Source: Pontibacillus chungwhensis (lineage in GTDB: Bacteria > Bacillota > Bacilli > Bacillales > BH030062). Taken from it: a stretch of DNA of 64,000 nt. The notes beneath the pieces are model-generated. The model did not search any database and had not been told where the DNA came from. It worked only from the letters and a program-made list of their open reading frames with translations. Every line of letters begins with the position of its first letter. Position 1 is the stretch's first letter. The position numbers and the translations under genes were made by a program. The DNA lies in the NCBI RefSeq assembly GCF_030166655.1, contig NZ_CP126446.1, positions 2,728,001 through 2,792,000 of the forward strand. The letters run 5' to 3'. Positions 1 to 64,000 of the stretch are shown here, piece by piece.

Positions 1-305
1 ATTGAATAATTCCTGAAATATTCTTCACTTCTAATATGATGGCGACGCGATTTGTAACAAGGAGGGTATCTATCTGGAATACTTTATCTCCATCCACGAT
101 CCGTAAATCATGAAAGATGTGGTACTGGCGATCATCAAGATAACTTAGAGGATAATCGAGTTCTTGCTCTCCCCAATAGCCAGCTCTTCTTTTACTAATG
201 CTCTTCATTACGGCAGATTTTTTCGGATGACGATAAGGTAATCTTTTTTCTAACACTTCTTCTTGTCTAAGTATGAAGGGGATGGTTCTCTTTTTTACGA
301 TCATG
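1..305 (-). CDS. NERD-domain protein, N-terminal part (truncated by window edge)
   Basis: The first 101 residues of a minus-strand gene are visible; the rest lies beyond base 1. The ATG at 303-305 has an upstream GAAAGGAGT ribosome site at 311-319. After a basic leader comes a stretch typical of the NERD (nuclease-related) domain: a WGEQEL motif near residue 45, then HDLRIV, FQIDTLLVTNRVAIILEVKN near residues 77-96. The D and ExK residues match the PD-(D/E)xK-like core of the family. NERD proteins are presumed DNA-processing enzymes but their job is generally unknown. It could be a stand-alone NERD protein, as is common in bacilli, or a fusion; the C-terminus is not visible. Confidence 0.75.
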
Positions 306-440
306 TAAAACTCCTTTCATTGCTCTTAAATAAATTACATTACAGCATTATTCGACTAAATGTTCGGGTTTCCTTTATTTTTTATAAAATTTGTAATCGG
401 TGTTTTAGGAGGGGGCTCGAGCATTGATTAGCGGAACTAG

Positions 441-1146
441 TTTTGTTACTGCATTTGGGTTTCGTTTTAGACATTGCATCTTTGGTTTATGCACTACGAT
501 GCGGGATTTCTTCACTGCTCCTTACTTTTTCTGCAGTCCGGCGGGGATTTGGACACTGATGGCCGGCTTTCGACAGTACGGTCGCGCTTTCTTCACTGCG
601 CAGGCTGTTTCTACACTCCGATCCGGCTTTCTTCATGCCAACAGCTCTTTCTACACTCCGAGCCGGGCTTTCTTCACTGCTCCTCACTCTTTTTGCAGTA
701 CGGCGGTGGTTTGGACACTGATGGCCGGCTTTCGACAGTACGGTCGCGCTTTCTTCACTACGCAGGCTGTTTCTACACTCCGATCCGGCTTTCTTCATGC
801 CAACAGCTCTTTCTACACTCCGAGCCGGGCTTTCTTCACTGCTCCTTACTCTTTCTGCAGTCCGGCGGGGGTTTGGACACTGATGGCCGGCTTTCGACAG
901 TACGGTCGCGCTTTCTTCACTGCGCAGGCTGTTTCTACACTCCGATCCCACTTTCTACATGCCAAAAGCTCTTTCTACACTCCAAGCCGGGCTTTCTTCA
1001 CTGCTCCTCACTCTTTTCGCAGTACGGCGGTGGTTTGGACACTCCGATCCGGCTTTCTACACTCGGGTGGCGCTTTCTTCAGTCCCCAGGCTCTTTCCAC
1101 ACTCCGCCCCGTCTCTCTTCACTCCATCCCCGATTTCGACACTCCG
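441..1146. repeat. Tandem array of a 20-nt repeat with 162-bp higher-order unit
   Basis: About 35 consecutive 19-22-nt units fill this stretch. The plus-strand consensus is close to TTTCTACACTCCGATCCGGC, with TTTCTWCACTCC the most constant part. Eight successive units form a 162-bp higher-order repeat: the same phrase (CTTTCTTCACTGCTCCT) recurs at about 506, 668, 830 and 992, exactly 162 bp apart. The inner copies are nearly identical, while both ends are degenerate. Because 162 is divisible by three and the unit lacks stop codons in several frames, long open frames exist on both strands (for example 424-1275 plus and 487-951 minus). I regard these as artefacts of the repeat, not genes. The array lies between the 3' end of yqhY and the 5' end of the NERD gene. 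Confidence 0.9.
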
Positions 1147-1162
1147 CCCCACAAAACAAAAA

Positions 1163-1197
1163 AACCACAAAGAAGACAAGTCGTCTTCTCTGTGGTT
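1163..1197 (-). terminator. Rho-independent terminator of accB-accC-yqhY
   Basis: A 15-bp stem (AACCACAAAGAAGAC / GTCTTCTCTGTGGTT, one mismatch) is followed on the minus strand by a run of T. It lies 12 bp past the yqhY stop. Confidence 0.85.
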
Positions 1198-1208
1198 CAA
1201 AGTTCCCT

Positions 1209-1619
1209 TTACACGCCAGGGATCTCTTCTTCTTCGTCCTCTTTTGTTGGTTCCATTTGGATCCCTACGATGTGAACGTTGATTTCTTTAATTTCTAGGG
1301 CGGTCATATTTTTAAGGGCTTGGCGCGTGCTGTCTTGGATCTGCTGGGCTGTTTGTGGGATGGAGATTCCAAAGTCCATGACGACGTAGATATCAATGAC
1401 GATGCCTTCGTCTGACAGTTCAACTTTGATTCCTTTCCCGTGATTCTTCTTTCCGCCAAGACGTTCGGCTACGCCACTTGCAAAGTTACCGCGCATGGAT
1501 GCAACACCTTCGACTTCTGATGCAGCGATACCGGCAATAACTTCAATAACCTCTGGAGCAATTTCCACTTTACCTAAGCTGGAGTCCTCTCCAACATTTA
1601 ATAAATGATTTTCACTCAT
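1209..1619 (-). CDS. yqhY: Asp23/Gls24 family protein YqhY
   Basis: The product is a 136-residue Asp23/Gls24 (alkaline shock/envelope stress) family protein. The family core runs from GKVEIAPEVIEVIAGIAASEVEGV near residue 15 through the DIYVVMDFG strand to the EINVHIVGI strand near the end, followed by a short acidic tail. The GTG at 1628 overlaps the AAAGGAG ribosome site, so the ATG at 1619 is preferred. It is the last gene of accB-accC-yqhY, the usual Firmicute arrangement. In B. subtilis YqhY influences acetyl-CoA carboxylase activity, so a role in tuning malonyl-CoA supply is likely here. No signal peptide is seen; the protein should be cytosolic. Confidence 0.92.
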   Translation of the reverse strand: MSENHLLNVGEDSSLGKVEIAPEVIEVIAGIAASEVEGVASMRGNFASGVAERLGGKKNHGKGIKVELSDEGIVIDIYVVMDFGISIPQTAQQIQDSTRQALKNMTALEIKEINVHIVGIQMEPTKEDEEEEIPGV

Positions 1620-1637
1620 CTTGGTCACTCCTTTGTG

Positions 1638-2993
1638 TTATTCCTCTTCCATTATAGTATAGGTTTCAAGGAATTTCGTATTAAAATCTCCTCCGCGGAA
1701 GACTTCGTGTTCCATCATGCGACGGTGGAACGGAATTGTTGTATGAACTCCTTCGATAACGAACTCATCAAGGGCACGTTTCATACGATCCATTGCTTCT
1801 TCTCGTGTATTTCCATAAGTGATCAACTTCGCAATCATTGAATCATAATACGGAGGAATCATCCAGCCTGGATACGCCGATGAATCTACACGGACACCGA
1901 AGCCACCTGGAGGAAGATACATTTCAATTCGTCCTGGTGATGGCATAAAGTTCTTGAACGGGTTCTCCGCGTTAATACGACATTCAATGGAATGACCCTC
2001 AAATTCAATTTGATCTTGAGAGAATTGAAGAGGTTCATTATTGGCCACATGAATCATTTCTTTGATTAAATCAACGCCTGTCACCATTTCTGTAACAGGG
2101 TGTTCCACTTGAATACGCGTGTTCATCTCCATGAAGTAGAAGCTGTTGTTGTTCTGGTCGAAGATGAATTCCACCGTACCTGCGCCTGAGTAATTAACAG
2201 CTAAGGCTGCTTTTACAGCTGCTTCTCCCATTTCAGCACGTAGGTCTGGCCCAAGTGCCGGAGATGGTGTTTCTTCTATTAATTTTTGCAGGCGACGTTG
2301 AACAGAGCAGTCCCGTTCACCAAGGTGAATGGCATTTCCATGGTTGTCTGCAAGTATTTGAATTTCAACGTGACGGAAGTCTTCAATATACTTTTCTAAA
2401 TAGACACCAGGATTACCGAATGCTTTTTCCGCTTCATTTTGCGTGACGCGAATCCCTTTTTTGAGTTCTTCTTCGTCACGAGCGACACGGATTCCTTTTC
2501 CGCCGCCGCCAGCGGTTGCTTTAATGATAACTGGGTAACCGATTTGCTCAGCTACTTGAAGGCCGTGTTCTTCATCACGAATTAAACCTTCAGAGCCGGG
2601 AACGACTGGTACACCCGCTTCTTTCATCGTTTCTCGAGCGACGTCTTTTGTTCCCATTTTACGAATAGCCTGAGCGCTTGGTCCGATGAATGTAATGTTG
2701 CATTCATCACAGATTTCAGCGAAATCTGGGTTCTCGGACAAGAATCCGTAACCCGGATGAATGGCTTCTGATTCGGTTAATGTGGCGACGCTCATAATAT
2801 TTGTGAAATTCAAGTAGCTTTCACTACTCATGGTTGGTCCAATGCAATACGCTTCATCTGCTAGTTGAACGTGTAGAGATTCTTTATCCGCTTCAGAATA
2901 GACGGCCACCGTTTCAATGTCCATCTCTTTACAAGCTCGAATAATCCGAACGGCGATCTCTCCACGGTTCGCGATTAAGATTTTCTTGATCAC
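1638..2993 (-). CDS. accC: Acetyl-CoA carboxylase, biotin carboxylase subunit
   Basis: The 451-residue biotin carboxylase uses ATP and bicarbonate to carboxylate the biotin on AccB, the first step of fatty acid synthesis. The N-terminal domain starts [19 protein letters not shown]. The ATP-grasp domain carries the glycine loop [10 protein letters not shown] near residue 165, and [15 protein letters not shown] near residue 290 contains catalytic and metal-binding residues. Length matches the family (about 450). It follows accB by 12 bp and precedes yqhY by 18 bp, so the three genes are probably co-transcribed. Confidence 0.97.
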
Positions 2994-3005
2994 AGTTCCA
3001 TCCCC

Positions 3006-3497
3006 TTATTCGGATTTCACTCGGAATAATGGCTGACCATATTCAACAAGCTGACCATTTTCTACGAGTACTTCTACAATTTTACCATTAACTTCAGCTT
3101 CAATCTCGTTGAAGAGCTTCATGGCTTCCACAATACAAACTACAGAGTCCTTCGTTACAACGTCTCCTGTTTTAACGAAAGGACCAGCGTCTGGTGAAGA
3201 TGCTTCGTAAAAAGTTCCCACCATTGGGGAAACAATCTCATGATCATAATCTGCCTTTGCCTCTGTTTGAGGTTCTGGCTTAGGTTCCTCAGCTGCTTGA
3301 GTTGGTTCCGGTTGCGGTTGTGGCGCAGGCTGGGCTGGTTGCTGTGCAGCAACTGGTTGAGCGGCCGGGCGTTCAACAACCTCTCCTGTATTTTTCTTCA
3401 TAGTTACTGTTGTTCCATTGCTTTCATATGTAAACTCATCGATTGTTGATTCATCGATTAATTTAATGAGTTCACGAATTTCTTGTACTTTTAACAT
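3006..3497 (-). CDS. accB: Acetyl-CoA carboxylase, biotin carboxyl carrier protein
   Basis: The 163-residue biotin carrier has an N-terminal helical domain ([17 protein letters not shown]), a Pro/Ala/Gln-rich flexible linker at about residues 44-80, and a C-terminal biotinyl domain with the EAMKL motif; Lys127 is the biotin site. The open frame extends upstream to 3554, but the ATG at 3497 has the AAGGGGTG ribosome site and matches known AccB starts. It heads accB-accC-yqhY. A FapR-like operator lies 34 bp upstream. Confidence 0.96.
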
Positions 3498-3530
3498 ATT
3501 CTGCGCACCCCTTCTATATTTGAAATGCAT

Positions 3531-3549
3531 ATTATTAACTGGTACTAAT
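3531..3549 (-). promoter_or_regulatory. FapR-like operator upstream of accB
   Basis: On the minus strand the site reads ATTAGTACCAGTTAATAAT, an imperfect palindrome close to the recalled FapR operator ATTAGTACCTGRTACTAAT (16 of 19 positions). FapR represses lipid synthesis genes and is released by malonyl-CoA, the product of the pathway accB starts. The site lies just downstream of the predicted accB -10 box. Confidence 0.55.
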
Positions 3550-3562
3550 AACACCTCTTAAT

Positions 3563-3592
3563 ATTTTACGACAAAGAGTAGTAAAACTTCAA
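3563..3592 (-). promoter_or_regulatory. Predicted sigma-A promoter of accB
   Basis: The minus strand has TTGAAG (3587-3592), an 18-bp spacer and TAAAAT (3563-3568). The start site would fall just before or in the FapR-like operator. Confidence 0.45.
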
Positions 3593-3676
3593 CCTACCAG
3601 AAAGCGCTTACTAGTTCTTTTCTCGATTAGAACGGGCTTTTCCTCTTCTCTAAATAAAAAAAATAACTATAAAAAA

Positions 3677-3711
3677 ACAGCTTTCGCACACCGTTAGAGT
3701 GCGAAAGCTGT
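3677..3711 (-). terminator. Terminator of the spoIIIA operon
   Basis: A perfect 13-bp stem, ACAGCTTTCGCAC / GTGCGAAAGCTGT, is followed by seven T on the minus strand directly after the spoIIIAH stop. Confidence 0.9.
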
Positions 3712-3715
3712 CTGT

Positions 3716-4282
3716 TTACTTTTCGTTTGGAATGTATTCTACTACAACCGGAACTGGTCCGAATTCATCATATACAATTTGATGAATTTGACTGACGTCT
3801 TGTTTAGACATCTCGTTTGCTTTTACTTTCACTAATACTTTATCATCCTCTGCGCGAACAAATACATCCGGATATTCTGCTTTTGCTTGGATGGATTGTT
3901 GAGCGACCGATTCTTTCGTACTTAGTTCTCGAATCTTATCAATCTCATTTTTGGCATCATTCACTTCTTCAGCAGAAACTTCACTAGAAGCCATAATGTT
4001 TTCTAGTTCTTCAATTTTCTTAGAGCGGCTGTCCATAATATCTAATTGCATGGAAGAGAAGTATTGATCAGACGAAAGGCTTGATGTGAGGGAACCATCT
4101 TCTCCTTCTTGAGTTGTTGCATCGCCTTCACTTGGTGTTCCTGCCGTTTGTTGGTCTGCGTTTTCTTCATCCCCCATGTACGCGAGCTCCCCTTCTGGTG
4201 GTGAAGTCATATAATACACACTCAGCACAATCATCAAGCTCAACATCGTTAGCAACCAAACCGTTTGTTTTTTTAACATCAT
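3716..4282 (-). CDS. spoIIIAH: Stage III sporulation protein SpoIIIAH
   Basis: The 188-residue SpoIIIAH is anchored in the mother-cell side of the engulfing membrane and pairs with forespore SpoIIQ to form the feeding-tube channel. One membrane segment spans about residues 8-26. A Gln/Glu/Ser-rich linker follows, then a coiled region with repeated Glu/Lys, and a C-terminal ring-building (YscJ/FliF-like) domain ending VVVEYIPNEK. GGAGG precedes a double ATG at 4282/4279. It is last in the eight-gene operon, as in B. subtilis. Confidence 0.93.
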   Translation of the reverse strand: MMLKKQTVWLLTMLSLMIVLSVYYMTSPPEGELAYMGDEENADQQTAGTPSEGDATTQEGEDGSLTSSLSSDQYFSSMQLDIMDSRSKKIEELENIMASSEVSAEEVNDAKNEIDKIRELSTKESVAQQSIQAKAEYPDVFVRAEDDKVLVKVKANEMSKQDVSQIHQIVYDEFGPVPVVVEYIPNEK

Positions 4283-4297
4283 TCTTTCATTCCTCCC

Positions 4298-4945
4298 TTA
4301 TTTTTTCGGCATTACCGAAATTCGATGTGTAGGAACATCAAGTGTTCGTGAAACTGTTTCAACAATCCACTCTTTCACTTTCATATGGTCAGCACCCTTG
4401 GCTACGACTCCAACGCCTCGAACAGATGGTTTATCCGTCCGGATCAGGAGCGGAACTTCTTGGTCGCCTTGTCTTGTGACAACGATTTGTTCATCCTCTG
4501 TGAAATCTTCAATGTTACGCTCGCCACCACTCTTATCATTCTCTGTCGTGTGTTGCTTGCTCACGGTTGTATTTTTTTCATAGACCTTTGCTTCTGTTGA
4601 CTCCAGATTCACCATTACTTCTACCTCTGAAACACCTTGAATCTTCTCGAGGAGCCCTTTTAGCTCTTTCTCGTAGTAAGTTTCCACATCTGACATCAGC
4701 ATATCTGCCTCGTCCTTCTTCTGACCAAACGTTTCCTTTTCGGCAGGTTGCACACTCTCGGTTTGGATAGGAGGCGAAATCCCTTCGCTTCTGGCTTCAT
4801 CGTTAGTGAAAAAGTCACCAACTAGTAAGATGAGTAACCCTAGCAAACCAACAAGTACCACGTAAGCTAGTTTAGTAGGCTTCCCACCATCGGCTGACTT
4901 CAGCTTCAGCAATGAAAAGATGTTAGTTAACGGATTTTTCTTCAT
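4298..4945 (-). CDS. spoIIIAG: Stage III sporulation protein SpoIIIAG
   Basis: A 215-residue ring-forming component of the SpoIIIA-SpoIIQ secretion-like complex. A short basic N-terminus leads to one membrane segment at about residues 27-46, then an extracytoplasmic linker and the ring-building motif region (VEVMVNLESTEAKVYEKNT) with the inserted beta region, and a second part, VRGVGVVAKGADHMKVKEWIVETVSRTL. The frame opens at a GTG at 4963, but GGAGG lies inside that extension, so the ATG at 4945 is the start. That ATG overlaps the spoIIIAF stop by 4 bp, suggesting translational coupling. Confidence 0.93.
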   Translation of the reverse strand: MKKNPLTNIFSLLKLKSADGGKPTKLAYVVLVGLLGLLILLVGDFFTNDEARSEGISPPIQTESVQPAEKETFGQKKDEADMLMSDVETYYEKELKGLLEKIQGVSEVEVMVNLESTEAKVYEKNTTVSKQHTTENDKSGGERNIEDFTEDEQIVVTRQGDQEVPLLIRTDKPSVRGVGVVAKGADHMKVKEWIVETVSRTLDVPTHRISVMPKK

Positions 4946-5562
4946 TGAACCCCTCCTTCCCACTGTAAGATGAGCTGATCCTCAGGTATGTCCCATGCTG
5001 AAGATAAATACGATCTGACAGCATCTAGAGATTGCTCACCTTCTTGATCTTTTGGCTGCTGATTTAGATCAATCACAATTTCTTCAACCTCATCACTCCC
5101 TGCTTCTTGCTTATTTGTCTCTGCAAGGGTAATGTTGAGTGACTTTAACCCCTCTAAATTCACTTCTGCATCGGTTTTAAATTGGAAGGAAAAGTTTTGA
5201 ATCTCTACGTTATGGTCATTCATCAGCTCCTCCTTCACTTCGTTTTCTAGCTGGACAGCCATCTGTTCTAAAATATATGCACGTTGTGAGGCTTGTATTT
5301 CTTTTTTCTTCTCTTCAATCGAATTTTTCATAGATTCAACTTCTGCCTGATCATTCCACCTGTTCATTTCTCGTGTAAAGAATTGATCCATATCAACATC
5401 GAATAATTTAAAAACAGGCTGTAAAAAGACAAGAATAAGAAGGAGCCCCACTACGAGTTTGATGTATTTTCGAAAGGAGGATGCAGGGAGTAAGAGATCT
5501 GTCACTAATGCTAATAGTAAGAAAAGAATAATCTGTGTGACCCATTCTGTTATAAACGCCAC
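4942..5562 (-). CDS. spoIIIAF: Stage III sporulation protein SpoIIIAF
   Basis: This 206-residue membrane protein has two N-terminal membrane segments (about residues 8-26 and 35-52) and a soluble C-terminal part rich in Glu/Lys, with a small ring-like domain. It is the sixth gene of the spoIIIA operon and overlaps spoIIIAG by 4 bp. SpoIIIAF is a membrane component of the SpoIIIA-SpoIIQ complex needed for late forespore gene expression. Length matches B. subtilis (206). Confidence 0.93.
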   Translation of the reverse strand: MAFITEWVTQIILFLLLALVTDLLLPASSFRKYIKLVVGLLLILVFLQPVFKLFDVDMDQFFTREMNRWNDQAEVESMKNSIEEKKKEIQASQRAYILEQMAVQLENEVKEELMNDHNVEIQNFSFQFKTDAEVNLEGLKSLNITLAETNKQEAGSDEVEEIVIDLNQQPKDQEGEQSLDAVRSYLSSAWDIPEDQLILQWEGGVQ

Positions 5563-5573
5563 TTGCCCACCTC

Positions 5574-6755
5574 CTAACGAACCATCATGGTTAAGTTACT
5601 GGCTGCCACTAAGATGACAATGGCCAGAAAGAACATAAACGTAACAACCAGAAGGGCTGCAAAAACAAACAAGATATGCTTGCTTATCGTTTCCATCGAA
5701 GCAATCACCGGGCCTCCCCCAATCGGCTGTAAGATAGCAGCGGCCAGTTTATAAATAAGCGCTACAGCTAACACTTTCACAGCTGGAAATAAGGCAAGAG
5801 CAAGAATGATAAGCACCCCTACAATCCCCACTGTATTCTTTAGTAATAGAGATGCGCTAAGCACGGTATCGGTTGCATCTGTGAACATGCGCCCGACGAC
5901 TGGGACAAAGTTCCCCGTAACAAATTTAGCAGTCTTCATAGCGACCCCGTCCTGAATAGCTGAGGTAGCTCCTTGCACTGAAATGACTCCTAGAAAGATG
6001 GTTAGAAATGCACCTAAAAGTCCTAAGCTTGTATTCCTCAATAACTGAGCGAGTTGCGTCACTTTATATTGTTCATTGATTGTACTCACAATCATGAGTA
6101 GAGCAGACAGAAATAAAAGCGGCAGCACAATATTGGAAACAAGGAGTCCACTTGTATGAATTAAAAAAACGATAACTGGATGGAAGAACGAGACGGATAA
6201 TAAATTCCCAAACGTTGCCATAAGCCCAAGCATGAGTGGTAAAAGCGCGATCATAAAACTACTCATCATTTCCACCGCACCTTTTGCATAGGAGACGGCC
6301 AGGTGAAAACTGTTCAGCGCTAAAACGATCAGTACCAGGTAAACGACAGCATAGGCGACTTTACTGACCGTCTGATTCTCGAATGCATTTTGAAGGGACT
6401 GAAGAATCATGCAAAATAGCGTCAAAAAGATTAACGTTCCTAAAAGCTTTCCGTTGATTAGGAATTCATAAAATAAATATTTCAAAAGACCAGTTACCCA
6501 ATCTTTGATCGAGAGGGAGTCTCTGTTCTGCATGAATTCGACGAAGCTTCCTTTTCGGATGCCTGGCAAGTAGCCACCATATTCGTCCACAACTTGATTC
6601 CAATATGACTGAATTTCTGTGAACGTAACCGGATCGAGTGTAGGGCTCGTCCCCTCAACAGGAGGCGACTGAGCGTGGACAGGCTCTGATAAGAAGACGA
6701 GAATCCAAAGGGCAAGGAAAAGGACAACAATTAACTGCCGGAACACTTTCATCAA
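5574..6755 (-). CDS. spoIIIAE: Stage III sporulation protein SpoIIIAE
   Basis: The 393-residue polytopic protein begins with a signal peptide (MMKVFRQLIVVLFLALWILVFLSEPVHAQS) that looks cleavable after AHA/VHA. The rest has about seven hydrophobic segments, with a Gly-rich region (ILQPIGGGPVIASMETISKH) near residue 340. It is the likely core membrane component of the SpoIIIA complex. Spacing to spoIIIAF is 11 bp. Confidence 0.95.
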   Translation of the reverse strand: MMKVFRQLIVVLFLALWILVFLSEPVHAQSPPVEGTSPTLDPVTFTEIQSYWNQVVDEYGGYLPGIRKGSFVEFMQNRDSLSIKDWVTGLLKYLFYEFLINGKLLGTLIFLTLFCMILQSLQNAFENQTVSKVAYAVVYLVLIVLALNSFHLAVSYAKGAVEMMSSFMIALLPLMLGLMATFGNLLSVSFFHPVIVFLIHTSGLLVSNIVLPLLFLSALLMIVSTINEQYKVTQLAQLLRNTSLGLLGAFLTIFLGVISVQGATSAIQDGVAMKTAKFVTGNFVPVVGRMFTDATDTVLSASLLLKNTVGIVGVLIILALALFPAVKVLAVALIYKLAAAILQPIGGGPVIASMETISKHILFVFAALLVVTFMFFLAIVILVAASNLTMMVR

Positions 6756-6784
6756 CGCTCAAAGCCACCTCCTTCTTGAATCCA

Positions 6785-7174
6785 TTAAGCTGGAAGGAAA
6801 CCTAGTATAGTTTCAATAACAGCGGTTAGTATTGGAATAGCAAGGACCAGAATAAATACTTTACCTGCTAACTCAATCTTAGATGCTACTGAACCAAGAC
6901 CTGCGTCCCTGGTAATCTGAGCACCGAATTCAGCCACATAAGCAATTCCTATAATCTTAAGAATCGTCTCCACGTACATGCCGTTCACGTTGGCTTTTTG
7001 AGCGATATATTCAAGCAACGTAAATACTTGTGCAATCTCGCGGATTAGAATAAGAAAGATAATAATACCTGTAAATAGAATCAGAAAAAATGCAATAGAG
7101 GACTTTTGTTCTTTTACAATGATCGTCAACACACTTGCTACGAGGGCAAAGGATACGATCTGGATAATCTCCAT
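6785..7174 (-). CDS. spoIIIAD: Stage III sporulation protein SpoIIIAD
   Basis: A 129-residue membrane protein with about four hydrophobic segments, matching the SpoIIIAC/AD family (133 residues in B. subtilis). The frame extends up to 7240, but the ATG at 7174 (MEIIQIVSFALVASVL) follows a GGTGAT ribosome site and avoids overlapping spoIIIAC. It is the fourth gene of the operon. Confidence 0.93.
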   Translation of the reverse strand: MEIIQIVSFALVASVLTIIVKEQKSSIAFFLILFTGIIIFLILIREIAQVFTLLEYIAQKANVNGMYVETILKIIGIAYVAEFGAQITRDAGLGSVASKIELAGKVFILVLAIPILTAVIETILGFLPA

Positions 7175-7184
7175 GTCATCACCC

Positions 7185-7391
7185 TTAACCTTGGAATAAG
7201 AAGACAGATTTGATTTGCTGGAACAAATCTTGAAGGCCATCCATTACAATAAAGAGCACGATTATAAATCCAACTAACGTAGCCCAATGGGCAATGTCCT
7301 CTTTTCCCATCTGTTTCAAAACCGTGTGAATCATAGCGACAACAATCCCCACTCCAGCAATCTGGAATAGAATATAGGCCTCTCCAATCAT
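7185..7391 (-). CDS. spoIIIAC: Stage III sporulation protein SpoIIIAC
   Basis: A 68-residue protein with two membrane segments (about residues 5-24 and 33-52), equal in length to B. subtilis SpoIIIAC and related in sequence to SpoIIIAD. An AAAGGAGTAAACAAC ribosome region precedes the ATG at 7391. It is the third gene of the operon, expressed in the mother cell. Confidence 0.93.
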   Translation of the reverse strand: MIGEAYILFQIAGVGIVVAMIHTVLKQMGKEDIAHWATLVGFIIVLFIVMDGLQDLFQQIKSVFLFQG

Positions 7392-7411
7392 GTTGTTTAC
7401 TCCTTTCGCCT

Positions 7412-7924
7412 TTACATGAATAACAATATAATGAGTAATCCTGTTAAAAAGCCGAGACTCTTGACCATCTTGCTATATTTTTGTTGCTGTTCTTCTGCTT
7501 CTTTTAACTCTCTCTCTAAATGCGATATGGCCAAGCGTATATGCTTTTGTTGGCCTGTGAAATCATGTTGGCCGAGAGTTTGTCCAAATTGCTTCATAAT
7601 CTCTTTTTCGCCTTCTCCTAATGCACTAAGAGGCCAGAATGACTGGATTCGCTGTTCCCAAACGTCATAAAGAGAAGCACTGCTTTCCTTAAGTTGATCG
7701 CTGAATTCATAGAAAAACCAAGCCATTGGTTCTGGAATTTGACGGGCCACTTTCTCACATGCTTCTATGACAGGAGAATGCCCATAAAGGATTTCTGCTT
7801 CTAGTACTTGTAGCGCATTTTTCAGCTGACGAATTTGTTTTGGCCTTTCTGTCAGCCTTCTGGCAAATTCAAACCCTCCCCACGTTGTAGCGCACAGCAG
7901 GATAAGCGCTCCGATCCACTTCAT
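7412..7924 (-). CDS. spoIIIAB: Stage III sporulation protein SpoIIIAB
   Basis: The 170-residue product starts MKWIGALILLCATTWGGFEFARR and ends with a second hydrophobic segment (SLGFLTGLLIILLFM), the normal SpoIIIAB plan with a soluble helical middle resembling GspF-type proteins. The open frame reaches 8095, but the ATG at 7924 has AAAGGGGTG ahead of it and gives the family length (171). The start lies 56 bp inside the end of spoIIIAA, so translation of the two may be coupled. Confidence 0.93.
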   Translation of the reverse strand: MKWIGALILLCATTWGGFEFARRLTERPKQIRQLKNALQVLEAEILYGHSPVIEACEKVARQIPEPMAWFFYEFSDQLKESSASLYDVWEQRIQSFWPLSALGEGEKEIMKQFGQTLGQHDFTGQQKHIRLAISHLERELKEAEEQQQKYSKMVKSLGFLTGLLIILLFM

Positions 7925-8846
7925 GTGACACACCCCTTTTCTTTGGTGAAAGCCGCTGACCTTTTCCATCAAGGAGTGTTCGAACAAAACCTGGCTTTGT
8001 TTTACGTTCAAGAATGACGAATCGTTCAAACACTCCTTGTTGAAATAACGGGGTAAGTGAAGGTCTCTTCTGAACGGCTTCATATTGATCCCCATGAACA
8101 GTCGATATAACCGTTACCCCTGCGTATAAGGCTTCAAGAAGAGCGTCTACATCTGCCTGACTACCAATTTCATCAACAATTAGAATCTCCGGAGACATTG
8201 AACGAATCATCATCATCATTCCTTCAGCTTTCGGACAAGCATCCATCACGTCCGTTCTTAAACCAAGATGATGTTGGGGGACCCCGTGGATACTCCCGGC
8301 AATTTCTGAGCGTTCGTCAATGATCCCAACCTTCTTTGAAGAAATAAGGTCCGTCCCTTGACTCATAATTCTTGCCATATCTCTTAGAAGCGTGGTTTTC
8401 CCTGTTTGAGGAGGCCCTATGAGAAGGGTATTCGTATACTCCTTGTCATAAAGTTCTTCCACGAGAGATTGAGCTACACCGATTTTTTCTTTTGCGATTC
8501 GGATATTAAAGGAAGCAATGTGACGAATGGCCTTCACTACCCCTTTTTCCGTGTTGACTTTCCCCGCCAACCCTACCCTATGTCCCCCTGGGATCGTAAT
8601 GTATCCCTCTCTCAGCTCGTCCTCCAAACGATAAATCGAGTATTCTCCAAGCTGATTTAATAAGTAATTTCCGTCTTGCTCACTTGGAATGATCGTCGGA
8701 ATCAGTCTGCTTCCATCATCATAGATGAGCTCTAATGGCTTCGTGATCCGGAAGCGAATCTCTTGCAGACGTCCCCAGCCGTCTTCCCCGATTTGCTGCA
8801 GTTCTGATTGAATGTAGGACGGGAAAAGTCGCAAAATCTCTTTCAT
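7869..8846 (-). CDS. spoIIIAA: Stage III sporulation ATPase SpoIIIAA
   Basis: The 325-residue AAA/secretion-type ATPase heads the operon. It carries Walker A GPPQTGKTT near residue 145, a Walker B-like segment ILIVDEIG near residue 222, and the arginine/HGD (STVHGDQ) region near residue 245. B. subtilis SpoIIIAA is about 307 residues, so this copy has a slightly longer C-terminus overlapping spoIIIAB by 56 bp. It should energise or assemble the SpoIIIA channel in the mother cell. A sigma-E-like promoter is seen at 8883-8910. Confidence 0.95.
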   Translation of the reverse strand: MKEILRLFPSYIQSELQQIGEDGWGRLQEIRFRITKPLELIYDDGSRLIPTIIPSEQDGNYLLNQLGEYSIYRLEDELREGYITIPGGHRVGLAGKVNTEKGVVKAIRHIASFNIRIAKEKIGVAQSLVEELYDKEYTNTLLIGPPQTGKTTLLRDMARIMSQGTDLISSKKVGIIDERSEIAGSIHGVPQHHLGLRTDVMDACPKAEGMMMMIRSMSPEILIVDEIGSQADVDALLEALYAGVTVISTVHGDQYEAVQKRPSLTPLFQQGVFERFVILERKTKPGFVRTLLDGKGQRLSPKKRGVSHEVDRSAYPAVRYNVGRV

Positions 8847-8882
8847 AGCTCTCCCTCACAATCTTTGCACTTGTTTACTGTA

Positions 8883-8910
8883 AATCTATGCGTGTCCATC
8901 TGATTTATGA
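8883..8910 (-). promoter_or_regulatory. Predicted sigma-E promoter of the spoIIIA operon
   Basis: On the minus strand TCATAAA (8904-8910) matches the sigma-E -35 consensus KMATAWW at every position. A 13-bp spacer follows, then CATAGATT (8883-8890), one base from CATACAHT. spoIIIA is a known sigma-E operon in B. subtilis. The site lies 36 bp before the spoIIIAA ATG. Confidence 0.7.
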
Positions 8911-9008
8911 CCAAAGATAGAAAAATGAGAGAGCGCTCTAGTAACAGAGGCGTTTTGCATAAAAATAGTAGAAACTCTAAAACAAATACGCTTTTTTTCC
9001 CACATAAA

Positions 9009-9038
9009 AAACGCCTAAGGATTGCACCTTAGGCGTTT
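9009..9038 (-). terminator. Second terminator between efp and spoIIIAA
   Basis: AAACGCCTAAGG / CCTTAGGCGTTT forms a perfect 12-bp stem followed by T on the minus strand. It sits about 64 bp past the efp terminator with no gene between, so it insulates the spoIIIA promoter from read-through. Confidence 0.75.
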
Positions 9039-9101
9039 AATAGCAAGTAGTTATTTGTTTTGTCCCTAATGCTAAACATAGCGATCACTTTTCTAGTAAA
9101 A

Positions 9102-9128
9102 AAGCTCCCTGACTGAGTCAGAGAGCTT
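9102..9128 (-). terminator. Terminator of aroQ-pepQ-efp
   Basis: The inverted repeat AAGCTCCCTGACT / AGTCAGAGAGCTT (one mismatch) is followed by a T run on the minus strand, 11 bp past the efp stop. Confidence 0.8.
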
Positions 9129-9138
9129 AGAATCATTC

Positions 9139-9702
9139 TTAGTTATTTGAACGGGAAACGTATTTACCATCATCTGTGCTGATCGTAAGGACGTCGCCTT
9201 CATTAATGAAGAATGGCACCTGTACACTAAGGCCCGTTTCAAGCGTTGCTGGTTTTGTACCACCGCTTGCCGTGTCTCCTTTGATACCAGGTTCTGTTTC
9301 GGTAACCTGAAGGTCAACGTTTTTCGGTAATTCAACACCAATTGTTTCACCTTGATAGAAACGAACTTGGATTTCCATGTTCTCTTTCAGGTAGTTCAAT
9401 TCGTTTTCGATCTGTTTCGTTTGAAGTTCGACTTGGTCGTACGTGTCTGTGTCCATAAATGTATGAACGTTATCTGCAGAGTAAAGGTATTGCATTTTAC
9501 GGTTCTCAATGTGTGCTTTTTGAACTTTTTCACCTGCGCGGAACGTTTTCTCTTGAATCGCACCAGTACGTAAGTTACGAAGTTTAGAGCGTACGAATGC
9601 TGCTCCTTTACCTGGCTTAACGTGTTGGAAGTCTATTACTTGCCAGATCCCATTGTCTACTTCAACTGTAAGACCTGTCTTAAAATCGTTAACTGAAATC
9701 AT
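9139..9702 (-). CDS. efp: Translation elongation factor P
   Basis: A 187-residue EF-P with the three beta-barrel domains. The N-terminal KOW-like domain has the loop [10 protein letters not shown]; Lys32 at the loop tip is the residue modified in bacilli by 5-aminopentanol. The end, [22 protein letters not shown], is typical. EF-P relieves ribosome stalling at polyproline. It is the last gene after aroQ and pepQ on the minus strand, the usual order in Bacillus. Confidence 0.97.
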
Positions 9703-9727
9703 AATTGAATTTCCTCCCTAAATAAGC

Positions 9728-10792
9728 TTAAAGCGTAATTAACTCTTTTGAAGAGTGAGATAAACGCTCATTACCTGTCTCGGTTACAACTGTATCATCT
9801 TCAATTCTACAGCCACCTACATTTGGAACGTAAATGCCTGGTTCAACTGTTACAACCATTCCAGGTTCAAGCTTTTGCTTGTCGTTTCGGAATGATAAAC
9901 TAGGTCCTTCATGAACATCTAGTCCAACTCCGTGACCGGTAGAATGGCCGAAGTATTGTCCATACCCTTGTTCTTTAATATAATCACGAGTCAAGTCGTC
10001 AGCTTCTTTACCAGTAATGCCGGCTTTTATTCCATCCATTCCACGCAGCTGCGCTTGTAAAACCGTGTCATAGATCTTTTTCAGTTCATCACTAATCTCA
10101 CCAACAGCAACTGTTCGTGTAATATCAGAACAATATCCTTTATATAAAGCACCAAAGTCTAACGTGACTAATTCACCAGATTGAATCTCTTTCTCAGAAG
10201 CCACTCCGTGTGGTAGCGCAGAGCGATAACCGGAGGCTACAATAATATCAAATGAAGATGAAGTCGCGCCTTGTTTGCGCATAAAGAACTCCAATTCATT
10301 GGATACGTCGATTTCTTTAACTCCTGGCTTTATGTAGGACAGGATATGCTCAAATGCTGCATCTGCTATCTTAGTTGCTTCCTTTAATATCTTAATCTCA
10401 TCCTCAGTCTTAATCAAGCGTAATTTTTCTACGATGCTTGCTGTCGGAACAAATTCCGCTTCTAGAACAGATTGATATTGCTCAAATAAACTATACGTCA
10501 CGTGTTGTTTTTCAAATCCTAGTTTTTTCACGCCTAATTCTTTCGCTTGCTGAGCTACCTCTTCGTGAATAGGTGCCTTATGTTCCACAATCGCAAATCC
10601 ACTTGTTTGCTCTGCAGCCTGCTCTGTATAACGGAAATCCGTAATAAACAGTGCTTCATTCGCTGTTACAAGCACGACTCCGGCTGATCCTGTAAATCCA
10701 GTTACGTAACGACGGTTCTGTTCACTTGTAATTAAAAAGCCGTCCAAGCCCTGTTCTTCAATACTGCTTCTTAAACGCTTCAATGTATCCAT
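9728..10792 (-). CDS. yqhT: M24 family Xaa-Pro peptidase (PepQ/YqhT)
   Basis: A 354-residue proline peptidase with a creatinase-like N-terminal domain and a pita-bread M24 catalytic domain from about residue 130. The dinuclear metal ligands are visible: LDFGALYKGYCSDITRT (two Asp), STGHGVG (His), VEPGIY and RIEDDTVV (two Glu). It removes residues before proline from peptides in the cytosol. It lies between aroQ and efp; a link to EF-P through proline-rich peptides is only an inference. Confidence 0.93.
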   Translation of the reverse strand: MDTLKRLRSSIEEQGLDGFLITSEQNRRYVTGFTGSAGVVLVTANEALFITDFRYTEQAAEQTSGFAIVEHKAPIHEEVAQQAKELGVKKLGFEKQHVTYSLFEQYQSVLEAEFVPTASIVEKLRLIKTEDEIKILKEATKIADAAFEHILSYIKPGVKEIDVSNELEFFMRKQGATSSSFDIIVASGYRSALPHGVASEKEIQSGELVTLDFGALYKGYCSDITRTVAVGEISDELKKIYDTVLQAQLRGMDGIKAGITGKEADDLTRDYIKEQGYGQYFGHSTGHGVGLDVHEGPSLSFRNDKQKLEPGMVVTVEPGIYVPNVGGCRIEDDTVVTETGNERLSHSSKELITL

Positions 10793-10805
10793 GTAAATCC
10801 TCCCC

Positions 10806-11237
10806 CTAAAATTGTTCTAAAAATGTTTGTGCAGCTAACTTGTAGCCAAATGAACCAAGCCCTACGATCTGCCCGTAACAAACTGGTGCCAAGAGAGATG
10901 TGTGGCGAAACTCCTCCCGTTTGTGAACATTTGATATATGTACTTCAATCACAGGGAGGTTTGCTCCTGCAATCGCATCTCGAAGCGCTATACTTGTATG
11001 CGTATAAGCTCCTGGATTAAAGATAATCCCCACATCTTGTCCTATAGCTTCGTGAATACGATCAATTAATTCCCCTTCATGATTCGATTGGAAGGAATCA
11101 AACGCCCATCCATTCCCTTCAACCATTGTTCGTAAGGTTGTTTCGATGTCACCAAGGGTACCTTTCCCGTAAACACCTGGTTCCCGCGTGCCTAATAAAT
11201 TTAAGTTGGGTCCATTTAATAAAAGAATTTTGTCCAT
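10806..11237 (-). CDS. aroQ: 3-dehydroquinate dehydratase, type II
   Basis: The 143-residue type II dehydroquinase converts 3-dehydroquinate to 3-dehydroshikimate in aromatic amino acid synthesis. Motifs seen are LNGPNLNLLGTREPGVYG (catalytic Tyr), SNHEGELID, FNPGAYTHTSIALRDA and EVHISNVHKREEFRHTS (catalytic His). Length is normal. The gap to yqhT is 13 bp, so the two are probably co-transcribed. Confidence 0.96.
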   Translation of the reverse strand: MDKILLLNGPNLNLLGTREPGVYGKGTLGDIETTLRTMVEGNGWAFDSFQSNHEGELIDRIHEAIGQDVGIIFNPGAYTHTSIALRDAIAGANLPVIEVHISNVHKREEFRHTSLLAPVCYGQIVGLGSFGYKLAAQTFLEQF

Positions 11238-11322
11238 CTAGTGATCTCCCTTCCTCTTGAATTAAGGGAAATATTCCGACACTTTTTAGGATAACACAGA
11301 CCCCCCTACAATTGGGAGCGAT

Positions 11323-11868
11323 TTAGCTGGGTTGATTGTTTTGTTGATAATCGTATGAAATGGAATATCCTATAAATGCTCCATATAAAATAAATAAACA
11401 TAAACTTGTGACGATCGTATCACTATCTAAATCCCCTAAAGATGGTACAGCTGAAAAAACGGGCTGGAACAAGAAAAATACAATAAACCACAATGCAGCT
11501 CCAAAGGCCATAGATGGCCAGAGTCCTTTAGTGTTTTTTAATAGACCAAAATACAAAATAGCGATTAAGAGTGAGATGAGCCCAACAGCAAGAATAGCAA
11601 TAAGCTCTCCCAGCCATCTACTACTCCACTCATTTTGAACGAAGGAGCGAATTACGAAGCTACCTGCAGAAACAGTTGAAAAGTTAAAGAAGTACGCTAC
11701 TGTCCCGATGAAACTCCATAAAACACCACCAATAAACCCCGTCACTAATGCTTTACTTATAACAGACATCGGTTTTTCTTTTTGGTTTTGCTCCAACTGA
11801 GGGTTTTGCTTTCCTTCTTGTTTTTGTTGTTGTTGATCTTTTTGATCTTTTTGATCTTGTTCAGACAT
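11323..11868 (-). CDS. yqhR: YqhR family membrane protein
   Basis: A 181-residue protein of unknown function with a Gln/Lys-rich cytosolic N-terminus (about residues 1-40) and four predicted membrane segments. The frame extends to 12009, but the ATG at 11868 follows a GAGGTG site and gives a length near B. subtilis YqhR. It is divergent from yqhQ; their starts are 130 bp apart and that gap should hold both promoters. Confidence 0.85.
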   Translation of the reverse strand: MSEQDQKDQKDQQQQKQEGKQNPQLEQNQKEKPMSVISKALVTGFIGGVLWSFIGTVAYFFNFSTVSAGSFVIRSFVQNEWSSRWLGELIAILAVGLISLLIAILYFGLLKNTKGLWPSMAFGAALWFIVFFLFQPVFSAVPSLGDLDSDTIVTSLCLFILYGAFIGYSISYDYQQNNQPS

Positions 11869-11997
11869 CTCCATCACCTCGGTCTTAGCATGACCATTTT
11901 CGAATAATTCCATGCTTTTATTTAACAAGACTAGAGGTGAACGCCATTTTCTAGTAAAATGAAGGAAATAGAAAATCATCAAGAGGATGGTGTGGCA

Positions 11998-12957
11998 ATG
12001 AGCGAACAAACGAAACCAGTTTACGGAGGCCAGGCCGTAATGGAAGGGGTCATGTTTGCCGGTCAGACGAGTTACGTCACGGCGATTCGGCGAAAAGACG
12101 ATTCCATTGAATATTTTGAGCTAGAACGGAAAGAATCTAAAATAGAGAAGCGTTTAAAGAAAATTCCATTCTTAAGAGGTCTTGTCGCGTTAGTACAGGC
12201 AAGCGCGAATGGGACGAAACATCTAAACTTTTCTAGTGAACGATATGACGTTGACCCAAAAGATGATGAATCCATCAAAAAAGAAGAAGATTCTTCTAAA
12301 CTCGCAATGATTCTTGGGGTTGGAGCTGTCGGTGTTTTATCATTTTTATTTGGTAAACTAATCTTCACATTAACTCCTGCAATTATTGCAGAATTATTCC
12401 GCTTTGCTGTCCCAGGTAAAACCGGACAAGTGCTCTTAGAAGGGTTATTCAAATTTATCTTTCTACTTGCATATATTTATCTTATCTCCCTCACTCCAAT
12501 GATTAAACGAGTATTCGAATATCACGGGGCTGAGCATAAGGTGATTAATGCGTACGAAAACGGGAAAGAATTAACTATCGAAAACGTTCAAAGTCAATCC
12601 CGCCTTCACTACCGATGTGGATCAAGTTTCATATTATTCACTGTATTTGTAGGGATTCTGTTTTATCTTTTACCATTTGTAGCTACAGAACCAATGTGGT
12701 GGCGCATGGCAAACCGTATTATTTTATTACCATTTGTAATCGGGGTTTCCTTTGAAGTGCTACAGCTAACTAATAAAGTACGAAACATTCCAGGACTTAA
12801 GGTGCTCGGCTATCCTGGATTATGGCTACAGCTTCTCACAACAAAGGAACCAAAGGATGATCAAGTGGATGTAGCGATTCATTCTTTCAAAAAAGTGCTT
12901 GAAAATGATAAGAATGCATCTAAAAGTGGTATACATGGTAGTAAGGTCATCTCATAA
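11998..12957 (+). CDS. yqhQ: YqhQ, DUF1385 membrane protein
   Basis: A 319-residue DUF1385 protein with the family signature VYGGQAVMEGVMFAG at the N-terminus and EYHGAEHKVINAYE near residue 185. About four to five membrane segments are present. The frame opens at 11959, but the ATG at 11998 matches the conserved start and family length (318 in B. subtilis). The function is not established. It is followed by yqhP. Confidence 0.88.
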   Translation: MSEQTKPVYGGQAVMEGVMFAGQTSYVTAIRRKDDSIEYFELERKESKIEKRLKKIPFLRGLVALVQASANGTKHLNFSSERYDVDPKDDESIKKEEDSSKLAMILGVGAVGVLSFLFGKLIFTLTPAIIAELFRFAVPGKTGQVLLEGLFKFIFLLAYIYLISLTPMIKRVFEYHGAEHKVINAYENGKELTIENVQSQSRLHYRCGSSFILFTVFVGILFYLLPFVATEPMWWRMANRIILLPFVIGVSFEVLQLTNKVRNIPGLKVLGYPGLWLQLLTTKEPKDDQVDVAIHSFKKVLENDKNASKSGIHGSKVIS

Positions 12958-12990
12958 TTAGGGATTGAATGCTGAAGGGAGGAAAACCAG

Positions 12991-13386
12991 TTGGCTCATA
13001 AAATTATTAAACCTCTTACTTATTTTATTATGGCGTTAGCTTTAATTGGCATAGGTGTTCGATTATTTACGGATACAACTAGCTTTTTAATGGATATTCT
13101 CGTCACAGTCTTATTTGCAGCAGTCATCATTGGAATTGTCTACTTCATTTTCTCAAGACGGAACGGTGGGACCTCGAATGAAATGAAACAATACCGAAAG
13201 GCAGCCCGCCAATCGAAACGAAAATACAAACAACCGACGACCTCTTCTAGCATCGCGAAAAAAATGAAGCCTTCTACCATTAAATCAAAAATGGCTAGTA
13301 AGAATCCAAAACCAAGAAAAGAAATCCCTCACCTACGGGTCATTGAGGGAAATAAAAGCAAAAAGAAAAATCGAGCTTCCTTCTAA
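12991..13386 (+). CDS. yqhP: YqhP (SA1362 family) membrane protein
   Basis: A 131-residue protein with two N-terminal membrane segments (about residues 10-27 and 34-53) and a very basic tail rich in Lys and Arg. It fits the small SA1362/YqhP family beside yqhQ in bacilli. The start is a TTG preceded by GGGAGGAAAACCAG. The last codons form the left arm of a terminator. Function unknown. Confidence 0.82.
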   Translation: MAHKIIKPLTYFIMALALIGIGVRLFTDTTSFLMDILVTVLFAAVIIGIVYFIFSRRNGGTSNEMKQYRKAARQSKRKYKQPTTSSSIAKKMKPSTIKSKMASKNPKPRKEIPHLRVIEGNKSKKKNRASF

Positions 13387-13402
13387 GGGAAGCTCGATTT
13401 TT
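13366..13402. terminator. Bidirectional terminator between yqhP and yqhO
   Basis: A 15-bp stem, AAAAATCGAGCTTCC / GGAAGCTCGATTTTT, serves both converging genes. Its left arm lies inside the yqhP coding sequence. Confidence 0.88.
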
Positions 13403-13404
13403 TA

Positions 13405-14295
13405 TTATCCGCTCCAATGTCTTAAGAATGTAGTTGCATGTTTCTCTCCAACGGCAATCAATTTATCAATGGAACCTTCATTTAAATCAAAATCTGTCGT
13501 CTCCACGTCTTCTACCGGGATAAAAATAATATCAACCGCATCCTCTTTATGAATGTACCTCGCATCATGCGCTTGTTTCATCGTGACAAACAATGCTTGA
13601 AACATCTCAATTGCATTTTTAATCTTACGAGCCGGGATGTGATCATTGCCCTTACTGAGCTTCATCCCAAGGATCGGCCTCATCCGCCTTTCTAAATTAG
13701 AGGTAAACACCCAAATCGGAAAATTACTCAAAAGACCCCCATCGACTATCAGGCTTTTTTGGTGGCCTTTTCCAACCATTGGTTCTGGCATAAAAAAGTA
13801 GGGAAGCCCTGCACTCATTCGCACTGCTTTCGCCACTGTAAATTCATTCGGTGATATGCCGTAAACCCGTTCTAAATCATCAGGAATAACGACAATTCTT
13901 CCTAGCGTTAAATCGGAGGCAATTACTTTCAAAGATCCCTTCGGTAAGTCACGGAACGTATAGATGCCCTTTTTTCCTAGCACTTCATAAATCCAATCTT
14001 CTAATCGTTTCCCTTTATATAAACCCATCCGAAAATAAAGAAAGAGCCAGTTTGAGAACGGAAACCAATCACCAAATGTCGGAGGATCCAAAAGCTTCTT
14101 TAATTGTAATTCTTTAAATAACTGATGGATTTGTTCACTCTTATACCCGGCCGCGAGAAACGACGCCATAATAGCACCGGCAGAAGTGCCCGCAACTCGT
14201 TCAAATTGATAGCCTTTTTTCTCGACAGCTTCTATCGCTCCAATAAAGGCAATGGCTTTAACCCCGCCCCCTGAGAACACGCCATCAATCTTCAT
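13405..14295 (-). CDS. yqhO: Patatin-like phospholipase YqhO
   Basis: A 296-residue patatin-family serine hydrolase. The oxyanion glycine motif is GVFSGGGVKAIAFIGA at the N-terminus, the nucleophile elbow is GTSAG near residue 39, and the catalytic Asp is in VDGGLLSNFPIWVF near residue 185. It should hydrolyse lipid acyl chains; the true substrate is unknown. No signal peptide is seen. The repeat cluster at 14388-14692 lies upstream of its start. Confidence 0.92.
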   Translation of the reverse strand: MKIDGVFSGGGVKAIAFIGAIEAVEKKGYQFERVAGTSAGAIMASFLAAGYKSEQIHQLFKELQLKKLLDPPTFGDWFPFSNWLFLYFRMGLYKGKRLEDWIYEVLGKKGIYTFRDLPKGSLKVIASDLTLGRIVVIPDDLERVYGISPNEFTVAKAVRMSAGLPYFFMPEPMVGKGHQKSLIVDGGLLSNFPIWVFTSNLERRMRPILGMKLSKGNDHIPARKIKNAIEMFQALFVTMKQAHDARYIHKEDAVDIIFIPVEDVETTDFDLNEGSIDKLIAVGEKHATTFLRHWSG

Positions 14296-14387
14296 AAGAC
14301 GCCCTCCTTCCCCCTTTATGATTATCTATAATCATATAAAACCTGTCCTAGACCAGAAACCATTTTGTATCCAGTTTAGTTGATTGG

Positions 14388-14692
14388 TTTTAGACATTTG
14401 GGAGCTGGTTTCTGTGTTCAAGAGCCGGGTTTCTACAATTCTTGGCTTTGTTTCTTCATATCGCTTCTGGCTTTCTACAGTGCGAGCGGACTTTGAACAT
14501 TCAGACTCCGCTTTAGACACTCCATACCCCATTTCTACATTCAATTGCTAGTTTCTACACTCCTATGATAAGTATCTTCATACACCTCAAGTTTTTCTTC
14601 ACTCCTATTCGGCTTTAAACACCACTCCCCCCTATTTATACACTCCAAGCCAGCTTTCTACACACCACACTCAGTTTCTACACTCCGCTCCT
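14388..14692. repeat. Second, degenerate cluster of the 20-nt repeat
   Basis: About 15 units of 19-23 nt occur between yqhO and mntR. Each begins with a variant of TTTCTACACTCC (for example at 14480, 14552, 14673). The plus-strand orientation is the same as in the array at 441-1146, but the units diverge and no higher-order period is seen. A 70-codon minus-strand frame (14332-14544) over it is explained by the repeat. Confidence 0.85.
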
Positions 14693-14719
14693 CTAAAAAG
14701 ACGCTCTTAAAGCATAAAA

Positions 14720-14743
14720 AAACACCTGAATCATCAGGTGTTT
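14720..14743 (-). terminator. Terminator of mntR
   Basis: AAACACCTGA / TCAGGTGTTT forms a 10-bp stem followed by T on the minus strand; the hairpin overlaps the mntR stop codon. Confidence 0.8.
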
Positions 14744-15176
14744 AGTCTTCTTTCGCTTGTTCTTCATTTTGTTGTTGAACGAGTCGCAATTGTTCAATGC
14801 ATTGAGGGTTTTCTTCGAAGAATTGAACCAGGTCACCGATACGGTCGATGGAATTCCAGCTCATATGGTGTTCAATTCCCTCTACATCTTCGTATATATT
14901 TTCTTTGTTCACGCCTATAATCTGTAAGAATTGCTCTAATAATTCGTGACGATACACGAGTCGCTTGCCAACTTTTTTCCCTTTAGAGGTTAGCACAAGT
15001 CCTCTATATTTTTCGTAATTCAGATACTGATCTCGGTCTAGCTTTTGTACCATTTTCGTAACAGATGAAGGATGGACTTGAAGATTTTCAGCGATATCTG
15101 AAACTCGTGCATAGCCTTTATCCTCTATTAGCATATATATTTGTTCAATATAATCTTCCATACTTGGTGTTGGCAT
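14742..15176 (-). CDS. mntR: Manganese-responsive regulator MntR
   Basis: A 144-residue DtxR-family repressor of Mn uptake. The winged helix is at residues 1-70 ([24 protein letters not shown]). All B. subtilis metal ligands are present at the same positions: Asp8, Glu11, His77, Glu99, Glu102, His103. It binds Mn(II) and then DNA at mntH/mntABCD-type promoters, none of which lie in this window. Asp8 indicates manganese rather than iron selectivity. Confidence 0.96.
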
Positions 15177-15249
15177 AAAAATCCTCCAATTCTGCCTCAG
15201 CCTACTGTTAAAAATGATACACTAGATTCTTCTCGATGACAAGATTGTC

Positions 15250-16281
15250 TTACGTGAAATAACTGATCTTACTTTTCGGAAAATATTCGTTAATGTAGGC
15301 TTCCATCGTCTTCTTAATGTCTTCTTGTGTCTCGGTTGGATAAACGTATTTACCAATGCCGTAACGTCCCCATTTGTACTTTCGCTCTTCTTCATCCATT
15401 TCAAGCTTAGACTTTGGATAGCGCTGGAGGATGACGCGTTTAGCCGGTTTCGTGAAACGGTGCTGAATGAGCTCAAAAGTTAGATCTTCCTCATCTACGG
15501 AGGACCCTTTTAACTGCTCATGAAGGTGAGCAAACATTTTATGATAGCCTTCTTTCCACGTGTCATCGTATAAATAAATCGGTGCTACAATGAACCCAAG
15601 GGGATATCCCGCATCTGCAACTTTCCTGGCCGCTTCTAATCGTTTGTCTAATGGTGAAGTCCCAGGTTCAAAGTTCTTAATGACATAGTCCGCATTTATG
15701 CTGAAGCGGAATCGGGTGTGACCATTGTGTTCTGCATCTAATAAATGGTCAACGTGGTGATATTTCGTAACGAATCGAAGGCGCCCCTTCTTCTGATCTC
15801 CCATAAATTCAATCGTCTTCTTTAATGAGTGGGTCAGATGGTCGATCCCTACAATATCGGATGTACAGGCTGCTTCAAAACGAGTTGGCTCGTCACGTTC
15901 TAGAATGTATTGGTGTGCCTGGTCAAAGATCTCATCTAAATTTACATATGTTCTAATGTATGGTTTCTTACCTAAGGTCGTCTGCAGATAACAATAATGA
16001 CAGTGTCCCATGCATCCTGTCGCTAATGGGATGGCGTATTCAGCGGAAGGTTTTGAAGTATCAAATTTCAATGTCTTCCGAACCCCTAAAACAAACGTAT
16101 TCTTCGCGTTGGCGTATTGTCTTAGTTCATTGTCACCTGGGATTCCCCGAACCTGGTTGTGGGAAGTGGTTTCGCGAATTTCTATTCCCTGATCTTTGAA
16201 CTTCTGATAAAGGTCCTGAGCTAACTGGTATTCCATCGCTCTTGGCTCTACATATACAAGTTTAGGCATAAATGGTTTCAT
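15250..16281 (-). CDS. splB: Spore photoproduct lyase
   Basis: The 343-residue radical SAM enzyme repairs the thymine dimer formed in UV-irradiated spores. The iron-sulfur motif CMGHCHYC gives Cys90, Cys94 and Cys97; Cys139 (FEAACTSD) fits the H-atom donor (Cys141 in B. subtilis). The frame extends to 16314, but the ATG at 16281 has AAAGGAGTG before it. No splA-like gene (the TRAP-like regulator of B. subtilis) is present upstream. Confidence 0.96.
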   Translation of the reverse strand: MKPFMPKLVYVEPRAMEYQLAQDLYQKFKDQGIEIRETTSHNQVRGIPGDNELRQYANAKNTFVLGVRKTLKFDTSKPSAEYAIPLATGCMGHCHYCYLQTTLGKKPYIRTYVNLDEIFDQAHQYILERDEPTRFEAACTSDIVGIDHLTHSLKKTIEFMGDQKKGRLRFVTKYHHVDHLLDAEHNGHTRFRFSINADYVIKNFEPGTSPLDKRLEAARKVADAGYPLGFIVAPIYLYDDTWKEGYHKMFAHLHEQLKGSSVDEEDLTFELIQHRFTKPAKRVILQRYPKSKLEMDEEERKYKWGRYGIGKYVYPTETQEDIKKTMEAYINEYFPKSKISYFT

Positions 16282-16354
16282 GCAGTTCACTCCTTTATGC
16301 CTTAGTATCACCAACTCTTGTGAGGTATTGCTGGTAATGAATGTATTCCTATAG

Positions 16355-16392
16355 AAAAAGCACGTGAGAGTCTGATCCTCCCACGTGCTTTT
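16355..16392 (-). terminator. Terminator of nrdJ
   Basis: AAAAGCACGTG / CACGTGCTTTT stem with a T run on the minus strand, 12 bp past the nrdJ stop. Confidence 0.85.
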
Positions 16393-16403
16393 GTTTCATT
16401 TAC

Positions 16404-18965
16404 TTATAGTCCACACTTCAGCTGCGCACCACAGTTTGTACATGTGTTACAGCCACCAGCGTCTTGGATTTTACCTTCACGGCAAACCGGACAAGTGTTG
16501 CCGACTTCAGAACCAATGGTTACGTCGGTCTTATCAAGCTCATGAACCGTGTCCATTAAAACGACTTTCCGGTCATCTTCAAATAGTTCTTGTTGTTCTT
16601 CAAATGAGTTATCTTCTGCTTTAAGGGTAAGAACCTGCGCGTCACGGCTTCCATCTACATAAACCGTTCCACCTTTGGCTCCACCGCGATATAGACGTTG
16701 ATATACTTGCTCAACCTGCTCGACAGCGTATCCCTTAGGAGCGTTAACGGTTTTAGAAATCGAGCTATCGACCCAGCGCTGAATGACACACTGTACGTCA
16801 GCATGCGCTTCTGGCTCAAGTTCCATTGCTGTTACGAACCAATCTGGTAAATTGTTTGGATCTTGTTCTGGGTGCTGACGAAGGTACTCTTCTAAGATTT
16901 CCGCTTTCACTTCAATAAACTTACCAAGGCGTCCACTTCGGAAGTAAGAGAAGGAGAAGTATGGCTCAAGTCCAGTTGAAACCCCGACCATTGTACCCGT
17001 AGAGCCTGTTGGGGCTACGGTTAACAGGTGAGAGTTACGAATGCCGTACTCTAAAATACCCTGGCGAATATCTTCAGGCATACCTTGCATGTATCCTGTA
17101 TTAATGAACTTCATGCGAAGCTCTTTCGTTTCTTCTTCAGTTTGTCCTTCTAAGAACGGGAAGCTTCCTTTTTCTTTCGCAAGCTCAATAGAAGTACGGT
17201 AAGCTGTAGTAGCGATCGTTTCAAAGATCTCATCCACTAACTTGTTCCCCTCTTCAGAGCCGTAGGCCGTTTCTGTATAGATTAATAAGTCGTGCAGACC
17301 CATTACACCTAGACCAATACGACGCTCACCTAGTGCTTGTTTCTTATTCTCTTCTAAGAAGTACGGAGTAGCATCAATTACGTTGTCTTGCATACGTACC
17401 CCTGTTTGAACCGTCTTTCTTAACTTCTCAAAGTCGACAGCTTTTGCTTCTTTATCTGCCACAGAAGCAAGGTTAACAGCTGCAAGGTTACAGACAGAAT
17501 ATGGTGCAAGAGGTTGTTCACCACATGGATTCGTCGCTACTACCTTGTGTCCATAACTTGTTGCATTGGTCTTGTCATTGGCGTTATCAATAAAGAAAAT
17601 GCCTGGTTCTGCGGAATAGGTTGCGCAGATATTGATTAAATTCCATAGGTCCTTCGCTTTCATACGGCGGTATGTGCGAACTTTATACCCTTTATCTGCC
17701 CATTCACGAACGTCACCAGATTCGTGCCATTCTTCATTGTAAGCTTTCATTTCTTCTTCTGTATAACTCTCCACATCTGGGAAGCGGAGCTCGTACATCT
17801 CATCGTTCTCAACAGCGTCCATGAAATCATTTGTTAAACATACAGAGATATTAGCACCTGTCAGGAATTCTGAGTTGTGCACATCATAATTACCACCAAG
17901 TTCTAACTTCTCTTCTGCATCTGCAATAGCAGCATCTGTAAAGCCGCCTTTTCCTTCGACGTTTGTAAAGTTAACAATGCTTTGATACATGTCACGTTCT
18001 GTTGCTGATAGAGGGGTGAATTTCAATTTCGCTTTTGCTTGTTGCTTGATGACTTCATCGTCTACATTCTCGATTAAGAAACGCAGGATTCGTGGATTCT
18101 GCATTTTCGAGATGATGAACTCGACGATATCAGGGTGCCAATCTGCTAACATTATCATTTGAGCACCACGTCTTGAGCCACCCTGCTCAACAAGGTGAGT
18201 CAGTTTCGCAATGTCATCCAACCAGGAAACAGAGCCTGAGGACTTTCCGTTTACCCCTCTTGCAAGAGCGTTACGAGGACGTAGTGTTGAACCGTTCGTT
18301 CCAACACCGCCTCCGCGGCTCATAATCTCCATAACCTGTTTGCGGTGATCGGAGATGCCTTCACGAGAATCCTGAATAAATGGCATTACGTAACAGTTGA
18401 AGTACGTTACATCCGTTTCAGATCCTGCCCCGTAGAGAACACGTCCTGCCGGAATGAAGTTTAGATTAGAAAGCTCATTATAAAACTGTTCAAATGATTC
18501 TTGTCGTTTGGCTTCCTCTGTTTCCACAGCAGCTAGGCCAGTTGCATTACGCTTTGCAATCTGTTCATAGAAGACTTCAAGAGGCTTATCAATAACATCT
18601 AGCTTACGTGTTATGATCCCACTCTCGACTTCTTCTGGTTTCTCAAGGACACTTTGGAACTCAGGCTCTACTTTAATTTCTGCTTTAGCTTCTTGCCAAT
18701 CGATCGATACAATGTAGCCAAGACCCCGAGCCGGAAATTTTGGATCATCCTTAACGGTTAATACAACAAAGTCACCTTTTGATAATGTAACTTTCTCAGT
18801 ATCTTTAAAGGCATATCGGTCTAACATGACCAAACGGGACACACCAGAATGGGTAATGTTCATATCCTCTGTCACCGGATGGACCTGAGAGAATAAACCG
18901 ATATCTTTATTTAGTTGTTCTATGTTGATTTGATTCATTGTTTCTTTTGCGGTTTGCATGAGCAT
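16404..18965 (-). CDS. nrdJ: Adenosylcobalamin-dependent (class II) ribonucleotide reductase
   Basis: An 853-residue class II reductase that makes deoxyribonucleotides using coenzyme B12. The active-site region includes NPCGEQPLAPYSVCNL near residue 480 and the phosphate-binding loop TVAPTGSTGTMVGVSTGLEP near residue 655. A C-terminal zinc ribbon-like tail (CPVCREGKIQDAGGCNTCTNCGAQLKCGL) ends the protein. AGGAGAGGT precedes the two in-frame ATGs at 18965 and 18959. It is single-gene and followed by a terminator. Two NrdR-like boxes lie upstream. No class I nrd genes are in the window. Confidence 0.97.
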   Translation of the reverse strand: MLMQTAKETMNQINIEQLNKDIGLFSQVHPVTEDMNITHSGVSRLVMLDRYAFKDTEKVTLSKGDFVVLTVKDDPKFPARGLGYIVSIDWQEAKAEIKVEPEFQSVLEKPEEVESGIITRKLDVIDKPLEVFYEQIAKRNATGLAAVETEEAKRQESFEQFYNELSNLNFIPAGRVLYGAGSETDVTYFNCYVMPFIQDSREGISDHRKQVMEIMSRGGGVGTNGSTLRPRNALARGVNGKSSGSVSWLDDIAKLTHLVEQGGSRRGAQMIMLADWHPDIVEFIISKMQNPRILRFLIENVDDEVIKQQAKAKLKFTPLSATERDMYQSIVNFTNVEGKGGFTDAAIADAEEKLELGGNYDVHNSEFLTGANISVCLTNDFMDAVENDEMYELRFPDVESYTEEEMKAYNEEWHESGDVREWADKGYKVRTYRRMKAKDLWNLINICATYSAEPGIFFIDNANDKTNATSYGHKVVATNPCGEQPLAPYSVCNLAAVNLASVADKEAKAVDFEKLRKTVQTGVRMQDNVIDATPYFLEENKKQALGERRIGLGVMGLHDLLIYTETAYGSEEGNKLVDEIFETIATTAYRTSIELAKEKGSFPFLEGQTEEETKELRMKFINTGYMQGMPEDIRQGILEYGIRNSHLLTVAPTGSTGTMVGVSTGLEPYFSFSYFRSGRLGKFIEVKAEILEEYLRQHPEQDPNNLPDWFVTAMELEPEAHADVQCVIQRWVDSSISKTVNAPKGYAVEQVEQVYQRLYRGGAKGGTVYVDGSRDAQVLTLKAEDNSFEEQQELFEDDRKVVLMDTVHELDKTDVTIGSEVGNTCPVCREGKIQDAGGCNTCTNCGAQLKCGL

Positions 18966-19078
18966 ACCTCTCCTCTACCATAAAAAAGTGTCGGTTGAAC
19001 TCGACATAATCTAGATGATAACTCTTAAAAGCCCGTCGTTCAACTAATACATATAAGATACCACAAAATAGACTCCCG

Positions 19079-19127
19079 AAACAATATATAGTGTTCGACA
19101 ACGAACTGAAACACCCATATATTGTGT
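19079..19127 (-). promoter_or_regulatory. Pair of NrdR-box-like sites upstream of nrdJ
   Basis: Box 1 at 19079-19094 reads AAACAATATATAGTGT and matches the NrdR consensus ACACWATATATWGTGT at 15 of 16 positions. Box 2 at 19112-19127 ends CATATATTGTGT and is weaker. The boxes are 33 bp apart, about three helical turns, as expected for paired NrdR sites. NrdR represses ribonucleotide reductase genes when dATP is high. Confidence 0.75.
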
Positions 19128-19513
19128 TTTGATCATTCTATTAAAACTTTGTCAATCGCAAAATTCGCTAAAATCTGAAGCAAATAAAAGAATGACCAAG
19201 ATAAAAGATGAATTTCTGGATACAACGTATTTTTTTGAAGATTGCTCTCCCCACCTTCTTTACTCCCCTCTATACCAAGGAATAAACTTCCAAAACTTTT
19301 TATTCCTCTTTTCATTCTGAAGATTCTACAAAAATTGCTACAATCTCCACCCACCTTTCCTCCTCGATCCCCTCTATTTTTCACAAAAAATAAAAGCGTA
19401 TGATATAAAACCGTGAATGTTGAAAGAACTCTTAAAACTCCACTCTTCCTGGTTGGCGCTGCCTAGCCAAAGACTTGACATCCACGTTATACTGTCAGTG
19501 TAGAAATTTTGCT
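19128..19513. other. Intergenic region without recognised gene
   Basis: This AT-rich stretch between the NrdR boxes and the yqhL promoter region holds no convincing coding sequence. Its short open frames lack ribosome sites. A weak hairpin, TTGGC / GCCAA, lies near 19455-19475. Confidence 0.5.
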
Positions 19514-19530
19514 CAAGGGAATTCCCCTTG
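19514..19530. promoter_or_regulatory. Palindrome just upstream of the yqhL promoter
   Basis: CAAGGG-AATTC-CCCTTG forms a perfect 6-bp inverted repeat with a GGGAATTCCC palindromic core. It ends 13 bp before the -35 box, so it could be an operator. No regulator is known to me for this sequence. Confidence 0.35.
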
Positions 19531-19542
19531 TCGAAAAAAACT

Positions 19543-19571
19543 TTGAATCTTATTTAAAAGCGCTCTATAAT
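19543..19571 (+). promoter_or_regulatory. Predicted sigma-A promoter of yqhL
   Basis: TTGAAT (19543-19548), a 17-bp spacer and a perfect TATAAT (19566-19571) lie 35 bp before the yqhL start. Confidence 0.7.
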
Positions 19572-19605
19572 AGAGAAAGAAGATAGAACTATAGGGGGAA
19601 GATTA

Positions 19606-19986
19606 ATGACCGGATTATGGATACTATTAGGCTTACTTGTTGTCATTATCGGCTATGGCGTCATTAAATATATGGCCCAGCGTCGTTATTTGAAAACACT
19701 ATCCGCTGAAGAATTCAGACAAGGATACCGTAAGGCACAACTTATTGATGTACGTGAACCAAACGAATTTAAATCAGGCCACATTTTAGGGGCTCGCAAT
19801 ATACCCGTAACTCAATTGAAGCAACGTTTACAAGAAGTTCGCCCTGACAAACCCGTTTATTTATACTGCCAGAACGGCTCACGTGCCGCACGTGCCGCTT
19901 CTCTTCTTCATAAGAAGGGCTATAGTGATCTTAACCAGCTAGAAGGCGGCTTTAAGAAATGGGACGGTAAGGTCAAATCTAGTTAA
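19606..19986 (+). CDS. yqhL: Membrane-anchored rhodanese-like protein YqhL
   Basis: A 126-residue protein with an N-terminal membrane segment (residues 4-22) and a rhodanese domain from about residue 32. The active-site loop is YCQNGSR with Cys88, so sulfurtransferase activity is possible; the CH2-type motif LIDVREPNEFKSGHI is also present. The domain should face the cytoplasm. The physiological sulfur acceptor is unknown. Confidence 0.9.
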   Translation: MTGLWILLGLLVVIIGYGVIKYMAQRRYLKTLSAEEFRQGYRKAQLIDVREPNEFKSGHILGARNIPVTQLKQRLQEVRPDKPVYLYCQNGSRAARAASLLHKKGYSDLNQLEGGFKKWDGKVKSS

Positions 19987-20034
19987 GTAAAAATCTAAAG
20001 CGCCCGGCTAGCACCGTTTGGACTGGACGTATAT

Positions 20035-20065
20035 AAAAAAGACTCCTCAAACTTGAGGAGTCTTT
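20035..20065. terminator. Bidirectional terminator between yqhL and gcvPB
   Basis: AAAGACTCCTC / GAGGAGTCTTT forms an 11-bp stem with A and T runs on both sides, so it can end both converging transcripts. Confidence 0.88.
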
Positions 20066-20076
20066 TCTTTGTCCCG

Positions 20077-21528
20077 TTACTTCATATAACGCAGAACAGG
20101 TTTACGAGCAGCCGTTGTTTCATCCATTCGTCCTACAATTGTGGTATGTGGTGCTTCTTGGACAATTTCAGGATTGTCTTCTGCTTCTTTATGAATTTGT
20201 CTCATGGCTTCGATAAATTCATCGAGCGTTTCCTTAGATTCTGTCTCAGTTGGCTCAACCATCATTGCTTCTTCTACATTTAGCGGGAAGTAGATGGTAG
20301 GTGGGTGGTAGCCAAAGTCAAGAAGTCGTTTGGCCATATCAAGTGTTCTTACACCGAGCTTTTTCTGACGTTTCCCTGATAGTACGAATTCATGTTTACA
20401 ATGCTGAGAGAACGGCAGGTCAAAGTCTTTCTCAAGTTCTCTCATCATATAGTTTGCATTTAACACCGCATATTCACTTACTTGTTTCAGACCTTTGGCT
20501 CCCATTGTACGGATGTAGGTGTAAGCACGCACATTGATCCCAAAGTTCCCGAAGTAAGGTTTCACGCGTCCAATTGAATCGGGACGGTTATCATCAAATA
20601 CATAACGCTCCTGTACTTTTGTAACAATCGGTTTCGGTAAGTAAGGCGCAAGATCGCTTTTTACACCTACCGGACCTGAACCAGGGCCGCCTCCACCGTG
20701 AGGACCAGTAAATGTTTTGTGTAAGTTCAAGTGAACAACGTCAAATCCCATGTCTCCAGGGCGAGCATATCCGAGTATGGCATTTAAGTTTGCTCCGTCA
20801 TAATACAATTTGCCGCCGGCTTCGTGAATGATCTCAGCCATCTCTATGATCTCTTCTTCAAACAGACCAAGCGTATTCGGGTTTGTAAGCATAAGGGCCG
20901 CCGTGTTTTCATCAACGACGCGTTTTAGATCCTCTAAATCCACCAGGCCTCGTTCGTTGGATTTTACCGTGATTGCTTCAAAGCCAGCTACCGTTGCGGA
21001 CGCAGGGTTGGTTCCGTGGGCTGAGTCAGGAACGATTACCTTCGTACGGTTGTAGTCCCCATTTGCCTCATGATAAGCACGAATCATCATGAGTCCCGTC
21101 CACTCCCCGTGAGCTCCTGCGGCAGGTTGAAGTGTCACTTGATCCATACCGGTAATCGCCTCAAGAGAAGTCTGAAGGTCGTACATTAAGCCGAGTGCAC
21201 CTTGGACCGATTCTGGCGCCTGCAGAGGATGAATGTGGCTAAAGCCTGGCATCCGCGCAACGTCTTCATTCATTTTAGGATTGTACTTCATCGTACAAGA
21301 CCCTAATGGATAAAATCCGGAGTCTACTCCGTGGTTTCGCTTGGAGAGAGCAGTGTAGTGACGCATAATCTGCAACTCACTTACTTCCGGGAGATCAGGC
21401 TGAGCGTCGCGTACGTACGGAACATCAACCCCAAGGTCCACCTCTGGTACATCTAACTCCGGTAAACTATACCCTACACGTCCTTCTTGGCTGTGTTCAA
21501 AGATAAGCGGAAAATCTTCGTTACGCAT
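20077..21528 (-). CDS. gcvPB: Glycine dehydrogenase (decarboxylating), subunit 2
   Basis: The 483-residue PLP-binding half of the split P-protein of the glycine cleavage system. The PLP lysine lies in [24 protein letters not shown]. The frame extends to 21567; the ATG at 21528 follows GGGGG at good spacing and overlaps gcvPA by 8 bp, pointing to translational coupling. With subunit 1 it decarboxylates glycine and passes aminomethyl to the lipoyl H-protein. gcvH is not in the window. Confidence 0.95.
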
Positions 21529-22867
21529 ATACATCCCCCAATTCCTGCACAAATCGATCAATCTCATCCTTTGTGCGCATTTCAGTCACCGCCACTAGCA
21601 TGTGGCCTCCTAATTCCGGGAAGATCCTTTCAAGATCAAGACCACCAATCATTCCCTTATCCTGCAGCTTTTCATTTAATGTAGTTACGGACCCTTGAAC
21701 TTGGAGTACAAATTCATTAAAGAAAGCATTGGAATACAAGACCTGGAATCCGGCCTCCTCGAACGCTTTCTTTGCATAGCGAGCCTTCTGCATATTTTGG
21801 TAGGCCATTTCCTTCGTGCCTTTTTTACCGAGGGCACTAAGAGCAACAGATGTACCTAATGCATTAAGAGCTTGATTGGAACAAATATTCGATGTTGCTT
21901 TATCTCTTCTGATATGTTGTTCACGAGCTTGCAATGTTAATACAAACCCTCTTCGCCCCTCTTCATCTTTCGTTTGGCCCACGAGGCGACCTGGAACTTT
22001 CCGCATTAACTTCTTCGTCGTAGCGAAATAACCACAGTGAGGCCCGCCGAACTGGGCAGGGATTCCAAACACTTGCGTATCCCCTACAACAATATCCGCA
22101 CCAAATTCCCCTGGAGGTGTCAGATACCCAAGAGCAAGAGGATTACTCGAGACTACGAACATAGCCTTTGAATCCTTTAAAATCTCCTGAACGTCTTCAA
22201 GAGGCTCAATTTGACCAAAGAAATTTGGATACTGGATGACTACCCCAGCTGTTTCTTCATCTAGTTCATCCCTTAACATCGCTAGGTTTGTCAGACCGTC
22301 TCTTGTTTCAATCTCGACCACTTCAATGTTTTGTCCCGTAGCGTAGGAATGAATGACCTCTAAAGAATGAGGGTGTACCGCTTTAGATACGAGCACTTTC
22401 TTCTTTCTTGTCTGCCCTGCACTTAGGGTGACCGCTTCCGCAAGCGCCGTACCCCCATCATACATGGACGAGTTAGATACTTCCATTCCCGTTAATTCAG
22501 AGATCATCGTCTGAAATTCGAAAATGGCTTGCAGTTCTCCCTGGGAGATTTCCGGCTGATACGGGGTATAAGCTGTATAGAACTCTGAGCGAGAAAGTAC
22601 ATGATCTACAATAGAAGGAATGTAATGATCATAGACACCTGCACCTAAGAACGACGTGTACTCTTTCGTATTCACATTTTCCCCTGCTAGTTTGGAAAGC
22701 TCTTTTATTAACGCAGGCTCACTTGCAGCTGGCTTAATGTTTAAGTCTCCTTCAAATCGCACTTTTTCAGGAATATCATTAAATAATGCATCTGTTGACT
22801 CAACGCCAATGGCCTCTAACATGGAACGCTTATCTTGATCTGTCATTGGTAAATACCGAAATGTCAT
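21521..22867 (-). CDS. gcvPA: Glycine dehydrogenase (decarboxylating), subunit 1
   Basis: The 448-residue N-terminal half of the split P-protein, with the fold of PLP type I enzymes but without the PLP lysine. Typical stretches are [32 protein letters not shown] and [28 protein letters not shown]. It lies between gcvT and gcvPB, the standard Firmicute order. Confidence 0.96.
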
Positions 22868-22892
22868 CGTAAAACCTCCCTCTCCCTTATGC

Positions 22893-23993
22893 TTACCTTT
22901 TATAAAATGGCGTTGGAATAACCTTTGCCTTTAAGAATCGTTTACGCACCTGAACAAGTAGTTCAGTGCCAGGCTCTGTATAGTTTAATGGAACGACCGC
23001 AAGGCCAATATTCTTCTCAAGTGTTGGAGATTGAGTACCGGTTGTAACAAATCCAACTTCCTCGCCCCCGTCAAACACTTTATACCCATGACGAGGGATG
23101 CCTTTGTCGATCATCTCTAAGCCAATTAGTTTCCGGTCTGTACCCTCTTCTTTTTGTTTTTTCAGGGTCGCTTTCCCGATAAAGTCACCGTCTTTATCGA
23201 CTTTAACAGCAAATCCAAGTCCCGCTTCAATTGGCGTAATATCCGCGCTTAATTCCTGTCCGTATAAAGGAAGCTTCGCTTCAAAGCGAAGCGTATCTCT
23301 GGCGCCTAGACCAACCGGTAGTAAACCATCCTCTTTCCCTTCTTCAAGAATCGCTCTCCAAAGGGCCCCACCTGAATCTGGATGGATATAAATTTCAAAT
23401 CCATCTTCCCCTGTATAACCTGTTCTTGACACGATCGCATCGTGTTCTACTCCATGAAAGGAAACATCTTGTAAGAAGCGGAAGAATTTGATTTCAGAGA
23501 GGTCTTGATCTGTTAATCGCTGCAAAATCCCTTCAGCCTTCGGGCCTTGAATCGCAAGCTGCACATACTGATCAGACACATTATGAAGGGTTGCCTCTTC
23601 TGTCAAGTTCTCCTGAAGCCAATTAAAGTCTTTCTCTGTATTGGCTGCATTCACAACGAGTAAATAGGATTGTTCTTTCAATTTATAAACAATCAAATCG
23701 TCGACTGTTCCACCGTCTTCATAACACAAAAATGTATATTGCGCTCGGTTCGGCGTGAGTTTCGTGACGTCATTTGTAAGCATCTTTTGCAAATAGGCTT
23801 CCGATTCTCTACCTTCTACCACTATTTCACCCATATGAGAGACATCAAATAAACCCGCATGCTTTCTCGTAGCGTGATGCTCTTCTTTAATCGATGAAAA
23901 TTGAACCGGTAAATCCCATCCACCAAAATCAACGGTCTTCGCTCCCCAATCCCCATAATGCGGATGGAGTGGCGTACGTTTTAAATCAGCCAT
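22893..23993 (-). CDS. gcvT: Aminomethyltransferase (glycine cleavage T protein)
   Basis: A 366-residue T-protein, which transfers the methylene group from H-protein to tetrahydrofolate with release of ammonia. The N-terminus is [29 protein letters not shown]; other family motifs are [19 protein letters not shown] and [12 protein letters not shown]. The frame opens at 24014, but the ATG at 23993 follows the GGGGGT ribosome site. It is first in gcvT-gcvPA-gcvPB and directly downstream of the glycine riboswitch. Confidence 0.96.
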
Positions 23994-24053
23994 TTCATTA
24001 CCCCCTATGTACATAATCGTTCGAACTTGCGCTATTTTTCTGAAAATTAAACA

Positions 24054-24256
24054 TAAAAAAACAGAGAAGGCACAATTCGTGTCATTCCCTGTCCATTCAC
24101 CAGAAAGTTTCGCAGTTTACTTGCTGCTTTCTTCTTGGGTGGCCTTCTATAGGCACTCTCCAGAGGTGCGTCCTACAAGAGTCTTTTTGCCTGAGAGATT
24201 CACATTGCTGTTTGCTCCTTCGGCGCCGCCTGAAATCCGCGGTCTCTCCTCTTGTA
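24054..24256 (-). ncRNA. Tandem glycine riboswitch with terminator expression platform
   Basis: Two aptamers occur on the minus strand. Aptamer I starts GGAGAGACCGC at about 24250 and includes GGCGGCGCCGAAGGAGCAAAC and GAATCTCTCAGGCAAAAAGAC. Aptamer II starts GGACGCACCTC at about 24170, contains GGCCACCCAAGA, and ends CTGGTGAATGGACAGGG. A terminator hairpin at 24061-24092 (ACAGGGAA pairing with TTCTCTGT, one G-U) with a seven-T run reuses the last aptamer II bases. Glycine binding should therefore block termination and switch on gcvT-gcvPA-gcvPB. Confidence 0.9.
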
Positions 24257-24410
24257 ATCATTCGCCATAATAATATTTTCATAAATGGTTCATACTAATT
24301 CATAAACGTTACGGAATAGTAAACACTAGTTTACAAATTCACTGTCATTATATCACACGGTTTTTACACTGTGCACAAAAATTTATTGCTTTTTAAAGGA
24401 AGGGTTATGC

Positions 24411-26081
24411 ATGAATCCATCGATCCAGATTGACACTTCAATTGATCCAATGGTAGCAACCAATTTGCAATCAGAAGGCCCTTTTGCCTCATGGGAATTG
24501 TTTCAGATGGCTTACGAAACATCGAAACATGTCGCTACCCCTGAATTTAAAGGCCTTCAATCACCAACTTACCTGCCTCACGTCGAATTTCTCCCCCATC
24601 AGCTAAGCTGTGCAGAACAAGTCGTGGAAGAAATGAATGGGCGAGCGATTCTCGCAGACGAAGTAGGCCTTGGTAAAACCATTGAAGCCGGGTTAATTCT
24701 AAAAGAGTACATGATTCGGGGACTTGTGAAGAAAGTCCTTATTCTAGCCCCCGCATCCCTTGTGAACCAGTGGGTACAAGAGATGAATTCAAAATTTTAT
24801 ATCCCTGCAGCCGCTCAACGAAAATCAGCTATTTGGGACTATGATGTTGTAGTATCTTCCATTGATACAGCCAAACGAGCGCCCCATCGTGAGAAAATAC
24901 TAGAAACAGAATATGATCTCATTATTATTGATGAGGCACACAAGTTAAAAAATCATAAAACAAAAAACTATGAATTCGTCAGATCTCTTAAGAAAAAATA
25001 TTGTCTCCTGTTAACCGCCACACCTGTTCAGAACCATCTCGTCGACATCTTTAACCTGGTTTCCATTTTAAAACCAGGTCATTTAGGAAACTATGAAGAT
25101 TTCACAAAACGCTTTGGACGAAATCGAAACCAACTCTCGAATGACGAGCACTTGAAAGAGCTCGTCAAAAAAGTAATGGTCCGCAACCGCCGAGATGAGA
25201 CCGGTGTCGACTGGACGAAACGGAAAGTTGAAACGATTTACATTGATTTCACCGAAGAAGAAAAGAAAGCCTATGAGAAGCTGTCGGAAGTCACAAGCGG
25301 CGGGATGGCTTTCTCAAATATCGTTTTGTTACGAGAATTGTGCTCAAGTCGGGAAGCGTGCTTCCTTTCTATACAAAGCATGTTGAAGAATGAGGATATT
25401 CATCCTTCACGAGCAGAACAACTTCAAGAGATGATTGGCTATATTGAGAAAATGCCTCATCACGCAAAAGCACAAAAAGTGGTCGATTTAATCTCAAAGA
25501 CGGATCAGAAATTCATTATCTTCACCGAATACAGAGCATCGCAATACTACCTGCAGTGGTACTTGAAGCAACATGGCATTACTTCCGTGCCATTTAGAGG
25601 TGGTTTCAAGCGAAGTAAGAAGGATTGGATGAAGCAACTCTTCCAAAATCATGCCCAAGTCTTAATCGCGACAGAGGCGGGTGGTGAAGGGATCAACCTG
25701 CAGTTTTGTAACAACATGATTAACTACGATTTACCTTGGAATCCAATGCGTCTTGAACAGCGAATTGGACGGATTCACAGGTTTGGCCAGAAAGAGGATG
25801 TGAACATTTATAACTTCGCGATCCGGGACACCATTGAAGAACATGTTCTGTCTCTTCTTTACGAGAAGATCCATCTATTCCAGAGAGTCGTCGGAAACCT
25901 CGATGCGATCTTACAGAAGCTAGAGCTTGATAACTTAGAAGATGAAATTCAGTCTATCTTTACAAACTCCGCTTCTGATGGAGAAATGAAAGTTAAGCTT
26001 AACAACTTATCATCCGTGATATCCTACGCGATGGAACAAGACCAGGAGGTGGAAATGGATGGAACAACAGGCGCTTCATAA
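24411..26081 (+). CDS. yqhH: SNF2-family helicase-like ATPase YqhH
   Basis: The 556-residue Swi2/Snf2-type protein has Walker A DEVGLGKTIEAG near residue 83, DEAH in LIIIDEAHKLKN near residue 173, the SAT-like LLTATPVQN, and the C-terminal motif VI QRIGRIHRFGQ near residue 448. It should translocate on double-stranded DNA, perhaps displacing bound proteins such as RNA polymerase (RapA-like). It overlaps yqhG by 23 bp. Length matches B. subtilis YqhH. It is divergent from the gcv operon. Confidence 0.92.
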   Translation: MNPSIQIDTSIDPMVATNLQSEGPFASWELFQMAYETSKHVATPEFKGLQSPTYLPHVEFLPHQLSCAEQVVEEMNGRAILADEVGLGKTIEAGLILKEYMIRGLVKKVLILAPASLVNQWVQEMNSKFYIPAAAQRKSAIWDYDVVVSSIDTAKRAPHREKILETEYDLIIIDEAHKLKNHKTKNYEFVRSLKKKYCLLLTATPVQNHLVDIFNLVSILKPGHLGNYEDFTKRFGRNRNQLSNDEHLKELVKKVMVRNRRDETGVDWTKRKVETIYIDFTEEEKKAYEKLSEVTSGGMAFSNIVLLRELCSSREACFLSIQSMLKNEDIHPSRAEQLQEMIGYIEKMPHHAKAQKVVDLISKTDQKFIIFTEYRASQYYLQWYLKQHGITSVPFRGGFKRSKKDWMKQLFQNHAQVLIATEAGGEGINLQFCNNMINYDLPWNPMRLEQRIGRIHRFGQKEDVNIYNFAIRDTIEEHVLSLLYEKIHLFQRVVGNLDAILQKLELDNLEDEIQSIFTNSASDGEMKVKLNNLSSVISYAMEQDQEVEMDGTTGAS

Positions 26082-26913
26082 CTTCTTACACCGGTATTTC
26101 ACTGCTAATGAATGCTCCATCATAGAGGATCATGATGGTGTGATGAAAGTTCAGTTAACAGAAGAACAAGATGAAGTACTCATGAATCGCCCCTTCTATT
26201 GGAATTACGTTAAACGAGTGAACGGGAAAGGAATTCCGATGCAAGTAACGTTTATCACCAATCCTAATCGCCGGGAAGACAAAGGAGAGTGGGTACATTT
26301 CGGATCTCCTCGTATTCATCAGATGTTTAAAATGTTACGAAACAAAGGGCAACTAACCAGGCAATATGAACAAGTGGAAACTATACAACAAACAAGCCTT
26401 ACTCCCTGGCTGATCCTGAACGCTTCCATTCATTTCAAAGGAACGCAAAAACGTCAGGAAATTGTCTCGTTAGGCCTTCAATTAATTAACGGAACGATAA
26501 TCCCTGAGTTTATGGACCGGTTAGATTCTGTTACGCTTTCCCCTACCATTCCAGATTACTGTTTCACATTGTCACCAATTATCAAGCTTCCAAGTGCTTT
26601 AAAGCGAATCGAAGCTTATATACACGGGAACGTTATGAAGCAAGACCTATCCTTTGGGGAAGAAGCTTTGCGATTATTACAAGAGGAACAGCAATTGCTT
26701 GACCATTTTTATAAGAATGATCTTTACGAAGATGAGGGAGAAGAGGAGAAGGAATCTGCTCAAAAGAAAGCAGAAACAAGAGAACGACTCGCAAGGGAAC
26801 AAGATGCGCTGCAACAACGATACGAGCCAACGGTTAAAGTAGATGTTATCAACGCAGGGATTCTTTACATGACCCACTCCACATCTGCTTCCATGATTAA
26901 AGGACGCCCATAA
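26059..26913 (+). CDS. yqhG: YqhG family protein
   Basis: A 284-residue protein found with the SNF2 helicase YqhH in bacilli and overlapping it by 23 bp, which suggests joint action. It opens MEQQALHNFLHRYFTANECSI and has a highly charged Glu/Lys coiled stretch near residues 220-260. No catalytic motif is recognised. Function unknown. Confidence 0.85.
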   Translation: MEQQALHNFLHRYFTANECSIIEDHDGVMKVQLTEEQDEVLMNRPFYWNYVKRVNGKGIPMQVTFITNPNRREDKGEWVHFGSPRIHQMFKMLRNKGQLTRQYEQVETIQQTSLTPWLILNASIHFKGTQKRQEIVSLGLQLINGTIIPEFMDRLDSVTLSPTIPDYCFTLSPIIKLPSALKRIEAYIHGNVMKQDLSFGEEALRLLQEEQQLLDHFYKNDLYEDEGEEEKESAQKKAETRERLAREQDALQQRYEPTVKVDVINAGILYMTHSTSASMIKGRP

Positions 26914-26942
26914 CCTCCTCTTTTATAACAAACAACATAAAA

Positions 26943-26976
26943 AAGTCGTATGTTCTACTAAAGGAACATACGACTT
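26943..26976. terminator. Bidirectional terminator between yqhG and yqzE
   Basis: A perfect 13-bp stem, AAGTCGTATGTTC / GAACATACGACTT, lies between converging genes, with an A run on the left serving the minus strand. Confidence 0.85.
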
Positions 26977-26994
26977 CTTATGCAATGGGGAACA

Positions 26995-27183
26995 TTAATG
27001 CTGTTTCTTGTTAAACATAAACTTAAGAGCAAAAGGGAGCACCCCAAACCATTTTGAGCTTAAGGCTGCTTCTTGCTGTTTCTTTTGTTCTTTTCGTTTT
27101 TTTCGTTCTTCTTCGGGTAAATCCATGTACTTCACAATTTCTTGCGTCATAAATTTTACATAGTCATTTCCTGACATAGTCAC
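26995..27183 (-). CDS. yqzE: YqzE family protein
   Basis: A 62-residue protein of the YqzE family (SGNDYVKFMTQEIVKYMDLPEEERKKRKEQKKQQ). It has a short N-terminal helix, a very basic Lys-rich middle, and a hydrophobic end (FGVLPFALKFMFNKK). In B. subtilis yqzE is near comG, as here. AGAGGTGAGTGACT precedes the ATG. Function unknown. Confidence 0.85.
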   Translation of the reverse strand: MTMSGNDYVKFMTQEIVKYMDLPEEERKKRKEQKKQQEAALSSKWFGVLPFALKFMFNKKQH

Positions 27184-27227
27184 TCACCTCTCATCGGGTG
27201 TATGTCAGTAGTATTACCGAAAAAGTC

Positions 27228-27722
27228 CTATTTTATAAGAGGTTCTACTTGATGCACGATTTCATGAATCGTGCGATCATTCGTCGTGATGGTTACGTCA
27301 GCCCATTCTTTGTAGATAGGCAGACGTTTCTCATATAAAGCCTGCCTTTTAGAATGATCCTGGTTCCAAAGGGGCCGATTAGGATCCTCTTTGAGACGCT
27401 CAATAATAGAGGCGAAATCTGTATGTAAATAAACTGTGGTACCTGATCGTTTCATAACAGAACGGTTCTCCATCGTTTCGATAATCCCACCACCTGTTGC
27501 GATTACCGCACCTTCCGTTTCTACACTTCTTAATGCCTCAGCTTCATATTCTCGGAAAGAGGATTCTCCCCCTTCAGCGAAAATCTCCGGAATCGATTTG
27601 CCGGCCCGGTCTACTATGGTCTGATCTAAATCAATGAAGGGCATTTTTAGGTGCTCAGATAGAACAATCCCAACGCTTGATTTCCCACTTCCCATAAAGC
27701 CAATTAGGTAAATGTTTACCAA
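27228..27722 (-). CDS. aroK: Shikimate kinase
   Basis: The 164-residue kinase phosphorylates shikimate with ATP. It has Walker A GFMGSGKSS (residues 8-16), the shikimate-binding DLD in PFIDLDQTIVDRAG, ESSFREYEAEAL, and the glycine-rich GGGIIE. Length matches the family. The gap to the small gene upstream is 14 bp. aroQ at 10806-11237 acts two steps earlier in the same pathway. Confidence 0.95.
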   Translation of the reverse strand: MVNIYLIGFMGSGKSSVGIVLSEHLKMPFIDLDQTIVDRAGKSIPEIFAEGGESSFREYEAEALRSVETEGAVIATGGGIIETMENRSVMKRSGTTVYLHTDFASIIERLKEDPNRPLWNQDHSKRQALYEKRLPIYKEWADVTITTNDRTIHEIVHQVEPLIK

Positions 27723-27736
27723 CTCTGTTCCTCCTT

Positions 27737-27943
27737 TTAGTGCATCGGCTGATCTAACGTAGCCTGAATTAACGTCATTAAACGAGGGGACACAGAGTTT
27801 GGATCCACCATTCCGTCTTTTTCTGTTTTCACTTGCATAAGGTCCTTTAAGATCTCTTGTTGAGCCTCCCCAAGGTCAACGCCACCTTGTTCTAGCGCAT
27901 ACTTCAACGCATATACTCGTTCATGTAATACTTCCCGGTCCAT
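27737..27943 (-). CDS. Small protein of unknown function upstream of aroK
   Basis: A 68-residue acidic protein (MDREVLHERVYALKYALEQGGVDLG...) predicted to be mainly helical. A GGAGCGGATCAT ribosome region and the 14-bp gap to aroK support it as a real, co-transcribed gene. I do not recognise its family. Confidence 0.6.
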   Translation of the reverse strand: MDREVLHERVYALKYALEQGGVDLGEAQQEILKDLMQVKTEKDGMVDPNSVSPRLMTLIQATLDQPMH

Positions 27944-28040
27944 ATGATCCGCTCCTTATTCTTGTTTCATTTATCTTATCACAAGAAACAAGGGTAACGA
28001 CAGATTCAGCTTCGAGTGTTCAAAAATCCTCTCTGCCTAA

Positions 28041-28069
28041 AAAAAGATCATCACATTGATGATCTTTTT
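28041..28069 (-). terminator. Terminator of the YolD pair
   Basis: AAAAAGATCATCA / TGATGATCTTTTT forms a 13-bp stem with a T run on the minus strand, just past the YolD-like stop. Confidence 0.88.
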
Positions 28070-28073
28070 TTAA

Positions 28074-28418
28074 TCAAACGATAAATACTTCCGTCACATC
28101 ACGTAAACGAATCGTATAGGTATGTTTTGTCGATTGATCTACAACGTTCAAACGCTTATTGATTCGATCCACACTTTTGATTTTCACTTTCTTTTGGTTG
28201 TAATCAAACCCATTATGGTATTTAATCTCCACTGTGAGATGATCGTTCCAAGCCCGGTGCAACTTAAAGTCAATTTCAGCAGCCTGGTCTTCTGCCAACA
28301 TTCCTCTTTCAACTCGTTCATCCTCTTTCCACACTTCCTTCAGCATTTTCACATGTTCCGGAAGCATCATAGAAGTCCACTTAATAGTCCCTCTATCTCG
28401 CAATCGGTCGTCAGCCAT
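28074..28418 (-). CDS. YolD-like protein
   Basis: A 114-residue YolD-family protein: DRGTIKWTSMMLPEHVKMLKEVWKED is the family hallmark, followed by a small beta domain ending TIRLRDVTEVFIV. The ATG at 28418 has GGTGGGATAAA before it. YolD-like genes in bacilli usually accompany Y-family polymerase genes (UvrX/YqjW) and are damage-inducible; here there is no polymerase gene, only the small upstream protein. Its stop-start distance to the upstream gene is minimal, so the two form an operon behind an SOS box. Confidence 0.85.
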   Translation of the reverse strand: MADDRLRDRGTIKWTSMMLPEHVKMLKEVWKEDERVERGMLAEDQAAEIDFKLHRAWNDHLTVEIKYHNGFDYNQKKVKIKSVDRINKRLNVVDQSTKHTYTIRLRDVTEVFIV

Positions 28419-28419
28419 T

Positions 28420-28632
28420 TTATCCCACCTTCTTCCGGAGAGGACCAATGGAAAGGATGCTACTCCGATTAAACTTCCTCACCTTTTTCTTGTTATAGCA
28501 ATAAGCCAAGATCCATTCTTCATCTACATTCATTATTCTGATTCTCCTTTGAGAAAGTTGACCTTCTTTCGATAAATAAATCATTTCAAGAATGCTCCGG
28601 GTTTCTTTCGCCTTTATAAGTAATCCTTCCAT
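28420..28632 (-). CDS. Small WYL-like protein, first gene of an SOS-box operon
   Basis: A 70-residue protein (LEMIYLSKEGQLSQRRIRIMNVDEEWILAYCYNKKKVRKFNRSSILSIGPL) that resembles a lone WYL/Sm-like beta-barrel; this assignment is by eye. AGGAGGGATGACAA precedes the ATG. It sits 1 bp before the YolD-like gene. Similar short proteins are found next to yolD genes, and a ligand- or nucleic-acid-binding role is possible but unproven. Confidence 0.7.
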   Translation of the reverse strand: MEGLLIKAKETRSILEMIYLSKEGQLSQRRIRIMNVDEEWILAYCYNKKKVRKFNRSSILSIGPLRKKVG

Positions 28633-28652
28633 TTGTCATCCCTCCTACATTC

Positions 28653-28673
28653 CATTATACGAACATCTGTTCT
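28653..28673 (-). promoter_or_regulatory. LexA (SOS) box overlapping a promoter
   Basis: The plus strand reads CGAACATCTGTTCT at 28660-28673, one base from the Bacillus LexA/DinR consensus CGAACRNRYGTTYG. On the minus strand a TATAAT -10 box directly abuts it (about 28654-28659), so LexA would block the promoter. The first gene starts 27 bp further on. Confidence 0.8.
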
Positions 28674-28862
28674 TATTATAACCAAAACTTCATTAAAGTT
28701 AAACGCAATTTTTCAATTTCCATTAACTGTTGGTTTTTAGAATGAAAATGTTCTTTAGAAGAAGCCAATATGTCCCCTCCCCAAAAAAGTTCAAAAAAAA
28801 GAAGGATTCCCCCTATTCTTGTCGAAACCTTAATCAAACCAGTATAGGAGGTGTTTCATGGA

Positions 28863-29855
28863 TTGAATTTTGTCACCCAGCAGTCTGAAGAGATTTTATC
28901 TAGCGCGACCAGTAAGCGTTCCTCTGATATTCACTTTTGCCCGGAAGGTGATTCGGTTCATATTTATTTCAGAATCGATGGTTATCGCACCTTTTCCTCC
29001 TCTCTCTCACGCCAGCAGTACGCGCCACTACTTTCTTACTTTAAGTTCACATCAGGTATGGACATCGGAGAAACCCTTACGCCCCAAGACGGGAAATCCC
29101 AGTATGTAAATGGCACCCATTCGTATGATCTACGCCTTTCTACTCTCCCCCTTGATGAGACAGAAAGTCTTGCCATCCGCATTCTCCCTCAAAAAGAAGA
29201 CCTGCCGCTCGAGTCTCTGTTCTTATTTCCATCACAAACGACTCATCTCAGAAAATGGATCGGCCAGCAAACCGGAATTATCCTTTTCACAGGGCCAACC
29301 GGGAGCGGGAAGACGACCACCCTCTACGCATTACTTCAAACGTTACTAAAAGAACAATCCTACCAAACCATTACCCTAGAAGACCCGATTGAGCAAAAGC
29401 TCCACGATATCTTACAAGTTCAAGTCAACGAAAAAGCAGGGATGGATTACTACGCCGGATTAAAAGCCGCCCTCCGTCATGACCCGGATATTTTAATGCT
29501 CGGAGAGATTCGAGATGAAAAGACCGCTCAGTTTGCCTTCCACGCCGCTCATACAGGTCATCTTGTTCTAACGACCCTTCATGCCAGAGATGCATATGGC
29601 ACGATTTATCGTCTATTAGAAATGGGGATCTCCAGAACGGACTTAGAGCAAACGTTAATTGCCATCGCCTCCCAACAGTTGCTTCCTATTGCAACCTCAA
29701 ACCCTCTCAGACAAAGTCGTGCTGCCATTGTTGAAATGCTTGACGGCCCCCGGTTACAAGCTGCCTTAAATGGACATTCCCCTCACGAATCCGTTTCTTA
29801 TCATTCCTTTTCTTATTTAAGGAGGAAAGCTTATGCTCTCGGATTTACTACCTAA
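28863..29855 (+). CDS. comGA: Competence pseudopilus ATPase ComGA
   Basis: The 330-residue GspE/PilB-type ATPase powers assembly of the competence pseudopilus. Walker A GPTGSGKTTT is near residue 140, the Asp box follows as ITLEDPIEQ, and the Walker B segment is ILMLGEIRDEKTA near residue 210. The TTG at 28863 is best placed after AGGAGGTG; the in-frame GTG at 28851 lies in the ribosome site and the ATG between them is out of frame. It is the first of seven comG genes. I see no clear ComK box upstream. Confidence 0.93.
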   Translation: MNFVTQQSEEILSSATSKRSSDIHFCPEGDSVHIYFRIDGYRTFSSSLSRQQYAPLLSYFKFTSGMDIGETLTPQDGKSQYVNGTHSYDLRLSTLPLDETESLAIRILPQKEDLPLESLFLFPSQTTHLRKWIGQQTGIILFTGPTGSGKTTTLYALLQTLLKEQSYQTITLEDPIEQKLHDILQVQVNEKAGMDYYAGLKAALRHDPDILMLGEIRDEKTAQFAFHAAHTGHLVLTTLHARDAYGTIYRLLEMGISRTDLEQTLIAIASQQLLPIATSNPLRQSRAAIVEMLDGPRLQAALNGHSPHESVSYHSFSYLRRKAYALGFTT

Positions 29856-30900
29856 TACACGTAGATGGGTGTCAGGAGTCCGACCTTCCTCTATTAAGAT
29901 GAAGATCCAGATTCGATTGTTACAACGACTATCTCACCTACTGAGCAGAGGATATTCTCTGCAGCACTCTCTCGAAATCTTATCTTTTGATTCAAGCTTG
30001 CACCCACCTATAAAACGGTTGAAACACCACCTGCTAGAAGGCGTATCTTTAGAAGACGCGTTAGAAGAACTCGGGTTTTCTAAATATGTCGTCTCCTTTT
30101 TGCACGTCGCGAAAATGGATAACAAAATTGAAGATGCTTTGATTAAAGGGAGTAACCTTCTCCTTAAACAACAAACTTACCAAAAGAAGTTCGTTACACT
30201 GATTCGCTATCCACTCGTATTATTTTTTCTCTTCATTGGGCTTATGGTTTTTACGAAGCAATTTCTCCTTCCTACTTTTTTGCAACTTTATGCTTCAATG
30301 AATTATGAATCCGCCAAGATTACACAACTGATCAAAGGGTTGAACCTCTTCACAAGCCTCTTGATTTGGCTCTTTCCTATAACTGCAGGTGCGGCCGGTA
30401 TCTGGATGTGGGCTAAACACAAGCTAAGACCAACACAACTCTCCCGTCTATATGAACGTCTCCCTCTCATAAGGGACATCATTACGTTACAAACCACATT
30501 TTTGTTCACCTATCACTTCGGTTGCCTTCTTCAATCAGGGGTGTCTGTAAGAAAGAGCCTTTCTCTTTTATCCACCTCTCCCCATTTTCCGATTCTTCAT
30601 TTAGAAACGAACACTCTTTATCAAGAATTAGAGAACGGAAGCTCTTTATCATCAAGCATTCGAACATGTTCATTTTTGAAAGAAGATCTGGCTACTCTGA
30701 TTCACCAGAGCCAGAATGAAGGAAAGCTCTCAGATGATTTGATCGTTTATTCAGAATGGATCATCGAGGAGATTGAACAAAAAGCAAGCAAGTTTCTCTC
30801 GTTCATACAACCTGTTATGTTCCTCTTACTCGGTATTAGTATTCTGTTTATTTACTCCTCGATCATGATGCCAATTTTTGAATGGATGAAAACGATGTAG
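29833..30900 (+). CDS. comGB: Competence pseudopilus membrane protein ComGB
   Basis: A 355-residue polytopic GspF/PilC-type platform protein with two similar GspF domains and three to four membrane segments (about residues 120-140, 165-185, 330-350). AAGGAGGAAAGCTT precedes the ATG and the gene overlaps comGA by 23 bp. It should anchor pseudopilus assembly to ComGA at the inner face of the membrane. Confidence 0.92.
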   Translation: MLSDLLPNTRRWVSGVRPSSIKMKIQIRLLQRLSHLLSRGYSLQHSLEILSFDSSLHPPIKRLKHHLLEGVSLEDALEELGFSKYVVSFLHVAKMDNKIEDALIKGSNLLLKQQTYQKKFVTLIRYPLVLFFLFIGLMVFTKQFLLPTFLQLYASMNYESAKITQLIKGLNLFTSLLIWLFPITAGAAGIWMWAKHKLRPTQLSRLYERLPLIRDIITLQTTFLFTYHFGCLLQSGVSVRKSLSLLSTSPHFPILHLETNTLYQELENGSSLSSSIRTCSFLKEDLATLIHQSQNEGKLSDDLIVYSEWIIEEIEQKASKFLSFIQPVMFLLLGISILFIYSSIMMPIFEWMKTM

Positions 30901-30915
30901 GAAAGGATGGATCTA

Positions 30916-31221
30916 ATGAAGAACCAAAAAGGGTTTACATTAATCGAAATGCTCATTGTCCTCATGATTATCTCCACCCTGCTGCTTGTGACCATACCAA
31001 ACCTCGCTTCAAATAATTCCATGGTTGAAGCCAAAGGATGCGAAGCTATGGTGAAGCTGGCTGAAACGCAGGTCCAAGCTTATAAAATTGAAAATAAAGC
31101 CATGCCAACAGATCTTGAAACTCTTGTCACAGATGGGTACCTGCAGCAATCGACTTGCCCAGGAGGAGAAACGCTTACCCTAGAGACAGACGGAACGGTT
31201 ACGCCAGGAAGTAATGAATAA
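30916..31221 (+). CDS. comGC: Major competence pseudopilin ComGC
   Basis: A 101-residue prepilin. The prepilin peptidase (ComC) site is KG-FTLIEMLIVLMII with Glu5 of the mature protein, followed by a hydrophobic helix. Two Cys (KGCEA and STCPG) probably form the intramolecular disulfide. The ATG at 30916 is preferred over 30907 by its distance to AGGAAAGGA. It builds the pseudopilus for DNA uptake. Confidence 0.93.
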   Translation: MKNQKGFTLIEMLIVLMIISTLLLVTIPNLASNNSMVEAKGCEAMVKLAETQVQAYKIENKAMPTDLETLVTDGYLQQSTCPGGETLTLETDGTVTPGSNE

Positions 31222-31654
31222 AAAGGATGAGGGTTTTACGTTGATTGAAATGATGATCACGCTAAGTATCTTCGGTGTGCTGTTAAGCTGCACAATTCTA
31301 TTAACAGACCGATTGTTCGTCAGGGCCCAGGAAGACCTCTTTTTGAAGCAGTTTTACGAGGATGTTCTCTTTATGCAGCAAGAAACGATGACGAAGCAAA
31401 AAAGGTACGAGCTTGTCTTTTTTGAATCACAAGGGGAGTATCGGATTTTTACGGAGGGGTATACAAAAGTTCTCCTATCAAGGTCTGTTCCCTCGCGTTG
31501 GTCGATTAAGATGTGGACGCTAGAAGACCCTATTGAATTTAAGTTTGACGGACAAACGGTTCACCCAGGGAAGTTTGCTTTCAAGTCTCCCCACAGCACC
31601 TTCTTGATTACATTTCCTTTTGGGAAGGCACGTTTCTATGTTACAGAACAATAA
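31214..31654 (+). CDS. comGD: Minor competence pseudopilin ComGD
   Basis: A 146-residue type IV pilin-like protein with the processing site EG-FTLIEMMITLSIFGVLLS at residues 7-26. It overlaps comGC by 8 bp. Its C-terminal domain is beta-rich. It probably forms the tip complex with ComGE, GF and GG. Confidence 0.9.
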   Translation: MNKKDEGFTLIEMMITLSIFGVLLSCTILLTDRLFVRAQEDLFLKQFYEDVLFMQQETMTKQKRYELVFFESQGEYRIFTEGYTKVLLSRSVPSRWSIKMWTLEDPIEFKFDGQTVHPGKFAFKSPHSTFLITFPFGKARFYVTEQ

Positions 31655-31976
31655 AGGATTTCTACTATTAGATGCTTTGTACAGCCTTAGTTTACTTCTC
31701 CTCCTCACTTTAACGCTATTTCCTGTTCTGCAAATTGTATTATCTAAACAATATGAGTTAGAAACAAAGCGAAACATGGCCCTCTCCCTCCATAACGAAT
31801 TAACACGGCTTAAAGACTCGTCTGCTCTCAGGGAGAAGGAGATCACTGTAAACGGAGTAAGAGGGACTATTACGTTAGAAGAGCAAGCAACTGAGTTAAT
31901 GGGATGTATAGCCTGGCAAACTCCGTCAAAAGGAGGAGAGGACCATCTTTGCTTTTATATCCCTCCTAAAAGATAG
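31638..31976 (+). CDS. comGE: Minor competence pseudopilin ComGE
   Basis: A 112-residue protein with the pilin-like start NNKG-FLLLDALYSLSLLLLL; Asp replaces the usual Glu5, as in many ComGE proteins. It overlaps comGD by 17 bp. Two Cys near the C-terminus (MGCIAW, HLCFYI) could form a disulfide. The frame opens at 31620, but the ATG at 31638 sits properly before the leader. Confidence 0.85.
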   Translation: MLQNNKGFLLLDALYSLSLLLLLTLTLFPVLQIVLSKQYELETKRNMALSLHNELTRLKDSSALREKEITVNGVRGTITLEEQATELMGCIAWQTPSKGGEDHLCFYIPPKR

Positions 31977-32508
31977 TAAAGGATTCACGATTATTGAAGC
32001 TCTCTTTGCTTTACTCATTTCCCTAACCATCACACTCTTGCTCCCAACGCTTATGCAAGTACTTACTACCACTCACCAAACAAGTTTTGTGGAGGATACT
32101 AAGATGCAGCAGTTCTTCTTGTTTATCCAAGAAGAAGTTTATAACACAGAGAAAATCCACGTGATTGAAAATGGAGTTCAGTTCGTTCATTACAGCGGGA
32201 AAGTAGTGACCATTAAACAAAGCGGGTCGAACATGATTAGACAAGTGAATGACTCTGGGCAAGAAAGACTTCTTTTTGAAGTAAAACATTTCAAAGCTCA
32301 ATCATCCTTTTCTTTCATTACCATACAGGTTGAGCTTCTAGGAGGTGAGCAGCTCGAGAAACAATTCCGACTCTATCAACAACCAACATGGGTTTACCTT
32401 CCCCCTCTTGTTAACCATCATCCTCTTCACCCTCCTCCTAATCAGTTCGTCTCTTTTGTCATTTGTGAACCGAATCCATATGACAGACAATTATATCGAA
32501 CAGCTTAA
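31945..32508 (+). CDS. comGF: Minor competence pseudopilin ComGF (non-canonical start)
   Basis: The pilin-like leader DSKG-FTIIEALFALLISLTITLLL is encoded from about 31969, but between the upstream in-frame stop (near 31911) and this leader there is no ATG, GTG, TTG or CTG. A strong AGGAGG at 31931-31936 is followed eight bases later by ATC (31945), giving 187 residues. The first conventional start, TTG 32038, would lose the leader. The C-terminus (about 50 residues) runs 164 bp into comGG and is Pro/His-rich, unlike ComGF, so a late frameshift or lost stop is possible. The start is uncertain; the gene identity is good. Confidence 0.75.
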   Translation: MFAFISLLKDSKGFTIIEALFALLISLTITLLLPTLMQVLTTTHQTSFVEDTKMQQFFLFIQEEVYNTEKIHVIENGVQFVHYSGKVVTIKQSGSNMIRQVNDSGQERLLFEVKHFKAQSSFSFITIQVELLGGEQLEKQFRLYQQPTWVYLPPLVNHHPLHPPPNQFVSFVICEPNPYDRQLYRTA

Positions 32509-32737
32509 AATTGAGACGCTCTTTCATCGTGCTCAGAACGATGTAAAAAAACATGAACCGAAAAGCGATCTTGTATTCACACAGGAGTTGTACAAATATA
32601 CAGACGGTGAAGTACAAGTCTTGTACAACCTTAGCTCAGAGGATGATCGATCGATTACGTATGAAATAAGAACTGATGAAGGATATAGCAAAATCATTAC
32701 CCAGCACTATCTGAAAAGCCAAAAAGACCCCTATTAA
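32345..32737 (+). CDS. comGG: Minor competence pseudopilin ComGG
   Basis: A 130-residue protein at the ComGG position with a prepilin-like segment QHG-FTFPLLLTIILFTLLLISSSLLSF at residues 15-40. As in B. subtilis ComGG, the Glu5 is replaced (Pro). The GTG at 32345 sits in AGGAGGTG, so the real start may be downstream or the ribosome site serves another codon. It overlaps comGF by 164 bp in another frame. It is the last comG gene. Confidence 0.75.
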   Translation: MSSSRNNSDSINNQHGFTFPLLLTIILFTLLLISSSLLSFVNRIHMTDNYIEQLKIETLFHRAQNDVKKHEPKSDLVFTQELYKYTDGEVQVLYNLSSEDDRSITYEIRTDEGYSKIITQHYLKSQKDPY

Positions 32738-32752
32738 AATAATAGGGGTTTC
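32727..32752 (+). terminator. Terminator of the comG operon
   Basis: ACCCCTATT / AATAGGGGT forms a 9-bp stem followed by T; its left arm overlaps the comGG stop codon. Confidence 0.8.
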
Positions 32753-32799
32753 ATGTATAATCTTCTTCTATTGTGGCATCATAATGGTTGTAAGGCCAT

Positions 32800-32871
32800 T
32801 GGGCTATAGCCAAGCGGTAAGGCAGCGGTTTTTGGTACCGTTACGCGCTGGTTCGAATCCAGCTAGCCCAG
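32800..32871 (+). tRNA. tRNA-Gln (UUG)
   Basis: Cloverleaf with a 7-bp acceptor TGGGCTA / TAGCCCA, anticodon loop TTTTGGT (anticodon TTG) and T-loop GTTCGAATC. CCA is not encoded. It stands alone between comG and mgsR. Confidence 0.92.
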
Positions 32872-32912
32872 TCTATGTCTAAGCTATTTCATGAGAATGA
32901 AGTGGCTTTTTC

Positions 32913-33299
32913 TTATGAAATCTTCGTTAAAGGCGCTATTTGCTTTACTTTTGTAATACTCTTCAATCCATCCTCGTTATAGCCAACTACTAATTTCTTA
33001 CCATCTGTTAAAATTGGACGTCTTAACAGTTTCGGTTCTTTCATGACTAAAGAAATGAACTCAGAAACACTTAAATCGTCCACGTCTACATTTAAGGATT
33101 TATACGTCTTTCCTCTTGTGGCAAGAATTTCATCAATGCCTTCTGTTGTAAGGCTTAAAATCTGTAAAAGTTCTTCATAAGTAGGAGTTTCTCTAAATAT
33201 GTGGCGCTCACTAAAAGGGACTTCCTGATCTTTTAACCAGGCTTTTGTTCGACGACAAGATGTACAGCTTGGGTACGTATAAAATTTCAAATCACTCAT
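32913..33299 (-). CDS. mgsR: Spx/ArsC-family stress regulator MgsR
   Basis: A 128-residue Spx/ArsC-fold protein with the redox motif CTSC (Cys12, Cys15) and KEPKLLRRPILTDGKKLVVGYNEDGL typical of the family. Its place next to comG and yqgY is that of B. subtilis mgsR (yqgZ), which modulates part of the general stress regulon by binding RNA polymerase. ArsC arsenate reductase activity is unlikely. The region before the gene holds three 11-bp direct repeats. Confidence 0.85.
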   Translation of the reverse strand: MSDLKFYTYPSCTSCRRTKAWLKDQEVPFSERHIFRETPTYEELLQILSLTTEGIDEILATRGKTYKSLNVDVDDLSVSEFISLVMKEPKLLRRPILTDGKKLVVGYNEDGLKSITKVKQIAPLTKIS

Positions 33300-33348
33300 G
33301 TGATAACCTCTCCCTTTTTTCTTTTTCTGTTTAGTTTTGTTATACCTA

Positions 33349-33381
33349 TTGTATAACCGTTGTATAACGATTGTACACTTA
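33349..33381. repeat. Three tandem 11-bp direct repeats in the mgsR/regulator gap
   Basis: TTGTATAACCG, TTGTATAACGA and TTGTACACTTA follow one another without a gap in the divergent intergenic region. The 11-bp period places them on one face of the helix, as expected for a cooperatively bound regulator. Confidence 0.7.
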
Positions 33382-33500
33382 TTTAACTTAAATTTTTTTA
33401 AAAAATTTGTACATTTATTTACAAATGATGGTTTAACCCCGCCGTAAAGCCATTTTATTCTATAATGAAAGTGGATAGCTTATAAATGGAGGGGATTTCT

Positions 33501-34190
33501 ATGGATCATACATTAAAAGTGACAAATGTTCTTGCAGACGCTACCCGATATTCAATTTATCAGTTTATAACGAAACATAACCAAGCTGTTTCTGTGACTG
33601 ATATTGCATCTGAATTTGGCATTCATCCAAATGTGGCCCGTTTGCATTTAACAAAGCTTGAGGATGTGCAACTTTTGGTTTCAAGTACTCAGAAAACAGG
33701 TAAAGGAGGTAGACCGAGTCGTCTCTATCATTTATCAGAAAACGACGTTAGCTTGCAGTTTCCATATCGGGACTACCACCTATTGGCCAGAATTGCGCTT
33801 GAATCTTTAATGGAATTGGGTATGGAAGGAGAACGAGTCCTTTATTCAACTGGTTTTAAATACGGAAAATCGTTGTTTAAACAAAGTTTCGGTAACCAAA
33901 ATCCTGAACGTTTATCTATTGAAGAGAAAATCAGCTGGTTGCAAGATTCGGCAATTATCATAGGCATGTTCCCGAATTTCGAGTATGTTAAACATAAAGA
34001 GACAATCTTTTTTTCATTATCAAATTGTCCATTTAAGGATCTCGCCAAAGAAAACCCTCAACTCGTTTGCACGATGCATGGTTTCTTTTTAGAAGGAATG
34101 ATGAGAGCTTTATTTACGAATATTCACTTAAAAGAAGTGCATAATATGATGGAAGGATGCGCTACTTGTTCTTATAAAGCAGCGTTATGA
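33501..34190 (+). CDS. SufR-like winged-helix regulator with C-terminal cysteines
   Basis: A 229-residue predicted transcription factor. An ArsR-type winged helix occupies residues 1-80 (VTDIASEFGIHPNVARLHLTKLED), then a sensor domain ends with Cys176, Cys190, Cys220 and Cys223 and His193. The CPF-x-C-TMH...GCATC layout resembles SufR-like (COG2345) regulators that carry an iron-sulfur cluster, so iron-sulfur or redox sensing is likely but inferred. The ATG at 33501 is chosen because GGAGGGG lies within the longer frame from 33486. The gene overlaps the next open frame by 4 bp, but the real yqgY start is later. Confidence 0.8.
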   Translation: MDHTLKVTNVLADATRYSIYQFITKHNQAVSVTDIASEFGIHPNVARLHLTKLEDVQLLVSSTQKTGKGGRPSRLYHLSENDVSLQFPYRDYHLLARIALESLMELGMEGERVLYSTGFKYGKSLFKQSFGNQNPERLSIEEKISWLQDSAIIIGMFPNFEYVKHKETIFFSLSNCPFKDLAKENPQLVCTMHGFFLEGMMRALFTNIHLKEVHNMMEGCATCSYKAAL

Positions 34191-34282
34191 TAGGGGTTTC
34201 ATTTCATTTATTTACAATAAAGCAAGAGTCGTTTATAATTACCATGATAAGTCACCTTTGGGATAAAGGAGGGGGATACAAT

Positions 34283-34525
34283 ATGGACCGGATGTTTCGC
34301 GTTCTCGCATTCTGGACAGGGATCTTTACGGTTATGTTCTATGTTGGCGAGATGTACGATGCTACAGTTCTATTCTTGGTGCAAACAGTCTTTTTCGTTA
34401 CATTAAGTTATTTAAAACTTTCAGAGCGCATGTATATGTACATATTTGGCGCTTATTTAACCATTTTCTTTATCGGTTTCACTTATTATTCTTCATTCTT
34501 ATTACACCCAAGTTTCGGACACTAA
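34283..34525 (+). CDS. yqgY: YqgY, DUF2626 membrane protein
   Basis: An 80-residue protein with about three membrane segments and the family start MDRMFRVLAFWTGIFTVMFYVGEM and KLSERMYMYIFGAYLT. The frame reaches back to 34187, but the ATG at 34283 follows AAAGGAGGGGGATACAAT. Function unknown. Confidence 0.88.
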   Translation: MDRMFRVLAFWTGIFTVMFYVGEMYDATVLFLVQTVFFVTLSYLKLSERMYMYIFGAYLTIFFIGFTYYSSFLLHPSFGH

Positions 34526-34556
34526 AAAAACGGCATCGCTACGATGCCGTTTTTTT
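34525..34556. terminator. Bidirectional terminator between yqgY and yqgX
   Basis: AAAAAACGGCATCG / CGATGCCGTTTTTT forms a 14-bp symmetrical hairpin with A and T runs for both strands. Confidence 0.9.
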
Positions 34557-34563
34557 ATATGTC

Positions 34564-35181
34564 TTATAAAAATGGGTTCATAACTTTCTCTTCTCCAACC
34601 GTCGTTCTACCACCATGCCCCGGATAGACTTTCGTGTCATCACCAAGAGATAATAGTTGGTCTTCTATACTTTCTTGAAGTGTTTTCATATCTCCCCCAG
34701 GTAGATCTGTACGTCCAATTCCTCCTTGAAATAACGTGTCACCTGCGATGACGAAGGATTGTTCTTTAAACCAAAATGAAACGCTTCCTGGCGAGTGTCC
34801 TGGTGTATGGCGAACTTCGAATGTAAAACCATCCATATTTATTGTGCCGAGTTCGATTAAATGATCCGCGTCTCGCGCTGTCACCTGCCCCATCTGGAAG
34901 AATTTCGATCCATTTAATTCTGGCTTCCCTAGCCAGTCTTCCTCTTCTTTATGTACATACACCGGAATACTGAAATGATCACGCACTTCATCTACTGCTC
35001 CGATGTGATCAAAATGAGCGTGCGTTAATAGAATGGCAACCGGAGAAATCTCTCTACGTTCTATCATTCGGATAAGCTTCTCTCCCTCACTGCCAGGGTC
35101 AATAATAAGCGCTTTCTTTTCTTGTTCAATGATATAACAATTTGTGCCTAAAGGCCCTAGTGGCAACTGTTCAACGTTCAT
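34564..35181 (-). CDS. yqgX: MBL-fold hydrolase YqgX
   Basis: A 205-residue metallo-beta-lactamase-fold protein of the glyoxalase II-like group. The zinc motif is LLTHAHFDHIGA near residue 55, and later ligands appear in RHTPGHSPGS, AGDTLF and VYPGHG. The ATG at 35181 follows AGGAGGA by 7 nt. It may hydrolyse a thioester such as a glutathione- or bacillithiol-linked compound; B. subtilis YqgX has been linked to methylglyoxal handling. Confidence 0.88.
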   Translation of the reverse strand: MNVEQLPLGPLGTNCYIIEQEKKALIIDPGSEGEKLIRMIERREISPVAILLTHAHFDHIGAVDEVRDHFSIPVYVHKEEEDWLGKPELNGSKFFQMGQVTARDADHLIELGTINMDGFTFEVRHTPGHSPGSVSFWFKEQSFVIAGDTLFQGGIGRTDLPGGDMKTLQESIEDQLLSLGDDTKVYPGHGGRTTVGEEKVMNPFL

Positions 35182-35346
35182 GTTCATTCCTCCTGAAAAA
35201 GTTTTCATAAACTGCATGTAACATCTCGACAAACACGCTAAAGTCGTTTAGAATGTATGAGGAGATAAGCTACGTTACATACTATTATAGTAGTAATTAA
35301 GCGCGTCGTCTAAGACGATCGATTCGATCAAAGGGGGTTAAGGAAT

Positions 35347-35529
35347 ATGGTATTAGCTATTATGTTGCTTGTCGTAACAATTCTATGTGCTCTTGCAGTA
35401 TTCCGCGAATTAAAAACGAACAATCTATTTGCTGTAGCTTTTGCTGGTATTTCTACTTTGGTGTTTGGATTCTTTTCCATTATGACGATTATTTCTCAGT
35501 TCACCAATTCCGGTGGCGGAGGTCATTAA
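35347..35529 (+). CDS. yqgW: YqgW, DUF2759 small membrane protein
   Basis: A 60-residue protein with two membrane segments (residues 3-20 and 28-50) and a Gly-rich end. It fits the DUF2759 (YqgW) family next to yqgX in bacilli. AAAGGGGGTTAAGGAAT precedes the ATG. Function unknown. Confidence 0.82.
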   Translation: MVLAIMLLVVTILCALAVFRELKTNNLFAVAFAGISTLVFGFFSIMTIISQFTNSGGGGH

Positions 35530-35550
35530 AGCTAAAGGACCTAATACGGC

Positions 35551-35581
35551 AAAAAAACCCTGCCTCTTGCAGGGTTTTTTT
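35551..35581. terminator. Bidirectional terminator between yqgW and fetB
   Basis: AAAAAACCCTGC / GCAGGGTTTTTT stem with a four- to five-base loop serves both converging genes. Confidence 0.9.
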
Positions 35582-36353
35582 ATTGGTCTATCTCCATATG
35601 TTTCAGCTGCATTTTATTTGTAAAGAAGTACTTATACATCATCAGCGTAATATAAATAGCACTCAACGAAACAGCCGAGAAAATGCTAAGTGAGATGACT
35701 AGCTGATACTTAATCGCCATAATTGGACTTACCCCGCCAAGAATTAATCCCGTCATCATACCCGGTAATTGAACAAGCCCAATCGTTTTTAACTTATCCA
35801 CATTCGGGATCAGAGAAGCTCCAAGGGTCCTCTGAATAATAATCTGAGAGGCTTCTTTAGGCTCAGCCCCAAGGGATAAAGCAGCCGTAAGTCTCCCCTC
35901 ATTTTCTTTAAACTCACTTTTTAACCTCTCTAGTGCTAATCCCATCGCAATCATACTATTGCCAATGACCATGCCACTCATTGGAATGACTTCATTTGGC
36001 GTAAATTCAATCATATCAAATAATAGCCACAGTCCAAGCACACCCACTTCAATAACAATTAAACCAATAAAAATAACGCCCAGAACAGACGGTAACCCCT
36101 TTCCTTTCTTTCGAGCGTGAAAACTAGCAACCGTAATCATCACCGAAAGCATAAAAGGGATTCCAATATAGGCTGGCAGGTCAAATAAAAAAGTCAGCAA
36201 GTAACCAATGGCAAATAACTGAATCGTCCCCCTGATGGATGACCAAATAATCCCTTTATTCAAACCCAATTGATAGTAGTAGGATAATGTTAAAGGAACA
36301 AGGACAAATACAACTAAAAAAAGTAGTGATTGATTTGATATCTCTGGTGACAT
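35580..36353 (-). CDS. fetB: ABC transporter permease, FetB/YbbM (UPF0014) family
   Basis: A 257-residue membrane protein with about seven hydrophobic segments and the UPF0014 hallmarks GMVIGNSMIAMGLALERL and GLVQLPGMMTGLILGGVSPIMAIKYQ. In Escherichia coli the FetAB pair exports iron; B. subtilis has YjkB/YjkA. It follows its ATPase by 27 bp and is absent from this position in B. subtilis, so this is an accessory insertion into the yqg arc. Its substrate is inferred from the family. Confidence 0.85.
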   Translation of the reverse strand: MSPEISNQSLLFLVVFVLVPLTLSYYYQLGLNKGIIWSSIRGTIQLFAIGYLLTFLFDLPAYIGIPFMLSVMITVASFHARKKGKGLPSVLGVIFIGLIVIEVGVLGLWLLFDMIEFTPNEVIPMSGMVIGNSMIAMGLALERLKSEFKENEGRLTAALSLGAEPKEASQIIIQRTLGASLIPNVDKLKTIGLVQLPGMMTGLILGGVSPIMAIKYQLVISLSIFSAVSLSAIYITLMMYKYFFTNKMQLKHMEIDQ

Positions 36354-36380
36354 GGATGATCCCTTCCCATTTAAGCCTCT

Positions 36381-37079
36381 TTAAGACATAAACGATGTTA
36401 GTTCTTCTGTTTTTGGATTTGATAGAAGGTCTTCGATATTGCCTTCTTCTACGATTTCTCCGTCTGCAAGAAAAATCCCTCGGCTCCCCAACCGCTTTGC
36501 CTGATCTAAATGGTGGGTCACCATAATTAACGTAACTCCTTGCTCAACGGCTAACCCTTCTAACACTTGTTCTATTTCCTCCGTTGTGTGCTGGTCCAAC
36601 GCACTAGTCGGCTCGTCAAGAAGCAAGACAGATGGTTTATTCGCTAGTGTTCGGGCAAGCGAAACCCTCTGCTGTTCTCCCCCGGATAGTTGATCTATCG
36701 CCCGGTTCAAATAGTCTAGTGGGAGTTGAACTGCTTCTAGTAACGATTTCGCATTCGAGTCTTTCCACTCTCCGTGTAAGGAGGGACCAAACTTCAAGTT
36801 ATCAAGAACAGTCCCCGGAAAAAGATTCGGAGCTTGCATAACAAGCCCAACTTGTTTCCGCAGCTCAATAATTCCATAATCCTGAAGGTTCTTCCCTAAA
36901 TACTGTATCGACCCTTCTTCAGGGTCACTTAACCGGTTAAAAAGGTGGAGGAGCGTACTCTTTCCAGCACCGGAAGGTCCAAAAAGCATCACATTCTCCC
37001 CTTTTTTCACTTTAAAATCCAACTGCTTTAAAGGGGACTTATTTACGTTTTTAAATATAAACAACGGTTCCTGTTCCAA
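36381..37079 (-). CDS. fetA: ABC transporter ATP-binding protein, FetA-type
   Basis: A 232-residue ABC ATPase with Walker A GPSGAGKST (residues 35-43), Q-loop VMQAPNLFPG, signature LSGGEQQRVSLARTL, Walker [13 protein letters not shown] and H-loop VTHH. It pairs with the FetB-like permease downstream; the two are probably one operon. An inverted repeat lies about 130-170 bp upstream. Confidence 0.88.
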   Translation of the reverse strand: MEQEPLFIFKNVNKSPLKQLDFKVKKGENVMLFGPSGAGKSTLLHLFNRLSDPEEGSIQYLGKNLQDYGIIELRKQVGLVMQAPNLFPGTVLDNLKFGPSLHGEWKDSNAKSLLEAVQLPLDYLNRAIDQLSGGEQQRVSLARTLANKPSVLLLDEPTSALDQHTTEEIEQVLEGLAVEQGVTLIMVTHHLDQAKRLGSRGIFLADGEIVEEGNIEDLLSNPKTEELTSFMS

Positions 37080-37209
37080 AAGTGTTCATCCTCCTGACCC
37101 GCTCACCAAACCATAGACTCTTTTCGTTCTAAAAATCCACAACCTTCCATTAAGTAAAGCCTCCCACCTGGTGAACATGTAATAGAAGACTGGGATCTCC
37201 CCTCTAGTA

Positions 37210-37249
37210 TAACCTCATGACGATCGTTTATAAGATCCTCATGAGGTTA
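37210..37249. repeat. Long inverted repeat upstream of fetA
   Basis: TAACCTCATGA / TCATGAGGTTA is a perfect 11-bp inverted repeat with an 18-nt spacer in the 260-bp region between fetA and the M14 peptidase gene. There is no T run, so a terminator is unlikely; an operator or RNA hairpin is possible. The rest of the region shows nothing recognisable. Confidence 0.5.
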
Positions 37250-37342
37250 TAGCATTCGCCGTACTTCAAGAGGTTGTTTCATAATCAAGAAAAGTATGAC
37301 ATTCCCACAAGGGGAAAGCAATGAATAACAGTCTAGGTAGTC

Positions 37343-38227
37343 TTATTCAAGAGGCACTGCCAGACTTACCGCACAAATTTCTTTTACTTTTTCCAAATGG
37401 ACAGGAAATGATGAAAGAGGAAGAGGATTGATGCCTCGCCCTATTTCAACGGTGTATCCCTCTCTCTTATACTCTTGTATAAACCAATCTTTATAACCTG
37501 CAAAGCTTTCAATCGTTCGAACAGGCAAGTAACCACTCTTTTTATAAAAGGCATCTACCGTTTTAGAGGATTGAACAGGCTCCATACCCTGATATCCCCA
37601 GTAAACGACTTCTCCTTGAGAATGAAAGGCTAACACCCGATCGAAATCCCGTTTTTTTGTAAGCATAACCATCGCCTGTGCCTCAGGTTCAGTCAATGGT
37701 TGTTCTCCAGGATAATCCCTGAAAGAAGGTTGTTTAGGCTTTCTTGCTCTCTCCCATTCCCATCTTGCAGGAAATTGATTATTTAAATCCACCCCTCTGA
37801 TATTCCCTTTCCAGGGTGTAAATGTTTGATTGATTCCATTCATTTTTGCGAACTCACTAGGGTCGCTTCCATGCGGCGGGCCATGCATCACAAGGTCTAC
37901 ACCATCAGGATTCACCATAGGAACTACGGAGAGCCTTGTTTGTGAAAACAGCTCTCTTGCTTTCACCTCACCAAAGACACCATCATGGTTAATTGCTTTC
38001 ACATATTGTCTGACTACATCCATTAAAACCGCACTTGTCATCCATTCATTGGCATGAAAGGATCCATTCCAATGAATAGATGCAGGCCCTTTTCCAATTG
38101 TTAATTCATAAATGGGTTGACCAAGCACCGAGTAGCCGATTATTTCCTTGGTGACAAAGGTGGCGTACTTAGTTACCTCACCTATTTCTTCTTCTAACGC
38201 CTTAGAATCATAAGGATACCTCATCAT
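37343..38227 (-). CDS. M14 zinc carboxypeptidase/gamma-D-glutamyl endopeptidase (YqgT-like)
   Basis: A 294-residue M14-family metallopeptidase. The zinc ligands are His58 and Glu61 (SFHANEW) and His202 (AFHSQGE), and the catalytic Glu is Glu261 (TVEIGRG). It is at the position of B. subtilis yqgT and resembles gamma-D-glutamyl-L-diamino acid peptidases, which cleave spore or cell-wall peptides. Unlike the longer YqgT/endopeptidase I proteins, it lacks the N-terminal LysM repeats and any signal peptide, so it probably acts in the cytosol or mother cell on muropeptides. Confidence 0.85.
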   Translation of the reverse strand: MMRYPYDSKALEEEIGEVTKYATFVTKEIIGYSVLGQPIYELTIGKGPASIHWNGSFHANEWMTSAVLMDVVRQYVKAINHDGVFGEVKARELFSQTRLSVVPMVNPDGVDLVMHGPPHGSDPSEFAKMNGINQTFTPWKGNIRGVDLNNQFPARWEWERARKPKQPSFRDYPGEQPLTEPEAQAMVMLTKKRDFDRVLAFHSQGEVVYWGYQGMEPVQSSKTVDAFYKKSGYLPVRTIESFAGYKDWFIQEYKREGYTVEIGRGINPLPLSSFPVHLEKVKEICAVSLAVPLE

Positions 38228-38374
38228 TCTCCCCCTCTTTAGAATCTAAGCCTATTTATTACTCAAGTCCTATCATCTTCTGAATCCTAATAAGATTGAA
38301 GGCATGATTAGAGAACCCTAACCTCTTCTTACTTTATTCTACCACCCCTATTAGAATGAAGCCTCACTATAAAA

Positions 38375-38404
38375 AAGGTACTTCTGCATGTGCAGAAGTA
38401 CCTT
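38375..38404 (-). terminator. Terminator of the LTA synthase gene
   Basis: AAGGTACTTCTGCA / TGCAGAAGTACCTT forms a perfect 14-bp stem with a T run on the minus strand, 6 bp past the stop. Confidence 0.88.
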
Positions 38405-38409
38405 ATTCG

Positions 38410-40296
38410 TTAGTTTTTATCTTCTTTATCTTTTTCATCGGCTACCGTTCCGTTTTGAAAATCGTAAAAGCGGAATAGGTCACCATAAACAATTTGGTCT
38501 GAGTAATCAAGTTCTTGTTGAGCCTTTTTCTGTAGAGGTTCACAAGAATCCCCTTCTAGCTCTTCACCTGATTCACGGTCATAGCAATGGCCGCTTGCAT
38601 ACAAGTAGTCCTCTGTAATAAAGCTTCCATCTCTTAATACAACGAAAGGATCAACATCATCAGTAAAGAGATCTGTACCAAATTCGATATCTCCGCCCGT
38701 ATCAATTCCTAACATACTTAAGATGGTTGGCTTCACATCCATCTGGCCACTAGGTTTAGAGATGACTTTATTTCCTTCATGCCCTGGAATATGAATAAAG
38801 AATGGTACACGTTGAAGCTGTGTATGTTCATAAGGGGTAATTTCTTTCCCCAGGAACTGAGACATCGCATTATTGTGGTATTCACTAATACCATAGTGAT
38901 CCCCGTAAATAACGATGATGCTATCTTTATAAAGCCCTTCATCTTTTAGCTTTTGGAAGAACTTCTCGATCGATTCATCCATATAACGCACTGTAGTAAA
39001 GTACTGATTGAGTGTTTTAGAACTAGAATCATATTTGTCAATATGCTGGTCTTCCTCAGGAAGTTCAAAAGGAAAATGGTTCGTAAGTGTAATGAACTTC
39101 GCATAATAAGGCTCTTCTAAATCTTTAAGCTTATCGACTCCCTGGTCGAAGAATGCTTTATCATCTAAGCCCCACCCAATTGTATTCTCTGGTGTAACAT
39201 CGAAGCTTTCTTCACCAAAGAATTGATCATATTCTAATGAATCATACATGACGTCACGGTTCCAGAAACTTTTGTTGTTTGCGTGATAAACGGCTGAATG
39301 GTATCCATTTTCGCCCACGATCTCAGGCACAGCATTAAACTCATTTTGCGAATGAGTAAAGAAAACGGCTCCTCGACCAAGGGGGTATAGCGAGTTCTCT
39401 ACTACAAACTCAGAGTCTGAAGTCTTCCCTTGTTCGGTTTGGTGATAGAAGTTTTCAAAGTAATAGCTATCATCAATGAGATCGTTTAAAAATGGTGTGA
39501 TCTCTTTTCCGTTAATCTTCTTATTGATCACAAAGCTCTGTAAAGATTCGGCAGAGATATAAATGACATTTTTCCCTTCCGCGATTCCTTCAAGCTCGGA
39601 TTCTTGTTTACTTTTCACTTCATTTTGAACATAGTCACGAATGTCACTCATTTCACTTCCATCTGCTAAAACGCGCTGCGCTTTTGTTTTGGAGTGAAGC
39701 GCTACATCATAAATATGATAGTTAAACACACCGATATTCTTCACTAAGTATTCACGGTCAAACGTGCGCTGGAACAACATCGGACGTTCAATTTCTGCAA
39801 GGACAAAGTTTGTCATAACGAGCACAATCGCAATACCAGCTGCTTTAAATTTCATTCCCTTAAAGCGTGGTTGCGCGTCCACCGCTACACGCTTACTCAG
39901 ATAGTAAACAATAGCTACATCAACGAATAATAATAGGTCAGTAGCGTAAACTAACCCCAATATACTAGACCCTAAATCACCCACATTGTTCGTTTGGAAC
40001 AATACCGGTATGGTTAAGAAATCTGTAAACGACCGGTAGTATAGGACATTAAAGTATAGGACAAGAGTCATTAAGAGTGATAAGTGCTTAATATACTTGA
40101 TTTGTCTTTCTGGCTTCAGTAATACAACAAATGTAAAGAATAATACAGCTGTTGCAAATGGATTAATAATTAAAATGATCTCTTGTAGGAAGTTCTCAAT
40201 AGAGAGATCAAAAATAAAACGATATACAAAATATGTTTTAACACCAAAAAGCAAAGCAGCAACCAGATATAATGGAAGTGACTTCCTTTGCAACAT
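38410..40296 (-). CDS. yqgS: Lipoteichoic acid synthase family protein (YqgS-like)
   Basis: A 628-residue LTA synthase. Five membrane segments occupy residues 1-170, followed by an extracellular sulfatase-fold domain. Metal and nucleophile residues are visible: Glu250 (YISAES), Thr292 (GKTSDSEF) and the later GDHYG. It polymerises glycerol phosphate from phosphatidylglycerol on the outside of the membrane. The position between yqgT and glcK points to YqgS among the LtaS paralogues. It is preceded by a 300-bp region. Confidence 0.92.
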   Translation of the reverse strand: MLQRKSLPLYLVAALLFGVKTYFVYRFIFDLSIENFLQEIILIINPFATAVLFFTFVVLLKPERQIKYIKHLSLLMTLVLYFNVLYYRSFTDFLTIPVLFQTNNVGDLGSSILGLVYATDLLLFVDVAIVYYLSKRVAVDAQPRFKGMKFKAAGIAIVLVMTNFVLAEIERPMLFQRTFDREYLVKNIGVFNYHIYDVALHSKTKAQRVLADGSEMSDIRDYVQNEVKSKQESELEGIAEGKNVIYISAESLQSFVINKKINGKEITPFLNDLIDDSYYFENFYHQTEQGKTSDSEFVVENSLYPLGRGAVFFTHSQNEFNAVPEIVGENGYHSAVYHANNKSFWNRDVMYDSLEYDQFFGEESFDVTPENTIGWGLDDKAFFDQGVDKLKDLEEPYYAKFITLTNHFPFELPEEDQHIDKYDSSSKTLNQYFTTVRYMDESIEKFFQKLKDEGLYKDSIIVIYGDHYGISEYHNNAMSQFLGKEITPYEHTQLQRVPFFIHIPGHEGNKVISKPSGQMDVKPTILSMLGIDTGGDIEFGTDLFTDDVDPFVVLRDGSFITEDYLYASGHCYDRESGEELEGDSCEPLQKKAQQELDYSDQIVYGDLFRFYDFQNGTVADEKDKEDKN

Positions 40297-40574
40297 ATTC
40301 CTTTCCTCCTCGTTCTTTAAATATTCTATTGTTGAGTTCTCATTTCATTCGAATGAATACCTAATACATTTAAATTCCACTTTCTACAGTATTCTAAACA
40401 ACCACTAGTCTATATGACGGTTATGATACCATAAAAGTTTCAAATATGATTAACTAATTTTTTACATACAATTTAAAAGGTATTCACACAAATAGACGGA
40501 TATGAATAAAACATCCCTACACGACAAATAGAATTTGTTCAATTTCTCTAACATTTTCTCTTCATACACAGTAA
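40297..40574. other. Intergenic region between yqgS and glcK
   Basis: AT-rich leader of the LTA synthase gene. It contains no open frame with a ribosome site and no clear structure apart from the glcK terminator at its right end. Confidence 0.5.
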
Positions 40575-40601
40575 AATCCTGTAACAAATGGTTACAGGAT
40601 T
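40575..40601 (-). terminator. Terminator of yqgQ-glcK
   Basis: AATCCTGTAAC / GTTACAGGATT forms an 11-bp stem just past the glcK stop; only a short T stretch follows on the minus strand. Confidence 0.75.
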
Positions 40602-40623
40602 CATTGGAATTCTCTTGTCTCAT

Positions 40624-41583
40624 TTATTGGCGTGCCAAGTAAGCGGCACCTATGACACCTGCATCGTTACCGAGAGATGCTATTACAAATTCTACAGCGC
40701 TTCCGGTACGCTGTAAAGTAAATCTATCAAACTTCGAGCGTAGTGGCTCTAATAGTTGGTCTCCGGCTTTTGAAACTCCTCCCCCGATTACGATCTTAGA
40801 AGGGTTAATGGCAATGGCCATATTAGAGATCGCTAGCCCTAATACATTTGTAACATGATCAATAATTTCTTTTGCTAACTCGTCTCCGTCTGCTGCAGCT
40901 TCAAAGACATCTCTCGCTGATATTTCTCCAGATTGATCATACTGTTCTTTTAAGGATGTGCTACGACCTTGTTCAATTCCATCGAGAGCAGAACGAGCAA
41001 TGCCTGTAGCAGAAGCTTCCGTTTCAAGACAACCTGTGCGCCCACAATTACAATGTCTACCTCCGTTGGCTATCACTGTCATATGACCAAGCTCTGCAAC
41101 CGTTCCATTTGCCCCGTGCAGCAGTTCACCATTTGCAATAATGCCACCGCCAACGCCGGTACCTAGTGTATAGGCAAGTAAGTCTTCAGCCTTGTCTCCT
41201 GCACCTTTCCAATACTCTCCAAGCGCAGCTAGATTGGCATCGTTTTCGATTCGAACATTGTAGCCCGTTGCCTCCCCTAAGAGCTTACTTAAAGGTACAT
41301 CTTTCCAACCACCGATATTTACGGCTTCATAAACGATCCCTTCTTCTAAGCTAATATATCCTGGGGCACCTGCACCAATCCCCTTAAAATCTTCATGGGA
41401 CAAATCTAACTTTCGCTGTTCATTCCGGATGGATGTGGCTATATCTTCTACCATTCCTTCAGGTCCGCCTTCTACCACAGTCGGGATCTCCCACTTATGA
41501 ATAATTTCCCCATCATATGTAACGAAAGCCAATTTAACAGTTGTGCCTCCGATATCGATTCCAATTACGTTTTGTTGTTCCAT
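40624..41583 (-). CDS. glcK: ROK-family glucokinase
   Basis: A 319-residue ROK-family kinase phosphorylating glucose with ATP. The phosphate motif is GIDIGGTTVKLAF at the N-terminus; the glucose-binding ENDANLAALGEYW, the zinc motif CNCGRTGCLETEAS and GGGVSKAG are present. A GTG at 41598 could be an earlier start, but the ATG at 41583 gives the family length. It overlaps or abuts the stop of yqgQ, so translation may be coupled. Confidence 0.94.
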   Translation of the reverse strand: MEQQNVIGIDIGGTTVKLAFVTYDGEIIHKWEIPTVVEGGPEGMVEDIATSIRNEQRKLDLSHEDFKGIGAGAPGYISLEEGIVYEAVNIGGWKDVPLSKLLGEATGYNVRIENDANLAALGEYWKGAGDKAEDLLAYTLGTGVGGGIIANGELLHGANGTVAELGHMTVIANGGRHCNCGRTGCLETEASATGIARSALDGIEQGRSTSLKEQYDQSGEISARDVFEAAADGDELAKEIIDHVTNVLGLAISNMAIAINPSKIVIGGGVSKAGDQLLEPLRSKFDRFTLQRTGSAVEFVIASLGNDAGVIGAAYLARQ

Positions 41584-41587
41584 GTCC

Positions 41588-41797
41588 TCACCCTTCACCT
41601 CTGGCTTTTCGAACTTTAGTCATTTCTTGACGAAGTAGGAGCATCGCCATTTGAAAATCCTGGTCGGATACAAACTGCGACTTGTATAATTCTCGCATTT
41701 CCATTTCCATTAATTCCAAATCAGCTAATCGATCTCCAATATAAATTACAGTTCCATATTTCATTAATAATTTTTGTATATCATAAATGGACTTCAT
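41588..41797 (-). CDS. yqgQ: YqgQ, DUF910 protein
   Basis: A 69-residue protein matching YqgQ (MKSIYDIQKLLMKYGTVIYIGDRLADLELMEMEMRELY), a small helical bundle thought to bind nucleic acid. The ATG at 41797 is preferred by its distance to GGTGAT. It precedes glcK as in B. subtilis. Confidence 0.9.
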   Translation of the reverse strand: MKSIYDIQKLLMKYGTVIYIGDRLADLELMEMEMRELYKSQFVSDQDFQMAMLLLRQEMTKVRKARGEG

Positions 41798-41887
41798 ATT
41801 CATCACCACTTTTATTATAGCAAGCGCTTCCTATAAAAGAAATAAGGAATCCTTACGAGTTACCACAACATAAAGAAACCCTGACCA

Positions 41888-43342
41888 TTAACGGTCAGGG
41901 TCCTGTGGATGCAGAAAAGCAGGGCGTCGATTTTTGAGCGGCATTGGTGAGCGTAAAATTACATCACGAAACGCTCGGTACGAGAAAGGTAAAAATGGCC
42001 AAAGATAAGCCGTTTTAAATGTATTCAAACTTGCTAAATACAAAATCCAAATCGTCGTGCCAATCACAAACCCTTTTACTTCAAATAGCGCTGTGACAAC
42101 TAAGAGCCCAAGCCTCGTTAAACGATTGGCCAGACTGAGTTCATAGCTTGGTGTACAATACGTACCGATTACGGCTGCAGCCAGGTAGAGAACAACTTCA
42201 TTTGAAAACAATCCTACCTGAATGGCAACTTGCCCGATTAAAATAGCCGCTACTAAGCCAAGGGCTGTAGCCAATGCTGATGGCGTATGAATAGCAGCCA
42301 TCCTTAACGTATCAATCCCAATCTCCGCAATTAAAAATTGGACAATAAGTGGCAAGACTCCTAATTCTGTAGGGCCAATATACTTTAAATGTTCAGGCAA
42401 TAAGGTCGTATCAATTGAAAATAGATAATATAAAGGTAAAACAAATAACGATGCGAGAACAGCGAAGAAACGAACAAAACGTAAATAGGCCCCAACGGAA
42501 GGCTTTTGCCTATACTCCTCAGCGTGCTGTAAGTGATGCCAAAATGTAGCCGGTGTAATCATGACACTTGGCGAGCCATCGATCATTATAAGTATATGGC
42601 CTTCATATATGTGAGCCGCTGCTGTATCGGGTCTCTCCGTATATCGAATCGTCGGGTAAGGGCTCCAGTGTCTGCCACTTAAGAATTCCTCAACGGTCTT
42701 CTCAGCCATTGGTAATCCATCGGTATCAATCATCTGCAAGGTATCTTTTAAGTGTTGGACTTTATCCATGTCAGCAACGTCTTCTAAATAGCACAGGCAG
42801 ACATCTGTCTTTGAACGGCGTCCAATCTGTAAATATTCCATACGCAATGAACGATCCCGCACTCGTCTTCTTGTTAAAGCGGTGTTAAAGATAATTGTTT
42901 CCACATACCCATCCCTTGAGCCCCTCACCACACGTTCAATATCAGGCTCCTGAGGACCACGTACAGGGTATGTCCTGGCATCAATCATAATAATCTTATC
43001 GTCAATGCCTTCTACAACTAAAGCTGTTGGACCAGCAAGCACCCAATCCGTCGCTTCATTTAGATCTGTTTTATGACCAAGTTCGACGTACGGGAGGTGT
43101 GTACGCAACAACTTCTCAAAGGGATTTGGCTCTAATTGTTCCGGTTCAAGCTGGGATAAGAGCTTCATTAAATAATGAAGAATCTCATCTTTAACAAAAC
43201 CGTCAATCATAAAGAGGGCCATTCTTCTCCCGGCATACTCCAGATCAAGCTGAATCACGTCAAAGCTTTTATCAACGCCCAGCCTCTCCTTCATATATTG
43301 AATATTATCATCATAGTTGTTAAACATCGGCTGCTTTTCCAT
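41888..43342 (-). CDS. spoVAF: SpoVAF/GerA-A family spore membrane protein
   Basis: A 484-residue member of the GerA A-subunit family. The cytoplasmic N-terminal domain has MALFMIDGFVKDEILHYLM, PVRGPQEPDIERVVRGSRDGYVETI and NTALTRRRVRDRSL; the membrane part (from about residue 280) has four to five helices and SPSVMITPATFWHHLQH. The overall form is closest to SpoVAF, which modulates germinant receptor channels in the spore inner membrane. In B. subtilis spoVAF lies in the spoVA operon, so this is an orphan copy. Confidence 0.82.
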   Translation of the reverse strand: MEKQPMFNNYDDNIQYMKERLGVDKSFDVIQLDLEYAGRRMALFMIDGFVKDEILHYLMKLLSQLEPEQLEPNPFEKLLRTHLPYVELGHKTDLNEATDWVLAGPTALVVEGIDDKIIMIDARTYPVRGPQEPDIERVVRGSRDGYVETIIFNTALTRRRVRDRSLRMEYLQIGRRSKTDVCLCYLEDVADMDKVQHLKDTLQMIDTDGLPMAEKTVEEFLSGRHWSPYPTIRYTERPDTAAAHIYEGHILIMIDGSPSVMITPATFWHHLQHAEEYRQKPSVGAYLRFVRFFAVLASLFVLPLYYLFSIDTTLLPEHLKYIGPTELGVLPLIVQFLIAEIGIDTLRMAAIHTPSALATALGLVAAILIGQVAIQVGLFSNEVVLYLAAAVIGTYCTPSYELSLANRLTRLGLLVVTALFEVKGFVIGTTIWILYLASLNTFKTAYLWPFLPFSYRAFRDVILRSPMPLKNRRPAFLHPQDPDR

Positions 43343-43408
43343 TTCATCACCTAGCTTTATAAAGGTCTAACCTCATTTTGTGCACAAACCTTTATAAGCA
43401 TACACAAA

Positions 43409-44452
43409 TTAATCGACGAGTTCTGATTGAACATATGCCCACAGTAAATTAAATGTATGTTCTAGCGAAGAAACATGCGTCCGCTCGTAAGCATGAGAGG
43501 CATCAATACCAGGACCTATTAAGCCATGCTTTACATCGGCTCCCGCTCGTATCGCAGCTGAAGCATCTGAACCATAGTACGGGTAGATGTCAATTTCATA
43601 CCCGATATCATTGTGTTCTGCTAGTTGAACGAGGTGTTGGCGTAACCCATAATGATAAGGGCCAGAGGAATCCTTCGCACAAATCGAAGCCACATATTCG
43701 GTCGTTGTTTGACCATCTCCAATAGCTCCCATATCGACAGCTAAATATTCTGATGTCTCAGCCGGGATACTTGCATTCCCCCCATATCCAATTTCTTCAT
43801 TGTTAGAAATATAGAAGTGTGTTGTATATGGTAATACAATTCCTTCTTCCTTCAGCGAATGAACGAGGTGCATGAGTATAGCTACACTAGCTTTATCATC
43901 CAAATGACGCGATTTAATAAAGCCGTTATCCGTCGTTTGAAAACGAGGATCAAATGATACAAAGTCCCCAACTTGGACGCCAAGATTCTTTGTATCTTCA
44001 GCATTATGTACTTCAGCATCAACGCGCACTTCAATATTCTCTTTGTCTCGCTTTTTGTCCCCACTATCTTTATAAACATGGACAGAGGTTTGGTGCATTA
44101 GAATTGTACCTGAATAAGTGGCCCCACTAGCCGTATGAATTTCACAGTATTCTCCTTCGACACTATTCCATTTAAATCCACCAATCATGGATAGCTTCAA
44201 GGTTCCATCCGACTTAATTTCCTTGACCATAGCACCAAGCGTGTCAACGTGAGCTGTCAATAAACGGTGTTTGGACGTGTCTTCTCCTTCTATCGTTGCA
44301 ATGAGGGCCCCTTTTTGAGTCTTATAAGCCGGAATCTTCATATCCTCAAAGAAGGCAGCACAATGGTCAATACATGCGTCTGTAAACCCTGAAGGACTTG
44401 GAATGTTTACGAGTTGTTCTACTATACCTGTAATGGCTTGCGTGTGTTTCAA
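43409..44452 (-). CDS. M42-family aminopeptidase
   Basis: A 347-residue M42 (glutamyl aminopeptidase/endoglucanase-like) co-catalytic metallopeptidase. Metal and catalytic residues are seen in LLTAHVDTLGAMV, RHLDDKASVAIL, SNNEEIGYGGNA (Glu-Glu), VDMGAIG and GPGIDASHAYERTH (His). It should trim peptides in the cytosol, probably as a dodecamer. The gene is not part of the B. subtilis yqg arc. Confidence 0.9.
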   Translation of the reverse strand: MKHTQAITGIVEQLVNIPSPSGFTDACIDHCAAFFEDMKIPAYKTQKGALIATIEGEDTSKHRLLTAHVDTLGAMVKEIKSDGTLKLSMIGGFKWNSVEGEYCEIHTASGATYSGTILMHQTSVHVYKDSGDKKRDKENIEVRVDAEVHNAEDTKNLGVQVGDFVSFDPRFQTTDNGFIKSRHLDDKASVAILMHLVHSLKEEGIVLPYTTHFYISNNEEIGYGGNASIPAETSEYLAVDMGAIGDGQTTTEYVASICAKDSSGPYHYGLRQHLVQLAEHNDIGYEIDIYPYYGSDASAAIRAGADVKHGLIGPGIDASHAYERTHVSSLEHTFNLLWAYVQSELVD

Positions 44453-44540
44453 AATGATCTCCCCTTTTCATTTTCATAACTTTCTATCTTCTATCATACA
44501 TATGAATGACACAGGATGTCCAAAAGAAAAGGGGACTTGT

Positions 44541-45416
44541 ATGATGAAGAAACTCATTCCGATTCTATTAATCAGCCACGCTTTAGGCTTTTTTATTGTG
44601 TTTCAGTGGTCACAAAAAGACGTGCAAAACGTAGTGAAGTATTTTCCCCTTGATGAAAGCATCTCTCTAGAGGATACAAGCACGTCACTAGAAATGCTTT
44701 CAGAAAGCGATCGTGATGAATATGAAATTCATTGGACCACCAATTCAAGCTTGAAAGAGCCTGTTTACCTCCGACAGGACATTTCACTACTCTATGAGGA
44801 CGGCAGACTAAAAGGCGTGCTTGGAAAATGGAAAGAAAATGGACAGGACCTTGTTCAAGAAGAGAAAGTGCAAGGAGAGGATAGCGGCCACTACCAGGCA
44901 ATTACTTATCATCACGGAGAAGTTCACTATCCAGATGATCGCATTAAGAGTATTCAAGACATGACCCAAAGCGAGCTTTATGTCATTGATTCACCCCTCA
45001 CACCGCTTGAGTCTTTTACAGAGCCGCAGAATCAGCAACAAAAAGATTGGAAAGAAACGCTCGACCGCGCTACAGAGCAGCAGTTAGCCTACAGATGGAA
45101 CCAATTAATTACACACTTCTCAATCCCAATTGAACAATACGTGCGCATTCCACTCACTTCTTTACCGCAGTATAAAACAAAGCCCCTCCCAGGTTTAGAC
45201 GTTGAACAAACTCAACAAGTCATCGGCCAACTATGGGAAGGACTTTATAAAGATTATATTCTTGATTTCACTGCTTCATCTGACCCAACAAATGAATCAA
45301 GCTATGTTCCATTAATATTAGCTGATAAAGATGGAAAACACCTGCTAGTGTTGTACGAAAATGCACAAGGAAAGAAAGAAAAACTCTTGCAGTATTATCC
45401 GGATGCTTCTAACTGA
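44541..45416 (+). CDS. Membrane-anchored extracytoplasmic protein of unknown function
   Basis: A 291-residue protein with an N-terminal hydrophobic segment (KKLIPILLISHALGFFIVFQW), then an acidic, Glu/Asp/Gln-rich outer domain with no recognised motif. The ATG at 44541 follows AAAGGGGACTTGT. It is divergent from the M42 gene and its last 22 bp overlap the end of gluP on the other strand. Composition fits a secreted salt-adapted protein. I do not recognise the family. Confidence 0.65.
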   Translation: MMKKLIPILLISHALGFFIVFQWSQKDVQNVVKYFPLDESISLEDTSTSLEMLSESDRDEYEIHWTTNSSLKEPVYLRQDISLLYEDGRLKGVLGKWKENGQDLVQEEKVQGEDSGHYQAITYHHGEVHYPDDRIKSIQDMTQSELYVIDSPLTPLESFTEPQNQQQKDWKETLDRATEQQLAYRWNQLITHFSIPIEQYVRIPLTSLPQYKTKPLPGLDVEQTQQVIGQLWEGLYKDYILDFTASSDPTNESSYVPLILADKDGKHLLVLYENAQGKKEKLLQYYPDASN

Positions 45417-46933
45417 TTTAACAGGTCTTTATAATCCTCAGCCTCCGGGTTAATGTCTATAGCTTTTTGAACAGCCTCTATAGCAAGGTCTCTTTCCCCT
45501 TGCCTCGCATAAAGGACAGCAAGGTTATACCAAGCAGGATCATTTTGATCATTTAATTCAACAGAACGCTTTAAATCAGTAAGCGCCTGATCAGTTCGAT
45601 CTTGTTGAATATGCCCGTAAGAACGAATGAAATAGAGGATGCTATCCTTATTCCCATGTTCTTCAATCGCTTCATCTGCTACTTCATAGGCATCCTGAAA
45701 AGAGCCTTCTTGTTGATAGTATGAAGCGAGAACGATTTCGGTATGAGGTTCATAGGTCTCGTTTGTCTGCATGCCTGCATAAAAGAGGAGGCCTCCGGTC
45801 ACTAACACCCCTATAAAACTCGCCGTTTGTGTGAGTAAGTTTCGTTTCTTAGGAAAGTGTACCAAAGAAGAAGCTAAAAAGCCGCCGACTAACCCTCCGA
45901 GATGTGCCCCAATATCCACTTGAGGGATGGTAAAGCTAATAACGATATTAATCAGGAGGATACCTATTATATTACTCCCCATCGTTTTAAAGAATAGCTT
46001 CTTATAAATTAACCCAAAGAAAAGAAGGGCGCCAAACAGACCATAGATTGCTCCAGATGCACCGGCAGCAACGTTTTGGGAAAGAGCAAAGCTTGCCAGT
46101 CCACCTACGATCCCACTGACGAAATAAATTACTAAAAAGCGGGCACTTCCAAACATTCGCTCAACAGCATTCCCCAGGTAATAAAGGGCCAACATATTGA
46201 GTAAGATGTGAAATATACCGATATGAAGAAACATAGAACTTGCGATTCTCCACCATTCCCCGTCCAAAATGAAAGGGTTAAATTTAGCTCCATACTTGAT
46301 GAGCGTATTGGTGTCTTGACTCCCTCCATTGATCTCTAATACAAAGTACATAATAACGTTTAAGGCAATCAACAAATAGGTGAAGATTGGTTTGCCACGA
46401 CTTAGAACAGCTTGCTGACTTTTTATGTTTTGTTCTATGGCTTGATCAACCGCTCTTCTCAATTGAGGTACGTTACTTTCCATCTCTTCTTCACTTTCAG
46501 GAGAAAATGGGGGATCTTTGATGTATAGAGCTTCATAAACCTCACCAAGATGTCTTTCCCGATCATGTTGTGGCACAAAATAGGTCATGATACGAACCGA
46601 CTTTCGGCCATTATTTATATGTATTGGTTTTTGTTCCCACTCATCTACCGGCGGAAATTGTGAGATGTATACTAAATGAACCCTTATATCTCTCCCAACA
46701 AGGGATTTAGATAATCGCTTCACTTTCTCAGCTACGTCATCCTGATCCCGCTTAAGATGATTAGACCAATCAAAGGTTTGTTGCTTTAATCGAATGATTT
46801 TCGTTATGGTTCCTTTAGTCTGCTCAAGCCACACTTCCCTTCGTTCGTGGTCAATGTGAATCACTTCATATTCATACCGAGAAATGAAAGTGTAGGTCAT
46901 CTTCCAGAAATAATAAATATCCTCTAAATACAT
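45395..46933 (-). CDS. gluP: Rhomboid intramembrane protease GluP with TPR tail
   Basis: A 512-residue protein with a soluble N-terminal domain (1-180), a rhomboid domain of about seven helices (185-395) and TPR-like repeats at the C-terminus (about 420-510). The catalytic dyad is Ser293 (GASGAIYG) and His344 (GAHLGG); His237 and Asn246 (FLHIGI, LLNM) complete the family pattern. It cleaves membrane proteins and in B. subtilis (YqgP) acts with FtsH on the Mg transporter MgtE. Confidence 0.94.
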   Translation of the reverse strand: MYLEDIYYFWKMTYTFISRYEYEVIHIDHERREVWLEQTKGTITKIIRLKQQTFDWSNHLKRDQDDVAEKVKRLSKSLVGRDIRVHLVYISQFPPVDEWEQKPIHINNGRKSVRIMTYFVPQHDRERHLGEVYEALYIKDPPFSPESEEEMESNVPQLRRAVDQAIEQNIKSQQAVLSRGKPIFTYLLIALNVIMYFVLEINGGSQDTNTLIKYGAKFNPFILDGEWWRIASSMFLHIGIFHILLNMLALYYLGNAVERMFGSARFLVIYFVSGIVGGLASFALSQNVAAGASGAIYGLFGALLFFGLIYKKLFFKTMGSNIIGILLINIVISFTIPQVDIGAHLGGLVGGFLASSLVHFPKKRNLLTQTASFIGVLVTGGLLFYAGMQTNETYEPHTEIVLASYYQQEGSFQDAYEVADEAIEEHGNKDSILYFIRSYGHIQQDRTDQALTDLKRSVELNDQNDPAWYNLAVLYARQGERDLAIEAVQKAIDINPEAEDYKDLLNQLEASG

Positions 46934-46984
46934 CTGCCTCTCTCCTTTCTTTTATCATACCAAAAGCAGCCGAAGACTTGAAAA

Positions 46985-47019
46985 AAAACGTTCAGTCGTA
47001 CATGACGACTGAACGTTTT
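46985..47019 (-). terminator. Terminator of yqgO-like gene
   Basis: AAAACGTTCAGTCGT / ACGACTGAACGTTTT forms a perfect 15-bp stem with a long T run on the minus strand. Confidence 0.9.
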
Positions 47020-47211
47020 CTAAAAGGTTGATCTTCCTAAGATCTGCGGTAAGATTTTTTCTCTTAAATAAGGCATCCGCATGCTTACACGGACCGCAAC
47101 TTTTCTTAATAAATCATACGCTAATACACCATTTAATATGCGATATTTATAACGATTTAACGCATACATTCCAGCTATTAAGAAGAATAACCACATGATC
47201 ACTCTCATCAT
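47020..47211 (-). CDS. Small YqgO-like membrane protein
   Basis: A 63-residue protein with one membrane segment (IMWLFFLIAGMYALNRY) and a basic tail (MRMPYLREKILPQILGR). The longer frame from 47226 contains the AGGTGGG ribosome site, so the start is 47211 or 47208. Size and place between gluP and the cyclo-ligase gene suggest YqgO, but similarity is only by eye. The stop codon abuts its terminator. Confidence 0.6.
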   Translation of the reverse strand: MMRVIMWLFFLIAGMYALNRYKYRILNGVLAYDLLRKVAVRVSMRMPYLREKILPQILGRSTF

Positions 47212-47263
47212 AACCCACCTATTCACTAGTTGATAGGCTTAGTATGCGGATGGAAAAACGATT

Positions 47264-48232
<969 letters not shown>

Positions 48233-48305
48233 TCATCCCTTCTCTGAATGAAATACTTTCCTATCTACCTATATTGTACATGAATGCACAAAGCCCCAAA
48301 ACCAC

Positions 48306-48319
48306 CGATAGCGCTTTCA
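48306..48319 (-). promoter_or_regulatory. Cre-like (CcpA) site upstream of ldh
   Basis: The minus strand reads TGAAAGCGCTATCG, matching the catabolite response consensus TGWAARCGYTWNCW at 13 of 14 positions. CcpA activates ldh in several bacilli. The site lies between ldh and the cyclo-ligase gene, so either could be the target. Confidence 0.6.
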
Positions 48320-48351
48320 TTGTTAAGATATTGTTACAATTGTCCTCGCCT

Positions 48352-48912
48352 TTATAAGCGAAACCCTTTTTCCGTGACAAGGTTCCGTACCGGGACATCA
48401 TATTCTTCATGAGGGACACTAGATACAACCTGAGCTTCCGTAGCTAAAGCAACCGTTTCATTCGCATAAGTAGCGAGGTAACGATCATAATACCCACCGC
48501 CATAACCTATACGATATCCTTCAAGATCAAAGACCAGCCCTGGCACAAGCATAAGATCAATCGAGTTCGGTTCACTGACCGGGCAAAGCGTCGGAACAGG
48601 CTCCTGAAGGCCAAAATAAACCGTCTCTAACTGATCATAGGATGTGAGCTGATGAAAGTCTAAACGACTTTCTTTAGGGGTGCACTTAGGCACCACAACC
48701 TTTTTCCCCTCTTTCCACGCCAAATCAATAATGGGAGCCGTATCGACTTCGTGAGCTTGAGAGATCGTACACCCAACGGTCGAAGCTTGATCCCATAACT
48801 TGCTATTTAAAAGAGCCAAATAGATCTCCTGCTCTTTTTGCTTCTTTTCTTCCGTACTCATATTCTTCAATAAGTCTTTACCATATGTACGCCATTCTGA
48901 TTTCGTTTTCAA
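48352..48912 (-). CDS. yqgN: 5-formyltetrahydrofolate cyclo-ligase (YqgN)
   Basis: A 186-residue enzyme converting 5-formyl-THF to 5,10-methenyl-THF with ATP. It has VVVPKCTPKESRLDFH, the family motif LMLVPGLVFDLEGYRIGYGGGYYDRYLA near residue 128-155, and a basic ATP-binding stretch at the start. The place after gluP/yqgO matches B. subtilis. Confidence 0.93.
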   Translation of the reverse strand: MKTKSEWRTYGKDLLKNMSTEEKKQKEQEIYLALLNSKLWDQASTVGCTISQAHEVDTAPIIDLAWKEGKKVVVPKCTPKESRLDFHQLTSYDQLETVYFGLQEPVPTLCPVSEPNSIDLMLVPGLVFDLEGYRIGYGGGYYDRYLATYANETVALATEAQVVSSVPHEEYDVPVRNLVTEKGFRL

Positions 48913-49052
48913 CCAAACACCTCTTTCTTTTTTATAGGATCCATTATAAGAATTTCTACTAAAGTGGGGGATTCACAATGTGTTCCATATATGTCCACTT
49001 ATGTGAAAGGCTTGATAAGAGAGAAAGTTTCCGTTTACGTTAGCCTGTGCGT

Positions 49053-49180
49053 AAGGTGGTTCGGGAAATCACTCGCTTTCCGCGGCGAGCTGGGAAGCCT
49101 CCTCGTTCGCTGCCGCTCTCTGCGGGGTCTCCCCTAGGCTCCTCTTGCCGCAGGAGTCTCGCAATTTCCCGAACCACCTT
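49053..49180 (-). repeat. GC-rich structured repeat, copy A
   Basis: A 128-nt element bounded by perfect 17-bp terminal inverted repeats (AAGGTGGTTCGGGAAAT and its complement). Read on the minus strand it shares a core with copy B: GAGACTCCT, then GAGACCCCG, then GAGGAGGCT, then GGAAAGCGAGT. GC content is well above the flanks. An open frame (49040-49417 minus) across both copies is an artefact. Similar elements are common in Bacillaceae genomes from general knowledge; I cannot name the family with certainty. Confidence 0.85.
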
Positions 49181-49281
49181 TGCCATATGTATATAAAACG
49201 TAAACATATCGCATAAGCTAGTAGGGTGTTGATAAAATTCCACGCTTCCTCTGGTTGGGGCTGTTTCTCCTAATATTAATA

Positions 49282-49408
49282 AGGGGTGTCTGGGGGACGG
49301 GGAGACTCCTACGGGAGAAAGAGGTAGACGAGACCCCGGAATGAGCGTAGCGATTGAGGAGGCTCGACACCTCGCCCGTGGAAAGCGAGTCGTTCCCCAG
49401 ACACCCCT
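49282..49408 (+). repeat. GC-rich structured repeat, copy B
   Basis: A 127-nt element in opposite orientation to copy A. The core blocks GAGACTCCT, GAGACCCCG, GAGGAGGCT and GGAAAGCGAGT recur in the same order and spacing. Its terminal arms (AGGGGTGTCTGGGGGAC and GTTCCCCAGACACCCCT) are complementary to each other with one G-U, but are different in sequence from the arms of copy A. A short outer inverted repeat (GGGCTGTT / AACAGCCC) flanks it at about 49258 and 49426. Confidence 0.85.
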
Positions 49409-49508
49409 ATCTCTCATTAAACGTGAACAGCCCCTCTCCTTATTAAAATGTCTCAGCTTCGCACATTAAAATAACAACAAGAAACTCTTCAACAAAACAT
49501 TATAAAAA

Positions 49509-49535
49509 AAACAGTAGGAGCGAGTCCTACTGTTT
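49509..49535 (-). terminator. Terminator of rpmG
   Basis: AAACAGTAGGA / TCCTACTGTTT forms an 11-bp stem followed by T on the minus strand; it overlaps the rpmG stop codon. Confidence 0.85.
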
Positions 49536-49683
49536 ACTTCGTTTCACGATGAAGAGTGTGTTTCTTCAAGCGTGGGCAATATTTCATTAATTCTAAGCGC
49601 TCAGGGTTTGTACGCTTGTTTTTAGTGCTAATATAGTTGCGGTCACCAGTTTCAGTGCAAGCAAGTGTAATGTTTACACGCAT
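49534..49683 (-). CDS. rpmG: 50S ribosomal protein L33 (zinc-free form)
   Basis: A 49-residue L33 ([20 protein letters not shown]...[19 protein letters not shown]). L33 proteins with zinc have two CxxC pairs; here only Cys9 and Cys36 remain, with Thr12 and Leu39 at the partner positions, so it cannot hold the zinc ribbon. In B. subtilis this type is RpmGB-like. The gene is too short for many gene finders. The start codon is at 49681-49683. Confidence 0.95.
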
Positions 49684-49933
49684 CGTTTATCCCTCCAAAT
49701 ACCATTCTTTACTCTGTTTAATGTATTTACATACTTTATCAGACTTATTTATAGTATCAAATCATGCCTATTCTTTCAAGGCTGTTTTGCTCATTTATTG
49801 AATGTCGGAAGAATTTCTACAACTCTACTTGTGGCGACGCTTATAGAAATTCATTGTAAAACGAGTATAAGGTCGGTTTTCTCACGCTTTCTAGTATGAT
49901 ATAACTAGTAAAGAAATGAAATGAGGTGAAGAA

Positions 49934-50323
49934 ATGATTTACGTGTTTTTAACACTATTTTCGGTAGCACTTGTCCTGTACATCCTCTCTTTCTTTGCAA
50001 AGAGTCGAATACAAGAGTTAGAAGAACAGATGGAAGAGATCTCGTTAAATGCGATTCAAGAAACGTATCAATTGAAGAAGAAAATGCGTGTTTTAGAAGA
50101 AGAACTTCTCATTGATGAAGCGCCTGAACGCTTTTATCAGGAACCTACTCCTACCCCCGCTGACGAGTCCGAATCAAACTTGATGGGACAAAAAGTACTA
50201 GACCTGTACCAGGAAGGGTTTACTACAAAAGAAATCGCTGATAAAACCTCTATGAAAGAAGAAGATATCTTCGTCACATTAAGGCAATATTCCACAGAGA
50301 AGCAGCGAGGTGTACATTCATGA
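49934..50323 (+). CDS. yqzD: YqzD-like membrane protein with HTH-like tail
   Basis: A 129-residue protein with an N-terminal membrane segment (residues 2-20), a coiled coil (about 25-62), and a C-terminal part VLDLYQEGFTTKEIADKTSMKEEDIFVTLRQY that looks like a helix-turn-helix. It overlaps the next gene by 4 bp. The position before yqzC and the pst operon is that of yqzD in B. subtilis. Function unknown; a membrane-tethered DNA-binding role is possible. Confidence 0.7.
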   Translation: MIYVFLTLFSVALVLYILSFFAKSRIQELEEQMEEISLNAIQETYQLKKKMRVLEEELLIDEAPERFYQEPTPTPADESESNLMGQKVLDLYQEGFTTKEIADKTSMKEEDIFVTLRQYSTEKQRGVHS

Positions 50324-50811
50324 AATATACGCTAAGAGCATTCGCACTAGGTCTATTAACAGCAACTGCCTTACTAGCTTTTGCCTATTCACAACAAGAT
50401 CCTAGCCAAGCTAAAGAAACAGCTCCTACAAAAGAAGAGGCAGCCTCCTTATTAGAGGAAAAGGGGTATACCATCTTAACTGAAAATGAGTACACTCAGT
50501 TAACAGAAAAGGCTTCACCTGAACAAAATGCAGATTCAGATGAACAACAAAAGCAAGAAGATAAAGAAGAGACATCTAAACCAACCGGTGATGAAGAAGG
50601 ATCCGTGAAAGCTTATACACTATCCATTGAAGAAGGCATGGTTCCAGAAGACATTAGCCAGGTACTAGCACAGAATGGAATCATCGAGGATGCTGAAGGC
50701 TTCAGAGCATACTTAGTGGACAACGAATTCAGCCGCTACATACAGATCGGTGAATATACAGTCGTAAATCAGATGTCCTTCCAGGAGATCGCGAGGATTA
50801 TTACGCGATAA
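50320..50811 (+). CDS. yqzC: YqzC-like membrane-anchored protein with MltG-type LysM-like end
   Basis: A 163-residue protein with an N-terminal membrane anchor (LRAFALGLLTATALLAFAYS), an acidic Glu/Gln/Lys linker and a C-terminal domain (YTLSIEEGMVPEDISQVLAQNGIIEDAEGFRAYLVDNE) like the LysM-type part of MltG/YceG proteins, without the lytic domain. It should face the outside and may bind cell wall. It is coupled by a 4-bp overlap to yqzD. Confidence 0.75.
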   Translation: MKYTLRAFALGLLTATALLAFAYSQQDPSQAKETAPTKEEAASLLEEKGYTILTENEYTQLTEKASPEQNADSDEQQKQEDKEETSKPTGDEEGSVKAYTLSIEEGMVPEDISQVLAQNGIIEDAEGFRAYLVDNEFSRYIQIGEYTVVNQMSFQEIARIITR

Positions 50812-50813
50812 CT

Positions 50814-50855
50814 AAAATAGCCTTTCATTGGATACTTACAATGAAAGGCTATTTT
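50814..50855 (+). terminator. Terminator of yqzD-yqzC
   Basis: AAAATAGCCTTTCATTG / CAATGAAAGGCTATTTT forms a perfect 17-bp stem directly after the yqzC stop and can act on both strands. Confidence 0.9.
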
Positions 50856-50912
50856 ACGATTCTATTTAATAACTAATGGAAACATTCTTTCATCCTCTTT
50901 AAGATTCATCAC

Positions 50913-51716
50913 CTAATCATTATCGATCAGAGTCTGATTAGCTTTTATTTGAATCGCGTTTCTTCCTTTAACTTGTTTTAACGTAGCTACTATAAGAAAA
51001 CTCACAATCACAAGTAAAAGCCATGAACTCACTTTCCCGAGATGCACAAGACTCCATGCCTCTCGTTGATTGGGATATTCCCAAGCCCCAAAAAATGTGG
51101 CAATATTTTCAGCAATCCAAATAAAAAAGCCAATAAGGACGAAAGACAAAGCAAGAGGCATTCTGTAACGGGCATCATTGATACGGTAGCTCACGGATGA
51201 TTTCCAAAAGACAATGATTACAAGCGCTGATAACCACCAACGAATATCAATCCAGTAATGGTGAGTGAAGAAGTTTAAGTAAATGGCAGAAGCCAAGGGG
51301 ACAACGAGCCATAATGGCGGCCATTTCACTAAATGTACGTCTAACCTTCTCCATGCCTGACAAAGATAACTAGCGACACTTGCGTACATAAATCCACTAT
51401 ACAAAGGAACCCCAAACACCTTCGAATATCCCGCTTCCGGATAAGACCAGGATCCCATGTGTACTTTAAACAGCTCTAGAGCTAATCCGATTAAGTGAAA
51501 CAGGGTGATAACTTTTAACTCATCTCTTGTCTCAAGTCCAGAACGAACCATCCACCACTGCATAAGAAGAAAGATGATCAATAACCAATCATACCTTGGC
51601 AAGATAGGGAGAGAGATCATTTGCGTAACAGCCAACGATACGAAAATAACCACTGGGAAAATGCAAGACCAGGCTTGTTCCCCTCCAAAAAAAGTGAGTT
51701 GTTTCAGTGCCCTCAT
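50913..51716 (-). CDS. DUF817 family membrane protein (YoaT-like)
   Basis: A 267-residue protein with about eight membrane segments. Stretches typical of DUF817 are MGSWSYPEAGYSKVFGVPLYSGFMYASVASYLCQAW and FWIAENIATFFGAWEYPNQREAWSLVHLGKVSSWLLLV. B. subtilis YoaT belongs to this family. Function unknown. It is an insertion into the yqz-pst order seen in B. subtilis. Confidence 0.82.
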   Translation of the reverse strand: MRALKQLTFFGGEQAWSCIFPVVIFVSLAVTQMISLPILPRYDWLLIIFLLMQWWMVRSGLETRDELKVITLFHLIGLALELFKVHMGSWSYPEAGYSKVFGVPLYSGFMYASVASYLCQAWRRLDVHLVKWPPLWLVVPLASAIYLNFFTHHYWIDIRWWLSALVIIVFWKSSVSYRINDARYRMPLALSFVLIGFFIWIAENIATFFGAWEYPNQREAWSLVHLGKVSSWLLLVIVSFLIVATLKQVKGRNAIQIKANQTLIDND

Positions 51717-51984
51717 GCCTCTTCTCTCCTTTACTAAGCCTCTACTTACCTATTCCTCCAGGGACGGTCGTTTTGGCAATCGTTTTTATGATGTTGATTA
51801 TATAGTATTATTTATTGTTTTACAATAAATAATTATTAAATCGCATTATAATTTTAAGGATATATTTTGTGTAAAGGCAATCTCGAATCGGCACAAACTT
51901 CTTAACTAGTGTATGTTTAAGAACGCTCCTTAAGAAACGTATGGAGTTTTAAAGTGGAGGGGTGTTGGACGGAAATTTGCATAC
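51717..51984. other. Intergenic region upstream of the DUF817 gene
   Basis: Very AT-rich stretch between the DUF817 start and the phoU terminator. It should hold the DUF817 promoter; no gene or clear structure is seen. Confidence 0.5.
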
Positions 51985-52018
51985 AAAAAAGCGGAATCAT
52001 GATTGATTCCGCCTTTTT
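51985..52018 (-). terminator. Terminator of the pst-phoU operon
   Basis: AAAAGCGGAATCA / TGATTCCGCCTTTT forms a stem with one mismatch followed by a T run on the minus strand, 12 bp past the phoU stop. Confidence 0.85.
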
Positions 52019-52029
52019 GATTCTAGCTA

Positions 52030-52692
52030 TTATTCATTTAGGTCAAAGGTTTGACCTTTAACAAGGTAGAAAATATACTCCCCGATGTTCGTAATATGAT
52101 CCGCAAAGCGTTCAATATAACGAGCAACGTAAGCCATTTGCATAATATGCTGGATCTTCTGCGGGTTATTAGCTGTAAGCTCTAGCATTTCTCTTGTTAT
52201 TTGGCCATACATTTCATCAACTTTGTCATCCATTTCTGCAAGCACACGCGCTAGTGAAATGTCTTCGTTCTCAAAAGCTTTCGTAGCTGTATCCACCATT
52301 TCCTTGGCTACCCCAAACATATCTCGTAAAGCCGGAGGAATGGTGATATCATGATCTTCACCTAAGTGAATGGCACTTTTACTAACATTCACTGCGTGAT
52401 CGGCCATACGTTCAAGATCAGAAGAAACCTTAATCGCGACAATCATCCTGCGAAGGTCCGTTGCAACAGGTTGCTGCTTTGCGATAAGCAGGATAGCCTG
52501 TTCATTAATTTCAAGTTCTTTACGGTCTAGTTGATCATCTTCTTCAATAATCTTCTTCGCCTTATCAATGTCTTGATTGTACAGTGCATCAAGAGCTTCT
52601 TCAAATGCTTGCACGGTTCCTACAGCTAACTTCTTAATACTATACTTTAATTGATCCATATCTTCGTGAAACTGACCTCTTATCATACCCAT
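52030..52692 (-). CDS. phoU: Phosphate signalling protein PhoU
   Basis: A 220-residue all-helical protein with two PhoU repeats (about residues 15-110 and 120-210), each with metal-cluster residues of the E(D)xxxD type (for example DRMADHAVNV, ERFADHITNIGEY). It links Pst transport to two-component signalling. It is last in pstS-C-A-B-phoU; B. subtilis lacks phoU at this place and has two pstB genes instead. Confidence 0.95.
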   Translation of the reverse strand: MGMIRGQFHEDMDQLKYSIKKLAVGTVQAFEEALDALYNQDIDKAKKIIEEDDQLDRKELEINEQAILLIAKQQPVATDLRRMIVAIKVSSDLERMADHAVNVSKSAIHLGEDHDITIPPALRDMFGVAKEMVDTATKAFENEDISLARVLAEMDDKVDEMYGQITREMLELTANNPQKIQHIMQMAYVARYIERFADHITNIGEYIFYLVKGQTFDLNE

Positions 52693-52726
52693 TTACCCCT
52701 TTCGATTTCCGATCATCAACTTCTGC

Positions 52727-53494
52727 TTAGCCGAAACGTCCGGTAATGTAATCTTCTGTGCGTTTATCGGACGGATTCTGGAACAATGTGTTTGTATCTG
52801 TATATTCTACAAGTTCACCGCTCAAGAAGAAAGCTGTTTTATCAGAAATACGTGCCGCTTGTTGCATATTGTGCGTAACGATTACGATACTGTAATCCTT
52901 CTTCAGTTCCTGAATCAATTCTTCTACCTTCAATGTAGAAATCGGGTCAAGAGCAGAAGTAGGCTCATCCATTAAAATGACATCAGGTTCAATAGCTAAA
53001 CAACGAGCAATACAAACACGCTGTTGCTGTCCACCAGACAAACCGTACGCATTTTCATGAAGACGGTCTTTTACTTCATCCCAAAGGGCCGCCCCTTTTA
53101 GACTCTTCTCTACAATTTGATCGAGTGTCTTTTTATCTTTAATTCCGTGAATTTTAGGTCCGTATACGATATTTTCGTAGATGGATTTAGGAAACGGGTT
53201 CGGTTTTTGGAATACCATTCCCACTTTCGTACGAAGGTCTTCTACTAAATAGTTTTTTTCGAAAATGTTCTTTCCACGGTATTCAATCTCACCAGATGTT
53301 TTTACAACAGGAACGGTCTCAACCATACGATTTAACGTTTTAACATACGTAGACTTACCGCAACCAGATGGTCCAATAATAGCTGTAACGTCGTTTTCTT
53401 TAATATCCATATTTATATCATAAAGGGCTTGGTTATCCCCGTACCATAAGTTTAAATCTTTCACATTAAATACTGAGCTTTTTGTATCTGCCAT
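52727..53494 (-). CDS. pstB: Phosphate ABC transporter ATP-binding protein PstB
   Basis: A 255-residue ABC ATPase: Walker [10 protein letters not shown] near residue 41, Q-loop [12 protein letters not shown], signature [16 protein letters not shown], Walker [18 protein letters not shown]-loop VTHNMQQA. It energises phosphate uptake through PstC-PstA. A single pstB is present. The gap to pstA is about 44 bp. Confidence 0.97.
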
Positions 53495-53538
53495 AACGAC
53501 AAATGCCTCCTTCGATAATCCGCTGATTCTATAAAGGT

Positions 53539-54417
53539 TTATAAACGTTTAGAGAATTTGTTTCGAATAAATACAGCAATAGAGTTTAAGAGCAATAAGA
53601 TCACTAGTAGTACGATAATTCCGGCTGAAGCCACATACTCAAATTCAGGTTGTGGAGCTTTTGTCCAGCTATAAATTTGAATCGGCATGGCTGTATAAGG
53701 ATCAAAAATGCTACTTGGAAGTGTAAAGATTGCTGTTGCTGCTCCTACAAGTAACAAGGGTGCGGTTTCACCAATCGCACGGGAAAGAGCAAGAATTCCA
53801 CCAGTTAGGATACCAGGGATCGCTGCTGGTAAAACAATGCGTCTAACAGTTTGCCATTTCGTAGCACCCATCCCATAAGAAGCTTCACGTAATTCATTCG
53901 GAACAGAACGAATCGATTCTTGTGCTGCAACGACGATTACAGGAAGAACAAGAAGGCCTAACGTCAAACCACCAGCAAGAATAATTTCCCCCGTTTTAAA
54001 GATATAAACGAAAATTGTAAGACCTAATAAACCAAAAACAATGGACGGTACTCCGGCCAGGTTCTGCAAGTTAATTTGGATGAATCGCGTAAACTTTCCT
54101 CGTTTAGCGTATTCCTCTAAATAAATGGCAGTGGCTACCCCGATCACAAGAGTTACAGGAGCCGTTACTGACATTAACCATAAGGAGCCAATGACCCCGG
54201 CTTTAATCCCTGCACGATCTGGACTTTGTGAGGTGAAGCCCGTTAAGAAATCCATATCTAAGCTACCGAGTCCTTGAGTCAATATCCGATAAGCTAAAGC
54301 CCCTAAGAATAATAATCCAATAATCGTAGCAATGAAGAAGATTACCTTTGCAATCTTATTCTTTAAGATACGACTATTCATTTTATTAGACACTGTTTCT
54401 TTATTTACTAAAGCCAT
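53539..54417 (-). CDS. pstA: Phosphate ABC transporter permease PstA
   Basis: A 292-residue permease with six membrane segments and the EAA loop ([34 protein letters not shown]) for contact with PstB. The frame opens at 54459, but the ATG at 54417 follows AGAGAGGAGTACTAAT. It almost abuts pstC. Confidence 0.96.
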
Positions 54418-54418
54418 A

Positions 54419-55363
54419 TTAGTACTCCTCTCTAAATCGTCGACTAATATATTGTGCAAGAAGGTTCATAATTAACGTGAAGACAAATAGGGTTGTTCCG
54501 ACTGCATAGATACTATAGTAAATAGTCGAGCCGAATGAAACATCTCCTGTAGAGACTTGAACAATGTACCCTGTCATCGTCTGAATCGACTGCGTTGGAT
54601 CTAGCGTAAACTTCGGTGTAGCACCTGCTGCAATGGCCACGATCATTGTTTCTCCAATGGCACGAGACATAGCAAGTGCGAAAGAAGCGACAATACCAGA
54701 TAAAGCAGCTGGTATAACAACCTTAATTGTTGTTTCAAGTCTTGTTGATCCAAGAGCCATTGCTCCTTCACGTAATGTGTTTGGCACAGCCCCCATTGCA
54801 TCCTCCGTAAGAGAAGCAACCATTGGGACGATCATGACACCTACAACAATACCTGCACTTAGTGCGTTAAAGAAAGATAGGTCTGGAATAATTTTGTCCA
54901 ACATTGGCGTAACAAAGGTTAAAGCAAAGAAGCCATATACCACTGTAGGAATTCCAGCCAGTACTTCAAGAATTGGCTTAAGCATTCTTCTAACTTTATC
55001 AGATGCATATTCACTCAAGAATATAGCTGAAGCAACACCTAATGGGATCGCAATAATCATGGCTGTTATTGTAATTAATAACGTACCACTAATTAAAGAC
55101 AAAATTCCATATGAATCACGCCACGGATTCCAATAGGTCGTTGTAAAGAATTCAACAACACTTACTTGATTAAAGAAAGTAAATGTTTCAGATAATAACG
55201 TATAAAGTATTCCTAATGTCACAAGTACAGATAGCGTAGCACAGAGTAACAATAGTTTAGGCACTAATTTTTCCACAAACATGGTCGAGCTATTGGATTG
55301 TTTATTCTTAGCAATCCTTTCCTTTACAGAAAGCTCATCGTGATTCTTTTTAGATGAAACCAT
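54419..55363 (-). CDS. pstC: Phosphate ABC transporter permease PstC
   Basis: A 314-residue permease with six membrane segments and the EAA loop GAVPNTLREGAMALGSTRLETTIKVVIPAALSGIVAS. It forms the channel with PstA. A 105-bp gap separates it from pstS; such gaps often let pstS be expressed above the rest, though no terminator is obvious here. Confidence 0.96.
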   Translation of the reverse strand: MVSSKKNHDELSVKERIAKNKQSNSSTMFVEKLVPKLLLLCATLSVLVTLGILYTLLSETFTFFNQVSVVEFFTTTYWNPWRDSYGILSLISGTLLITITAMIIAIPLGVASAIFLSEYASDKVRRMLKPILEVLAGIPTVVYGFFALTFVTPMLDKIIPDLSFFNALSAGIVVGVMIVPMVASLTEDAMGAVPNTLREGAMALGSTRLETTIKVVIPAALSGIVASFALAMSRAIGETMIVAIAAGATPKFTLDPTQSIQTMTGYIVQVSTGDVSFGSTIYYSIYAVGTTLFVFTLIMNLLAQYISRRFREEY

Positions 55364-55468
55364 TTATGAAATCCCCTTTCATCTGGAACATAGCAAAGTG
55401 AGGGGAACAACTTTCAACCCGTCCCCTCACCTCACACAGAACCAATTATCCAAGAAGTTTGCTACTAC

Positions 55469-56464
55469 TTATTTTCCAGCTAGTTCTTTAACTTTATCAA
55501 TTTGCTCTTGATATTTTTCTTCTGGAAGAGCGACATATCCAACTTCTTTAGCAGCGTCTCCTGCATTCTCAAGTGTATAGATTGTGTAATCATATACCTG
55601 AGGTTTCTCTAATGCACTTTCCACAACATATGTGAATAGTGGGCGAGAAAGTGGTGCATACTCTCCGCTTTGGATCGTATCATGGTTTGGTTTTACTGGT
55701 TCAGCATCTTCACCATTTTGAATACCTAAAGCTTTAAGAGAATCTTCGTTTTGAAGGTAGTAAGCATAACCGAAGAAGCCGATTGCGTATTCACTGTTTT
55801 TAATGCCGCGAACAAGTGTATTGTCATCTTCAGAAGTTTGAACATCTCCATCTTCACGCATTGCATTATCTTCAAGAATTACTTCGTTGAAGTAGTCGAA
55901 TGTACCAGAGTCATGACCTGGAGCGAAGATTTTAATGGTTTCGTCTGGCCATTCAGGATTGATGTCAGACCATTTCTTAGCGTCAGAACTGTCAAGGAAG
56001 ATCTTTTTCAGTTGATCTACTGTAAGGTTGTCAACAAAGTCGTTTTCAGAACTAACAGCTACTGTAAGACCGTCATATGCAAGTGTAAGTTCATGTAGGT
56101 TAACATCGTTTTCTTCAGCTTTTTTCTTTTCTTCTTCTTTAATCGGACGAGAAGCGTTTGAAAGATCGATTTCGCCTTTAGTAGACTTTTCGAATCCGCC
56201 ACCAGAACCGATGGATTGTAATGTTACGTTAACATCGCTTTCTTTAGATGCGTAACGCTCTTGAATGTATAGGGCCATAGGGTAAACAGTAGAAGAACCT
56301 GCCTGTTTCACATTACCGGAAAGTGCTTCTCCACCGTCTGTTTCAGATTGAGTATCACCATTTGAAGTGTCTTCATCTTCGCCTTCGCTGCTTCCGCAAG
56401 CTGCAAGAGCTCCAAGAGCAAGGATAAGTGTGAAGATTAGTGCTAAATGCTTGAAACTTTTCAT
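55469..56464 (-). CDS. pstS: Phosphate-binding lipoprotein PstS
   Basis: A 331-residue lipoprotein: signal peptide with lipobox LAAC (Cys23), then an acidic Glu/Asp/Ser linker and the PBP-like domain. Phosphate-binding motifs are AGSSTVYPMA and IGSGGGFEKSTKGEIDLSNASRPIKEEE, with GHDSGTFDYF. It captures phosphate outside the membrane for PstCAB. The start is preceded by a PhoP box array. Confidence 0.96.
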   Translation of the reverse strand: MKSFKHLALIFTLILALGALAACGSSEGEDEDTSNGDTQSETDGGEALSGNVKQAGSSTVYPMALYIQERYASKESDVNVTLQSIGSGGGFEKSTKGEIDLSNASRPIKEEEKKKAEENDVNLHELTLAYDGLTVAVSSENDFVDNLTVDQLKKIFLDSSDAKKWSDINPEWPDETIKIFAPGHDSGTFDYFNEVILEDNAMREDGDVQTSEDDNTLVRGIKNSEYAIGFFGYAYYLQNEDSLKALGIQNGEDAEPVKPNHDTIQSGEYAPLSRPLFTYVVESALEKPQVYDYTIYTLENAGDAAKEVGYVALPEEKYQEQIDKVKELAGK

Positions 56465-56537
56465 TTCTTTTTTCCCCCTAAATTAAATGTTGAATTTTGT
56501 TGTTCAAGTGGGCTTGATCAACTCACAATGCTTATAC

Positions 56538-56587
56538 TACAGATAGAGTTTTAACGGCGTATGAATGAAATGTTAAGGTTGTGTAAA
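56538..56587 (-). promoter_or_regulatory. PhoP box: five 6-bp repeats at 11-bp period before pstS
   Basis: On the minus strand TTTACA, TTAACA, TTCATA, TTAAAA and TCTGTA occur at 56582, 56571, 56560, 56549 and 56538 (left ends), exactly 11 bp apart, each close to the PhoP half-site TTWACA. TATAAG follows at 56531-56536 as a probable -10. This is the arrangement of Pho-regulon promoters in bacilli. Confidence 0.85.
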
Positions 56588-56675
56588 TTGATCATTTTTC
56601 ATGTATAGACTTCGCAAACTTCCTGGTATTACGGGGTTTTCCACTTGAGGTATTCTTTAGTTTCTACAAAAAAAA

Positions 56676-56701
56676 GAGGGTTATGCATAAGCATAACCCT
56701 C
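56676..56701 (-). terminator. Terminator of pbpA
   Basis: GAGGGTTATGC / GCATAACCCTC forms an 11-bp stem followed by a T run on the minus strand, just past the pbpA stop. Confidence 0.88.
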
Positions 56702-56716
56702 TCTTTTCTCTATCTT

Positions 56717-58891
56717 TTATTCTTCAGTTGCTTCATCTTCCATTTCGTCTTCTGATTTCTTTTCTTTCATTGCTTCTGCGCGGTTTTCTTTTAAATCATA
56801 ATAGGCATTCATCGCGTCACGACCAATGTGAGTATTAATAGGGTATTGCCCGTTCATGACCCCTGTGTTTGGCACAACGACTGCAAAGGCTACTTCCGGA
56901 TCATCAGCCGGAGAGTATCCAACCAGGGTCAGGTTCTCCACGGGTGTAAAACCCGTTACATCTATTGCATTACCGTATTCATCTCGCGAAATATCATAAA
57001 CCCTCGCTTGAGCCGTTCCTGTCTTACCTGCTACAGAGTAATCCACTTCCTTACCGAAGTTATAATACGCTGTACCATTTGATTGATAAACACGCTCAAA
57101 TCCTCGTTGAACGCGGTCAATATCCGTTTGGGACATGGAGATCTTATTCAACACATTCGGGCTATAGGATTCAATAACCGGTCCAAGCTCTTTATTCTGG
57201 ACGTCTGGTTCGTGCACTTCTTTCACAAGACGTGGCTGGATTCGATACCCATCATTTGCAATGGTCGATACATATTGAGCCAATTGCATCGTTGTATAAG
57301 TATCATACTGTCCAATGGCTAAGTCCATAATATTACCTGCTTGGAAATCTTCACCTTGTAAACCAGCGGATTCAGTATCAGCCGGCATATCAATTCCTGT
57401 TTTAACACCAAGGCCGAATTGACTGTAATAGTCTCGCATGACTTGGAAACTTCCATCATTAAACTTCATTGGTGCATTCCGTACGTAAGTCGGGTTCCCG
57501 GCAATCCTCATCGCAATATGGAACATATATACGTTAGAGGACTTCTCAAGAGCTTGGATTTCATTAATTGTCCCTAAGTCTTTGTAAGAATCTTTGGCTT
57601 TTGTACTTTTAAGTTCAATCGCAATATTATCATTTATGAGTGTTCCATAATTAATGACACCGGAGTCATACCCCGCTAACACAGTCGCGCCCTTAACTGT
57701 AGAACCTGGTGCATACTGCTGGGTAATGGCCCCTAAGGAGAAGTCTTGGAAATAAGGTTTCTCCCCGTTTTCTCCACGATTATATTTTTGACCTGAAACA
57801 GCCAAAATTTCACCAGTATCTGGCTCCAACATAACAACCATGGCTTCACTCATATTACTGTTCTTACCAGGATAGCGGGTAATGGCTTCTTTTAAGTGTT
57901 TCTGGACGATTTCATCTAACCTTTTCTGCAATTCCATATCGACCGTTAAGACAAGATCATTGCCTCGCGTGCCTTGTTGGATGACTTCTGAGTTAATGAC
58001 TTCCTGATCACTGTTTACAGTGTGTTCAATTTGTTCCTTTTGACCTTTTAACACCATTTCATAGCGCTCTTCTAATCCGCTGGTGCCTACACGGTCATTT
58101 AAACTATAGCCACGAGACATGAAGTAGTCTTTCTCGTCTTTTGGGACACCAGCCATACTTACACTTCCTAAGTAGTTACGGAATGTCCCTCCAAAAGGAT
58201 AGTCTCTTTCCCAGTCTGTACTTACATTAATACCAGGCAGTTCATCTAAGTTTTCGGCTACAGTAGCGTACTCTTTTAATGTCACGCCTTCATTCTTTAT
58301 GATATGAGGAGATAGAGAATAAGCACTATCGAGTTCTCGTTTGATTGCAATAATCTCAAGCTCTTCATCAGAGAATTGGAGGTCTTTTTCAGGATCAATA
58401 CGGTCTAATAGTATCTCATAAGGAGTTTTTGCGTCTGTTTCTTCTTCTTCCTTTGTATAGGTCTGCTCTTCTACTGTTAGCCGTTCTTTTATTGCCTCAT
58501 TATTCTCATTGTTAACAAGAATCCAGTAATCTTTTTTATCACGCAAGGTTACTTTCTTCGTGTTTTTCTCAATCATGGGCGCAAGCTTACGCGCAATTTC
58601 TAAATGCTTCGCCTGATTTGTTGACTTTGGTGGTGTGTATGTAATGGCATAAAGTGGTGAATTGTCCACGATTATATTGCCAAAACGATCATACATCTTC
58701 CCTCTCGGTACCGGTGTCTTTGTAATATCGTTTGTAGTACGATTAATCTCTTCTTGCGCTTCAGCACCATGTAAGATCTGGACCATGCCCAGCTTTAACA
58801 CAACACCAGAAAACATAAGAAAGATAATAAAGAATAACACATTTAAACGAAAGGGAAGATGAGACTTCTTTTTCTTGTTCTTTTTCCCCAT
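56717..58891 (-). CDS. pbpA: Class B penicillin-binding protein (PBP2A-like)
   Basis: A 724-residue transpeptidase with one N-terminal membrane segment (about 15-38), a pedestal domain and the C-terminal catalytic domain. Active-site motifs are Ser397-T-V-Lys400, Ser451-S-N453 and Lys623-T-G-T. It cross-links peptidoglycan for side-wall growth, as PBP2A (pbpA) does in B. subtilis at this locus. The C-terminus is an acidic/basic charged tail (EKKSEDEMEDEATEE). Confidence 0.94.
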   Translation of the reverse strand: MGKKNKKKKSHLPFRLNVLFFIIFLMFSGVVLKLGMVQILHGAEAQEEINRTTNDITKTPVPRGKMYDRFGNIIVDNSPLYAITYTPPKSTNQAKHLEIARKLAPMIEKNTKKVTLRDKKDYWILVNNENNEAIKERLTVEEQTYTKEEEETDAKTPYEILLDRIDPEKDLQFSDEELEIIAIKRELDSAYSLSPHIIKNEGVTLKEYATVAENLDELPGINVSTDWERDYPFGGTFRNYLGSVSMAGVPKDEKDYFMSRGYSLNDRVGTSGLEERYEMVLKGQKEQIEHTVNSDQEVINSEVIQQGTRGNDLVLTVDMELQKRLDEIVQKHLKEAITRYPGKNSNMSEAMVVMLEPDTGEILAVSGQKYNRGENGEKPYFQDFSLGAITQQYAPGSTVKGATVLAGYDSGVINYGTLINDNIAIELKSTKAKDSYKDLGTINEIQALEKSSNVYMFHIAMRIAGNPTYVRNAPMKFNDGSFQVMRDYYSQFGLGVKTGIDMPADTESAGLQGEDFQAGNIMDLAIGQYDTYTTMQLAQYVSTIANDGYRIQPRLVKEVHEPDVQNKELGPVIESYSPNVLNKISMSQTDIDRVQRGFERVYQSNGTAYYNFGKEVDYSVAGKTGTAQARVYDISRDEYGNAIDVTGFTPVENLTLVGYSPADDPEVAFAVVVPNTGVMNGQYPINTHIGRDAMNAYYDLKENRAEAMKEKKSEDEMEDEATEE

Positions 58892-58971
58892 AAGTCTCTC
58901 CTCCTCTAATAAACAGTTTGAGGCTATTATAGCATTTTTGGCTAATTTTCACTATATAACTGAAGCACTGT

Positions 58972-60246
58972 TTATCGGTTGTCGTTATCTGCTAGCTTAT
59001 TCTTTACAAAGACGGACTCTTCTCGTGTATCAGAAGTAAACGTTACATCCTTAATAAAGAAATAAATAACGAAATGACCTGCCCCAACAAGCATTAATAT
59101 ATACGGAATAATTGTTTCGGGAGAGAAGAAATGAACACCTGTTAAGAAGATCGCAATGGATAGGACTCTCCCTAAGTTCAAGAACAATTCTCTAACTACA
59201 ATATATTCAATTCTCATCTCCCCTGCGTGCCAGGCTTTCCCGATTACATCGTAAGTTAACGAAATATAAGGCACAAACAATATTGGGTACGCAATCCCAA
59301 TGATCGCAGCATAGATTAAAAGTGTAGGGTAGCTCAGGTGGATCAAAATCAAATAGAGGGACAGGTATAGCGTGAGACCTCCAACAAATATTGATCCTTT
59401 ACGCCTTTTCGGCTTAATAAAACGTGTAGCTAAGTAATAGAACAAAAAGGCAAAACCAGAATAAACTAAATTGAATGTGCCTAATGCTAGCTCACTTTGC
59501 GTTGTAATAAAGACCCAGATGGAGATCACAAAGAGGAAAGTCCCCTCTCTTAACCCTTGAAAGGTATGGGCATATAAAATTTTATTCCAATTCTGATCCC
59601 GCTTTCGTTCATGAATAATCCTCCGAAAAGTGAAATCCCCTTTAGCCGATCTCCTTTTCAAGAAAAAGCTACAGACTACCGCAAGCACAAACAAGCTTAA
59701 CGATATAGTAAAGATCACGGTATAACCTGTATTAGAAGTAAGCCTGGAAATAATAAATCCCGCTAAAATTGGACCGACCATTCCCCCAAACGACTGAAGC
59801 AATCCTAAAAATCCATTAAAGAAATCTCTGGTATCAGGTTCTGTAATTTCAAATGTTAGCACATTAAATGCTAGCCAATAAAAGCCATATCCAATGCCAA
59901 GGACAGAACCTAACACAATTTTATAGCTTGCCGCTTGTTCACCAAAGAACAAAACCGTCAAGAAAAACAAAGACAGGAATATAACTCCAAGGCGCAACAC
60001 AATGACCCGATCCATCCGTTTAGCCCATCTTCCTGCAAGGATAAACGTTAACGGCTGCATAATATAAATGGATAAATTGTAAAGGGCGATGGCCACATAT
60101 TCCCCTGATTGTTTCCACAAGTAGATATTGACAAATGTATTGGAGAGAAAAATGCCTAAAGCGTAAAGCCCTCCAATCGACAATAAAAGAATTAAATCCC
60201 GGTTAACTTCAACTTCTCCTAAAACTGCGTTTAATCCTTTCTTCAT
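58972..60246 (-). CDS. yqgE: MFS transporter YqgE
   Basis: A 424-residue major facilitator with 12 membrane segments; substrate unknown. The frame extends to 60387, but the ATG at 60246 follows TAGGAGGCGTTTAGAT and gives the family length. It lies between pbpA and sodA as in B. subtilis. Confidence 0.85.
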   Translation of the reverse strand: MKKGLNAVLGEVEVNRDLILLLSIGGLYALGIFLSNTFVNIYLWKQSGEYVAIALYNLSIYIMQPLTFILAGRWAKRMDRVIVLRLGVIFLSLFFLTVLFFGEQAASYKIVLGSVLGIGYGFYWLAFNVLTFEITEPDTRDFFNGFLGLLQSFGGMVGPILAGFIISRLTSNTGYTVIFTISLSLFVLAVVCSFFLKRRSAKGDFTFRRIIHERKRDQNWNKILYAHTFQGLREGTFLFVISIWVFITTQSELALGTFNLVYSGFAFLFYYLATRFIKPKRRKGSIFVGGLTLYLSLYLILIHLSYPTLLIYAAIIGIAYPILFVPYISLTYDVIGKAWHAGEMRIEYIVVRELFLNLGRVLSIAIFLTGVHFFSPETIIPYILMLVGAGHFVIYFFIKDVTFTSDTREESVFVKNKLADNDNR

Positions 60247-60390
60247 ATCTAAACGCCTCCTACCTGTCATTAGTCTTATCAAATAGGAAGCACTTATACC
60301 ATGATCCACACAAAGGTGAGAGAATGTTTCTTTTATTGTCGCAAGGAAATAAAATGAGGGGGAACGATCACGAGGGTGGGAAAGCATATA

Positions 60391-60427
60391 AAAAACCTAA
60401 GCCCCCTTTAAAGGGACTTAGGTTTTA
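60391..60427 (-). terminator. Terminator of sodA
   Basis: AAACCTAAG...CTTAGGTTT forms a long stem with one internal mismatch, followed by T on the minus strand, 17 bp past the sodA stop. Confidence 0.85.
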
Positions 60428-60443
60428 AAATCGTGAATGGTAA

Positions 60444-61055
60444 TTATTTAGCTGCAGCGTAGCGCTTCGCAACTTCGTCCCAGTTTACTACATTCCAGAA
60501 TGCAGCAATGTAGTCAGGGCGACGGTTCTGATAGTTAAGGTAGTACGCGTGCTCCCAAACATCAAGACCAAGGATTGGTGTTTTACCTTCCATGATTGGT
60601 GAATCTTGGTTTAATGTGTCCATTAATTCAATTTCACCATTGTCTACAACTAACCATGCCCAGCCAGAACCGAAACGGCCAGCTGCTGTAGCTGCGAATT
60701 TTTCTTTAAATTCATCATAGCTACCAAATTTACTGTTAATTGCTTCTGCTAGTTCACCTGTTGGCTCACCGCCACCATTTGGAGACATGATTGTCCAAAA
60801 TAGAGAGTGGTTAGAATGACCGCCACCATTACGACGAACCGCTGTGCGGATCTCTTCTGGTACAGCATTTAAGTCAGCGATCAATGCATCAAGTGATTTA
60901 TCTTGAAGATCAGCATGGCCTTCTAAAGCATTGTTAAGCTTGTTAACATAGCCTGCGTGGTGTTTAGTGTGGTGGATGTTCATTGTTTCCTTGTCAATAT
61001 GAGGTTCAAGAGCATCATAAGCGTAAGGTAATTCTGGTAATTCAAATTTAGCCAT
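60444..61055 (-). CDS. sodA: Manganese superoxide dismutase
   Basis: A 203-residue Mn/Fe-type superoxide dismutase. Metal ligands are seen in [11 protein letters not shown] (His), [20 protein letters not shown] (His) and DVWEHAYYL (Asp and His). The GGG-x-P-x-G stretch and Gln/Gly pattern fit the Mn form. It removes superoxide in the cytosol. GGAGGAGATTCAAA precedes the ATG. Confidence 0.97.
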
Positions 61056-61256
61056 TTTGAATCTCCTCCTTTAAATAGTATGTAAATCCTTCCAATTCCA
61101 TTCCGGTCAAGAAAGGCTACATTGTAAGCGTATCAAAGGTCTAAATCATCTGCAAATATTATGCATCAGAAATAAGCTTTAACACGCACATAGATATAAT
61201 ATCCGTTTGTTCAAATTTAAAACATAAAAACTTGCTCTAAGAGAGCAAAAAAAAAG

Positions 61257-61274
61257 ACAAGCATATTTGCTTGT
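61257..61274 (-). terminator. Terminator of the six-tRNA operon
   Basis: ACAAGCA / TGCTTGT hairpin followed on the minus strand by a run of nine T, 22 bp past tRNA-Phe. Confidence 0.85.
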
Positions 61275-61295
61275 TTAGGTTCAAACTTATGTAAA

Positions 61296-61371
<76 letters not shown>

Positions 61372-61414
61372 ACAAAAAAGAACGTTGCCTGACTTCCGTT
61401 CTATTAAATAAAAA

Positions 61415-61507
61415 TGGCGGAGGAGGAGGGATTCGAACCCCCGCGGGGCGTTAACCCCCTGGCGGTTTTCAAGACCGCTCCCTTCAGCCGAACTTGGGTA
61501 CTCCTCC
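61415..61507 (-). tRNA. tRNA-Ser (UGA)
   Basis: A 93-nt class II tRNA with long variable arm, acceptor GGAGGAG / CTCCTCC, anticodon loop CTTGAAA (TGA) and encoded CCA. Confidence 0.95.
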
Positions 61508-61530
61508 GTGAGAAAAATAATGGCTAAGAT

Positions 61531-61607
61531 TGGTGGACCCTGCAGGACTCGAACCTGCGACCGATCGGTTATGAGCCGATAGCTCTAACCAGCTGAGCTA
61601 AGGGTCC
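61531..61607 (-). tRNA. tRNA with CAU anticodon, probably tRNA-Ile2
   Basis: A 77-nt tRNA starting GGACCCTTAGCTCAG with anticodon loop CTCATAA and encoded CCA. It differs from the elongator tRNA-Met in the same cluster and resembles Bacillus tRNA-Ile2, whose C34 is turned into lysidine by TilS; the Met reading is the alternative. Confidence 0.9.
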
Positions 61608-61614
61608 AATCTTA

Positions 61615-61691
61615 TGGGGCGATTGATGGGGATCGAACCCACGAATGCCGGAGCCACAATCCGGTGCGTTAACCACTTCGCCACAACCGCC
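61615..61691 (-). tRNA. tRNA-His (GUG)
   Basis: A 77-nt tRNA with the extra 5' G(-1) opposite C73 typical of tRNA-His, anticodon loop TTGTGGC (GTG) and encoded CCA. Confidence 0.95.
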
Positions 61692-61767
61692 ATGATTCTT
61701 AAGATGTTTATTCCTGATTGTTTCTATAAGATAGATTCATAATCTGATCTGCAAACAAAATTATGTA

Positions 61768-61844
61768 TGGTAGCGGCGGAGGGGATCGAACCCCCGACCT
61801 CACGGGTATGAACCGTACGCTCTCGCCAGCTGAGCTACACCGCC
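61768..61844 (-). tRNA. Elongator tRNA-Met (CAU)
   Basis: A 77-nt tRNA, start GGCGGTGTAGCTCAG, anticodon loop TTCATAC (CAT), encoded CCA. It lacks the three GC pairs of the initiator form. Confidence 0.92.
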
Positions 61845-61847
61845 AAA

Positions 61848-61922
61848 TGGCTCCAACGGCAGGATTCGAACCTGCGACCGATCGGTTAACAGCCGATAGC
61901 TCTACCACTGAGCTACGTTGGA
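61848..61922 (-). tRNA. tRNA-Asn (GUU)
   Basis: A 75-nt tRNA, acceptor TCCAACG / CGTTGGA, anticodon loop CTGTTAA (GTT), encoded CCA. It is the first of the cluster, just behind the promoter. Confidence 0.95.
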
Positions 61923-61955
61923 ATAAAGTAATGCGTCATTTTAACGACACAATAT

Positions 61956-61984
61956 AATATATCATGTGTTGTTGAGAGTGTCAA
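61956..61984 (-). promoter_or_regulatory. Strong sigma-A promoter of the tRNA operon
   Basis: The minus strand has a perfect TTGACA (61979-61984), a 17-bp spacer and TATATT (61956-61961), about 27 bp before the tRNA-Asn 5' end. Confidence 0.85.
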
Positions 61985-62294
61985 CAACTTTTTTGCCTCG
62001 TAATGAAGCAACACGAATAATATAGCACGGTCCCCTATGTTTGTACAAGGGTTTTTTGATAAAAATCTTAAATTTATTCAATCCAGACCTTATATGGAGC
62101 GCTCGCAAATTATTTTTTGTCTGTACGTGTAGCGTTACTTTGATGTAGGCTCGAGCATTCTCAGGCCCAAAACACTTCACCAAAAATGACACGTTTCCTT
62201 TCACCCCACCTTAGACTTATCATGCGAACGGAAACATCTCAACTTCGATTCCCAGTAATCCTCCGCTGCTCCCAAACCAGATCTACACATAAAA
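61985..62294. other. Intergenic region between tRNA promoter and nptA terminator
   Basis: About 310 bp without a convincing gene. An 80-codon minus-strand frame (61962-62204) lacks a ribosome site and runs through the tRNA promoter, so it is rejected. Confidence 0.5.
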
Positions 62295-62326
62295 CAAGCC
62301 CAGAGCAACTGCTCTGGGCTTGTTAA
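62295..62326 (-). terminator. Terminator of the Na/Pi cotransporter gene
   Basis: AACAAGCCCAGAGCA / TGCTCTGGGCTTGTT forms a perfect 15-bp stem, 7 bp past the stop; the following T run on the minus strand is short. Confidence 0.85.
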
Positions 62327-62332
62327 GAGATA

Positions 62333-63970
62333 TTAGTTTTGCTTGCCACCTAATACTTCTTCTGCAATATTTACAGCGTGGTCACCGATTCGTTCTAGGT
62401 TACTAATAATATCAACAAATACGATACCAGCCGGTCCGGTACATACTCCTTCATTCATACGAAGGATATGCTTCTTACGGTAAGAACGCTCATATTGATC
62501 AATTTGATTTTCCTTTTGAACAACAGCTAACGCTTCTTCACGGTCCATTGTTTCAAGGGCCTTCATAGCTTGTTTAACTGTAATTAAGGTTAAATTAATC
62601 ATATCATTTAAATCTTCTTGCGCTTGTTCTGTTAGATGAACTTTATTTGAAATCTTATAATCTACAAGTTCTACAAGGTTTTCAAAGTGGTCACCAATAC
62701 GTTCAATATCACGAACAGAATCTATAAGGGCAGAGTGTTTATGACTTTCTAATTCCGTTAATGAGTAGCTTGATAAGCTCACTAAATACTCTGTAATGTT
62801 CCGGTCTAAATTGTTAAGGGCTTCTTCATACTGAAGGGCCATATCAGCGTGCTTCCGCTGATGATTATTTAGATAGTGACTTGTCTCTTCCAGTCCTTTA
62901 TACGCAAAGTCACCCATTCTCATTACTTCTTCTTTCGCCTGATCTAAAGCAAGGGATGGAGACTGTTCAATAAAGATCGGGTCGAGATGCTTTGGTTTCT
63001 GATCTACAGCTGTGTCCTCTCCAGGAATAAGCTTCGTCACAATATACGCTAAAGCACCAATGAACGGGAACTGTACTAGCATGTTTGAGAAGTTAAAGAT
63101 CCCGTGTGCGAACGCAATCGTCATGGCTTCGTTTAATCCAATTAAATCTCTAAGGTATTCAATAAATGGAATATAGACTTTTAATAGGATTAAGAAAATC
63201 GTTGTACCAACTACGTTGAAGATAACGTGAGTGAAAGCTGCACGCTTCGCCGCCACACTTGCGCCAATAGCAGCAAGTACAGCCGTAATCGTTGTACCGA
63301 TATTGTCACCAAACAATACAGGAATGGCTGCATCAATATCGATTGCACCTTGTTCAAACAAGCCTTGTAACACACCAATGGTTGCACTTGAACTCTGTAC
63401 GACTACAGTGAACAACGTACCAATGACAACACCAAGGATTGGCTGGTCACTCATACTTACCGTTAAGTCTTGAAACGCCTCAAGACCTCTTAATGGTTTC
63501 ATTCCATTACTCATCAGTTTCAACCCATAGAATAAAGCACCAAAGCCAAATAGCGTCTGACCAAGGTAAGTGATCTTCTTACTCTTGAAGAAGAATAGAA
63601 GTAGGGCACCTACAGCCAAGATCGGTAAACCATATTCTTTTAATTCGATACCAATAATGAATGCGGTAACCGTTGTACCGATATTGGCACCCATAATGAC
63701 TCCGATAGCCTGACGCAACGTCATAAATCCAGCGTTAACTAGTCCAACAGTTAGTACAGTTGTACCTGAACTACTCTGTATTAACATCGTTACAAGCATA
63801 CCAGCTAGTACACCCATAAACGGATTCGTGGTGAATTTGTCTAGAATATCTCGAAGGCGATCACCAGCAGATTTCTGAAGACCGTCTCCCATGTATTTAA
63901 GTCCGAATAGGAAGATTCCTAAACCACCAACAAATTGAAAGATCATCTCTTGAACATTAATACCTTCCAC
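62333..63970 (-). CDS. Na/Pi cotransporter family protein with PhoU-like tail
   Basis: A 545-residue NptA/YjbB-type transporter. Two inverted Na/Pi repeats carry the QSSS motifs LIQSSSGTTVLTVG (near residue 60) and VVQSSSATIGVLQG (near residue 190), within eight or so membrane segments. The last 200 residues form a PhoU-like helical domain (SVRDIERIGDHFENLVELV, ISNLERIGDHAVNIAEEV). It should import or export phosphate with sodium. The GTG at 63970, preceded by GAGGGGAG, is favoured over the ATG at 63988; the upstream region is cut by the window. Confidence 0.9.
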   Translation of the reverse strand: MEGINVQEMIFQFVGGLGIFLFGLKYMGDGLQKSAGDRLRDILDKFTTNPFMGVLAGMLVTMLIQSSSGTTVLTVGLVNAGFMTLRQAIGVIMGANIGTTVTAFIIGIELKEYGLPILAVGALLLFFFKSKKITYLGQTLFGFGALFYGLKLMSNGMKPLRGLEAFQDLTVSMSDQPILGVVIGTLFTVVVQSSSATIGVLQGLFEQGAIDIDAAIPVLFGDNIGTTITAVLAAIGASVAAKRAAFTHVIFNVVGTTIFLILLKVYIPFIEYLRDLIGLNEAMTIAFAHGIFNFSNMLVQFPFIGALAYIVTKLIPGEDTAVDQKPKHLDPIFIEQSPSLALDQAKEEVMRMGDFAYKGLEETSHYLNNHQRKHADMALQYEEALNNLDRNITEYLVSLSSYSLTELESHKHSALIDSVRDIERIGDHFENLVELVDYKISNKVHLTEQAQEDLNDMINLTLITVKQAMKALETMDREEALAVVQKENQIDQYERSYRKKHILRMNEGVCTGPAGIVFVDIISNLERIGDHAVNIAEEVLGGKQN

Positions 63971-64000
63971 AAATAATGCTCCCCTCATCCAAGATTTTTG

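Follow-up and report, generated by a model that had tools for sequence, protein, structure and literature searches.

Intergenic arrays of 20- or 21-nt units follow replichore polarity in Pontibacillus and may be binding sites for a putative protein

Is the cluster of short repeats between yqhO and mntR, in the 64-kb stretch of Pontibacillus DNA analysed here (the window), a local duplication, or does it belong to a wider family with a role of its own? The cluster, array F, spans 14389..14694 on the plus strand and comprises 15 units of TTTNNNCANTNC, each followed by a spacer of 8-9 nt, with spacings of 20 or 21 only. Its first unit, TTTAGACATTT (14389..14399, plus strand), is at the end pointing away from the origin, and its origin-facing end is bordered by the mntR terminator hairpin (14718..14745, minus strand; read directly). 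The flanking genes, both on the minus strand, are mntR, coding for a manganese-responsive repressor (14742..15176; Fe_dep_repress, Pfam E-value 4e-25), and a gene coding for a yqhO-type patatin phospholipase (13405..14295; Pfam E-value 7e-35). Using a position weight matrix (PWM) trained without locus F from any of the three species described below, array F scored 145, whereas none of 1000 dinucleotide shuffles scored above 21. It was also recovered, with E-values down to 9e-7, in a whole-genome search with R1, a three-unit model built from other loci with no array F sequence in its training. No ORF of at least 80 aa was found over the array. The initial annotation of this region as a second cluster of a 20-nt family, with about 15 units in the same orientation on the plus strand, is therefore confirmed.

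The first cluster, array E (446..1153, plus strand), contains 35 units and scored 416, and a PWM scan of the window yielded these two arrays only. A TTTAGACATT unit is present at or beside the start of both, which bears out the claim that they share a unit near one end; the counterpart in array E of the first unit of array F is found at 466-476. Array E is flanked by an Asp23-family gene (1209..1628, minus strand; Pfam E-value 1e-35), with a terminator at ~1158-1199, and by the 5' part of a NERD-domain gene (1..304, minus strand; gene at C1:2727351-2728304). Both clusters had been described as filling the gap between the terminator of one minus-strand gene and the minus-strand gene that comes next. 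This is correct for E (Asp23/NERD) and F (mntR/yqhO) but does not hold as a rule for the other arrays of the genome, since array C is found between convergent genes, D between divergent genes, B and I between plus-strand genes, and A between minus-strand genes that are on the same strand as its core. Elsewhere in the window, a tandem glycine riboswitch is present at 24087-24261.

The motif family is larger than first reported. The genome of the window, that of a salt-loving Pontibacillus (G000), harbours nine arrays with ~265 units altogether, all of them intergenic. The core TTTCTACACTCC with at most one mismatch identifies seven clusters and the model adds two, one of which is weak; as the scans score limited candidates and motif patterns, arrays in other dialects may have been missed, including in G000. 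The dnaA gene is at position 340, and in twenty sampled stretches the GC skew and the coding strand switch sign between 2.085 and 2.10 Mb. The terminus was placed at ~2.09 Mb from the GC skew and gene strand; no dif site was found at up to three mismatches. The core is on the minus strand in arrays A (0.868 Mb), B (0.999), C (1.370) and D (1.541), and on the plus strand in arrays I (2.403 Mb), E (2.728), F (2.742), H (3.380) and G (3.825). Orientation thus switches at the terminus, with nine arrays out of nine matching their replichore and the core complement GGAGTGTAGAAA on the leading strand in every case. The rule extends to 11 of 11 with two loci present only in sister species, at G000 positions 0.814 Mb (minus strand) and 4.019 Mb (plus strand), a placement that assumes synteny. 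The corresponding p values are 0.004 with nine loci and 0.001 with 11, for a small sample in which the loci of the sister species largely coincide with those of G000 and are not independent. The genome scan and the comparison of replication with transcription that the initial annotation had proposed as a check thus support its view that the family is dispersed and biased in orientation, and not the outcome of a single duplication.

Array orientation tracks replication and not transcription. The core is on the strand of both neighbouring genes at A and I and opposite both of them at B, E, F, G and H, and it has convergent flanks at C and divergent ones at D, so that transcription does not explain the orientation. 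As for the neighbouring genes, no common theme emerged from their Pfam assignments at the nine loci: YtxH and TrpP (A), FabI and CotO (B), P450 and GMP reductase (C), aminotransferase and DEAD helicase (D), SpoIIP and a glyoxalase-family protein (I), NERD and Asp23 (E), patatin and MntR (F), hydrolase and SecG (H), and globin-coupled chemoreceptor and GlyA (G). Strand composition is a confounder of the orientation test, as it could on its own favour the observed orientation. The core is rich in C and T, its complement fits a G/A-rich leading strand, and arrays in the reverse orientation would have been lost or never retained, which would still allow a local function. The skew of the arrays does agree with that of the replichores. 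Nevertheless, both gene orientations occur in both replichores, making skew a weak force to account for nine out of nine, and the conserved anchors and spacing of the units require a separate cause. We regard this by-product explanation as rather improbable.

The architecture of the units was deduced from 28 arrays, in which 496 of 504 gaps are 20 or 21 nt, estimated with a flat prior over 15-26 nt. This spacing and the motif TTTNNN(C/A)ANTNC are kept across dialects. The conserved unit positions are T1, T2, T3, C/A7, A8, T10 and C12, with 1.6-1.9 bits of information at positions 1-3 and 8, 1.5 bits at position 10 and ~1 bit at positions 7 and 12. Position 11 holds 0.2-0.4 bits and the spacer 0.05-0.3 bits, positions 13-19 contributing little. 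No units were found on the opposite strand of the arrays, and a gradient of unit quality along them was not significant (p = 0.08). Intrinsic curvature from the phased TTT tracts, calculated with wedge parameters, did not consistently exceed that of shuffled sequences (z between -2.8 and +3.6). The spacers do show a trend in composition. Over all arrays of the three Pontibacillus species, G/(G+C) is 0.46 at the end that faces the terminus and declines to 0.28 at the end that faces the origin (p = 1e-4), spacers being C-rich near the latter and containing more G in the remaining units. The 21-nt units of G000 are mostly paired, and loci C, D and E have a common rhythm of six 20s and two 21s, or 162 bp per eight units, despite their differing sequences.

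These features bear on the readings of the arrays as coding sequence and as RNA. Long mechanical ORFs run across array E because the core strand has few stops, and one could imagine that the arrays code for repeats or are remains of coding ones. However, mixed 20- and 21-nt units keep no frame, and the higher-order repeat of array G measures 182 bp, which is no multiple of 3. The spacing pattern breaks every frame, and a coding repeat was rejected as having next to no chance of being correct. Alternatively, the repeats might be transcribed and serve as protein-binding RNAs or sponges, in the manner of CsrB with its GGA motifs. The complement does read GGAGTG..., and long non-coding intergenic repeats could be transcribed. 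Nonetheless, GGA is not conserved, as seen from the information at position 11, and we rejected a CsrA-type sponge on that basis. More generally, no RNA structure signal was detected on either strand of the arrays, nor any Rfam match to the array, the loci have no transcript orientation in common (A and I being sense and the five loci named above antisense), and units two helical turns apart make more sense for DNA than for RNA. A role as RNA is accordingly very improbable.

Higher-order repeats of 8 or 9 units point to recent block duplications; that of array E comprises eight units over 162 bp (6x20 + 2x21). Between recent duplicates, anchors differ at 1.5% of sites and spacers at 15.6%, and pairs of units with a single difference point in the same direction, with fewer changes in anchors than in spacers, although exchange between units, whose anchors are shared, may exaggerate this avoidance. 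The difference in duplicates indicates that the anchors are under constraint. Changes are not evenly spread as they would be in a neutral minisatellite, and with anchor changes about ten times fewer than spacer changes the arrays do not behave as one. In each of the three species array F is one of the most degenerate arrays, and it has undergone sequence turnover. The suggestion that this cluster is an older or selected form is therefore half supported. The degeneracy and turnover of F agree with it, selection on anchors is seen for all arrays pooled, and a greater age of F is conjectural.

Comparison with relatives shows that the places are more stable than the sequences. Both P. salipaludis (G005) and P. 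chungwhensis (G006) have arrays at A, B, D, E, F, G and H; an array at C is present in P. salipaludis, and locus I gives a weak, uncertain score only. At most loci the orthologous arrays are in the same place and orientation as in G000. The flanks align at ~85% identity right up to the arrays, while the arrays themselves do not align. Units of the relatives are mostly TTTCGTCAxTYC or TTTAGTCACTTC at A, C, D, F and H, and mostly TTTNGTAACTTC at B, E and G. The AA dialect of the sister species escaped the first pattern and was recovered only via synteny. Between G000 and G005, units differ at 10.4 of 20 positions in orthologous arrays and at 10.3 of 20 in unrelated ones, and units of different loci inside G000 differ less, at 9.1 of 20. 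Orthologous units are thus as unlike as unrelated ones, and those within a genome are closer, which indicates genome-wide dialects. In the five other species of the genus, out of eight, the model search detected no array, and one of these genomes, G003, is empty at loci B, F and G and at a GNAT locus. The function, if there is one, cannot then be essential. In two genomes (G001 and G007; L079, L080) an unrelated GC-rich repeat of the GGAGACTC...GCGGGA type is found downstream of mntR, in place of array F.

The strongest rival explanation is that of selfish or neutral satellite DNA. The repeats would have spread by slippage or by insertion into lagging-strand gaps, with anchors needed by the amplifying enzyme and no function for the host. 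Recent block duplications, the complete turnover of arrays between close species and their apparent absence from some sister species all agree with it, and insertion into lagging-strand DNA would yield the replichore orientation. G000 also possesses HUH (Y1) transposases. However, such transposases are equally present in array-free species. PF01797 is found in each of the nine genomes, whether or not they have arrays, and does not track the arrays, and HUH/RAYT mobilisation was rejected for this reason. No hairpin of the HUH or REP/RAYT type was found either, array F having no inverted repeats and the arrays no folding signal. Furthermore, most loci are fixed across the three species, with little sign of current movement, and a neutral minisatellite would not keep its anchors ten times more constant than its spacers. 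Satellite DNA devoid of host function is in our view unlikely, yet it deserves serious consideration.

The reading that we prefer, although tentatively, is that the clusters form a dispersed family of phased, polar binding-site arrays for a putative protein with a role at the scale of the chromosome. We estimate its probability at about 0.45. A protein binding head to tail would need what the arrays offer, namely one site per two turns in a constant phase, with free spacers and matched polarity. Each unit would represent one asymmetric site, TTTNNN(C/A)ANTNC, across about one helical turn, and with the next site 20 or 21 bp further on, all sites would lie on one face of the helix, two turns apart. 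A putative sequence-specific DNA-binding protein might load head to tail, probably cooperatively, onto the array. Changes of dialect would result from homogenisation of the arrays together with a change in that protein. As polarity matches the replichores, the process in question would run from origin to terminus. It is less certain which one it is, and the assembly might act in segregation, chromosome organisation or polar fork handling; we do not propose regulation of a single gene as its role. The conservation of loci combined with changed motifs across sister species suggests an undescribed chromosome-wide protein-binding system.

Known systems share some of these traits. Origin iterons of plasmids and phages are direct repeats of ~17-22 bp phased two turns apart, and the arrays have the same direct-repeat length and phasing. 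They differ in having no adjacent rep gene or origin, in being many per chromosome and in being oriented by replichore. The parC centromeres of ParR, such as that of pSK41 with its 20-bp repeats, are direct repeats that are bound cooperatively, and their families diverge widely in repeat sequence as well as in spacing, with recognition being cognate (PMC9426499). The arrays likewise consist of direct repeats of similar length in a 10/20-bp phase (496 of 504 gaps), and the variation between parC families resembles the Pontibacillus dialects. In contrast, parC is a single plasmid cluster beside parMR, whereas there are 9-11 chromosomal arrays of ~8-53 units each, whose units share anchors but not spacers. 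No parM or parR gene is present next to the arrays, the neighbours being unrelated chromosomal genes. The KOPS/SRS octamers of FtsK/SpoIIIE are oriented on the leading strand and switch at dif (PMC2680272). Array orientation also switches at the terminus, but those octamers occur singly over the whole chromosome, unlike a few dense, helically phased arrays. The arrays, 10.9 kb in total, contain no SRS octamer GAGAAGGG and a single KOPS GGGNAGGG; the DnaA-box/parS sites TTATNCACA and TGTTNCACGTGAAACA are absent from all arrays. Ter sites, the fork traps of Tus or RTP, are polar protein sites oriented by replichore and gathered toward the terminus. Polarity is set by replichore in the arrays too, but these are multi-site and not near the terminus, the nearest ones (1.541 and 2.403 Mb) being ~0.3-0.55 Mb off. 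Finally, minisatellites or VNTRs have tandem head-to-tail units, higher-order repeats and fast turnover in common with the arrays, but neutral VNTRs lack anchor retention, strict 20/21 spacing and replichore orientation. The arrays therefore combine traits of ParR centromeres and of FtsK/SpoIIIE motifs and lack a defining feature of each. They can be viewed as a variant of phased, polar site arrays, with a predicted protein, binding and role. No prior description of them was found in the literature searched.

If they are protein sites, the arrays would be to the chromosome what centromeres are to plasmids, or a counterpart of polar guide motifs, as well as a bacterial satellite DNA evolving in concert at fixed places, a pattern for which eukaryotic centromeres are the usual example. 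Their function is directly testable, given nine defined loci, a measured spacing rule, and sister species of which some have arrays and others do not.

Beyond the genus, a scan for the TCACCAAT dialect was empty in 397 genomes of the order. In phages and plasmids, array E had no blastn match and the AA dialect no match; among viral contigs there was a single isolated three-unit match. Those pattern matches outside Bacilli that were inspected seem mostly to be plain 20-21-bp tandem repeats with near-constant spacers, and they were not taken for relatives. Among 399 genomes of the class, the triple-anchor pattern is prominent only in G000 and in G531 and G730, which both belong to a second genus. 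In addition, in several arrays of Lederbergia panacisoli (G397; L125, L309-L311), TTTCAYCAATTC units recur at 21 nt, with 22 every five units; the architecture is that of the Pontibacillus arrays, in a different dialect. In G531 and G730 the unit is TTTCGTCATTC followed by a free 10-nt spacer, and units are 21 nt apart. They form a dispersed element in which a 29-nt centre separates four units in direct orientation from four inverted ones, with identical spacing in five elements, a geometry that would be expected of protein sites. Both types of element may be relatives of the Pontibacillus arrays or convergent. It is tempting to speculate that a chromosome-wide system exists in Bacilli, in which a polymerising protein would read direction from phased arrays with variable spacers at a few loci per replichore, motif and protein changing together to give dialects specific to species and locus, with the Lederbergia arrays and the 4+4 elements as related or convergent forms; this broader proposal is, however, doubtful. 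As for the elements of G531 and G730 (L297, L299, L301, L303, L305), their spacers are not obviously complementary, and several of them are located between convergent genes.
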